A stretch of 34,193 nt of DNA from a virus: positions 1-34,193 of IMG/VR virus record IMGVR_UViG_3300044614_000378; one strand, given 5' to 3'. Shown one piece after another: positions 1 through 34,193 of this stretch. The position numbers and the translations under genes were made by a program. The notes under the pieces are model-generated. The model worked only from the letters and a program-made list of their open reading frames with translations. It had not been told where the DNA came from and searched no databases. Every line of letters begins with the position of its first letter. Within the stretch, counting starts at the first letter, position 1.

Positions 1-381
1 CATACCACTAATGAGTGGGGGCAGTTGAGCTTTGAGCCTTATGAGTTCAATCCATTTGACCGGCATGAACTATTTGATGAGTACTGTATCAATGATATCT
101 ATGGTATCATACCTGAGTACCTATCATTTAGACAGGATTTCATGGATAAGTATCACTTACTTTTTAATGAAGAGGATGGAGATGAGGAGGATGATAATAA
201 ACCAATGACATCCGATGAGTCTAAGGCACAAGCTGAACAAAAGTCTGCTGTGAAATGGGGATGGGAGAGACTACTCTATTCTCTTTGTAATGAGGACTTG
301 ACTAAGTTTAAGCAAGTAACTGACCTACCTCTTGTACTTACCTTTAATATGCTGTCAATGAAAAAAGAGCTTAATCTATAA
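1..381 (+). CDS. Tail assembly chaperone-like protein, 3' part only (copy A)
   Basis: Open from the first base of the window to a TAA at 379-381, giving about 126 residues that match the C-terminal half of the complete gene at 29171-29902 with only about three substitutions that I can count (Q/E and E/D near the start, V/I near the end). The gene is cut by the window edge; an ATG at 25 is internal, not the start. It has the same acidic stretch (NEEDGDEEDD) followed by a Trp-rich helix region and ends in KKELNL. The role is inferred from the full-length copy. It converges on the minus-strand gene ending at 376, with the two 3' ends overlapping by 6 bases. Confidence 0.8.
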   Translation, partial: HTTNEWGQLSFEPYEFNPFDRHELFDEYCINDIYGIIPEYLSFRQDFMDKYHLLFNEEDGDEEDDNKPMTSDESKAQAEQKSAVKWGWERLLYSLCNEDLTKFKQVTDLPLVLTFNMLSMKKELNL

Positions 382-813
382 CATACCTCTGAATGATAGA
401 GGAGCTGAGAAATCTCCACCTATAGGCTCAAATGTATAAATGATAGAACGCTTATCACCTAATATATTTGCCACTTGTAATATAGGATACCTTTCAACCA
501 TCCATTCAGTATATTGAGAATATATTTCTGTTGTTATACCTTCTGAATCTAATCTCCTGGATAACTCTGCACAGAAGTCATAAGGTGTTATGTAGATAGT
601 TCCATTATTAAGAAACCCAAAATAATACATTGCAATAATCTGTATCTCAAGTTCACCTAATGCAGGGATTTTAGCATTGATACGCACTGAGTCATACATA
701 GCTCCTGTATCAATAGCACCATCCTCAGATATTATCTGCTGCAAGATGCGTTGTATCTTTCTCCTTGTAGGATACTTGACATTGAATATACCATTATTTG
801 CGTAGCGTGCCAT
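376..813 (-). CDS. Conserved phage protein, possible virion or joining protein (copy A)
   Basis: A 145-residue protein starting MARYANNGIF and rich in alternating helix and strand. Its homologue in copy B (29892-30338, 148 residues) is conserved at the N-terminus and across the segment around DTGAMYDSVRINAK, then varies near residues 70-85 and at the extreme C-terminus. The segment 'DTG-x-x-YDSV ... YYFGFLNNG' loosely recalls HK97 gp10-like joining proteins, but I cannot confirm this. It is the last gene of the fibre block, starting on the base where its upstream neighbour ends, so it is presumably a late gene. The function is unknown and the joining-protein idea is weak. Confidence 0.6.
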   Translation of the reverse strand: MARYANNGIFNVKYPTRRKIQRILQQIISEDGAIDTGAMYDSVRINAKIPALGELEIQIIAMYYFGFLNNGTIYITPYDFCAELSRRLDSEGITTEIYSQYTEWMVERYPILQVANILGDKRSIIYTFEPIGGDFSAPLSFRGML

Positions 814-1052
814 TATTCAAAGGGTTTTGACCATTCAGGTGTTTCCATTAATTCTAAGCATTCAGCATGAGTTAATATCTGTAAAGGAACTATTGTACCA
901 TCTGTTATAAAAGTAGGTGTTTGATCCCACTTTAAAACAAATTTAGAATTATCCAATGACTTTCTAATTGTGCTTGACGTTGTTTCACCTACTTGAGTGA
1001 AATCTACTTTGGATAGGTCATTAATATCTATTATTGAATAAGTATCTGTCAT
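813..1052 (-). CDS. Small variable protein paired with the fibre gene (copy A)
   Basis: A 79-residue acidic protein (starts MTDTYSIIDIND, ends WSKPFE). It lies directly downstream of the candidate receptor-binding gene and upstream of the conserved 145-residue gene. The corresponding slot in copy B (30338-30565) holds a 75-residue protein with no recognisable similarity, so this small gene is exchanged together with the large fibre gene. Known tail-fibre loci often pair a fibre with a small cognate chaperone or attachment protein. That role is an inference from position and co-variation only. Confidence 0.55.
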   Translation of the reverse strand: MTDTYSIIDINDLSKVDFTQVGETTSSTIRKSLDNSKFVLKWDQTPTFITDGTIVPLQILTHAECLELMETPEWSKPFE

Positions 1053-1061
1053 ATAAATTAA

Positions 1062-2072
1062 TTAAGGTACATCAGTTGTTCTGTCAGTAATTTCCATGTT
1101 TACAGAAGTTCCATTAACTCCACCACTTCCGTTATCAATTAATGTCCAATTTGTGCTGAATGTATCTCCATCTCCCATTCTCCACCAATGATTAGGTGTT
1201 AACGAACTTAAATTTGAAGGATTTCCAGCATTGTATATTGTTGAAATATTTGCACTTTGATCTGTATTCCACATTGCTATCTCATCAAGTCTTCCAGAAA
1301 AATACCAATCATTTACATTTGATAATTTACCTATTGTAACCACTCTATTTGAGGAAAGAATACCTGTACTTGATGCAGTTGTTTGACCGTTCAAAACTCC
1401 ATCAACATACATTTTAAGACCATTTGTTCCAGTAGTACCGTTATAAGTACATAATATATGATGCCAATTGTTATCATCTAATATATTAGCTGTTGATTGT
1501 ACTGTATTCACTGTTCCATTAGTATTCCATACAAAGAAATAAAGCCTACGTAAACCCGCAGAAGAACCCCTCCAAACAACACCCCATGATCTTACACTTG
1601 TATCATCTTTTGATATTATTGAATTTAAACTACCCGTGTCCGTTGTTTTCATCCAAAACGAAATAGATATAGCAGAAGTAAAATCTATATTGCCAGTTGT
1701 TATTCCCTCATCAACCCCGTCAAAGGTCATTGAATATTGATTGTATGCAATGGGAGTAACTGTATTACTATCTGCATTGGCACTTCCAATTCCATTTGTA
1801 GCTGTCACAGTACACTTAATTGATTGACCTACATCTGCTGTCACAAGGACATAGGTTGAGTTAGTTGCACTTGCAATGTTAGAGCCATTACGCTTCCATT
1901 GATATGCAAAGGTTATAGTAGGTGTGCCTGTCCATGTACCTGTTGAGCAGCTTACTGTCTGACCTTCCTGTGCTGTTCCTGTTATAGCAGGAGCAACAGT
2001 GTTGACAGGAGAAACCCCTCCACTTACTTCCCAAGCTGTGCGTAAAAAAACGCTGTTACCATAGCCAATCAT
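1062..2072 (-). CDS. Candidate receptor-binding protein, Ig-like plus LamG-like domains (copy A)
   Basis: A 336-residue protein. Residues 1-10 (MIGYGNSVFL) match the copy B protein at 30565-31383 and are probably the virion-attachment end. Residues about 20-108 look like a bacterial Ig-like repeat (NTVAPAITGTAQEGQTV ... YQWKRNGSNI ... SIKCTVTATN). Residues about 113-300 look like a concanavalin/LamG-type jelly roll (FDGVDEGITTGNIDFT, ISFWMKTTD, WHHILCTYNGT, MYVDGVL, GRLDEIAMWN). Such domains bind surface glycans or proteins in many phage fibres. There is no signal peptide. The last base of the upstream 89-residue gene is the first base of this one (2072). Receptor binding is inferred from domains, position and extreme variability between copies. 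Confidence 0.7.
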   Translation of the reverse strand: MIGYGNSVFLRTAWEVSGGVSPVNTVAPAITGTAQEGQTVSCSTGTWTGTPTITFAYQWKRNGSNIASATNSTYVLVTADVGQSIKCTVTATNGIGSANADSNTVTPIAYNQYSMTFDGVDEGITTGNIDFTSAISISFWMKTTDTGSLNSIISKDDTSVRSWGVVWRGSSAGLRRLYFFVWNTNGTVNTVQSTANILDDNNWHHILCTYNGTTGTNGLKMYVDGVLNGQTTASSTGILSSNRVVTIGKLSNVNDWYFSGRLDEIAMWNTDQSANISTIYNAGNPSNLSSLTPNHWWRMGDGDTFSTNWTLIDNGSGGVNGTSVNMEITDRTTDVP

Positions 2073-2341
2073 TATGCAAGTATTAGCAATGCACTTCCAG
2101 ATGTTAACTTAACTCCACTGAATTGTTGAGCCGCTGTAGCTCTGATGATAGTGCCTGCTTTCACAGCTGTTGCCGGTGCAGCAATATAAGTTGACTTAAC
2201 ATCTACACCTGCTATCTTGATAAGATTGAATACAGTATCCTCAAGGACTACAATAGCATTGACATTTACAGTTTTCTCTGTTGTATTGTTAAGTACAAAA
2301 GTTCCTTTCTTAGCTATTAAGATTTCATTATCTGTTGCCAT
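2072..2341 (-). CDS. Small conserved beta-rich virion-associated protein (copy A)
   Basis: An 89-residue protein starting MATDNEILIAKKGTFVL, predicted mostly beta strand with many Thr and Val residues. The copy B homologue (31380-31646, 88 residues) is clearly the same family, with scattered substitutions. It lies between the fibre protein at 2344-3003 and the receptor-binding candidate. This context suggests a small fibre, decoration or attachment protein. I do not recognise a named family. Confidence 0.6.
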   Translation of the reverse strand: MATDNEILIAKKGTFVLNNTTEKTVNVNAIVVLEDTVFNLIKIAGVDVKSTYIAAPATAVKAGTIIRATAAQQFSGVKLTSGSALLILA

Positions 2342-2343
2342 TT

Positions 2344-3003
2344 TTAATATGTTTTATTTAAAGTGAATATTTCCGAGTATATAGAGTCCCCAGCGTTGGC
2401 AGTACCCCATTGAGCTGTGATTGATAGTGTGTTGCTTATGGTTGTATCAAAGGTAGTGGTGTTCTCAGTACTAAAGTTAGTGCCCTCAAAGTTGTTGGAT
2501 GCATTCTTTGTGTACATGAAAGCACCTCCTGCAGCTATTGATGCTACACCAGCTGCTCCTATAGCTCTCACAGTGAAGTATATCTCTAATTTCCAATGCT
2601 TGGTAGTTGTTCCTGCCATTGTGATTGCTCCTGTTGTTGCCAATACAACACTGCCACTTTTTATCCTTATAGTTAAGGTATGATTGTTGACAGCTGAGAT
2701 ATGGCCTGTTAGTATAGCATGGAAGCTATCACCTACATTGAACCCATCAGCAGGGATACTTAAACTACCTAAGCCGCCATCAAGTAGAGAGGTCTCAGTA
2801 GTTGTGTTGGTGACAGGTGTGCTTGTTGCTGTCTGAGTGTACAAGTTATTCAATGATGCAGCAGCTCTCATCAACTCAAGGCCTGTGATAGAGTATGTGT
2901 TGTATCCAAAGCCACTCAAAACACTTACCTCAAGTAAATCTGTAGGATCAAGGTCTGACCCCTTGGGAGTCATCTGAGATATTTTCTGTCTATTGATAGC
3001 CAT
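2344..3003 (-). CDS. Tail fibre-like protein with conserved N-terminus (copy A)
   Basis: A 219-residue protein. The first roughly 45 residues (MAINRQKISQMTPKG ... LDPTDLLEVSV ... SITG-x-EL) are nearly the same as in copy B (31659-32408). After that the two proteins are unrelated: this copy has a Thr/Ser/Ala-rich beta domain (LTIRIKSGSVVLAT, WKLEIYFTVRAIG, SITAQWGTANAGD). A constant N-terminal anchor with an exchangeable C-terminal module is the usual design of phage fibres. The start codon is set by the repeated TACAATATAGGT-ATG motif directly upstream; the stop of the preceding gene lies only 18 bases away. Confidence 0.7.
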   Translation of the reverse strand: MAINRQKISQMTPKGSDLDPTDLLEVSVLSGFGYNTYSITGLELMRAAASLNNLYTQTATSTPVTNTTTETSLLDGGLGSLSIPADGFNVGDSFHAILTGHISAVNNHTLTIRIKSGSVVLATTGAITMAGTTTKHWKLEIYFTVRAIGAAGVASIAAGGAFMYTKNASNNFEGTNFSTENTTTFDTTISNTLSITAQWGTANAGDSIYSEIFTLNKTY

Positions 3004-3015
3004 ACCTATATTGTA
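3004..3015 (-). promoter_or_regulatory. Repeated late-gene motif TACAATATAGGT abutting ATG
   Basis: On the minus strand the 12-mer TACAATATAGGT ends directly on the ATG at 3003-3001. The same string precedes the ATGs at 10306, 12587, 26006 and 32408, and with a final C the ATG at 28603. TACAAT would fit a -10 element placed so that transcription starts at or beside the ATG. No shared -35 or -33 box is visible. It could alternatively act as a translation-initiation element. Confidence 0.55.
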
Positions 3016-3021
3016 ATTAAC

Positions 3022-3468
3022 TTATGATTCTGTTATAATAGGGACTTGGCAATCTGTCCAATTACTCATGTCAACATCTAAGGTCATGACCCACCCTGCT
3101 GCATAGTCTAACACTTGATTATTCAATGGCACTATGGCAGGTTGTCCTAATACATCAAAGCTATAGTCATCACTGAAAGTAAAATAGTTCACTAAGTCAA
3201 CTAATATCTGATGACAGTCTGAGAGTATCACAGTGATATTAGCTCTATCCTTTTGTATGATGTCCAGGCAGGTTATCTCTAAGCTCATTGTATTAGTGTT
3301 CTCAGTTGCTATAGCTGTGATAGGTGCTATAAACACAAGAGGATATTTCTCATCCTTTGTCGCAAAGTTAGGTAACTGCTCCACGAAGTCACTACCTACT
3401 TTTTTTACCTGTAGATGTGCGTTATAGAATGCCTCTATCTTATTGATTAATGCTTGATAACTTGTCAT
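3022..3468 (-). CDS. Tail structural or tail-completion protein (copy A)
   Basis: A 148-residue protein (MTSYQALINKIEAFYNAHLQ ...). The copy B homologue at 32427-32873 has the same length and differs at about nine residues, all conservative, so it is under clear protein-level constraint. Its position directly after the tape measure (4-base ATGA overlap), its length and its mixed alpha/beta make-up fit a tail terminator or completion protein. I do not see a diagnostic motif, so the role is inference from order. Confidence 0.6.
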   Translation of the reverse strand: MTSYQALINKIEAFYNAHLQVKKVGSDFVEQLPNFATKDEKYPLVFIAPITAIATENTNTMSLEITCLDIIQKDRANITVILSDCHQILVDLVNYFTFSDDYSFDVLGQPAIVPLNNQVLDYAAGWVMTLDVDMSNWTDCQVPIITES

Positions 3469-6035
3469 AGTTCTGCGTTCTTTTGTATCTTATTAATTTT
3501 GTTCTGTACGTTGGTCATCTCAGTCTCACTCACTATAGCATTGACTGTGATAGTCTGACCTCCTCCCTCTTGGTTCGGGTTGCCTACATTATTGAGTTGG
3601 TTACCTTGACCGAATAGACTAACTGATGGAGTGGCCATGCCTCCTGTTGTATTACCTCCACCTGTGAAACTATTAGTGTCTGCAGTTGGAGCATTACCTC
3701 CACCCTCAAAGGATGTGCTTGCTATTGTTGCTAAACTTGTAGCTGTTGATATTACTGAGCCAGCTATTGCAGCTGCCATAGCAAAACCTCCATCAAACTT
3801 AGGATACTGAGCAAGGATTGATGTAATGGCTTGAGCTCCATTGATAACAGCCATTGCTAACTGCATTTTTTTCTGTTGCTCAAATTGTTGCTTAAGTATT
3901 TTCTCCTCTTCCTTACTTCCTTGTTGTACTCCTTTAAGTTTCTTTTTTGTGTTAATGTCTTGTATTGATGCAATGGCTCCTGCTGCTGTTGTAGCAAGTT
4001 GAAATCCAGCCTCAATATTTGCATTAAGTTTTTCTCTTGCCTTATCATCTATCTCAACCAACTTAGCCGCTTTAGTCTCTTCTGCTACTATTTCAGCTTG
4101 ACGATATTTTTCTTTTATGGCAGCTATCTCTGACTCACTCAAGTCTTTTGCTGCAAGTTCAGCAGTTCTTTGAGCATCAAGTGTATCTAATGTAGTTTGA
4201 AGAAATGCCTCATTTGCTGCAATCTCTTCCTCCTTAGTACCTTTAAATCTTTCAAGTTCAAAGGCTTCCTTAGATAATTTAGTCTCTGCTGTAAGTTGTG
4301 CAGCTGCTAAAATCTTTTGTTGATTCTCAATCTTTTTTACTGTGATTTGGTCATCAATTTCTTTTAACTTTTTAGCAGTCTCATCCTCAAGCAATGCTCT
4401 CTCCTCTGAGCCTACCTCAAGTGAGTCCATCTTTATCTTTGCCTCTGCTTCAAGTAGTTCCTTTTGTGCCTCGAATTTAGCAATATCATCTGCTGCATTG
4501 AGTTCTTTTCTTTTCAACCTTGCAATCAACTCCTCATTCTCTGCCTTTTCTCTCTCCTCAGCATTCTTATCTCTTGCTTTCTTAAGGTCATTATCTATCT
4601 TAGCAAGAGCTGCCTTCTGATCAACTTCTTTTTTATAGATTTTAGCGAGGTTATCAGATAGATATTTTCTCTCAGCTTCAAGTTGTGTTATGCGTAATTC
4701 TCTAAGCTCTTGCTCTGACTTACCTGCATTCTCTGCCTCTTGCAAAGCTACCTCATTCTTTTTGCGTAGGTCAGCAAGTGCCTCAGAATATTTATTCTTT
4801 ACCTCTTTATTAGTAGTACTTACACTTGTTGTGGTAGCCTTAGCTGCTGCTGCATTCCCTTTGTTAGTTATCTCTAACTCCTGTCTCTTAAAGTCCTGGA
4901 TAATCAAGTTCTTTAACTGTTGAGCCTTAGCAAGTGCAGTGCTATCACCTAACTGTTGAGCCTCTTTAATCTGCTGCTCTACCTTAGCAAGTGCCTCCTT
5001 CTGTTGGATGTCAAGCATTGCCTTAGCACGCTCAGACTCTCCCTTGATTTGCTTGGCCTGTAGTAACTCAATCTGCTTATCTAAGCTAACATTGAGATTC
5101 CTTATAGCGTTAATCTTGTTTATCTCATTCTGTACTTGTTGATTAGCCAAGTCTGCTTGAGTTTTAGTCAAGTCAGCTAATCTCTTCTTATCCTCATCTG
5201 TAAGTTCCTTCTTTAAGTTTAATGAGTCAATCTCAGCTTGATTGATAGCCATGTCACCCTCTATCTGTTCCCTCTTAAGGTCAAAGATGCTCTGACTTGT
5301 ATCTATCTGGATTCCTAACTTCTCCTCAATAGCAGCTATCTCCTCATCGCTTAAGTCCTTAGTAAGGTTATATAGTTCCTGCCTTGCTTGACTCTCTGCC
5401 TTAAGGCTCTCTCTATTTTTCTCACTTGCCTCTTTAACTGCCTCAGCATTTTCCTCTGCTGCATTATCTGTTAAACCCATCCAATCAGTCAGGTCCTTAA
5501 AGCCTTGTATCACTGCATTGATAGGTATCATGATTGCCTCTAAGATAGCATCAAGTACTCCTATTTTTTTTAAGAATATACCAATAGCTGCCACTATAGC
5601 AGTGATGACTGCCACTAATAAAAAGATAGGATTCATTAAGATGGTTGCTCCAAGTTTTACGAATGCTCCACCGACTGTGGATAGAGTACCCATGAACCCT
5701 TTGAAGCCCTTTGCTAAGTCTCCAGGATTGAGCTTTCCCATTACATTGCTAAAAACTTGAGCCTTCTGCTGTGCCTCCTCAAAGTCTAAGCTCATTAATG
5801 AGTCCTTAATACCTCCAATAGAATTACTCACCTGCTCAAATTTAGAGCCTGATGCAAATACATTCACTGCATCATTAGCATCCTTAAGTTGGTCTTTAAG
5901 CTCACCTGCTCTTGCTGAGAGTTGTGCTATTTGTTCGGGGTCAGTGGCATCTGCTATAGCTCCTTTAAGTTCTCTAAGCTCTGCCTTGATAGCACCTATC
6001 CCGGTTATCTTTAATGGTATCTCTACTTCATTCAT
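3465..6035 (-). CDS. Tape measure protein
   Basis: At 856 residues this is the second longest protein in the window. Residues about 1-110 are helical. A hydrophobic stretch at about 130-165 (LGATILMNPIFLLVAVITAIVA) is the membrane-type segment usual in tape measures. Residues about 200-680 are a very long Lys/Glu/Ala coiled coil. Near 710-770 there is a second hydrophobic Ala/Ile-rich segment, and the end is Gly/Asn/Thr-rich. It sets tail length during assembly; by the family rule of about 0.15 nm per residue the tail would be near 130 nm (inference). It overlaps the next gene by ATGA and follows the 925-residue tail protein with one base between them. Its middle and C-terminal half is repeated at 32870-34193. 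Confidence 0.92.
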   Translation of the reverse strand: MNEVEIPLKITGIGAIKAELRELKGAIADATDPEQIAQLSARAGELKDQLKDANDAVNVFASGSKFEQVSNSIGGIKDSLMSLDFEEAQQKAQVFSNVMGKLNPGDLAKGFKGFMGTLSTVGGAFVKLGATILMNPIFLLVAVITAIVAAIGIFLKKIGVLDAILEAIMIPINAVIQGFKDLTDWMGLTDNAAEENAEAVKEASEKNRESLKAESQARQELYNLTKDLSDEEIAAIEEKLGIQIDTSQSIFDLKREQIEGDMAINQAEIDSLNLKKELTDEDKKRLADLTKTQADLANQQVQNEINKINAIRNLNVSLDKQIELLQAKQIKGESERAKAMLDIQQKEALAKVEQQIKEAQQLGDSTALAKAQQLKNLIIQDFKRQELEITNKGNAAAAKATTTSVSTTNKEVKNKYSEALADLRKKNEVALQEAENAGKSEQELRELRITQLEAERKYLSDNLAKIYKKEVDQKAALAKIDNDLKKARDKNAEEREKAENEELIARLKRKELNAADDIAKFEAQKELLEAEAKIKMDSLEVGSEERALLEDETAKKLKEIDDQITVKKIENQQKILAAAQLTAETKLSKEAFELERFKGTKEEEIAANEAFLQTTLDTLDAQRTAELAAKDLSESEIAAIKEKYRQAEIVAEETKAAKLVEIDDKAREKLNANIEAGFQLATTAAGAIASIQDINTKKKLKGVQQGSKEEEKILKQQFEQQKKMQLAMAVINGAQAITSILAQYPKFDGGFAMAAAIAGSVISTATSLATIASTSFEGGGNAPTADTNSFTGGGNTTGGMATPSVSLFGQGNQLNNVGNPNQEGGGQTITVNAIVSETEMTNVQNKINKIQKNAEL
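4662..4788. repeat. 127-bp exact repeat, left copy (inside tape measure gene)
   Basis: Identical base for base to 34067-34193, the last 127 bases of the window. The base just before it differs (G at 4661, A at 34066). A 127-base exact terminal overlap equals a common maximum k-mer in de Bruijn assembly, so it marks where the B version rejoins the shared map. It is unlikely to be a biological repeat. Confidence 0.9.
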
Positions 6036-6036
6036 A

Positions 6037-8814
6037 TTAGTAAACTCTTATTTCTATTGTGTTATAATCAAGCATATTGTCTTGTCCTGTATTGGTGAAG
6101 TCATAAGTAATTATTTCAATAATATTTGCAGAGACTCTAAAAATAGCAACATAGTTATTCTGTTGACTGTTGCCTAAATAAAGATATAGTTTATCTTGGT
6201 CAGGGAAAGCACCTGTTAATGTGCCTTGATACCTACCTGCTGCTACCCTTGTCCACACTATATCTCCTATAGTGTTCTCAAGTATTGTAACAGTTGGATC
6301 CAAAGTTCCTGCCTGACTAATATTAGCTATGTACTTCCTATAGTTCACTACAGGTGCACCATTGATACTCTCAGTCACAGTCAAGTTAGGTACTACCATA
6401 CCATCCTGCTCAAGTATCTGTCCATCTCCAATCACTACTCCCTTAACACCTGGACTCACAGCGTTCCCCTTACCAAAGATTAGAACATCTGAGCCTGGCA
6501 CCACTACGTTGTTGACTTGAGCACTCTGCTTAAATACCTCATTATTACCAACTGCTACGATAGTATCTCCAATAGGCTTACCTGCTCCCCTCTTATAAGG
6601 GGCTAAGTCTATCTCAGTATCAATGCTTATTAACTCCACCTTTGTGAGGCTGTTGTTATTAGCGTTGTAATCCTGCACCTTGTTAATGTTCCACCATGAG
6701 TTATCAATGTATATCTTATCATTGAGCTTGAGAGCTTGGATATCAACCTCACTCAAGTCAAAGAATGCTATCAACATCTTACCTACGTTTATCTGATTGA
6801 CAGTACGCCTCCAATATAAGTTATACAGGTTGTTAGCCGTCAAACTTCCTACCTCATAAAAATAGTAGTCATTAGTGCCAAAGTTAATATCAAAGGTAGG
6901 ATACAAAGGATCATTGAAATGTCCAAGCATAGGATAGTCAGTCAAGCCTATCTCTCCTGTTGTGCCAAAATCTATGATGTCAAATGGTTGGCAAGTACCT
7001 AAGCCTCCATCATATAAGATACGGATGTTAGTGTTAGGTGCCGCTCCATTGATTGCAGGAACATAAGCTCCGAATAATGTCTTATACACAGGGGTGGGTG
7101 AGAATAGCAGCTCCTTAGTATCTACATCCTTAACATATTCATTGTCAAAGGTATATTCTATCTGCCCGTAAATTTCTCCTGTGGCCTGTGTGTATAACAC
7201 ATTAGACTGATCCTCATCGGGTGCATAGGTGAGCTTGAGTTTTTTCTTAGTCACATCTGGAAGGAACATCAACTCTTGAGCCTTATCCTTCGCTAACTTT
7301 TGACTCCAATCCTTCTCAGCTCCTGAGTCATAATACTCATCTCTATGTCTTAGGATGAGGTTGTATGGATTGTCAATATCCTGCTCAACATATAAGTTGT
7401 ACATCTGGAATATTGACTTAACAAAATCTGATTGCTTAATCTCAACAGGAACATAAGAACTCATGATTAGAGTACCTCCTGTAGTCTGAGCGTTTTGACT
7501 TGGCAGTATCACCATAGTGATAGATGCTAAGTTAAGAACAACATTAACATCTACAGGGGTGAAGCCTCCACCTGCTGCTATCCAAATATTAGCTCCGTTA
7601 CTGTTAGCACTACCATAGGTCTGAGTTACCTCCACACCTATTGATAACACTTGTATGTCAGCAACATCTATAGGAACACCTGCTGCACTAACTAAGGCAG
7701 GGATGCTAAGAGACTCAGCAAAGGTTAAGATAGTAGTGTTACCTGTTGGTAATGGTGAGGCAGCAGGATAGTAAGCTACTCCACTTGTTGTGCCATACAC
7801 CTTGAGGTTGCCATAACCTGCCACAATAATCTCAGCAAATACTCTATATTTATTTTTAACTATGTATCCTCCCGCGATATACTCAAGGACTGCATTACCT
7901 CCACTATTATTATCAAGGATAATGCTGCCTCCAATCTGTAGCTGATAAGTATAGTGCTCACCTGCCCATGGGTCTATACTGAATGGTGAACTGTACTCTC
8001 CATTAGTAGGATTGAATAAAGATTGTGTATCCACTATCTCTGTCCATCCTGAGTCAATGTCCTCTTGGAATGTATAGTTCACACCTGTGCCCTGTACATA
8101 ACTTGTAGTCCATGTGTTGGTAGCTTCCACTTTATAGTCAGTATAATCAAAGTTATTAACATCCCCATTGTAAGGTATTAACAACTTATCAAAGTGAGCA
8201 TCTGTTAAACCTGCCCAAGTGTATGTAAATCCTGCCACAGCAAATATCCTATCAAAGTATGTCTTAGCATAGATAGCAGGCTTGAACTCATTAGCTTGAT
8301 AGATATTTGTTCCTGTACATACAGGCATTACATATTTATATCCATCTGCTACAGTGTTGCCAAATGTAGCTGCTATGTCAGTAGCTGAGAATGTGTGATC
8401 TAAGTCTGAGAAATCTAAGTCATCAAGATTAACATTAGTGATAGCACTGAAAAACTCAGCCCTACTATCCTTGATGAGTACAGTGTAATTAACCTCCTCC
8501 TCATAAGCATTAGTGTACTGAGACTTATTAACACTCACCAACTGCAAGAGTGCATCATCTAAGATAGGCACTCCATCCTGTATCACTTGACAGCGAGTCA
8601 ACGTGTTGATGTTAAAGCTACCCGCTTGGATGTTCACATCATAGTAGTGACCTAATAGCTCATGATTATTCTTAGTTCCTTCAAGAGTTATTGTCTTAGA
8701 GAATGTTCCTTTGCGAGCTGACAGGTCTCTAATATCTCCCACGTTAAACGTGATAGGGAAGTTAGTCTTCTCTGATACATCTAAGACTCCTGTCTCAAGT
8801 ACTATCTTAACCAT
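6037..8814 (-). CDS. Large tail protein (tail tip / hub candidate)
   Basis: At 925 residues this is the longest protein in the window. The N-terminus (MVKIVLETGVLDVSEKTNFPITFNVGD ... KGTFSKTITLEGTKNN) resembles a tail-hub or distal-tail entry domain. A long beta-rich middle with many aromatic residues follows, and then a C-terminal Gly/Val-rich region (GVKGVVIGDGQILEQDG) that looks like a short fibre or adhesin stem with a small beta head. It is encoded between the 499-residue tail protein (8-base overlap) and the tape measure, which is where tail-tip proteins are expected. There are no membrane segments or enzymatic motifs. The tail-tip role is inferred from order and composition. Confidence 0.65.
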   Translation of the reverse strand: MVKIVLETGVLDVSEKTNFPITFNVGDIRDLSARKGTFSKTITLEGTKNNHELLGHYYDVNIQAGSFNINTLTRCQVIQDGVPILDDALLQLVSVNKSQYTNAYEEEVNYTVLIKDSRAEFFSAITNVNLDDLDFSDLDHTFSATDIAATFGNTVADGYKYVMPVCTGTNIYQANEFKPAIYAKTYFDRIFAVAGFTYTWAGLTDAHFDKLLIPYNGDVNNFDYTDYKVEATNTWTTSYVQGTGVNYTFQEDIDSGWTEIVDTQSLFNPTNGEYSSPFSIDPWAGEHYTYQLQIGGSIILDNNSGGNAVLEYIAGGYIVKNKYRVFAEIIVAGYGNLKVYGTTSGVAYYPAASPLPTGNTTILTFAESLSIPALVSAAGVPIDVADIQVLSIGVEVTQTYGSANSNGANIWIAAGGGFTPVDVNVVLNLASITMVILPSQNAQTTGGTLIMSSYVPVEIKQSDFVKSIFQMYNLYVEQDIDNPYNLILRHRDEYYDSGAEKDWSQKLAKDKAQELMFLPDVTKKKLKLTYAPDEDQSNVLYTQATGEIYGQIEYTFDNEYVKDVDTKELLFSPTPVYKTLFGAYVPAINGAAPNTNIRILYDGGLGTCQPFDIIDFGTTGEIGLTDYPMLGHFNDPLYPTFDINFGTNDYYFYEVGSLTANNLYNLYWRRTVNQINVGKMLIAFFDLSEVDIQALKLNDKIYIDNSWWNINKVQDYNANNNSLTKVELISIDTEIDLAPYKRGAGKPIGDTIVAVGNNEVFKQSAQVNNVVVPGSDVLIFGKGNAVSPGVKGVVIGDGQILEQDGMVVPNLTVTESINGAPVVNYRKYIANISQAGTLDPTVTILENTIGDIVWTRVAAGRYQGTLTGAFPDQDKLYLYLGNSQQNNYVAIFRVSANIIEIITYDFTNTGQDNMLDYNTIEIRVY

Positions 8815-10306
8815 TGATTATGTCGTTATTAGATAACCTTACTTGTATTGACTGCTTGATTAGGTTGTTGTTTCGTTGCTTAAATACCTCAAAGTTTGTG
8901 TTAAGTACATTACAGCTTACATACTCAGTTGACTCAGGGATATGTATGATACATCCACTCTCATCATAGAGATTATCTAAGTCCTCTGTAATTCGATATA
9001 CTACATTCTTAACATAGGTTTGAGGAGATGTTAACAACTGTTGGAAGTATGTACCCTCTGCCTCACTCATCCAGTTAGTATTTAGGTCGTATGTCTTAAC
9101 TACTTGAGTGTTGAAATTTACTTGACCTTGTTCATAAGTTTTATACTTCCACTGAGATGAGGTGACATATCCTGGCACATCCTTATTGTAGGTATCTCTC
9201 TTGATAGTTCCCTTCTCATAGCTCTTAAGTTGGAAGGCAAAGCTACTCCATGAGCCCATCCTATCTAAGAATAAGATATGACTCTCTGATATCTGTATCC
9301 TCCTATCTATATTAATCCTATACTTTTGAGACTTTACAGGGTTAAACACCCCATTGCTATACCATACATCATAGTAGTCAGTAGTTCCTTTAATTAATCC
9401 TGCAGTGCCACTCACTAAGGTAAGTGAGCCATAGTTATTAGGACCACATGGGATGCCGCTTATATATTGAGTTCCTGTTACTGATTTCCTAAATATATCA
9501 CCATTGCTGTTCTCAAAATATATACGAGGATTTGTGTTGATATTAGGATCCTTCATGTTAAGGTATAAGTCCTGCCCAAGTGTACAGCTGAACGTGAACG
9601 GCTGGTCAGTGAGCCACAGTCCAGATGTGTTATCAAGTGTGTAGTCAGTCTGATCATAGAATGGCATATCTATCCAAGGAATAGCTCCATTGAATACATA
9701 CTTATCTAAGGTGCTAATCTCATTGAGGTTGATGTCCTTCCTATTGTCAGCATATTTGATTGAGCCATTGATAGTTGCATTAGTAACCTCTGACCATAGA
9801 GCATTGATAGTGAATGATGTTGTGCCTGTCACAGCTATGACTGTGTGTAGTCCTTCCACTCCTGGATTGGCCACACCTAAGTCTGCCTGTGTTATGTTGA
9901 GCTGATCACCCACAGCAAAGGGGTGAGCAGCTGATGGGGTTATTTCAACATTGCCGCTATCATCTGACAATGAGGCTGTGTACCCCAACGTAAATATATA
10001 TTCCTCTCCTATCTTGATATCATACTTATAGTATGAGTTAGCTGCATCATAGAAGGTTGTGATTGTAGGATTGAAGTCATAGCTTACCATGTTACTCAAG
10101 AGCTTACTCAAGTCCTGCTCCCCATAGCCTGTGCCATAGGTAGGCAGTGCCTTATAGTATCCTATCCTGTTGGATGTGCCTGCCTTGAATACCTCAAAGA
10201 TATATCGGAAGCCATCCTTGTTGACATTAGTTGAGTTAACTATGAACTTGCACTCATTGTAAGCAGGAGTGAAATCTTGAGGTTCTGCTATGATTGTCAT
10301 TGCCAT
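8807..10306 (-). CDS. Tail structural protein
   Basis: A 499-residue beta-rich protein starting MAMTIIAEPQDFTPAYNECKF. An inserted-looking domain near residues 105-185 (ITPSAAHPFAVGDQLNITQ ... GLHTVIAVTGTTSFTINALW) resembles the small beta domains found in phage tail proteins. Its first ATG directly follows the repeated motif TACAATATAGGT, which starts the tail block 29 bases after the terminase stop. It is likely a distal-tail or tail-tip component together with the 925-residue protein. I know no specific family name; the assignment rests on order and composition. Confidence 0.6.
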   Translation of the reverse strand: MAMTIIAEPQDFTPAYNECKFIVNSTNVNKDGFRYIFEVFKAGTSNRIGYYKALPTYGTGYGEQDLSKLLSNMVSYDFNPTITTFYDAANSYYKYDIKIGEEYIFTLGYTASLSDDSGNVEITPSAAHPFAVGDQLNITQADLGVANPGVEGLHTVIAVTGTTSFTINALWSEVTNATINGSIKYADNRKDINLNEISTLDKYVFNGAIPWIDMPFYDQTDYTLDNTSGLWLTDQPFTFSCTLGQDLYLNMKDPNINTNPRIYFENSNGDIFRKSVTGTQYISGIPCGPNNYGSLTLVSGTAGLIKGTTDYYDVWYSNGVFNPVKSQKYRINIDRRIQISESHILFLDRMGSWSSFAFQLKSYEKGTIKRDTYNKDVPGYVTSSQWKYKTYEQGQVNFNTQVVKTYDLNTNWMSEAEGTYFQQLLTSPQTYVKNVVYRITEDLDNLYDESGCIIHIPESTEYVSCNVLNTNFEVFKQRNNNLIKQSIQVRLSNNDIING

Positions 10307-10318
10307 ACCTATATTGTA
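10307..10318 (-). promoter_or_regulatory. Repeated late-gene motif TACAATATAGGT abutting ATG
   Basis: Minus-strand TACAATATAGGT ends directly on the ATG at 10306, between the terminase stop (10336) and the first tail gene. The flank TCAAA just upstream is shared with the copy at 12588-12599 but not with the others. Confidence 0.55.
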
Positions 10319-10335
10319 TTTGAGTTGGCATCCTG

Positions 10336-11484
10336 TTAGAAGGACAGATATGAGTCATCTGTATAGTACTCCTCCTTGATGTAGGTGGCAGCATATCGGA
10401 TGGCATCCATTGCGTCATCCCAAAGTTTGACAGGCTCATCTGTAATGGTATCACCTATCTTTTTCCATTTGTAATTCTCATACTCCTTCTTAAGTTGAGG
10501 ATGGTCCTCACAGGATACTCCAAAGGTTTTAATGTTATCTATCCCCTTCTTTACTACCTTGTTAGCATTCTCAATATAGTATCCTGCTCTATCTATCTCT
10601 GCAATGGTCTCAGGCCTTGAATAGTCAGCAAGGATGTTAATACTCTTCTCTATGCCTAACTGCTCCATCCTTGCTATCAGATCAGTAGTGGTGAGATAGC
10701 TCTCATATATCACAGGCTCAATGTATAAGTCCTTATCCCTCCAATAGACTCTCACTAATGCAGTGGGGTGATTGTATCCAAAGTCAAGGCCATAGACAAA
10801 TGATGTGAACTTAGCAGGTCGATGTTTGACAAAGGTCCAATTAGAGTAGATGTTGCTCTTAGATATAGCCTTCTCCCCTAATGCGTATATCTGATATTGT
10901 GCCTCATCAGTTCTCTTCAAATCCTCAATCTGTTTCTTAATGCTCTCAGGCAGGAAGGGGTTGTCCTTATACGTTGACTTAATTAGGATGCTCTCCTCTG
11001 CAGGTAACTCATACAGCCATGAGTTAGACTCTGACGGGTTGTAGTCAAAGATTAGCTTGTTCTCAGTTCTCATGTTGAGCTGAGTGAAGTCATCATAATA
11101 CAGCTCATTAGCCTCATTGCACCATGCCATGTCTCTCTTCCTACCTCTTATCTTTTGCTCATCATCCACTGAGAAGAACTCTACTATAGAGCCATTGATA
11201 AAAGTGTAGATGTGCTCTGACTTGTTATGGCTGTTCACATCATATATCTCAAGGCTCTTCATTATCTCAAGGAAGTCTCTCATGACTGTGGCTCTCAAGG
11301 CAGGGAAGGTCTTACGAATGATACTCACTACCTTGCCTCTGTTCTGTAGGCAATAGACTATGATTAGCTGGCATAGTGAGTAGGTCTTAGAACTCCTTGA
11401 GCCTCCCTCATTGATGATAAACCTCACATCTGAGTTGAGTGCATCATGGTTCTTCTCGAAGATGACTGTGCTATTAATCTCCAA
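10336..11484 (-). CDS. terL: Terminase large subunit
   Basis: The 382-residue packaging ATPase-nuclease. The Walker A-type P-loop GGSRSSKT is at residues 27-34, and a Walker B-like segment DMAWCNEANE sits near 118-127. The nuclease domain starts near residue 228 with YGLDFGYNHP (D234), then ILADYSRPE (D287) and LWDDAMDAIRYA (D357/D360), giving the expected acidic triad. Length and motif order fit the short PBSX/Terminase_3-like group. The start overlaps the end of the upstream 63-residue gene by 11 bases. The head genes lie about 13 kb away on this map; packaging and portal genes are separated by lysis, replication and recombination genes. Confidence 0.95.
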   Translation of the reverse strand: MEINSTVIFEKNHDALNSDVRFIINEGGSRSSKTYSLCQLIIVYCLQNRGKVVSIIRKTFPALRATVMRDFLEIMKSLEIYDVNSHNKSEHIYTFINGSIVEFFSVDDEQKIRGRKRDMAWCNEANELYYDDFTQLNMRTENKLIFDYNPSESNSWLYELPAEESILIKSTYKDNPFLPESIKKQIEDLKRTDEAQYQIYALGEKAISKSNIYSNWTFVKHRPAKFTSFVYGLDFGYNHPTALVRVYWRDKDLYIEPVIYESYLTTTDLIARMEQLGIEKSINILADYSRPETIAEIDRAGYYIENANKVVKKGIDNIKTFGVSCEDHPQLKKEYENYKWKKIGDTITDEPVKLWDDAMDAIRYAATYIKEEYYTDDSYLSF

Positions 11485-11665
11485 TGACTTCTACTTTTAT
11501 AATTTCTATTGAATAATTAAAAGGATAAAATGCCATAACTAATCTTGAACATTTACGAGTTATTAAAATGCCCTCATCACTTTTCTTAATTTCAACAGAT
11601 GTAAACGTTCTATCATATACACTGCTATCAGGTTTTGTTACTCTAATTGTTATTTTCTCTTCCAT
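11474..11665 (-). CDS. Small hypothetical protein
   Basis: A 63-residue protein (MEEKITIRVTKPDSSVYD ...) predicted as beta strands, with no membrane segment or metal site. It lies between the terminase subunits and overlaps the terL start. A TATCTTTG box on the minus strand (11730-11737) sits about 65 bases upstream, but it lacks a matching upstream TTTG, so I do not claim a promoter. The function is unknown. Confidence 0.55.
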   Translation of the reverse strand: MEEKITIRVTKPDSSVYDRTFTSVEIKKSDEGILITRKCSRLVMAFYPFNYSIEIIKVEVIGD

Positions 11666-11739
11666 AGATATTAATTTATTTGCAAAGGTTTGGCTATACC
11701 ACTTATTAGTAGTATAGTAGTAATTATGTCAAAGATACA

Positions 11740-12159
11740 CTATTTAATAATATTAACCTTAATCTCATTGATAGACTGACCTTGTGTTGTGATATCTTGC
11801 TTATCACCTAACCCATTAAGTCGAGCTGTCAAGTTAGGAGCTTTGTACTTGCCTGTCATGGTTCCTGATACCTGGTCAGTTTCCCATTCGTTCCTTATGC
11901 ACGTAATGACTCCCATATAATCAGAATATAACTTATCCTGATTATCCAAATATTGCTTCACTAAAAAGCCATAATTCCTATAGACAAATGACTCAAAGCC
12001 ACTTCTAAGATACGGTTTCTTTTTAGCTATATGAACTATCTCACCTGTTTTAATATTAACAATTTCCTCCATTTCGGGGTCTTTGTCAACTGATTTTTTA
12101 TACTCATCCCACATTTGCAGGAGTTTCTCAGGAGTCTCTATGTATTTATGCTTGCCCAT
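11740..12159 (-). CDS. terS: Terminase small subunit (DNA-binding packaging protein)
   Basis: A 139-residue protein starting MGKHKYIETPEKLLQMWDEY. The helical N-terminal half has the pattern of small terminase or gp3-like packaging proteins of Bacteroidetes phages (PEKLLQMWDEYKKSV, KKPYLRSGFESFVYRNYG). The C-terminal part contains APNLTARLNGLGDKQDI, a segment typical of this family. I chose the start at 12159 rather than 12201 because the longer form would overlap the upstream gene by 56 bases and begins with a sequence unlike the family. It recognises phage DNA for the large subunit two genes downstream. Confidence 0.75.
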   Translation of the reverse strand: MGKHKYIETPEKLLQMWDEYKKSVDKDPEMEEIVNIKTGEIVHIAKKKPYLRSGFESFVYRNYGFLVKQYLDNQDKLYSDYMGVITCIRNEWETDQVSGTMTGKYKAPNLTARLNGLGDKQDITTQGQSINEIKVNIIK

Positions 12160-12439
12160 CTTGAGCAGGTTTTTTCTTACGTTTCTTCTTAGGCTTATCA
12201 TTGATTACTGACTCAAGAAAATCAGTTGATACTGACTCAGCTGGAATAGGTGGCTCAACTGCCTCATACTTGATAACTGTAGGTACTTCCTCAAAGATAT
12301 ACCCAAGTCCTATAGACTGATAATACTTCACCTTGCTAATGTCTATCTTAGCCACCACAATAGAACGCTGTCCTAAGATGCGATCATATACTCTGACAGT
12401 TTTGTCAATGTATTCTGTTTTAATTTTAAAATTGCTCAT
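12146..12439 (-). CDS. Conserved hypothetical protein with basic tail
   Basis: A 97-residue protein with a beta-rich N-terminal two thirds (MSNFKIKTEYIDKTVRVYD ...) and a strongly basic C-terminus (KPKKKRKKKPAQDGQA) that may bind nucleic acid. It overlaps the membrane protein upstream by 14 bases and the small terminase gene downstream by 14 bases, indicating translational coupling in the packaging block. The function is unknown. Confidence 0.6.
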   Translation of the reverse strand: MSNFKIKTEYIDKTVRVYDRILGQRSIVVAKIDISKVKYYQSIGLGYIFEEVPTVIKYEAVEPPIPAESVSTDFLESVINDKPKKKRKKKPAQDGQA

Positions 12440-12587
12440 ATTCGTTAACTATTATAAATGTTAAATATAGTGCTAAGGTAATGCTTGAGAACTTAAATAG
12501 CAAATAGATATTCTCATTCCACAGTGCTATCACTACTCCAAAGGCCATTATGTAAGTCATTAAGCCTAAAAAATTAGCATTCCTCAT
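12426..12587 (-). CDS. Small two-span membrane protein heading the terminase block
   Basis: A 53-residue ORF that I translated by hand: it starts MRNANFLGLMTYIMAFG and ends IIVNEYEQF. Two hydrophobic spans (about residues 6-22 and 27-47) are separated by a short NENI-like polar loop. The ATG directly follows the TACAATATAGGT motif. The stop overlaps the start of the 97-residue gene by 14 bases, and the 5' end overlaps the sigma-like gene by 14 bases. Position, spacing and membrane character support a real gene. It could be an accessory holin or membrane modulator, but nothing in the sequence shows this. Confidence 0.6.
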   Translation of the reverse strand: MRNANFLGLMTYIMAFGVVIALWNENIYLLFKFSSITLALYLTFIIVNEYEQF

Positions 12588-13116
12588 ACCTATATTGTAT
12601 TTGATTTATATTTTCTTTAATTTCTTTAATCAGGAAGTAGGCAGATGTACTGTTGATGTTGAAATACTTAGCGAGTGCAGTCTGAGTAGAGTGCCCTTTG
12701 TCGTAATATGCCTCGAATACTATCTTTTTTATCCTGTCCTTCTGCTCTGTTCTGTATATCTCAACAAGTGCTTTCTTAAAATTGTACCTATCCTCTATCT
12801 CAATCTTGTGCTCCAGGTCAGTTGGGTCATCAATGACATCAATTGTGTACTCTTGAGACTTGTATAAGTCCTGTTTCTTAGTCTTAGAGCCTTGAGTCCA
12901 GATAAGGTCACACTTAATAGTGTTGAGCAGGTAGCTCTTAGCCTTATCCTCTGTCATATCTTGAGCATTGAGCCCTGCACAGTGTAAGTAAGCATTGTTA
13001 ATAACTGCATCTGCATCTATTGAGGTTGGTATATTGAGCACATCTAAGAAATGTCGAGTGTACTTGAGCACCTCAAGGTAGTTACGAGAGAGATATCTAT
13101 CCAAGTGCTCCTTCAT
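12574..13116 (-). CDS. Sigma-70-like transcription factor (candidate late regulator)
   Basis: A 180-residue helical protein from MKEHLDRYLSRNYLEV. Residues about 11-80 resemble sigma region 2 (ADAVINNAYLHC ... KAKSYLLNTIKCDLIW, followed by a basic TQGSKTKK). Residues about 115-172 resemble region 4 with a helix-turn-helix (ALAKYFNINSTSAYFLIKEIKENI). Size and two-domain layout fit a small ECF-like sigma factor. I chose the start at 13116: a longer form from 13164 exists but overlaps the upstream gene by 68 bases instead of 20. Its 3' end contains one copy of the repeated motif found ahead of virion genes. It is probably made in the middle period and directs host RNA polymerase to late promoters (inference). 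An alternative is a non-sigma HTH regulator. Confidence 0.6.
   Translation of the reverse strand: MKEHLDRYLSRNYLEVLKYTRHFLDVLNIPTSIDADAVINNAYLHCAGLNAQDMTEDKAKSYLLNTIKCDLIWTQGSKTKKQDLYKSQEYTIDVIDDPTDLEHKIEIEDRYNFKKALVEIYRTEQKDRIKKIVFEAYYDKGHSTQTALAKYFNINSTSAYFLIKEIKENINQIQYRYEEC
12588..12599 (-). promoter_or_regulatory. Repeated late-gene motif TACAATATAGGT inside the sigma-like gene end
   Basis: Minus-strand TACAATATAGGT abuts the ATG at 12587. The same bases are read in another frame as the C-terminal IQYRY codons of the sigma-like protein, so the motif is embedded in that gene. If it is a promoter, the terminase block starts inside the regulator gene. Confidence 0.55.
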
Positions 13117-13303
13117 ACCATTGAGTGAAGTCTTTGAGCCATACCTTCCTGCGTACTGATGCACAGAAACACTCCTTATCTCTTTGTCCTGTAACTCTGT
13201 TCTTAACTTGTTGTAGTTGTATAAGGCTTCTCTTAGTGAGCACCTTCTCCTCAGGTTGATTGAGGATGGTGTCTATGAGTTGTATATCAGTTTGTTCAAG
13301 CAT
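13097..13303 (-). CDS. Small conserved phage protein, CFCxxxRRKxW type
   Basis: A 68-residue protein from MLEQTDIQLIDTILN. It is charged and helical, with a C-terminal segment ECFCASVRRKVWLKDFTQWYE that I associate with a family of small Bacteroidetes phage proteins of unknown role. An ORF extends further upstream to 13408, but that part is antisense-like low-quality sequence overlapping the membrane protein gene, so I chose the internal start. It overlaps the neighbours by 31 and 20 bases. The paired Cys residues could bind metal, which is untested. Confidence 0.5.
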   Translation of the reverse strand: MLEQTDIQLIDTILNQPEEKVLTKRSLIQLQQVKNRVTGQRDKECFCASVRRKVWLKDFTQWYEGALG

Positions 13304-13530
13304 ACAGCAGTGAGTGAGGTTGCACAGGCAATAGTGAAGGACTGTGAATAGATTAGTGTTCCCCAGAATGATGTACACTTCCAACATCCAAGAGCTGTGT
13401 GTATCCAATCGGGGAGGATAAGCCTGTTGATGCGGTCTTGAAGAGGCTCGAAGTTAACGAACCACCATGATATAACAAGAGGAGCTAAATAGTCTATCAT
13501 GGGTGCTAAGATAATAAAAGTTTTTAACAT
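13273..13530 (-). CDS. Small membrane protein with CWKC motif
   Basis: An 85-residue protein with an N-terminal hydrophobic segment (about 2-26), a polar middle (FEPLQDRINRLILPDW), then GCWKCTSFWGTLIYS leading into a second hydrophobic helix (about 60-80). The C-x-x-C before a membrane span recalls small membrane proteins with a CPFC-type motif, but I do not assign a family. A strong hairpin sits ten bases upstream of its start. Its position beside the recombination and sigma-like genes gives no functional clue. Confidence 0.55.
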   Translation of the reverse strand: MLKTFIILAPMIDYLAPLVISWWFVNFEPLQDRINRLILPDWIHTALGCWKCTSFWGTLIYSQSFTIACATSLTAVCLNKLIYNS

Positions 13531-13616
13531 AACAAAGGGGAGATGTTATACTCCCCCTCATCTGTTACCATGTGACAACGCTCTCAGGTGCGAGTAACAT
13601 GGGGTTTTGCCGAACT
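13531..13616 (-). promoter_or_regulatory. Structured leader or attenuator region
   Basis: This 86-base gap folds on the minus strand into two hairpins. The first pairs CCATGT with ACATGG around a GC-containing loop. The second pairs GGGGAG with CTCCCC around an 8-base loop, immediately followed by TTTGTT and the ATG at 13530. The second could terminate weakly or mask the start. I see no known riboswitch class. Confidence 0.45.
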
Positions 13617-13700
13617 TCAGTTGTTAATCTTATCAAGTATCTCTTGAGGGGTGTAATACTGCCCTTCAATGTATATCATTATTCTTACTAAGTAGTTCAT
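13617..13700 (-). CDS. Very small hypothetical protein
   Basis: A 27-residue ORF (starts MNYLVRIMIYIEGQYY, ends ILDKINN) found by reading the gap. Its ATG overlaps the upstream stop in an ATGA arrangement, the same coupling used by most neighbours, which supports translation. It has mixed hydrophobic and polar composition and no clear membrane span. The function is unknown. Confidence 0.4.
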   Translation of the reverse strand: MNYLVRIMIYIEGQYYTPQEILDKINN

Positions 13701-13966
13701 AGTAATTCTATTCTATTATAAACTAAATCTCCGTTATCTAATCTCCAAGGATATTCAATAGCTGTGTATTTTTTCTCTTTGATGCTGTATATTGCAAAAT
13801 CAATAGGGTCAGGTGCAAATGATATAGGAGCATTAAAATCAACATAAGTGAAAGGAATTTTGATAAAATCTACATAGTAATCTTTCTCTATTTTTATGCT
13901 TTCTTCAATATGCTTTTTAAAATATTCAACTATTTTAGCCTCTGTTTCTGTTTGTTTTGTATTCAT
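13697..13966 (-). CDS. Hypothetical protein
   Basis: An 89-residue acidic protein (MNTKQTETEAKIVEYFKKHIEE ...) with an N-terminal helix and a C-terminal beta-rich half rich in Tyr and Phe. It is joined to both neighbours by ATGA overlaps, so it belongs to the recombination operon. I recognise no family. Confidence 0.55.
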   Translation of the reverse strand: MNTKQTETEAKIVEYFKKHIEESIKIEKDYYVDFIKIPFTYVDFNAPISFAPDPIDFAIYSIKEKKYTAIEYPWRLDNGDLVYNRIELL

Positions 13967-14181
13967 TTCATCAAGTATTTAAACACCTTATCATAAAACT
14001 TACCTGTTACCTCATTGCCATGCATGAAGCGATACATTTGAAACTTATCCACTCCAACATCCTCTGCAAGGTGAACAACTTTATATCTCCTGGATAGCTT
14101 ATCAAACAACTCTGCTCTAATTGAGTCAGTGAGCGTCTCACCATCTTTGATGTAGACTGTCTTAGAACGGGAGGTCATCAT
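13963..14181 (-). CDS. Small helix-turn-helix-like protein
   Basis: A 72-residue basic protein. Residues about 28-70 (LSRRYKVVHLAEDVGVDKFQMYRFMHGNEVTGKFYDKVFKYLM) have the pattern of an XRE-like helix-turn-helix. The start lies inside the SSB gene (20-base overlap), where the codons of the acidic SSB tail GATGATGAC supply two ATGs, so initiation at 14181 or 14178 is possible. It could be a small repressor or activator of the operon, which is inference from the fold only. Confidence 0.5.
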   Translation of the reverse strand: MMTSRSKTVYIKDGETLTDSIRAELFDKLSRRYKVVHLAEDVGVDKFQMYRFMHGNEVTGKFYDKVFKYLMK

Positions 14182-14491
14182 CTAATTCTATTGGTTGTGT
14201 ACTTGGCTGTGATGGCTTAGATCCTGTTACCTCAATTTTCCATGCATCAAGAGTATTATAATACCTCCCATTGAACTCTCTACCTCTCACATTGTATGAT
14301 ACTTCCACTTGCTGACCTACACCTAATGACTCTAATACAGCCATCTTATCGTTGACTGTTTGGAATAGTATATCCTGTGGATACTTGGCATCCGGTGTTG
14401 TTACCACAAACTCTCTCACTGAGAATTTATCACTGATCACTTTGATCGGATTGATGAGCTTGATAGCTCCTTTGATTGTTGATTCTGACAT
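14162..14491 (-). CDS. ssb: Single-stranded DNA-binding protein (DUF3127-like)
   Basis: A 109-residue OB-fold-type protein. The pattern SVREFVVTTPDAKYPQDILFQ ... VGQQVEVSYNVRGREFNGRYYNTLDAWKIE matches the DUF3127 group of SSB-like proteins in Bacteroidetes. It ends in the acidic, Phe-terminated tail DDDLPF that binds partner proteins in bacterial SSBs. It is encoded between the exonuclease gene (adjacent, no gap) and the small HTH gene. It coats single-stranded DNA during replication and Erf-mediated annealing. Confidence 0.8.
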   Translation of the reverse strand: MSESTIKGAIKLINPIKVISDKFSVREFVVTTPDAKYPQDILFQTVNDKMAVLESLGVGQQVEVSYNVRGREFNGRYYNTLDAWKIEVTGSKPSQPSTQPIELDDDLPF

Positions 14492-15115
14492 TTATTTATT
14501 ATTTAATTCATTTACATATTTACTATAGTACTCATTGCAGTAGATGAGTCTCTCTCTAATCTGCTCCTCCTTCTCCATGTCTCTCTCATAGCTTAGCACA
14601 GTTACTCTATGGTGCATTGGTATGTGATTAACTCTGTGGATGGATAAGTTATCCCATTCAGTGAGTAGGTCATCTGGTGTAGTGTACATGGTATAGACTA
14701 ACTCAAATGCAGGTCTATCATAAAGCCACATGTAAGCTCTACCCTGCCACTCATAGTCTGAGTTCTCACCTTCTGATGGTGTTGCCGGGAAGGTTTCTAA
14801 TGACCAGGAGCTCTTGATATCAATGATCACCTCATCAAGTAAGATATCACAACACCCTGACATGAGTTCATTAGTTACTCTGATTGTGTTCTTAGTGTAC
14901 TTTTTAGTGAAACGAACCTCATTGAGTAAGTCAATACCATCCTGCTCCCAATCAGTTCCTTTAATCATTGGCTTAGTCTTAATATCTGAGCTGTATCCAA
15001 AGAAATCCTGTTTTGCAATTTTTCTAATCTCAGACTTAGCAGTCTCAGACAATAGCTCAGACTTACTCCTTGAGTTGGTCATGAGCTTACCTAATTGTGA
15101 TGGACGCCATTTCAT
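14492..15115 (-). CDS. YqaJ-like recombination exonuclease
   Basis: A 207-residue PD-(D/E)XK nuclease-type protein. GTDWEQDGIDLL near residue 53 gives the first acid; MSGCCDILLDEVIIDIKSS near 85-102 gives the D...D-x-K core. The remaining helices (YEWQGRAYMWLYDRP) carry the Gln-x-x-x-Tyr pattern of the YqaJ/lambda-exonuclease group. It starts with an ATGA overlap after erf and is followed directly by SSB, so it forms a complete exonuclease-annealase-SSB recombination module. It degrades one strand of a DNA end to feed the annealing protein. Confidence 0.8.
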   Translation of the reverse strand: MKWRPSQLGKLMTNSRSKSELLSETAKSEIRKIAKQDFFGYSSDIKTKPMIKGTDWEQDGIDLLNEVRFTKKYTKNTIRVTNELMSGCCDILLDEVIIDIKSSWSLETFPATPSEGENSDYEWQGRAYMWLYDRPAFELVYTMYTTPDDLLTEWDNLSIHRVNHIPMHHRVTVLSYERDMEKEEQIRERLIYCNEYYSKYVNELNNK

Positions 15116-15666
15116 AGTTGTGCCTCCTGTTCTTTGGTTAAATAAAACTTAGCTTTCAACTGATCAGTTGTGAACTCACCTTTATTGATTGACTCAAGAG
15201 CAGCCTTGAATCGTGCATCTGACAATGACTCTTTTTTAGTCTCAGTTTGTTGTTCCTTAGATGCCTGTTGGCCATCATCATCCACTGCCTGTAATGATAG
15301 AGCACTTTGAAGGGTGTAACGTCTGTAGTAAGTGATTGCACTACCCATCTGTTGAGGTGTAATACCTTGAGGTAAGTCCATACATGACTCGAGCATTGCA
15401 CCTGAGTCAATATCTACTATTTGAGTGCACACACTATTACCTTGAATAGGTTGGATAAGTAGCAAGCCATTCTCTAAGAGTACAGGCTCAACAGTGCTAA
15501 GGATAGCATTAAGGTCAGCGTACTTTGAGTGATGGCTCATAGCGTTCTTAGTTACCTTACCAATGGCTAACTTTGCCCTGTGTAGTTTTTGATGTAGAGT
15601 GAGTGTGTTACTCAACTCATTCAGCTCCTTGATTTTCTCAGTAGCTGTTTTGATTTTTGTTTCCAT
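15112..15666 (-). CDS. erf: Erf-family single-strand annealing recombinase
   Basis: A 184-residue protein from METKIKTATEKI. The Erf signature is visible: KLAIGKVTKNAMSHHSKYADL, then LLENGLLLIQPI, and AITYYRRYTLQSALSLQAVDDDGQQA near residues 110-135. The C-terminal 45 residues are a variable linker and a small helical domain. An upstream in-frame start at 15708 was rejected because it overlaps the promoter at 15687-15717. It anneals complementary single strands and is co-transcribed with exonuclease and SSB. Such annealases promote the mosaic exchange seen between fibre copies A and B (inference). Confidence 0.85.
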   Translation of the reverse strand: METKIKTATEKIKELNELSNTLTLHQKLHRAKLAIGKVTKNAMSHHSKYADLNAILSTVEPVLLENGLLLIQPIQGNSVCTQIVDIDSGAMLESCMDLPQGITPQQMGSAITYYRRYTLQSALSLQAVDDDGQQASKEQQTETKKESLSDARFKAALESINKGEFTTDQLKAKFYLTKEQEAQL

Positions 15667-15686
15667 ACTGTTTTTATTTATTGCAT

Positions 15687-15717
15687 CAAAGTTAATAAAA
15701 GATTGCATAAGTACAAA
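15687..15717 (-). promoter_or_regulatory. Host-type (Bacteroidetes sigma-A) promoter for recombination operon
   Basis: On the minus strand TTTG (15717-15714), then exactly 19 bases, then TAACTTTG (15694-15687). This matches the Bacteroidetes -33/-7 consensus TTTG-N19-TAnnTTTG. Transcription would begin near 15680, about 14 bases before the erf ATG. Confidence 0.8.
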
Positions 15718-15727
15718 ATAAAAGTTA

Positions 15728-16081
15728 TTAACAATTGTATGTTAACTCCTCACCTGTAAGTGCAAAGTACAGATTCTGTAGTTGATGGACATAGTCAATA
15801 TCTTTGTACCAATCACCATATTCATTAAGATAAAAGTGACAGTACACACCATCCTCTATATCCACATCAAATCCATCCTTTTGATATAGATCCTCAAAAT
15901 CATTATATTCAAAGCCTAACTCAATCACCTCTTTTTTTGTCAATAAGATACCTTTATAATCTCTCCAATTTTCATCAAGAGCTCTTATATCTTCAGCGGT
16001 AATTTTTTTAATAAAATATTTCTTATCAACTCCATACCACTCATTTACTAAATTGCCTATTCTTAGCTCATTTGCTTTCAT
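15728..16081 (-). CDS. Conserved Bacteroidetes phage protein (KANELRIGN family)
   Basis: A 117-residue acidic protein. The N-terminus MKANELRIGNLVNEW and the C-terminus VHQLQNLYFALTGEELTYN are the two conserved ends of a family that is common in Bacteroidetes phages and mobile elements, with a variable middle. It has no enzymatic motif. It ends the replication block just before the recombination promoter. The function is unknown. Confidence 0.65.
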   Translation of the reverse strand: MKANELRIGNLVNEWYGVDKKYFIKKITAEDIRALDENWRDYKGILLTKKEVIELGFEYNDFEDLYQKDGFDVDIEDGVYCHFYLNEYGDWYKDIDYVHQLQNLYFALTGEELTYNC

Positions 16082-16083
16082 AT

Positions 16084-16185
16084 CTAATCTGTTTCATTAT
16101 TAATCCCCTTAACAGCACACTTGTACTTTTTTCTCAGATGCTTTAACTTGACCTTGAACTTTGGCATTTTTAGTTTGATTCTCAT
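16084..16185 (-). CDS. Very small basic protein
   Basis: A 33-residue ORF found in the gap (starts MRIKLKMPKFKVKLKHLRKK). It is extremely Lys/Arg-rich and could bind nucleic acid. The start overlaps the stop of the nuclease gene as ATGA, and it ends two bases before the next start, which supports a real coupled gene. I know no family. Confidence 0.45.
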   Translation of the reverse strand: MRIKLKMPKFKVKLKHLRKKYKCAVKGINNETD

Positions 16186-16661
16186 AATCCTAATGTAAAT
16201 TGTTCATACCACTCAACAAAACTATCAAAGTCTCTCACAATGATATACACACCGCCTGCCCTTTCAATGGAGGCTTGATATTCCTTTTGAACATCTGACT
16301 GTCTATCCTTCCCAAATTTTACCTCGAGCTTAACTGACCTCCCTCTTATAGTAGCTGAGATGTCTGCAGTTCCTTTGGTTGATTGTCCAGGAGTCCACTT
16401 CCCTGGCAGCTGCTTTGTGTGAGCCATCATACCTGAGCCTACTTGTATCTTTGCTCCTTCCCTGTACTGACCTTGGGAACTGATACGCTCAGCTTGCCCT
16501 CCCATAAACTGTATCCATGCAATGACACATTTTGTCAAGGCATTGGCAGAGTTATCTGTCCAATCAGTCTTTGGTATGTATGCCTCTGGCATGTTAGGAT
16601 ACTTCTGTTTCAACTGCTCCATCATAAGAGCATTGAGTTTTGATTTGTTAATTTTATTCAT
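16182..16661 (-). CDS. VRR-NUC-like nuclease
   Basis: A 159-residue protein. The catalytic-looking core is in the C-terminal half: KGTADISATIRGRSVKLEVKFGKDRQSDVQKEYQ, giving the D ... E-V-K pattern of PD-(D/E)XK enzymes, then RAGGVYIIVRDFDSFVEWY. This layout fits VRR-NUC domains, which act on replication or recombination intermediates. It is translated in line with the primase-helicase and overlaps the small upstream gene by 8 bases. A Holliday-junction or flap nuclease role is inference. Confidence 0.7.
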   Translation of the reverse strand: MNKINKSKLNALMMEQLKQKYPNMPEAYIPKTDWTDNSANALTKCVIAWIQFMGGQAERISSQGQYREGAKIQVGSGMMAHTKQLPGKWTPGQSTKGTADISATIRGRSVKLEVKFGKDRQSDVQKEYQASIERAGGVYIIVRDFDSFVEWYEQFTLGL

Positions 16662-16845
16662 ACCAATTTACATTAAATTCATTAAATTCTTCCAATGTTA
16701 CTCTTTTGACATCAAACTGATTTTTATTTGAAGTACAATTAACTATAAAATAATGACCTTGCTCTTTTAGTTTATCAGTTAAATCAAATAGAATAGTATT
16801 TTGTAGGTCTTCACCTACTGTGATTATAAAGTATTTTTTATTCAT
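16654..16845 (-). CDS. Small hypothetical protein
   Basis: A 63-residue alpha/beta protein (MNKKYFIITVGEDLQNTILF ...). It overlaps the primase-helicase gene and the nuclease gene by 8 bases each, so it is coupled between two DNA-metabolism genes. Possibly a small accessory of either; I see no motif. Confidence 0.55.
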   Translation of the reverse strand: MNKKYFIITVGEDLQNTILFDLTDKLKEQGHYFIVNCTSNKNQFDVKRVTLEEFNEFNVNWYE

Positions 16846-19069
16846 TTTCTATCTTTTTAATATATTTATTAATTGTCTGCCTTGATACTTCTAATATCTC
16901 TGCTGCTTTTGACTGATTAAGGTTTTTATTTTGAGTATAAAGAGACTTAAATTTATCAAATGAGTTCATACTTTGGTCTGCCTTAATAATATACTTCATA
17001 TCCTTTTTATCCTGTGATTCAATCTTAACTTTTTTACTCATGTTAATAAAGTAGTCAGATAGTTTCTCAGCTTTTAACATAGCATCTGCACCTATCATAC
17101 TATAAGAGCCATCATTCTCTTCAATATCATAACTCCATAAAGCATTGAGAAGGAGTGCAAATCTTGGGATATAACTCTTTTGCTTAGGTAACATTGACTT
17201 CATATATTCATTCTCACTATCACTGTTCTGCATTTCAGTAATCTTATTGAATATTCTCATCCATTGTATCTTAGCTTTTGGTGATAGTATTGCCTTAATA
17301 GGCTCAATGTCATCCTCTTGATTGTATTTAACCCACTCTCTTTTAACTGTATCAAAGAACTTAACAACATACTCATCATACCAAATTAAGATACGATCAT
17401 CCATCTCATTCTCATTGTAAGTATCAACATACAAATCAGGGAAGGTTATTAACATCCTATCTGTAAATCCATTCTCTTTGTTCTCCTCTGTATTAAACTG
17501 ATCAAAGATACTTGGCTGGATACCTCCAAGCACAGGGATGTGAGGTTTATCAACAAATGAACTCTTTGCAGTTTTTCTGTTCATACTTACAGCCTTACCA
17601 CTCCAACAAGATAACCAAAACTCAAGGTCAGAACCTGCCCTATATTTGTTCATGTCTTTAAACCATCCTGCAAGCTCATCTTTAAACACTCCAACTGCAT
17701 TCTTATTCTCTTCATGCAAGTCAACTAATGCCTCAAGTGTAATATCATTCACTATGAATTGAGTCTTTTTAGGCTTCCTTACCTCCTCTGAGTGCTCCTT
17801 ATCCTTCTTATCTTTTTTCTCATACTCTACCCACTTAGAATATTCCTTTATGTAACGTCTTATGTGAGTGTTATTAATCACCTCCAAAGGTCTAATCATT
17901 TGATTGATGCTTGGAGTCTTACCTATCCCTGCTTTACCTACTAATGAAATCCAAACTGTGGCATTCTCAACCCATCCTGTCTTAACTTCGAGCTTCAATG
18001 AGTTACCAACTATCACAGATAAGAGCCAAAGGAATGAGCTACCCATGTAATCAATGGATAGACCTAATGTTTTGGCACTCTCAAGGATGTATAGTTGAAT
18101 ATTCTCAGGAAATATATCGATAGGAAATGTCAACTTATCAAGGTCAACTGTAGGTCTATCCTCTATCTCAATCTTTGGCACTCTTCGAGTTCCATATCCT
18201 TTGTGATATAAGTCATTTGCAGCCTCTTTAAAGCTACCAAAGTGATACTTATGAGCATAGATAGCAAATGGACTTAATAACTTCTCAGATGGATAATTTG
18301 TTCCTGTGCTGAATAGATACATACAGCCACTATCTTTGTACACATATCCTGAATGAGGTGAAGTAGCTCCATGACGTCTTATGATGTAATTCTTAGTAGT
18401 GTTTCTTACAATGTTAAACTCATCTGATATAAGATCTATTGTGTTGCTTTGATTGTTATAATCATCCCAGGGACTTATCTCATTGTCATTAACCTTATAT
18501 TCTTTTTTAGTAGGTTTATCCAGGTTAACCTCCTCAATATAGTTGTAAGTCCTCGAAATAGACCAAATAATCTCTCTCTCTTCCTCTGTGATATACTTAA
18601 TGTCATGATATTCATTCATGCCATAAAAGTTACCATAGAGAATAAACTGTCCACCCTTACCTCTTGATTCAATAATAGCCTCCTTCATTCCTTTGAGCTT
18701 AGCTATCTTAGTATTACCACTCTGAGCTGTGCATTTATAGATGATATGATAGCCATCCTTCATTGTTTTGGCAATGACAACCTTCTCATCAAAGTCAGAG
18801 ATATTATCTCTTAGGAAGGAGATATACTCATCCCACCATTTTTGCCTATCTGGAAGGGATGGAAGTACTTTGAGATCAACATCAATACATTCAATGTCAT
18901 TAAATCCTGCCCTACATCCATACAGAGGAGCATTCAATAAGTCAATATCATTTGAGGTCTTACATGGTAACTCAGTCCATTTTAATTCAATAGGCTTTTT
19001 TGACTCTTCACATGGAATAATGCTATAGCCTAAGCCTGCTAATTTTTTAAGATAATCTTTTGTAATCAT
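16838..19069 (-). CDS. Primase-helicase (prim-pol N-terminus, DUF3987-type P-loop core)
   Basis: A 743-residue replication protein. Residues about 5-175 look like an archaeo-eukaryotic-type bifunctional primase-polymerase domain, with DVD at 63-65 and GYHIIYK (H108) as the usual catalytic motifs. Residues about 320-600 form a DUF3987-type ATPase: Walker A GKAGIGKT at 378-385, and VFKDEL near 461-466 as Walker B. A highly charged Lys-rich linker is at 417-436. The C-terminal 35 residues (NLNQSKAAEILEVSRQTINKYIKKI) form a helix-turn-helix that could bind the iterons directly upstream of the gene. It probably primes and unwinds phage DNA at the adjacent origin. No host-type promoter with correct spacing is clear ahead of it. 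Confidence 0.85.
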   Translation of the reverse strand: MITKDYLKKLAGLGYSIIPCEESKKPIELKWTELPCKTSNDIDLLNAPLYGCRAGFNDIECIDVDLKVLPSLPDRQKWWDEYISFLRDNISDFDEKVVIAKTMKDGYHIIYKCTAQSGNTKIAKLKGMKEAIIESRGKGGQFILYGNFYGMNEYHDIKYITEEEREIIWSISRTYNYIEEVNLDKPTKKEYKVNDNEISPWDDYNNQSNTIDLISDEFNIVRNTTKNYIIRRHGATSPHSGYVYKDSGCMYLFSTGTNYPSEKLLSPFAIYAHKYHFGSFKEAANDLYHKGYGTRRVPKIEIEDRPTVDLDKLTFPIDIFPENIQLYILESAKTLGLSIDYMGSSFLWLLSVIVGNSLKLEVKTGWVENATVWISLVGKAGIGKTPSINQMIRPLEVINNTHIRRYIKEYSKWVEYEKKDKKDKEHSEEVRKPKKTQFIVNDITLEALVDLHEENKNAVGVFKDELAGWFKDMNKYRAGSDLEFWLSCWSGKAVSMNRKTAKSSFVDKPHIPVLGGIQPSIFDQFNTEENKENGFTDRMLITFPDLYVDTYNENEMDDRILIWYDEYVVKFFDTVKREWVKYNQEDDIEPIKAILSPKAKIQWMRIFNKITEMQNSDSENEYMKSMLPKQKSYIPRFALLLNALWSYDIEENDGSYSMIGADAMLKAEKLSDYFINMSKKVKIESQDKKDMKYIIKADQSMNSFDKFKSLYTQNKNLNQSKAAEILEVSRQTINKYIKKIENE

Positions 19070-19116
19070 ATTCTGTTTTTAATACACTGTTATAAAAAAA
19101 ATAGGGGGAAAGGAAC

Positions 19117-19470
19117 AGTGTAAACCTTTTAAGTGGATGCCTCCGACAACCCCTTCAACAAAATTAGAAATAATTATAATAACTATTATAAACAATTTTT
19201 AAAACTTATTAACTGTAAACAGTGTAAACCTAACTGTAAACCTAAGTGTAAACCTTTTTTGCTCTGTATCCCTTATAAACACTAAGAAAATACCCTAAAA
19301 AAGTGTAAACTTTACACTAAATTAAAAATTTTATTTTTTTTCAGTTTGAAATTTATAATTGATACCACTGTAAACTGTAAACCTTTACACTAAAATAGGT
19401 ATTAACGCATTGAATTTAAGTGAATTAACTACTGAAATGGTTTACAGTATGGTTTACAGGGGTTTACACC
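19117..19470. repeat. Iteron-rich candidate replication origin
   Basis: About a dozen copies of a short unit [AGTG or ACTG]TAAACC occur in this gene-free stretch. Direct-orientation copies are at 19117, 19212, 19221, 19233, 19245, 19367 and 19374. Inverted copies (GGTTTACA) are at 19439, 19451 and 19461, with a partial one near 19384. A perfect palindrome AGTGTAAACTTTACACT lies at 19302-19318, followed by an almost pure A/T segment (19319-19365) that could be the unwinding element. The region sits between the DnaA-domain-like gene and the primase-helicase. The origin role is inference. The whole gap 19070-19529 otherwise holds only the terminator. Confidence 0.7.
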
Positions 19471-19472
19471 AA

Positions 19473-19506
19473 CAAAAAACCCCCTAAGCTCGTTTGCAAA
19501 GGGGGT
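19473..19506 (-). terminator. Intrinsic terminator after the early operon
   Basis: On the minus strand ACCCCC and GGGGGT pair around a loop of roughly 15 bases and are followed by TTTTTT (19479-19474). It lies 24 bases after the stop of the DnaA-like gene and separates early transcription from the iteron region. Confidence 0.75.
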
Positions 19507-19529
19507 CTTGAGAGTAATAATTTAAAAAA

Positions 19530-19913
19530 TCATATGTTATGCGAGGGTAAAGTTAATTCTTTGTAGAGATTATTCTTAATTCTAAACTTAATTTTTCTCA
19601 ATTGTTTCAAACAAAAACAGTTCATAATATCCTCAACAAGGTCATGACCTTCATTGTAATTCTCAAATATCAACATGAGCTCCTCAATATAGTCCAGGTA
19701 TATTTTATCCTTGATTGAGATTAGATCATGATGAGTTTTAAGTCCATGTATCACACTTGCATGGTCTCTGTTAAACATGGCTGCTATCTCATAGAGTGTA
19801 AGTCCTTCCTCTCTGAGTAGGTTGTACAGATAGAAACGCTTATAAGTGTAGTGTCTATATCTATGCCTTGCTTTGAGGTCATTATCCTCAATGTATTGTA
19901 TTATGTCAGTCAT
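19530..19913 (-). CDS. DnaA domain IV-like DNA-binding protein
   Basis: A 127-residue protein. Residues about 35-60 (GLTLYEIAAMFNRDHASVIHGLKTH) match the C-terminal DNA-binding signature of DnaA (basic-loop helix-turn-helix with RDHxxVxH). There is no AAA+ ATPase domain; the length is about a quarter of DnaA. The rest is helical. Its gene ends beside the iterons, which suggests it binds the origin or recruits host replication proteins (inference). It is the last gene before the early terminator and overlaps the small membrane ORF upstream by 8 bases. Confidence 0.75.
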   Translation of the reverse strand: MTDIIQYIEDNDLKARHRYRHYTYKRFYLYNLLREEGLTLYEIAAMFNRDHASVIHGLKTHHDLISIKDKIYLDYIEELMLIFENYNEGHDLVEDIMNCFCLKQLRKIKFRIKNNLYKELTLPSHNI

Positions 19914-19998
19914 TTTTATATTTTTTAATCAGTCCTATTATAATCATAATTATCCCTGTGCTAAATAGTAGCAGTGCCATTTTTGCCTCCTCTGCCAT
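19906..19998 (-). CDS. Very small single-span membrane protein
   Basis: A 30-residue ORF read from the gap: MAEEAKMALLLFSTG, then IIMIIIGLIKKYKND. It has one hydrophobic span with a basic C-terminal end. It begins one base after the preceding stop and overlaps the DnaA-like start by 8 bases. Such tight packing supports translation. The function is unknown. Confidence 0.45.
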   Translation of the reverse strand: MAEEAKMALLLFSTGIIMIIIGLIKKYKND

Positions 19999-19999
19999 G

Positions 20000-20212
20000 T
20001 TATTCTGATTTATTAATTAAACCTATATCCTTCAAATACTGCTCATGTTTCTCTGAAGTATCTAATCCTTCTGGCATTCCATACTGATCCATCCCTATTG
20101 CTACGCGAATAGCTCCTCTAATGATTGAGTCAGGGTGTATTGAGTTACCATTTTGCAGCATTACCTCTATGCTTTCAAGTAGCTGCAGCATTTCTAAATG
20201 TTGTTTTTTCAT
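20000..20212 (-). CDS. Small early hypothetical protein ending in KSE
   Basis: A 70-residue protein (MKKQHLEMLQLLESIEVMLQNG ...) with N-terminal helices and a charged C-terminus. It ends NKSE-stop, the same terminal residues and nearly the same DNA (AAATCAGAATAA then ATG) as three other ORFs in this cluster. I know no function. Confidence 0.55.
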   Translation of the reverse strand: MKKQHLEMLQLLESIEVMLQNGNSIHPDSIIRGAIRVAIGMDQYGMPEGLDTSEKHEQYLKDIGLINKSE

Positions 20213-20213
20213 A

Positions 20214-20285
20214 TTAACTAAATTTAGTTGTGTAATAAATAGCTTTGTAAGCTAAGATTAATCTTGTTGGTTTTTTTACTGTCAT
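20214..20285 (-). CDS. Possible tiny ORF
   Basis: A 23-residue ORF (MTVKKPTRLILAYKAIYY, end TTKFS) that fills the space between the neighbouring ORFs exactly, four bases after one stop and one base before the next start. It is basic. Only the packing supports it; it may be untranslated leader. Confidence 0.25.
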   Translation of the reverse strand: MTVKKPTRLILAYKAIYYTTKFS

Positions 20286-20289
20286 TTCT

Positions 20290-20412
20290 CTATTCTGATT
20301 TAAATTTATTCATGTAATAATAATGCTCTACTTCGTATTTATACATCAATCTTTGAGTAAATAAATACTGAATACTATGTTTAATTATTCTATATAGTTT
20401 TATATATTTCAT
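20290..20412 (-). CDS. Small basic ORF ending in FKSE
   Basis: A 40-residue ORF starting MKYIKLYRIIKHSIQYLF and ending MNKFKSE. It is Tyr/Lys-rich. It starts one base after the stop of the upstream TAVEWL-family gene and shares the junction sequence TTTAAATCAGAATA at its own 3' end. It may be a shortened or decayed member of the repeated gene array. Confidence 0.35.
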   Translation of the reverse strand: MKYIKLYRIIKHSIQYLFTQRLMYKYEVEHYYYMNKFKSE

Positions 20413-20413
20413 C

Positions 20414-20707
20414 TTATTCTGATTTAAAGGTTTGGTTTCTTTGCATTCTGTTTAATATTTCCATCAATTCTTCTTTGTCTTTATTGGTAATTGGAATATC
20501 TGTACTCATAATTTGTTTATTCGAACCAAAGGTTAATTCATCTAATTTTATTTGGTACTCTTTACCATCTTTGAAGCCTTTTAGGTATTCTTCTGCTTTT
20601 TGAACTCTCTCTTTTGCTTTGGCTTGTCTTAGTAGTTCTTCAGGGTCATTAATAAATTCTCCTTTAGATAACATATCCCATAACCACTCTACTGCTGTTT
20701 GTTCCAT
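20414..20707 (-). CDS. TAVEWL-family small protein, copy 3
   Basis: A 97-residue protein beginning MEQTAVEWLWDMLSKGEF, with EELLRQAKAKERVQKAEEY next and an extended C-terminal part, ending QTFKSE. The N-terminal TAVEWL block followed by a QAK-x-x-E-x-x-Q helix is shared with the two genes upstream. The start at 20707 was chosen because it begins at this family block, one base after the preceding stop. This small protein family is frequent in Bacteroidetes phages and has no known function. Confidence 0.65.
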   Translation of the reverse strand: MEQTAVEWLWDMLSKGEFINDPEELLRQAKAKERVQKAEEYLKGFKDGKEYQIKLDELTFGSNKQIMSTDIPITNKDKEELMEILNRMQRNQTFKSE

Positions 20708-20708
20708 C

Positions 20709-20906
20709 TTATTCTGATTTAAAGGTTTCGTTGTAGTATTGTTCAAATTCATTTTTCCAATTATTAAACGTAACGGGTTTTGTAATTAGCCAAGCTTCCA
20801 TTATTTGTTTTTTTTCCATTTTTTTAGCTTGTTTGAATAACATTGAACTGTTCGGAATTTCCGAATTGCTGAACATTTCCTCCAACCATTCTACTGCTGT
20901 TTTCAT
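20709..20906 (-). CDS. TAVEWL-family small protein, copy 2
   Basis: A 65-residue protein: MKTAVEWLEEMFSNSEIP, then LFKQAKKMEKKQIMEAW, ending NEFEQYYNETFKSE. It is clearly a paralogue of its neighbours on both sides. Its C-terminus (EQYYNETF) is the commonest ending of the family, so this copy looks complete. Confidence 0.7.
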   Translation of the reverse strand: MKTAVEWLEEMFSNSEIPNSSMLFKQAKKMEKKQIMEAWLITKPVTFNNWKNEFEQYYNETFKSE

Positions 20907-20913
20907 AATATTA

Positions 20914-21123
20914 CTATTTAATTGTTTCTTGACATTCTTTTAATAACTCAAATGTTTTTTGATCTCCAATTATTTCCGATACCTTACCGATAAATAATTG
21001 ATATTTTAATTTTTGCTCTTTCTCCATTTCTTTGGCTTGTTCAATAATTTTTAATTTTACAGAATAATTTGCTAATTCATATTTATTTAGCTTTTCAACC
21101 AACCATTCTACTGCTGTTTTCAT
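20914..21123 (-). CDS. TAVEWL-family small protein, copy 1
   Basis: A 69-residue protein: MKTAVEWLVEKLNKYELA, then KIIEQAKEMEKEQKLKY, with a divergent C-terminus (LLKECQETIK) lacking the FKSE ending of the later copies. It is coupled by an ATGA overlap to the helix-turn-helix gene upstream. First of three tandem paralogues. Confidence 0.7.
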   Translation of the reverse strand: MKTAVEWLVEKLNKYELANYSVKLKIIEQAKEMEKEQKLKYQLFIGKVSEIIGDQKTFELLKECQETIK

Positions 21124-21308
21124 ATTTCTAATTTATATTTATTATTACTTTTATTTAAGGTATAACCAAGCTGTTTAAACAAATCAAAGTATCTGTACAC
21201 TGTTCTCTCTGATACATTCAAGTACCTTGCAATGGTATGGATATACCTTGGTTTATGTTGTAACATCTGCATGAGTCTAATGCACCTGTACATCTTAAGT
21301 TGATTCAT
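21120..21308 (-). CDS. Small helix-turn-helix regulator
   Basis: A 62-residue protein from MNQLKMYRCIRLMQML. Residues about 18-60 (HKPRYIHTIARYLNVSERTVYRYFDLFKQLGYTLNK) form an HTH_11/DeoR-type winged helix, like the N-terminal DNA-binding part of WYL regulators but with no effector domain. The ATG at 21308 overlaps the upstream stop as ATGA, so I prefer it to an ATG four codons earlier. It is probably an early transcription regulator. The repeated sites at 22345-22386 are a candidate target, which is speculation. Confidence 0.7.
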   Translation of the reverse strand: MNQLKMYRCIRLMQMLQHKPRYIHTIARYLNVSERTVYRYFDLFKQLGYTLNKSNNKYKLEI

Positions 21309-21511
21309 ACGTTTGTCCATTTATCAGTTCCTAATAAGTACTTAATCTCAATCATTTTACCTCTTGATGCACTCTCACATGCGAACTCAAGTAATGTTCT
21401 AAGCCTGTCATAATCCTCATAAGATAGTGGATTGCATGTTTCAACTGTGAATATATTTCTGAAATAAACTTGCCCGGTTCTATTGTCAATGTGTTGCTCT
21501 TGTATTAACAT
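21305..21511 (-). CDS. Small early hypothetical protein
   Basis: A 68-residue protein (MLIQEQHIDNRTGQVYFRN ...) with a beta-type N-terminus and a helical C-terminal half (YDRLRTLLEFACESASRG). It is coupled by ATGA to the helix-turn-helix gene. I recognise no family. Confidence 0.55.
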   Translation of the reverse strand: MLIQEQHIDNRTGQVYFRNIFTVETCNPLSYEDYDRLRTLLEFACESASRGKMIEIKYLLGTDKWTNV

Positions 21512-21523
21512 ACCCTCTCAATT

Positions 21524-21739
21524 TTAATGATTAGTTTCTCCCAAAGGTTGCTCATCCTTCGTGCCTCCCATTCTGAGTCTGCTTGCACAGTCTTTTTTAA
21601 TATCCTCCAAGCTCCTCCCATGTATCCTCGATAGTGTATTGTCCACATTTTGTATTGCTTTTAAATAATTATTATATCTTACCTCATCAAAGTTAGTCCA
21701 CCAACTTATAGATGCTAAATGTATTTTAGGCTCTCTCAT
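21524..21739 (-). CDS. Small early hypothetical protein
   Basis: A 71-residue, mostly helical, charged protein (MREPKIHLASISWWTNFDEV ...). It begins one base after the stop of the tiny membrane ORF upstream. I see no motif or membrane segment. Confidence 0.5.
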   Translation of the reverse strand: MREPKIHLASISWWTNFDEVRYNNYLKAIQNVDNTLSRIHGRSLEDIKKDCASRLRMGGTKDEQPLGETNH

Positions 21740-21740
21740 G

Positions 21741-21839
21741 CTATCCTACGACTCCGATATACATTAACACAAAGGTGATAGCTAATAATGCAGCAGAGAA
21801 GATTAAAACGTCTCTCACAGCCTTTTGGTCTTCTGTCAT
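21741..21839 (-). CDS. Very small single-span membrane protein
   Basis: A 32-residue ORF read by hand: MTEDQKAVRDVLIFSAAL, then LAITFVLMYIGVVG. It has a charged N-terminal end and one hydrophobic helix of about 20 residues. It fills the gap between the zinc-ribbon gene (one base away) and the next gene (one base away), which strongly suggests a real gene. The role is unknown. Confidence 0.55.
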   Translation of the reverse strand: MTEDQKAVRDVLIFSAALLAITFVLMYIGVVG

Positions 21840-21840
21840 G

Positions 21841-22185
21841 TTATTTAGTTTTAAGGTTTGATAAATAAATTTCTAATCTTGCAAGAGCTCTTGATTGAAT
21901 ATTAAGTCTATGCTTATACTTAGGAAGTAACTCATAGAACATACCTCTACTCAAGTCTTTTAAAGTATCAGATGTTAATCTAATTCGAGTCAACATTCCA
22001 TCAATCATCCACTCTACATCCTCAACACGCTCAGTTAATAGCTCATAGTCAAGGTATTTACCTTCACCTCTACACTCATTACAAGTGTCAGACTCGCTGT
22101 GAGATGGATGCTCATAAGAGCTGCTAATTGATACTGTGCCTGTGCCCCAACACTTGCCACATTCTTTTAAAAATTCTGCTTTCAT
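21841..22185 (-). CDS. Zinc-ribbon protein, first gene of the early operon
   Basis: A 114-residue protein. Two C-x-x-C-x-G-x-G motifs (CGKCWGTGT at residues 10-18 and CNECRGEGK near 35-43) form a DnaJ-type zinc-binding ribbon. The rest is a long helical region (ERVEDVEWMIDGML ... LARLEIYL). It is the first gene after the host-type promoter at 22211-22241, so it is likely made right after infection. There is no J-domain. It may bind protein or nucleic acid. Confidence 0.65.
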   Translation of the reverse strand: MKAEFLKECGKCWGTGTVSISSSYEHPSHSESDTCNECRGEGKYLDYELLTERVEDVEWMIDGMLTRIRLTSDTLKDLSRGMFYELLPKYKHRLNIQSRALARLEIYLSNLKTK

Positions 22186-22210
22186 ATTTGATTTGTTAAT
22201 TATTATAGGA

Positions 22211-22241
22211 CAAAGTTAATAAGTTTTTTCATATCTGCAAA
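22211..22241 (-). promoter_or_regulatory. Host-type (Bacteroidetes sigma-A) early promoter
   Basis: On the minus strand TTTG (22241-22238), 19 bases, then TAACTTTG (22218-22211): a full match to the Bacteroidetes consensus, with the same spacing and the same -7 octamer as the promoter at 15687-15717. Transcription would start near 22204, about 20 bases before the first early ATG. Confidence 0.85.
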
Positions 22242-22344
22242 TAATTAGGTAAAAATAATATTAACATTTTATTGTTGATAAGTGAATTATCAGGTCTTGG
22301 AGGGATAAAGAGGGATGTCGATTAGATAAACATACATCTAAAGT

Positions 22345-22386
22345 ATGTCTAAAATTAGACATTATTTAGACATTATTTAGACATTA
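22345..22386. repeat. Operator-like phased repeats
   Basis: A perfect inverted repeat ATGTCTAAAATTAGACAT (22345-22362) overlaps the first of three direct copies of TTAGACATTA at 22355, 22366 and 22377. The 11-base spacing places all copies on the same DNA face. It lies about 105 bases upstream of the early promoter and directly at the end of the late terminator. It is a likely binding site for a regulator. The 22186-22489 gap holds this, the promoter and the terminator. Confidence 0.65.
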
Positions 22387-22443
22387 AAAAACCTGCTAAG
22401 TGTGGGCGACCGGGGACTCCCCAATCCTTTAACCATAGCAGGT
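22386..22443 (-). terminator. Large structured terminator of the head/lysis block
   Basis: On the minus strand an outer 8-bp stem ACCTGCTA/TAGCAGGT (22443-22436 with 22398-22391) is followed by TTTTTT. The loop of about 37 bases carries a second hairpin, GATTGGGG-AGT-CCCCGGTC (22426-22408, two G-U pairs). It sits about 45 bases after the last gene of the block. The inner part looks tRNA-like (see findings). Confidence 0.75.
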
Positions 22444-22489
22444 GTATTACAATGACCTTATAACTGTTCTTATGGTAAGTACAAAGGTA

Positions 22490-22759
22490 CTATTTCTTTT
22501 TAAACCTCTTGACTACGAACTTAGAGGCAAGAGTAGCAACAGCTTTGAGAAACTTATTCTCAGACTCTACAGTTACCTTAGTTCCTGTCTCATCTTTTTT
22601 GATGTTCACATCTACTTTCTTACCATCATAGTCAAGCTCATGATTAGTGCCATCTTTGTGGTATTCTATTTCTGCCTTATTTGTTTTAATGATAACATCT
22701 GTCTTATCACCTTCAATGTTAACCTGTACTTTTTTAGGTCTGCCTACTTTCTTTGCCAT
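22490..22759 (-). CDS. Small basic protein with AT-hook-like start
   Basis: An 89-residue protein, very rich in Lys, Asp and Glu. The N-terminus MAKKVGRPKKV contains a GRP core flanked by Lys residues, like an AT-hook that binds the minor groove of A/T DNA. The body is beta-strand-rich repeats of charged residues (DVIIKTNKAEIEYHKDG), and the end is basic (KRFKKK). It is the last gene of the head/lysis block before the terminator. It could be a DNA-binding or packaged protein, which is inference from composition. Confidence 0.55.
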   Translation of the reverse strand: MAKKVGRPKKVQVNIEGDKTDVIIKTNKAEIEYHKDGTNHELDYDGKKVDVNIKKDETGTKVTVESENKFLKAVATLASKFVVKRFKKK

Positions 22760-22760
22760 T

Positions 22761-23309
22761 TTAAAATTCGTTTATTAAACATATAGATACTTTCGCCTGG
22801 TCTTTTGCCATACGAACCATTCTCTCATAATCAGGGTTGTTATTAAGTACTAAGCATCCCTCTGACCATCCTCCTATCTGAGTTGCTACCTGTTGACTAC
22901 CTTTGTTATAGGTTGCACCATGAACATTCATAAAGATAATGTTATCCATTAGCTCAGTAGTTGGGTTAGTTTTAAGATCATTTGTGTAGTCTCTTCTATA
23001 AGGTACTTTGGCAACTTGTCTAAGTGCCTCCATTTTACCTCTGTGAAGTCCATAAGCATAACAATCATAGTTCCATCTGTCAGCTTCCATTACTGCGGTT
23101 CCTTTGTTTCCTTTGTTAGTGGTGCAAGATGTAACAAATTGAAATGATGAGCCTTTAAAAATATACACTTTGTCATCAAATACATTATTAGCATCCTCAT
23201 TAGAACGCACAAACAACAGCCACATATCAGATGGAATAGTCTTATAGTTAGATAGTTGCTTGACTCTATCTAAAAGTTGCTTATCAGTGTAGTTTTTAAC
23301 GTTGCTCAT
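22761..23309 (-). CDS. Probable endolysin, L,D-transpeptidase-like (YkuD) fold
   Basis: A 182-residue protein. The catalytic pattern is in the C-terminal third: NVHGATY (H130), then GGWSEGCLVL (S149, C152), resembling the His ... Ser-x-Gly-Cys motif of YkuD-type L,D-transpeptidases. The usual R after C is replaced by L-V-L. There is no signal peptide or membrane span, so export would need a holin, and two membrane proteins precede it. In a lysis position it probably cleaves or remodels peptidoglycan cross-bridges (inference). Confidence 0.65.
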   Translation of the reverse strand: MSNVKNYTDKQLLDRVKQLSNYKTIPSDMWLLFVRSNEDANNVFDDKVYIFKGSSFQFVTSCTTNKGNKGTAVMEADRWNYDCYAYGLHRGKMEALRQVAKVPYRRDYTNDLKTNPTTELMDNIIFMNVHGATYNKGSQQVATQIGGWSEGCLVLNNNPDYERMVRMAKDQAKVSICLINEF

Positions 23310-23511
23310 TGGTTTCTACTGTTAATTGTGATAGTGTTGCTGCTACTGTTCCTGCTGTTGCCACATATCCTGCCACAGTTATGACCGCTGCAGGTAGTGT
23401 GATAGGTGCAGCAAGGATAACTCCTGCTATTGCACCCACTGTAATGGCTGCTTGTTGTACTCTCTTCCAAAACTTTGGAGTGGGAGCGTTCCATCTTTGT
23501 GCTATGCTCAT
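23296..23511 (-). CDS. Holin-like small membrane protein
   Basis: A 71-residue protein with a polar N-terminus (MSIAQRWNAPTPKFWKRVQQ), followed by two Ala/Val/Ile-rich hydrophobic helices (about 20-37 and 41-60) and a short polar tail. Similar two-span proteins with the start MSIxxRWxAPTPKF occur in lysis regions of Bacteroidetes phages. It precedes the lysin gene with a 14-base overlap and is coupled to the upstream gene by ATGA. The holin role is inferred. Confidence 0.55.
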   Translation of the reverse strand: MSIAQRWNAPTPKFWKRVQQAAITVGAIAGVILAAPITLPAAVITVAGYVATAGTVAATLSQLTVETNEQR

Positions 23512-23795
23512 TTTAAATTGATTTCTATTAGTTTCTTAACTGATTGAGTGAGTTCACTTATCTGTTCTGCCAGGTGCTTAATTTCTAACTGAGTCATTTT
23601 CTCAATAGCCTCATATTTGAAGCGTGCCTCATTATCAACAAGCTCAATCTTACCTTTCAATCTACCTTGAGTCTCAATTATTTGCTTTTGTTCCTTCATA
23701 ACACTTCTCAAATCACTATGTAAACTCTTCAAAAAATACCCTATCCCAGATATAAGTATTGTTATCACTGTAAATGCTACCTCATTAAATCCCAT
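23508..23795 (-). CDS. Membrane-anchored coiled-coil protein (lysis region)
   Basis: A 95-residue protein from MGFNEVAFTVITILIS. One N-terminal membrane span (about residues 6-23) is followed by a coiled coil to the end (LRSVMKEQKQIIETQGRLKG ... ISELTQSVKKLIEI). The layout resembles a holin partner or an inner-membrane spanin subunit. A GTG one codon earlier is possible, but the ATG in a TGATG overlap with the upstream stop is more likely. Confidence 0.5.
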   Translation of the reverse strand: MGFNEVAFTVITILISGIGYFLKSLHSDLRSVMKEQKQIIETQGRLKGKIELVDNEARFKYEAIEKMTQLEIKHLAEQISELTQSVKKLIEINLK

Positions 23796-24361
23796 CACAA
23801 AATCAATATACTGTTATTATAACCATTTTCTCTAAATCCTCCACATGGACAGTCAAATCTACACACTTCCCCACAGTTACATCCACAATGATCTATCATA
23901 GGTCTTAGGTCAGTATCTCTGTTCACCTCTGCAGTGAACTCAGGATATAAATCCTTGTTAGCTATCAAGTAGCGAGTCAACCTGGTCTCAAAGAATGAGG
24001 CCTTTTGTGCGTAGTGCTCCATCCCAAAGGCTACCTCTGAGCGAGTTACTGAGCTTGAGAAATCTCCAAACTGAGTCTGCAGTCCTTTGTTCTTAAGTTG
24101 ATATGTCAAGCCAAACACAGCATCCTCTGCACTCCTCCAAGCTATGACAGGTTGAATATATGCAACAAGTGCCTCCTCAACATTAGTCAAGGTCTGAGCA
24201 TTGTATTTAGTGAGTAGATAGTTGTAAAATGTAGTGCCTAATATAGGCATAACTCTGAGCTGTGCCTGTGTTGCTATGTATGGAGTAACATCTGTCACAT
24301 CAACATTAGCTGTGATAGGTGTGTTAGTCTTTAAGTATGTCTCTGTAATAAAGTAGTTCAT
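23795..24361 (-). CDS. Head-tail connector-like protein with Cys-rich tail
   Basis: A 188-residue protein. The N-terminal 150 residues are helical, like adaptor/connector proteins encoded after portals in Bacteroidetes phages (ITETYLKTNTPI, YIATQAQLRVMPILGTTFYNYLL, VIAWRSAEDAVF). The C-terminus has a dense Cys cluster (HCGCNCGEVCRFDCPCGG, seven Cys in 18 residues) that could bind metal. It is coupled to the portal gene by ATGA. The connector role is based on order and fold pattern. Confidence 0.6.
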   Translation of the reverse strand: MNYFITETYLKTNTPITANVDVTDVTPYIATQAQLRVMPILGTTFYNYLLTKYNAQTLTNVEEALVAYIQPVIAWRSAEDAVFGLTYQLKNKGLQTQFGDFSSSVTRSEVAFGMEHYAQKASFFETRLTRYLIANKDLYPEFTAEVNRDTDLRPMIDHCGCNCGEVCRFDCPCGGFRENGYNNSILIL

Positions 24362-25671
24362 GGTGCTGCAGGTGTTTCTGTTTGTATTACATCTCCACCC
24401 TCTATTGGAGGCAGTGAAGCAAGAGCTCTTATCTCATTAGGTGTCATCTTCTCAAGTACCTTAGTAGCTACCAATGGACTCAATGAGTTCAATGCATCAG
24501 ATGTCTTAGAGGTATCACCTTCAAGCTCAATGATTGTCTCATTAATGATTTGGAAGTTGTTGATTGAGAACTTACCTGGTATCTTAGCAATGGCCATTAT
24601 CTCATTAACTATCTCCTCAACCTGTCTTCTCAATGGCATAACTACATTTTTCTCAAATACAACATAAGCCTGCTTGATATCACTGCCTGAGCCAAGTGAC
24701 CCTTGAGTGCGAACTCCCATGAGGATAGGATCTATTGTGTGAGCAAAGCATATCTGTTCTGTATTGAGAGATGATGCCTCTTGAAATAGCTTATCATTGC
24801 TGTTAGTAGGTAGGCTTTCAATCTTAGGTAACTGATCTTGATTGTTAGCAAAGAATGCAACAGCTTTCCCTGCATTAGCAGCTCCTTTCAACCTATCAAT
24901 GGTCTGCTTAATCATGTGTTTCTCCTCCTCTGACTGTGGCCTCTTAGGGAACATCATAGCAAAGGATGGAAATATTGAGTTTTGAATGTTACTCTTAGCG
25001 AAGTACGATAACTCGCCCGAGAGAAACGCAAAATTAAGTGCAGAACTGTACTGCGGCAGCGGATACCACTCCTGCCCCAAAGTCATTAACTCATAGCAAT
25101 ATAGTTGCTCAAGGTCAGTGTTGGCAGGATGATACTTTTTAATCTCTCTCACATCAATGCGAGCTGTCCAATCATCGCAAAGGAAGTATGTTTCTTTGTC
25201 TCTTGATACTCTAACTCTCTCAGGTGAGATGTTTTCTACCTTATATATCTCTCCTTTTTTATTATAACACAGCTTAAAGTACACTCTATGGTGAACTATC
25301 AACTGTTGTGCTATGGCTCTGATTGTTTTACCTAACTTGAGCTTTCTCTCAAAGGTATATAGCTTGAGTTTATCCTCTTGAGACATTTTCTCAGTCTCAA
25401 TAGTGTATCCTCCACCTGTTGCTGAGTTAGTCTTAAAGTCAACAATAGCACCATGTAAAGGTGAGCTGTAATATAGTTGATTAAGTAGCTCAGGATAGAG
25501 GTTATCCTGTCCAAATGGAATGTAACCTGCTATCTGATAGCGGCCATTAACATAAGGGAGTGATAGGTTAGCACCACCTACCTTTTGAAATGGAGTAGAG
25601 AAGGATTGATATCCCTCAACTATCTCTGCTGTTTGTGGCTTGCTGCCTATAAATCTGTTATACCATGCCAT
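24358..25671 (-). CDS. Portal protein
   Basis: A 437-residue protein. The entry region has IPFGQDNLYPELLNQLYYSSPLHGAIVDFKTNSATG, typical of PBSX/SPP1-type portals. The middle is alpha/beta (NISPERVRVSRDKETYF) and leads to a helical crown (QTIDRLKGAANAGKAVAFFANNQ, and LGSGSDIKQAYVVFEKNVVMPLRRQVEEIVN). The length fits a small portal. It forms the dodecameric DNA channel at the head vertex and docks terminase. Its ATG overlaps the upstream stop (TAATG). Confidence 0.9.
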   Translation of the reverse strand: MAWYNRFIGSKPQTAEIVEGYQSFSTPFQKVGGANLSLPYVNGRYQIAGYIPFGQDNLYPELLNQLYYSSPLHGAIVDFKTNSATGGGYTIETEKMSQEDKLKLYTFERKLKLGKTIRAIAQQLIVHHRVYFKLCYNKKGEIYKVENISPERVRVSRDKETYFLCDDWTARIDVREIKKYHPANTDLEQLYCYELMTLGQEWYPLPQYSSALNFAFLSGELSYFAKSNIQNSIFPSFAMMFPKRPQSEEEKHMIKQTIDRLKGAANAGKAVAFFANNQDQLPKIESLPTNSNDKLFQEASSLNTEQICFAHTIDPILMGVRTQGSLGSGSDIKQAYVVFEKNVVMPLRRQVEEIVNEIMAIAKIPGKFSINNFQIINETIIELEGDTSKTSDALNSLSPLVATKVLEKMTPNEIRALASLPPIEGGDVIQTETPAAP

Positions 25672-26006
25672 TAGTCATAGATTGAATTAGTTTGTATCCC
25701 TGCCACTACCATGCGACCCTCCTCTATCATGGTTAAACCTGTAGGATCAACCGTTGGAGTAGGACTCTGATATACTTTATATCTGTATTGGCCCTTAATA
25801 AAGTCAACATCAATAGGGTCTTCGATAGTGAATAGGTTATATCTTGAAGGCCATGAGGAACTATCAACTCCCTGCCAATAGATAGGGTTAGCTGTAGTGT
25901 CAAACTCATCCTCAAATTCAAATAAATAGTAAGGATTGGAGATTGTTGTAACCTCTGTAAGTGTCAACACAAATGTGTTAACTGTATCCTTCTCAAGATA
26001 TATCAT
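25671..26006 (-). CDS. Small virion-block protein upstream of portal
   Basis: A 111-residue protein from MIYLEKDTVNTFVLTL, beta-rich with many Tyr/Phe. An in-frame ATG six codons upstream exists, but its codons form the repeated motif TACAATATAGGT, which elsewhere is non-coding and ends directly at the start codon, so I choose 26006. It is likely a small structural protein; the family is common in Bacteroidetes phage head regions but has no certain role. Confidence 0.6.
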   Translation of the reverse strand: MIYLEKDTVNTFVLTLTEVTTISNPYYLFEFEDEFDTTANPIYWQGVDSSSWPSRYNLFTIEDPIDVDFIKGQYRYKVYQSPTPTVDPTGLTMIEEGRMVVAGIQTNSIYD

Positions 26007-26018
26007 ACCTATATTGTA
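26007..26018 (-). promoter_or_regulatory. Repeated late-gene motif TACAATATAGGT just after a terminator
   Basis: The motif abuts the ATG at 26006 and lies 18 bases downstream (minus strand) of the terminator's T-tract. Transcription that stops at 26037 must restart here for the portal block to be expressed, which argues that the motif is a promoter rather than only a ribosome site. Confidence 0.65.
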
Positions 26019-26036
26019 TCTCAAAGAAATAATTAT

Positions 26037-26062
26037 TAAAAAAGCCCCACCGAAGTGAGGCT
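26037..26062 (-). terminator. Intrinsic terminator between tail-tube and portal genes
   Basis: On the minus strand AGCCTCAC-TTCG-GTGGGGCT followed by TTTTTT: an 8-bp stem (one wobble) with a stable TTCG tetraloop. It is 25 bases after the stop of the 175-residue gene. Confidence 0.85.
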
Positions 26063-26086
26063 CTTAGTTTATAATCTATGGCAAGA

Positions 26087-26614
26087 TTAAATAAGACTTG
26101 CTACTACAGCAGCATCAATCTCATAAGCTAAAAACTCATTCTCAGCTACAAGTGTCACACTGTATTTAGAGCCATCTGCTCTTGTAGTTCCTGATCCTTC
26201 ACCTGTTGCACTAACTTGCAAATAAGGGAAGTACCAATATTTACCATTAGCATCCTGGATAATACCTGCTAAATATTGTTGTCCAGCTCCTAATATCTTA
26301 ATAGCTTTTGACTTATCTTGGTCTCTTCTATGGAACATCAAGTTGATAGTTGCAGTTACATAGCTTGAGCCATTAATCAAGTCAATAGCAGAGTCCTCAG
26401 TGTATGAGGATACGTTTCTTCTGAACTCTAACTCAATGAAGGTATCACCTCCACCAATTAAGTTAAGAGCATCGATAGTCCAATCAAGTGGAGCAGTGCC
26501 AAGTGATAGAGTAGTCTCATCTACTTGGTCTTGTCTGTTCACATAGAATTTATATATACCACCGGAGTTGTTATCACAACTCTTCAAAATGGTCTCGAGG
26601 GTAGCACAGCTCAT
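26087..26614 (-). CDS. Probable major tail tube protein
   Basis: A 175-residue beta-rich protein. The C-terminal half (AGIIQDANGKYWYFPYLQVSATGEGSGTTRADGSKYSVTLVAENEF) has the pattern of tail tube subunits and related virion proteins of Bacteroidetes phages. It lies between the major capsid gene (hairpin between) and a strong terminator, a position fitting a highly expressed structural protein. A head-decoration protein is the alternative. Confidence 0.55.
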   Translation of the reverse strand: MSCATLETILKSCDNNSGGIYKFYVNRQDQVDETTLSLGTAPLDWTIDALNLIGGGDTFIELEFRRNVSSYTEDSAIDLINGSSYVTATINLMFHRRDQDKSKAIKILGAGQQYLAGIIQDANGKYWYFPYLQVSATGEGSGTTRADGSKYSVTLVAENEFLAYEIDAAVVASLI

Positions 26615-26633
26615 CGGTAATTTTTTTTAATGT

Positions 26634-26660
26634 TTAAAAATAGGGGGTATTACTACCCCC
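26634..26660 (-). terminator. Attenuating hairpin after the major capsid gene
   Basis: On the minus strand GGGGGTA-GTAA-TACCCCC is followed by a short T-rich tract (TATTTTT). It lies 20 bases after the capsid stop and before the 175-residue gene, so it may partly terminate and set the ratio of the two products, or protect the capsid mRNA 3' end. Confidence 0.65.
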
Positions 26661-26679
26661 GTTATATATAAGGGAGAGA

Positions 26680-27612
26680 TTAGTCGAAACAAACGTTATA
26701 TAAAACAATCTCTGCAGGGTTAACATAATGGAAACCTACTTTCATATTAGCACGAGTTCTCAAATAAGGCTCAGCAACTGAATCAGATAAGTTAACTGCT
26801 TTCAATGCTTTGTCATCTCCTTCTGCATCAAATGCATAGATAAGGTTATTTCTCAAAGTCAACAAGATAGTGTTATCTGGCATACCTTCACACACAACTA
26901 CATTGATACCTAAGAATGTTAAACCTAATGGAGTAGTAACATAAGTCAAAGTGTTACCTTGTGCAGCAGCAAGCTCATAAGCATTAGCTACATTAGTAGA
27001 TACATAAAATCTTAAGTCTGTTTTTCTTCTGCTAATAGTTGAAGGAGCAGCAGCAAGTACAGCACTCAATTGGTCAAGTACATTTGATGTATCAATAACA
27101 CCTGCATACAATCCATTTACAGCCTCATCTCCACAAAGTCCTTTCAAGTATCCATCACAAAGACCTAATAATGCATCCTCAGATAATACATCTCCCTGCC
27201 ATCTCAATAACTCGATATCTTGACCGATAGTCATTGCCATCTCATTCCAATAGTATGACATAAAAGATGCAACAGTGAAATCACCATTAGATCCTTTTGC
27301 CATTTGCAAAGCTAAGAATGACTGCTCTAAGTCGAACTGACATAATTGAGCCATAGCTGACAAAGGACATACATCAATATCAACTGCATCTAATGAATCA
27401 TTAGGAGCAGAGAAGTTACAAGTAGATGCTTGTAAGATGTTACCAAAAGTTACATTAGCTAACTTAGTCTTAGACTTGATGCCTGGTAAAGAGCGAAAGT
27501 TAGATGCGATATCCTCTGATTGAAGATACGCTTTGGAGTAGAACTCCTCTGGGTTGGCACACAATAATGCGTTAGTTTCAACCTCTAAATTAAATTTTAA
27601 ATTACGGTTCAT
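26680..27612 (-). CDS. Major capsid protein
   Basis: A 310-residue protein directly after the protease-scaffold gene. The N-terminal arm (about 1-60, FYSKAYLQSEDIASNFRSLPGIKSK) is helical and extended. The body includes FTVASFMSYYWNEMAMTIGQDIELLRWQGD and TDLRFYVSTNVANAYELAAAQG, then ending strands (NLIYAFDAEGDDKALKAVNLSDSV), consistent with an HK97-type fold in length and order. The unusually many Cys residues are noted. It has its own 3' hairpin. The call rests on order, size and pattern. Confidence 0.8.
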   Translation of the reverse strand: MNRNLKFNLEVETNALLCANPEEFYSKAYLQSEDIASNFRSLPGIKSKTKLANVTFGNILQASTCNFSAPNDSLDAVDIDVCPLSAMAQLCQFDLEQSFLALQMAKGSNGDFTVASFMSYYWNEMAMTIGQDIELLRWQGDVLSEDALLGLCDGYLKGLCGDEAVNGLYAGVIDTSNVLDQLSAVLAAAPSTISRRKTDLRFYVSTNVANAYELAAAQGNTLTYVTTPLGLTFLGINVVVCEGMPDNTILLTLRNNLIYAFDAEGDDKALKAVNLSDSVAEPYLRTRANMKVGFHYVNPAEIVLYNVCFD

Positions 27613-27613
27613 T

Positions 27614-28603
27614 TTATTTGGTTTTTGAAAATTTTACAAATTCTTTAAATAGCTCTCTTGAGCTCATCTTTTGGTTCTTAGCCTCAACCTCAATCTCCTC
27701 ATCTCTTGGAGCTAAGTACTCTTCCATTTGGTTCTTAAGGTCAGCTATGATAGCAAGTAGTTGATTAACTTGCTCCTCAATCACAGGTGATACTATTGCA
27801 AGTACAGCCTCAGCATCAGTAGTTGGGTCAACTGCCATCTCAACATCCTCAGCGGCAGCATCTGCCTCCTCCTCTTGCACATCCTCAGCAGCTTCATCAA
27901 CTGTAGTCTCAGCTTCCTCCTCAACAGCTGGCTCCTCTGCCATTTGTTCTTCTGCTATTTCAGCAGGTGCATCCTTAATCTCGATAACTTCTCCATCTTT
28001 AACGACATAGATTTTATCCTCGATTAGATGTTCTCCATCAGGTAACTTCATTGTATTTAGTTTTAATAATTCCGATAGTTTAAGTCCTAAGAATCCCTCA
28101 ATAGAATATCCTACTTGACCTGACTCAACAAGGCTATCATAGTATTCCTTATCAGTTACTTGACTTGTTAGCATTAGAGTTCCCTTAGGTACTTCAATGC
28201 CGTATGTTGTGAATGCTTTATCCTGCTTAGGGTTCTCAACTATCCAAGCCTCAAGGATGTAGGCAGGAACTTTCTCCTCTGCCTCATGCTCTAAGTTAAA
28301 GATATCTTTGTTCTGTAGGTTCTGCATGAACTTAGCATGAATAGACTCAATGACCTCCTCTGTAAATAGCACATCATACTCAGTGCCATCCTCATCTCTT
28401 CTATAGATTGACATTGGTATCATAGCAGGTGCTACAATACGCATCTTAATGTCATCTGAAAATGTCATTGGAGTAGCTTGACTGAATGCCATACCTTTCA
28501 CCTTAATAGCAGGCTTAGATGTGAAGGCAATCATCTCAATACCTAAGTCCTCCCCATCAGAGTACTCAGGATCTATTGTTATCTTATAGACAGGTCTATC
28601 CAT
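27614..28603 (-). CDS. Prohead protease fused to acidic scaffold-like tail (XkdF/S78_2-like)
   Basis: A 329-residue protein. Residues 1-175 look like a Peptidase_S78_2 / XkdF-type serine protease, with FNLEHE (H106) and GYSIEG (S167) as candidate catalytic residues. Residues about 200-275 are an extreme Glu/Ala/Asp stretch (AEEQMAEEPAVEEEAETTVD). They are followed by a coiled coil (VIEEQVNQLLAIIADLKNQM) and a basic end (ELFKEFVKFSKTK), the layout expected for a scaffolding domain. The protease would mature the head and cut the scaffold. It is the first gene of the head block and starts directly after the repeated motif. Confidence 0.8.
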   Translation of the reverse strand: MDRPVYKITIDPEYSDGEDLGIEMIAFTSKPAIKVKGMAFSQATPMTFSDDIKMRIVAPAMIPMSIYRRDEDGTEYDVLFTEEVIESIHAKFMQNLQNKDIFNLEHEAEEKVPAYILEAWIVENPKQDKAFTTYGIEVPKGTLMLTSQVTDKEYYDSLVESGQVGYSIEGFLGLKLSELLKLNTMKLPDGEHLIEDKIYVVKDGEVIEIKDAPAEIAEEQMAEEPAVEEEAETTVDEAAEDVQEEEADAAAEDVEMAVDPTTDAEAVLAIVSPVIEEQVNQLLAIIADLKNQMEEYLAPRDEEIEVEAKNQKMSSRELFKEFVKFSKTK

Positions 28604-28615
28604 GCCTATATTGTA
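28604..28615 (-). promoter_or_regulatory. Repeated late-gene motif, variant TACAATATAGGC
   Basis: It abuts the ATG at 28603 and differs from the other copies only in the last base (C for T). It lies in the 44-base space between divergent gene starts, so on position alone it is the best promoter candidate for the head block. Confidence 0.6.
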
Positions 28616-28623
28616 GAAAGTGT

Positions 28624-28631
28624 TATATTTG
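28624..28631 (+). promoter_or_regulatory. Possible -7 box for plus-strand chaperone genes
   Basis: TATATTTG fits the Bacteroidetes -7 pattern TAnnTTTG and sits 16 bases before the ATG at 28648. No TTTG is found 19 bases upstream, so the call is weak. Confidence 0.35.
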
Positions 28632-28647
28632 TTAAAAATTAAAATCT

Positions 28648-29196
28648 ATGGTAAAAATTTTAGACAAAGAAATTCCTAATCAATTGAAGGAGTTAACAGT
28701 GCAACAGTTTGAGGATATCACATCCATACATGCACAACAGGACTTAGATGCTATTGAGAAACATCTTAAAGTATTTGAGTTGTTTGGTATCACTGAGAAT
28801 GACTTTGAGGATACCACTATTGAGCAGTTCAAAACTTATGTCAAGGAGTTTAACAACATCAAAGGTAAGCCAGAGCTACAGTCAACTATTGAGCTTGATG
28901 GATACAAATACACTGCCTTTGAAGGTGAGGAGTTTAAGCTATCAGTGAGAGATACTAAGCACATTGAGAAGGTCATGAACTCTAAGCATAAAGGTTATAT
29001 CTCTGAAATGTTAGGCATCCTATTCAAGAGAGATGACCTAAGCAAGGCAGAACATTATGACACTACTCACATCAAGCATAAGGCTAAGATGATAAGAGAG
29101 CTCAAGGCAGAGTTAGCAGTGCCTTACTTAGTAGAGATAGGACAAAAACTGTCCAAAGAAATCAAACGCAATGAACCTTCCGAAATCGTGGAGTGA
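28648..29196 (+). CDS. Tail assembly chaperone candidate, first ORF
   Basis: A 182-residue helical, charged protein. An N-terminal segment (IPNQLKELTVQQFEDITSI) is similar in style to the start of the next ORF (SWSEIDVLQFKEIRELYSI), a feature of tail assembly chaperone pairs. The middle contains HLKVFELFGITENDFED, also mirrored in the next protein. It overlaps the next ORF by 26 bases in the +1 register. By analogy with the lambda gpG/gpGT pairs it would hold the tape measure during tail assembly. There is no clear slippery heptamer, so separate initiation is more likely than frameshifting. Confidence 0.6.
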   Translation: MVKILDKEIPNQLKELTVQQFEDITSIHAQQDLDAIEKHLKVFELFGITENDFEDTTIEQFKTYVKEFNNIKGKPELQSTIELDGYKYTAFEGEEFKLSVRDTKHIEKVMNSKHKGYISEMLGILFKRDDLSKAEHYDTTHIKHKAKMIRELKAELAVPYLVEIGQKLSKEIKRNEPSEIVE

Positions 29197-29902
29197 GATT
29201 GATGTCCTGCAGTTTAAAGAGATTAGAGAGTTATATTCTATTGAGGAGGTATTTGCCAGAGAGATAGAGATACTCTCAGCTCTTGCAGGAGTTAGCTCAG
29301 ATGAGCTTGAGGACTTAGATGTAAGTGAGGTGAGTGCTATGCTCAAAGATATTACATTCATTAACTCTGAGCCATCTAAAAACTACAAGAGAGATATTGA
29401 ACAGTGGAAGGTCAAGCCATTAGCTAAGCTGACCTGTGGGGAGTTCATTGACTTAGAGTATTTCTTTGCTAATGACTACATCAAGCACCTTTGCCATATA
29501 GCAGCTATCATGTACAGGCAACATACCACTAATGAGTGGGGTGAGTTAAGCTTTGAGCCTTATGACTTCAATCCATTTGACAGGCATGAACTATTTGATG
29601 AGTACTGCATTAATGATATCTATGGTATCATACCTGAGTACCTATCATTTAGACAAGATTTCATGGATAAGTATCACTTACTTTTTAATGAAGAGGATGG
29701 AGATGAAGAGGATGATAATAAACCAATGACATCCGATGAGTCTAAGGCACAAGCTGAACAAAAGTCTGCTGTAAAGTGGGGATGGGAGAGACTACTCTAC
29801 TCACTTTGTAATGAGGATTTGACTAAGTTTAAGCAAGTCACTGACCTGCCTCTTATCCTTACCTTTAATATGCTGTCAATGAAAAAAGAGCTTAATCTGT
29901 AA
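29171..29902 (+). CDS. Tail assembly chaperone candidate, second ORF (complete)
   Basis: A 243-residue protein. The N-terminus (LPKSWSEIDVLQFKEIRELYSIEEVFAREIEILSALAGV) has the pattern of phage tail chaperones. The C-terminal part has an acidic loop (EEDGDEEDDNKPMTSDES) and a Trp-containing helix (KSAVKWGWERLLYSLC). Frame 2 is open upstream for roughly 35 bases before the ATG, so a +1 or -2 ribosomal shift from the first ORF remains possible. It converges on the fibre block and overlaps the last minus-strand gene by 11 bases. Its 3' half is repeated at 1-381. Confidence 0.6.
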   Translation: MNLPKSWSEIDVLQFKEIRELYSIEEVFAREIEILSALAGVSSDELEDLDVSEVSAMLKDITFINSEPSKNYKRDIEQWKVKPLAKLTCGEFIDLEYFFANDYIKHLCHIAAIMYRQHTTNEWGELSFEPYDFNPFDRHELFDEYCINDIYGIIPEYLSFRQDFMDKYHLLFNEEDGDEEDDNKPMTSDESKAQAEQKSAVKWGWERLLYSLCNEDLTKFKQVTDLPLILTFNMLSMKKELNL

Positions 29903-30338
29903 AATCTAATTTTCCAATAAAGTCTCCTCCAATAGGTTCAAATGTGTAGATAATAGATTTCTTTTCACCAAGTATCTGAGCCACTTGCAAAATAGGATAA
30001 CGCTGTGTCATCCACTCAGTGTATTGAGAATAGATTTCTGCTGTTATTCCAGAACTATCCATCCTTTCAGTTAACTGAGCACAAAACTCATAAGGAGGTA
30101 TTACTCCACCATTCCAAAGATTTGCACCATTATTCAAAAATCCAAAGTAATACATTGCAATAATCTGTATCTCAAGTTCACCAAGTGCAGGTATTTTTGC
30201 ATTGATACGCACTGAGTCATATAATGCACCCGTATCAATAGCACCTGACTCTGATATTAACCTTTGTAATATCACTTGTATCTTTCTCCTTGTAGGATAC
30301 TTGACATTGAATATACCATTATTTGCGTAGCGTGCCAT
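29892..30338 (-). CDS. Conserved phage protein, possible virion or joining protein (copy B)
   Basis: The 148-residue counterpart of 376-813. Relative to copy A it has extra residues in a loop (NNGANLWNGGVIPPYEF) and a different C-terminal end (GGDFIGKLDFTD). Changes are concentrated there while the first 60 residues are nearly constant. It is the last gene of the fibre block in this version. The function is unknown. Confidence 0.6.
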   Translation of the reverse strand: MARYANNGIFNVKYPTRRKIQVILQRLISESGAIDTGALYDSVRINAKIPALGELEIQIIAMYYFGFLNNGANLWNGGVIPPYEFCAQLTERMDSSGITAEIYSQYTEWMTQRYPILQVAQILGEKKSIIYTFEPIGGDFIGKLDFTD

Positions 30339-30565
30339 TATTCAGCTGGTGGAAATGGTGGTGAAGGCTTAGGCTCGAACGGACTCAAAGGAATATCTAA
30401 TAAATAAGCATATTCAGTTGGTGCAATATCTGCCTCATCCTGCTCACTTAAAAATAAAAAATATACATCATTAATATCTTGAACAAAATTAAAGAATGTA
30501 TCTGCGTCAAAGAACACTCCTTGTAGTTCTTCTGCTGTTTGGTTTGTTACTATTCGTCCTTCCAT
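30338..30565 (-). CDS. Small variable protein paired with the fibre gene (copy B)
   Basis: A 75-residue acidic protein (MEGRIVTNQTAEELQGVFFD ...) with a Pro-rich end (PFEPKPSPPFPPAE). It occupies the same slot as the 79-residue gene at 813-1052 but shows no similarity to it. It starts on the base where the fibre gene ends. Cognate partner of this version's receptor-binding candidate, by co-variation only. Confidence 0.5.
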   Translation of the reverse strand: MEGRIVTNQTAEELQGVFFDADTFFNFVQDINDVYFLFLSEQDEADIAPTEYAYLLDIPLSPFEPKPSPPFPPAE

Positions 30566-31383
30566 TATACTTGTCTTGATAAAGTTGTTTGATATGCTTG
30601 AACTGCTGTGTAAAAGTTAGCCGCATCCGTATCTGTTAAACCATCTCCTATTGAAGCAAAGGCACATTGTTTTGTTGAATAAGATGTTATTACTCCAAGT
30701 GTTGTATTATTTGAAGCTCCAATAAATAAATTGCCATTTGGTAATATATTAACATTTGCACTTGTATTTGTTCCTAACGTGCTATTATTTTTATATAATT
30801 TATGGCTTGTACTTGTTGTTCGCGTTGCTAAATAAAAACCAGTTGAAGAAGCTATTGAAGCAGATATCCTTTGATTGTAATTATAATGGTCGGATACTTC
30901 AACTCCTGAACCTGTACCTAATGCCATTGTTGGGTTATCTCCAGCTTGATATATTGCAATTTCTCTTTGAACTGCTGAAACATTAGTTCTTGAATAGAAA
31001 CTTAAATGAGTTGAATTTAATGTTAATGCAGAACTTGGATTCAACGCAGTATCAGCATAAGTTGCTCCATTAGGTGTCATTCCCGTACTTGAATGTGTCC
31101 AACCTGTAGCAAAAGTCAAATTATGAGTTCCGGGCGTTTTAAGGTTGACAGCATGACTTGAAGCCGTACCCCCTACTATTGGGTATATTGCTTTGAACTT
31201 TGTCCATATACCATCAGCTTTCATTCCTATTACAAGGTCATTAATAGCACCTTGTTGCGTAGGGTTAGTGATACCTGCTGCTGTTATAAATGCCTGAGCA
31301 TCTGGATCAACTCCACCTCCTGATGCAGCCCTTGCTAATATTCCATGTGTTGCTAAAAACATACTATTACCGTAGCCTATCAT
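30565..31383 (-). CDS. Candidate receptor-binding protein, alternative module (copy B)
   Basis: A 272-residue protein sharing only the first 10-11 residues (MIGYGNSMFL) with copy A. The rest is different: a short helical linker (DAQAFITAAGITNPTQQGAINDLVIGMKADGIW) of a type seen in Bacteroidetes phage fibres, then a Ser/Thr/Asn-rich beta domain that may be a lectin-like jelly roll (NSTHLSFYSRTNV, GNLFIGASNN, CAFASIGDGLTDTDAANFYTAVQAY). It overlaps the 88-residue gene by ATGA. Receptor-binding function is inferred from slot and variability. Confidence 0.65.
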   Translation of the reverse strand: MIGYGNSMFLATHGILARAASGGGVDPDAQAFITAAGITNPTQQGAINDLVIGMKADGIWTKFKAIYPIVGGTASSHAVNLKTPGTHNLTFATGWTHSSTGMTPNGATYADTALNPSSALTLNSTHLSFYSRTNVSAVQREIAIYQAGDNPTMALGTGSGVEVSDHYNYNQRISASIASSTGFYLATRTTSTSHKLYKNNSTLGTNTSANVNILPNGNLFIGASNNTTLGVITSYSTKQCAFASIGDGLTDTDAANFYTAVQAYQTTLSRQV

Positions 31384-31646
31384 AATACAATAGTAACTGA
31401 TCCACTTGTTAACTTAACACCACTAAACTTCTGAGCCTTAGTAGGTCTTATGATAGCACCTGCCTTAACTGCTGTTCCTGTAGCTGCTATGTATGTTGAC
31501 TTAACATCAACTGCTGCTATCTTAATAGAGTTGAACACTGTATCCTCAAGGACTACAATAGCATCAAAGTTACCTGTGAACTCAGTTGTGTTATTCAAGA
31601 TATAAGTACCTTGACCTGCTATTAAAATTTCATTATCCGTTGCCAT
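31380..31646 (-). CDS. Small conserved beta-rich virion-associated protein (copy B)
   Basis: An 88-residue homologue of 2072-2341 with scattered substitutions (for example KKGTFVL to GQGTYIL, and the last seven residues). Conservation on both sides of the exchanged fibre gene supports a shared structural role. Confidence 0.6.
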   Translation of the reverse strand: MATDNEILIAGQGTYILNNTTEFTGNFDAIVVLEDTVFNSIKIAAVDVKSTYIAATGTAVKAGAIIRPTKAQKFSGVKLTSGSVTIVL

Positions 31647-31658
31647 TTTATTTATTTA

Positions 31659-32408
31659 TTATGTTGTTAAATCTCCTGCTAATACCCACTCATTAGTATC
31701 TATCTTGATAAGAGTAGCCATACCATACTGAGCAGCTATCTTAGTCTTACCTCCACTTGATCGTAGTGTTACTCCTGCTGTTGGAGCTATTGTTGTCTGA
31801 CCTGTGCCATACTGAACTACAAGTATCTGAGTCCCTATAGGGAATGCCACTCCTGTGTTAGTTGGTATCCTTAAGTCATTAGCACTACTGTTGTTAGTAT
31901 TAATCAACTTATACAAGTCAGTTAACACTATGTTGTTAAGTGTAGATGTTTTCTCTACTATAGTAACCTCTCTTGGTGCAAGAGTACAGTTCTCATCTGG
32001 ATAAGTATATACTCTGTTAGCTGTGTTGCTTGAGGTTTTTAATGTAGTATAGTAGTCATTGTCATTCTTATACTTCAGATCACCATTGCTGTCAGCATAG
32101 AGAGCAGTGCTCTGACCTGTTGCTGTAGCATCTGCATTTTGATGCTTAAGATGTAGATGTCCACCTCCATTAGTTCCTTCAATATATACTGACCTGGCAC
32201 TAATCTTATTATTGTCTAAGTCAACATCTTGAGTAGCTCCAACATAAGGAACATATCCACTAAGGCTGTTCAATACTAACTCATCCCCTGTGATAGACCG
32301 TGTCTCATATCCTGAGCCTGTTTGAACACTTACCTCAAGTAAGTCAGTTGGATCAAGGTCTGCTCCCTTGGGAGTCATCTGAGATATTTTCTGTCTATTG
32401 ATAGCCAT
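31659..32408 (-). CDS. Tail fibre-like protein, alternative C-terminal module (copy B)
   Basis: A 249-residue protein. Residues 1-45 match copy A (MAINRQKISQMTPKG). Residues about 50-110 carry a repeat type common in Bacteroidetes phage fibres (SGYVPYVGATQDVDLDNNKI ... GHLHLKHQNADATATG ... DSNGDLKYKND). The end is a beta domain with a Gly-rich turn (TLRSSGGKTKIAAQYGMATLIKID) like carboxy-terminal fibre heads. It starts after the repeated motif. Confidence 0.7.
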   Translation of the reverse strand: MAINRQKISQMTPKGADLDPTDLLEVSVQTGSGYETRSITGDELVLNSLSGYVPYVGATQDVDLDNNKISARSVYIEGTNGGGHLHLKHQNADATATGQSTALYADSNGDLKYKNDNDYYTTLKTSSNTANRVYTYPDENCTLAPREVTIVEKTSTLNNIVLTDLYKLINTNNSSANDLRIPTNTGVAFPIGTQILVVQYGTGQTTIAPTAGVTLRSSGGKTKIAAQYGMATLIKIDTNEWVLAGDLTT

Positions 32409-32420
32409 ACCTATATTGTA
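32409..32420 (-). promoter_or_regulatory. Repeated late-gene motif TACAATATAGGT abutting ATG (copy B)
   Basis: This is the copy B equivalent of 3004-3015, with identical motif and identical flank (GTTAAT). The constancy of the motif at the edge of an exchanged gene shows it is retained across versions. Confidence 0.55.
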
Positions 32421-32426
32421 ATTAAC

Positions 32427-32873
32427 TTATGATTCTGTTATAATAGGAACTTGACAATCTGTCCAATTACTCATGTCAACATCTAAGGTCATAACCCACC
32501 CTGCTGCATAGTCAAGTATCTGATTATTCAATGGCACTATGGAAGGAGTACCTAAGATATCAAAGCTATAGTCATCGCTAAATGTAAAGTAGTTCACTAA
32601 GTCAACTAATATTTGATGGCAGTCTGAGAGTATCACTGTGATGTTAGCTCTATCCTTTTGGATAATGTCTAAGCAAGTGATCTCTAAGCTCAATGTGTTA
32701 GTGTTTTGAGTTGCTATAGCTGTGATAGGTGCTATGAACACAATAGGATACTTCTCATCCTTTGTGGCAAAGTTAGGCATCTGCTCTGCAAAGTCACTAC
32801 CTACTTTTTTAACTTGTAGATGTGCGTTATAGAATGCCTCTATCTTGTTGATTAATGCTTGATAACTTGTCAT
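32427..32873 (-). CDS. Tail structural or tail-completion protein (copy B)
   Basis: A 148-residue homologue of 3022-3468, about nine mostly conservative substitutions apart (for example V/A at 29 and L/M at 32). It overlaps the tape measure stop by ATGA as in copy A. Confidence 0.6.
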   Translation of the reverse strand: MTSYQALINKIEAFYNAHLQVKKVGSDFAEQMPNFATKDEKYPIVFIAPITAIATQNTNTLSLEITCLDIIQKDRANITVILSDCHQILVDLVNYFTFSDDYSFDILGTPSIVPLNNQILDYAAGWVMTLDVDMSNWTDCQVPIITES

Positions 32874-34193
32874 AGTTCTGCGTTCTTTTGTATCTTATTT
32901 ACTTTGTTCTGTACGTTGGTCATCTCAGTCTCACTCACTATAGCATTGACTGTGATAGTCTGACCTCCTCCCTCTTGGTTCGGGTTGCCTACATTATTGA
33001 GTTGGTTACCTTGACCGAATAGGCTAACTGATGGAGTAGCCATGCCTCCTGTTGTATTACCTCCACCTGTGAAACTATTGGTATCTGCAGTTGGAGCATT
33101 GCCTCCTCCCTCAAAGGATGTACTTGCAATAGTTGCTAAACTTGTTGCCGTTGCTATCACTGAGCCAGCAATAGCTGCTGCCGTAGCAAAGCCACCGTCA
33201 AACTTAGGCATCTGTGCAAGTATTGAAACAATGGCTTGAGCTCCATTGATAACAGCCATTGCCAACTGCATTTTTTTCTGTTGCTCAAATTGTTGCTTGA
33301 GTATCTTCTCCTCTTCTTTACTTCCTTGCTGTACTCCTTTAAGTTTCTTTTTTGTGTTGATATCTTGTATTGATGCAATGGCTCCTGCTGCTGTTGTAGC
33401 AAGTTGAAATCCAGCCTCAATATTTGCATTAAGTTTCTCTCTTGCCTTATCATCTATCTCAACCAACTTAGCCGCTTTTGCTTCTGCTGCTAATATTTCA
33501 GCTTGGTCATATTTCTCGTTAATGGCTGCTATTTGTTCCTTACTCAAGTCTTTTGCTTTAAGCTCTGCCTCTCTTTGAGTATCCAATGTATCTAATGTAG
33601 TTTTAAGAAATGCCTCATTTGCTGCAATCTCTTCCTCCTTAGTACCTTTAAATCTTTCAAGTTCAAAGGCTTCCTTAGATAATTTAGTCTCTGCTGTAAG
33701 TTGTGCAGCTGCTAAAATCTTTTGTTGATTCTCAATCTTTTTAGCTGTGATTTGGTCATCAATTTCTTTTAACTTTTTAGCAGTCTCATCCTCAAGCAAT
33801 CCTCTCTCCTCTGAGCCTACCTCAAGTGAGTCCATCTTTATCTTTGCCTCTGCTTCAAGTAGTTCCTTTTGTGCCTCGAATTTAGCAATGTCATCCTTAG
33901 CATTGAGTTCTTTTCTTTTCAACCTTGCAATTAACTCCTCATTCTCTGCCTTCTCTATATCCGCTGCATTCTTATCTCTTGCTTTCTTAAGGTCATTGTC
34001 AATCTTTGCAAGTGCTGCCTTTTGATCAACTTCCTTTTTATAGATTTTAGCAAGGTTATCAAACAAATATTTTCTCTCAGCTTCAAGTTGTGTTATGCGT
34101 AATTCTCTAAGCTCTTGCTCTGACTTACCTGCATTCTCTGCCTCTTGCAAAGCTACCTCATTCTTTTTGCGTAGGTCAGCAAGTGCCTCAGAA
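32870..34193 (-). CDS. Tape measure protein, C-terminal part (copy B, cut by window end)
   Basis: Open to the window edge. It corresponds to the C-terminal half of the 856-residue protein at 3465-6035 and is highly similar, with clusters of changes in the coiled coil. The first residue listed in a 426-residue reading (TTG at 34150) is internal. The 5' part continues at 4789 onward in the circular map. Coiled coil, Ala-rich hydrophobic segment and Gly/Asn-rich end are all as in copy A. Confidence 0.85.
   Translation of the reverse strand, partial: SEALADLRKKNEVALQEAENAGKSEQELRELRITQLEAERKYLFDNLAKIYKKEVDQKAALAKIDNDLKKARDKNAADIEKAENEELIARLKRKELNAKDDIAKFEAQKELLEAEAKIKMDSLEVGSEERGLLEDETAKKLKEIDDQITAKKIENQQKILAAAQLTAETKLSKEAFELERFKGTKEEEIAANEAFLKTTLDTLDTQREAELKAKDLSKEQIAAINEKYDQAEILAAEAKAAKLVEIDDKAREKLNANIEAGFQLATTAAGAIASIQDINTKKKLKGVQQGSKEEEKILKQQFEQQKKMQLAMAVINGAQAIVSILAQMPKFDGGFATAAAIAGSVIATATSLATIASTSFEGGGNAPTADTNSFTGGGNTTGGMATPSVSLFGQGNQLNNVGNPNQEGGGQTITVNAIVSETEMTNVQNKVNKIQKNAEL
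34067..34193. repeat. 127-bp exact repeat, right copy (window end)
   Basis: Identical to 4662-4788. It ends at the last base of the window. Joining it to its partner closes a circle of 29,405 bp (4789-34193). See the entry for the left copy. Confidence 0.9.

Follow-up and report, generated by a model that had tools for sequence, protein, structure and literature searches.

The stretch of DNA analysed here (the window) is the entire IMG/VR virus record IMGVR_UViG_3300044614_000378, which is 34,193 bp long and classed as linear. The two ends of the record are homologous in the same orientation up to both tips (positions 1-4788 versus 29522-34193), and each end carries one version of the same locus, called X (left) and Y (right) below. 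In version X, a 336-aa adhesin (1062-2072, minus strand, as are all genes given in this paragraph) consists of a MIGYGNS anchor, an Ig-like linker (residues ~20-109) and a LamG tip (~119-336), designated tip D. Its counterpart in version Y, a 272-aa adhesin (30565-31383), has the MIGYGNS anchor but lacks the Ig part and ends in a tip with a predicted ConA/LamG-like lectin fold, designated tip A. Directly downstream lie two small partner genes, which pair one-to-one with tip D and tip A, respectively: a 79-aa gene of small family D in X (813-1052) and a 75-aa gene of small family A, MEGRIVT subtype, in Y (30338-30565). The downstream border of this two-gene cassette is formed by a 145-aa gene in X (376-813) and its 148-aa counterpart in Y (29892-30338), with the cassette edge at the ATG start codon of this gene. 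Upstream of the cassette are a conserved 89-aa gene (X, 2072-2341) or its 88-aa counterpart (Y, 31380-31646), followed by a fibre gene that holds the second swapped module, encoding 219 aa with a type A C-terminus in X (2344-3003) and 249 aa with a type B C-terminus in Y (31659-32408); the latter has PHROG minor tail and tail fibre matches. A conserved 148-aa gene is located upstream of the fibre in both versions (X, 3022-3468; Y, 32427-32873).

We compared the two versions by nucleotide alignment and protein comparison. Nucleotide identity between X and Y is 91-99% in the plus-strand gene, falls to 71-89% in the 145/148-aa gene (79% in protein), drops to chance level in the 79/75-aa and adhesin genes and recovers to 68-76% in the 89/88-aa gene (77% in protein); similarity is lost again in the fibre C-terminus, beyond which nucleotide identity is 78-99%. 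Protein identity is 94% in the conserved 148-aa gene upstream of the fibre and 98% in the C-terminal half of a 243-aa gene. The 79-aa and 75-aa proteins did not match each other (E 4.5), the alignment of the 336-aa and 272-aa adhesins was limited to the first ~45 residues (42%, E 2e-4), and that of the two fibres to the N-terminal ~95 residues (50%). In global alignments, the cassette reached 46.1% identity versus 41.7-45.1% in codon shuffles, and the fibre C-terminus 44.9% versus 39.4-45.5% in codon-shuffled controls. As judged from these alignments, neither the cassette nor the fibre C-terminus rises more than marginally above chance, in contrast to the anchors and flanks, whose homology is clear. 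Both this profile and the shared N-terminal anchors had been described in the initial annotation of the window, and our comparison agrees with it on both points.

Two strains joined in one assembled record

Positions 34067-34193 are exactly identical to positions 4662-4788 (a 127-mer), and the last mismatch before this shared stretch is at position 4661. Through the 127-mer the right end of the record closes on position 4789, so that positions 4789-34193 form a closed circle of 29,405 bp that contains the 272-aa version (strain Y). Positions 1-4661 at the left end are an arm of strain X with the 336-aa LamG version: an independent 10-kb contig (L008) matches window positions 1-4814 without a single difference, diverges from 4815 and, past window position 1, is only ~93% like the window from 29521 leftwards. 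Because of the exact 127-mer and the divergence of L008, we conclude that the circle of strain Y and the arm of strain X were spliced by the assembler at the shared stretch (4662-4788), the second copy of which is the right record end (34067-34193). Ten near-full-length relatives were read whole; seven of these are 29.0-30.9 kb long, have the same gene order with differing start phases, and carry direct end overlaps of 55-205 bp, which in three of them are exactly 127 bp, as in this record. Short direct end overlaps are what a de Bruijn assembler leaves on unrolling a circle. Another IMG/VR record (G005, 36,745 bp) has an imperfect self-overlap of 6.5 kb (96%) in another phase of the circle and is probably likewise an unrolled or chimeric circle. 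Moreover, the 145-aa gene is single-copy in all 20 relatives with a match, and the two versions are therefore allelic, each belonging to one of two strains that were assembled together, rather than two loci of one virus.

A real duplication, by which one genome would encode two alternative adhesin sets, would likewise put both copies on one record, and tandem tip genes do occur in a few other phages (L223 and L183). However, the exact end overlap and the different continuation of strain X on both sides in L008 indicate that the two copies do not lie on one molecule, and the single 145-aa gene in 20 of 20 matched relatives and the similar imperfect self-overlap of G005 also argue against it. 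We rejected a duplicated locus in one phage genome, which has hardly any chance of being correct. The coexisting phages suggested by the initial annotation are upheld as two strains that co-occur in one assembly, the second copy being strain variation plus assembler chimerism. The record also cautions that viral contigs whose ends overlap imperfectly are first to be taken for strain chimeras, ahead of any inference of a duplicated or dual-receptor genome.

For the major capsid protein (window 26680-27612), no relative was found in 50,697 phage records or in a bacterial/archaeal genome collection, and more than 320 relatives were found in IMG/VR; the phage group is uncultivated. The best matches of the terminase are Parabacteroides, Bacteroides and Flavobacterium phages (31-35%), so that a host among the Bacteroidota can only be guessed at.

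Architecture and exchange of the adhesin tips

Relatives of the locus were gathered via the 89-aa gene (59 found) and the major capsid protein. The adhesin slot in these relatives encodes proteins of 108 to ~470 aa with a common layout, namely a short N-terminal anchor, an optional Ig-like linker and a C-terminal tip, and among ~30 distinct relatives this one slot holds tips of four kinds (A-D). The anchor starts with MIGYGNS-x-FL or, with tip B, MISALNF, and three tip kinds occur behind MIGYGNS anchors. Tip D of the 336-aa protein is a Laminin_G_3 domain (Pfam, 8e-21), tip C matches the GH54 catalytic domain in Pfam, and tip B has an Lcl_C match in Pfam below the curated cut-off. The Ig part of the 336-aa protein has PHROG virion structural/tail matches and a match to the solved tail protein 9c2d, and homology to proteins with this PHROG annotation suggests that the adhesin is probably borne on the virion. 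Tip A was seen on either of the two common anchors, in proteins that have or lack the Ig part, and alongside three fibre types and three downstream alleles. Relative to the tip and its partner, the anchor, the linker, the fibre and the flanks all reassort. On alignment, close relatives join a conserved N-terminus to non-homologous C-terminal domains. The fibre C-terminus, which falls into three clusters among the relatives, is a second, independently exchanged module. The comparison supports the two separate swapped modules behind fixed anchors proposed by the initial annotation. The non-homologous whole-domain swaps seen here are unlike the pattern of a diversity-generating retroelement, for which a template repeat, a reverse transcriptase and adenine-specific changes would be expected.

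In three relatives (L013, L014 and L031), the adhesin consists of the anchor and the Ig part alone (108-109 aa), and tip and partner are missing together, with two different junctions. Since tip-less lineages exist, the adhesin may be accessory rather than essential, so that the main receptor determinant might just as well be the fibre C-terminus. The two phages may differ mainly in what they bind, as suggested in the initial annotation, although some lineages do without both tip and partner.

The initial annotation had described the 272-aa protein as a beta protein unrelated to the LamG adhesin. Tip A and tip D indeed have no detectable sequence relation (hhalign probability 0.2%); tip A matched no Pfam family, and among the weak matches of 65 members there was no LamG or ConA family. 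AlphaFold (AF2) modelling of the 272-aa protein with a 65-row alignment yielded a pLDDT of 90.7 and a pTM of 0.87, versus a pLDDT of 35 from the single sequence. Further Foldseek analysis of tip A against the PDB returned lectin-type domains (best E 3e-6, TMq up to 0.55), and many viral and phage LamG-like proteins were also matched (~1e-8, TMq ~0.6). Tip A is predicted from these models to be a ConA/LamG-like two-sheet jelly-roll lectin sandwich with the same fold as the LamG tip, and an unrelated fold for the 272-aa protein was rejected. PDB matches to the clostridial neurotoxin binding domain, trans-sialidase and pentraxin were taken as a shared lectin-type fold only. Among LamG/ConA-like lectins (Pfam PF13385 and relatives), tip D is a LamG_3 member, and tip A is placed by structure comparison only. 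Variation in tip A is concentrated at residues 136-240 (mean column entropy 2.0-2.8 bits), compared with 0.3-1.1 bits in the first 105 and last 30 residues of the protein, and residues 136-240 would suit a variable binding face. The initial annotation had held that the same fold and the same binding surface in both large proteins would contradict its reading; the predicted fold is the same, but the sequences are unrelated and the probable binding part is hypervariable.

Pairing of tip kinds with small partner genes

The small genes of 74-88 aa next to the tips were clustered independently of the tips and fell into four families. In 31 distinct pairs, the four tip kinds correspond one-to-one with the four small families with zero mismatch (probability under random dealing 2e-13, a figure that ignores relatedness). 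The tip kinds are mutually unrelated in sequence, and so are the small families. A forward scan gave 163 A-A, 18 C-C, 16 B-B and 11 D-D pairings and one weak mismatch (L058), and in a reverse scan that started from the small genes in all viral contigs, 214 of 218 judgeable cases had the matching tip upstream; these counts are loci and not independent events, because some contigs were retrieved by several queries. The four exceptions come from three contigs in which single proteins carry both A and C tips. Tip and small gene are within 100 bp of each other in 208 of the 218 loci. As in known tip-chaperone modules, the small gene is directly downstream of the tip gene and is co-inherited with it, and the exchanged unit comprises both genes. 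The absence of similarity between the 79-aa and 75-aa genes noted in the initial annotation is therefore correct, but it does not reflect mere divergence, each gene being a kind-specific tip partner.

There is usually one partner per tip kind rather than one per tip. Proteins with two A tips are accompanied by one A partner in 24 loci versus 3 loci otherwise, and DDDD proteins by one partner in all five loci. Two of the three contigs with two tip kinds contain both partners in nested order (tipC-tipA, smallA-smallC; tipA-tipC, smallC-smallA), and the third, L418, with a mixed A+C protein, contains the C partner only. In L437, a GroEL-like chaperonin gene, recognised by eye, starts at position 3503 directly after a two-tip, two-partner cassette. 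Tips A and C are encoded by separate tandem genes in L183 and L223; each tandem tip is followed by its own partner in L223, and in L183 a partner was undetected after tip C.

In seven loci that seemed to have lost the partner in the forward scan, an ORF of ~200 aa is inserted between the tip and its partner, and the partner is kept. Five of the insertions, located between tip A and the partner, were inspected directly (L177:1825-2463, L223:2101-2787, L264:5005-5667, L285:5414-6022 and L197:4811-5452), and those of L195 and L196 were assigned by match to L197. The inserted ORFs resemble GIY-YIG- or HNH-like phage homing endonucleases by eye; they had no Pfam match above cut-off, and this identity was not confirmed.

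The pairing extends to a cultured phage, as the four-LamG protein SWZG_00005 of cyanophage S-SKS1 is directly followed by a family D small protein, SWZG_00004; tblastn searches of cultured phages with small A and small C found nothing. Nineteen D-type loci, mostly with distant LamG domains, have no D-type partner, indicating that LamG domains in general need no partner. The small proteins are acidic (pI 4.1-4.4), without a strong membrane or hydrophobic stretch in any of the four families, and MKL-type partners are less variable than their tips. Within tip A, the divergence of partner and tip was related with r 0.30, versus 0.28 for the flanking 89-aa gene, and the idea that tip A and small A co-evolve at a finer level was dropped, the relation being no stronger than with this gene. 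No match to the small families was found in Pfam, PHROGs, NCBIfam or the PDB, including any known chaperone family in these libraries, so the small genes were not filed as Tfa or DUF4376. A search for remote homology among the four families yielded nothing beyond a PPPFE tail at the C-terminus, common to some pairs. This PPPFE-like tail is common to families A, C and D, the bodies of which are unrelated, and is also present in contigs of other context.

Proposed role of the cassette and comparison with known systems

Taking these results together, we think it probable, with real room for doubt, that the locus represents a tip and cognate chaperone cassette, akin to fibre-tip/Tfa exchange, in two coexisting strains of an uncultivated tailed phage whose genome of ~29.4 kb assembles as a circle. 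The cassette combines the C-terminal lectin-like tip of a short adhesin with the small acidic gene directly downstream, and the two are exchanged together behind a conserved N-terminal anchor, which may or may not carry an Ig linker. The tip would bind a host surface glycan, and the small protein would be, by analogy with Tfa, a kind-specific folding or assembly chaperone or a transient cap for the tip. The broader idea of portable lectin tips, each kind with a tiny dedicated chaperone acting in trans and common to unrelated phages, is put forward tentatively, with chances slightly below even; on this view a single partner gene would serve all tips of its kind, and a protein bearing two tip kinds would come with a partner for each.

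The main rivals of this reading are that the small protein is a virion subunit and that tip and partner are merely linked. As a subunit, the small protein would cap the tip and aid receptor binding, like gp38 on some T-even long tail fibres; the strict kind-specific pairing, the joint loss with the tip and an acidic protein without a membrane stretch speak for it. However, one gene serves multi-tip proteins (AA in 24 of 27 loci, DDDD in 5 of 5), which mildly argues against a stoichiometric subunit, and MKL-type partners vary less than their tips, unlike what is expected of receptor-facing adhesins; we regard the subunit as unlikely. Somewhat less likely still is that tip and small gene move together through adjacency in the lack of internal homology, with no functional pairing. 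The two genes are indeed directly adjacent in most loci, and both the tip kinds and the small families are mutually unrelated in sequence, but adjacency does not readily explain why two of the three two-kind contigs have both partners in a nested order that leaves one pair non-adjacent, why the partner is kept behind an inserted ORF, or why tip and partner are lost together. Moreover, the pairing persists across unrelated phages including S-SKS1, unlike the association with the flanking genes on either side, which reassort.

As a further alternative, the small protein could be an exclusion or immunity factor specific for the receptor, acting against superinfection or against loss of virions on lysed debris, in which case a match to the tip would again be required. 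Exclusion proteins known to block receptors are exported or membrane-bound, whereas the four small families have no strong hydrophobic segment, and each partner goes with one kind of tip despite strong variation among such tips in the probable binding region. This role is very improbable, and the chaperone cassette remains our preferred reading.

Several elements of the exchange are already known, namely strain-level exchange of recognition genes, domain shuffling on anchors and co-transfer of fibre and chaperone. The fibre-tip/chaperone modules of Mu (Tfa), Pam3 (gp24/gp25) and the Alteromonas phages V22, A5 and P24 likewise place a dedicated small gene after the tip gene, and such modules are co-inherited and common to distant phages, as here. 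Pam3 gp24/gp25 is a precedent for a tip/chaperone pair, with a gp25 of 162 aa (PMC9608196); the fibre-chaperone modules of Alteromonas phages are common to distant phages, and their chaperones (V22 gp27, 195 aa; A5 gp9, 239 aa) belong to DUF4376 (PMC10579305). In contrast to these known chaperones, the partners here form four mutually unrelated families of 74-88 aa with no library match, and they accompany lectin-type tips on a short anchor. For the metaviromic islands of marine phages, tail fibre genes and carbohydrate-binding or lectin-like genes have been reported to be replaced at strain level between phages that coexist, as here, and the part of that account considered here describes variable genes without defining tip kinds or kind-specific partners (PMC3909814). 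Domain shuffling in phage receptor-binding proteins combines near-identical N-terminal anchors with non-homologous C-terminal receptor domains (PMC10684548; for Klebsiella, PMC8262889), whereas here a second gene, matched to the kind of tip, is part of the exchanged unit. Neither the kind-specific rule nor the four families of small partners turned up in the searched libraries or literature.

Across hundreds of contigs, the partner gene can be predicted from the kind of tip and vice versa, which constitutes a testable rule. If the partners are chaperones, they would be unusually small dedicated ones, which would explain why lectin-type tips are exchanged as two genes, and expression of such tips for study would require them.
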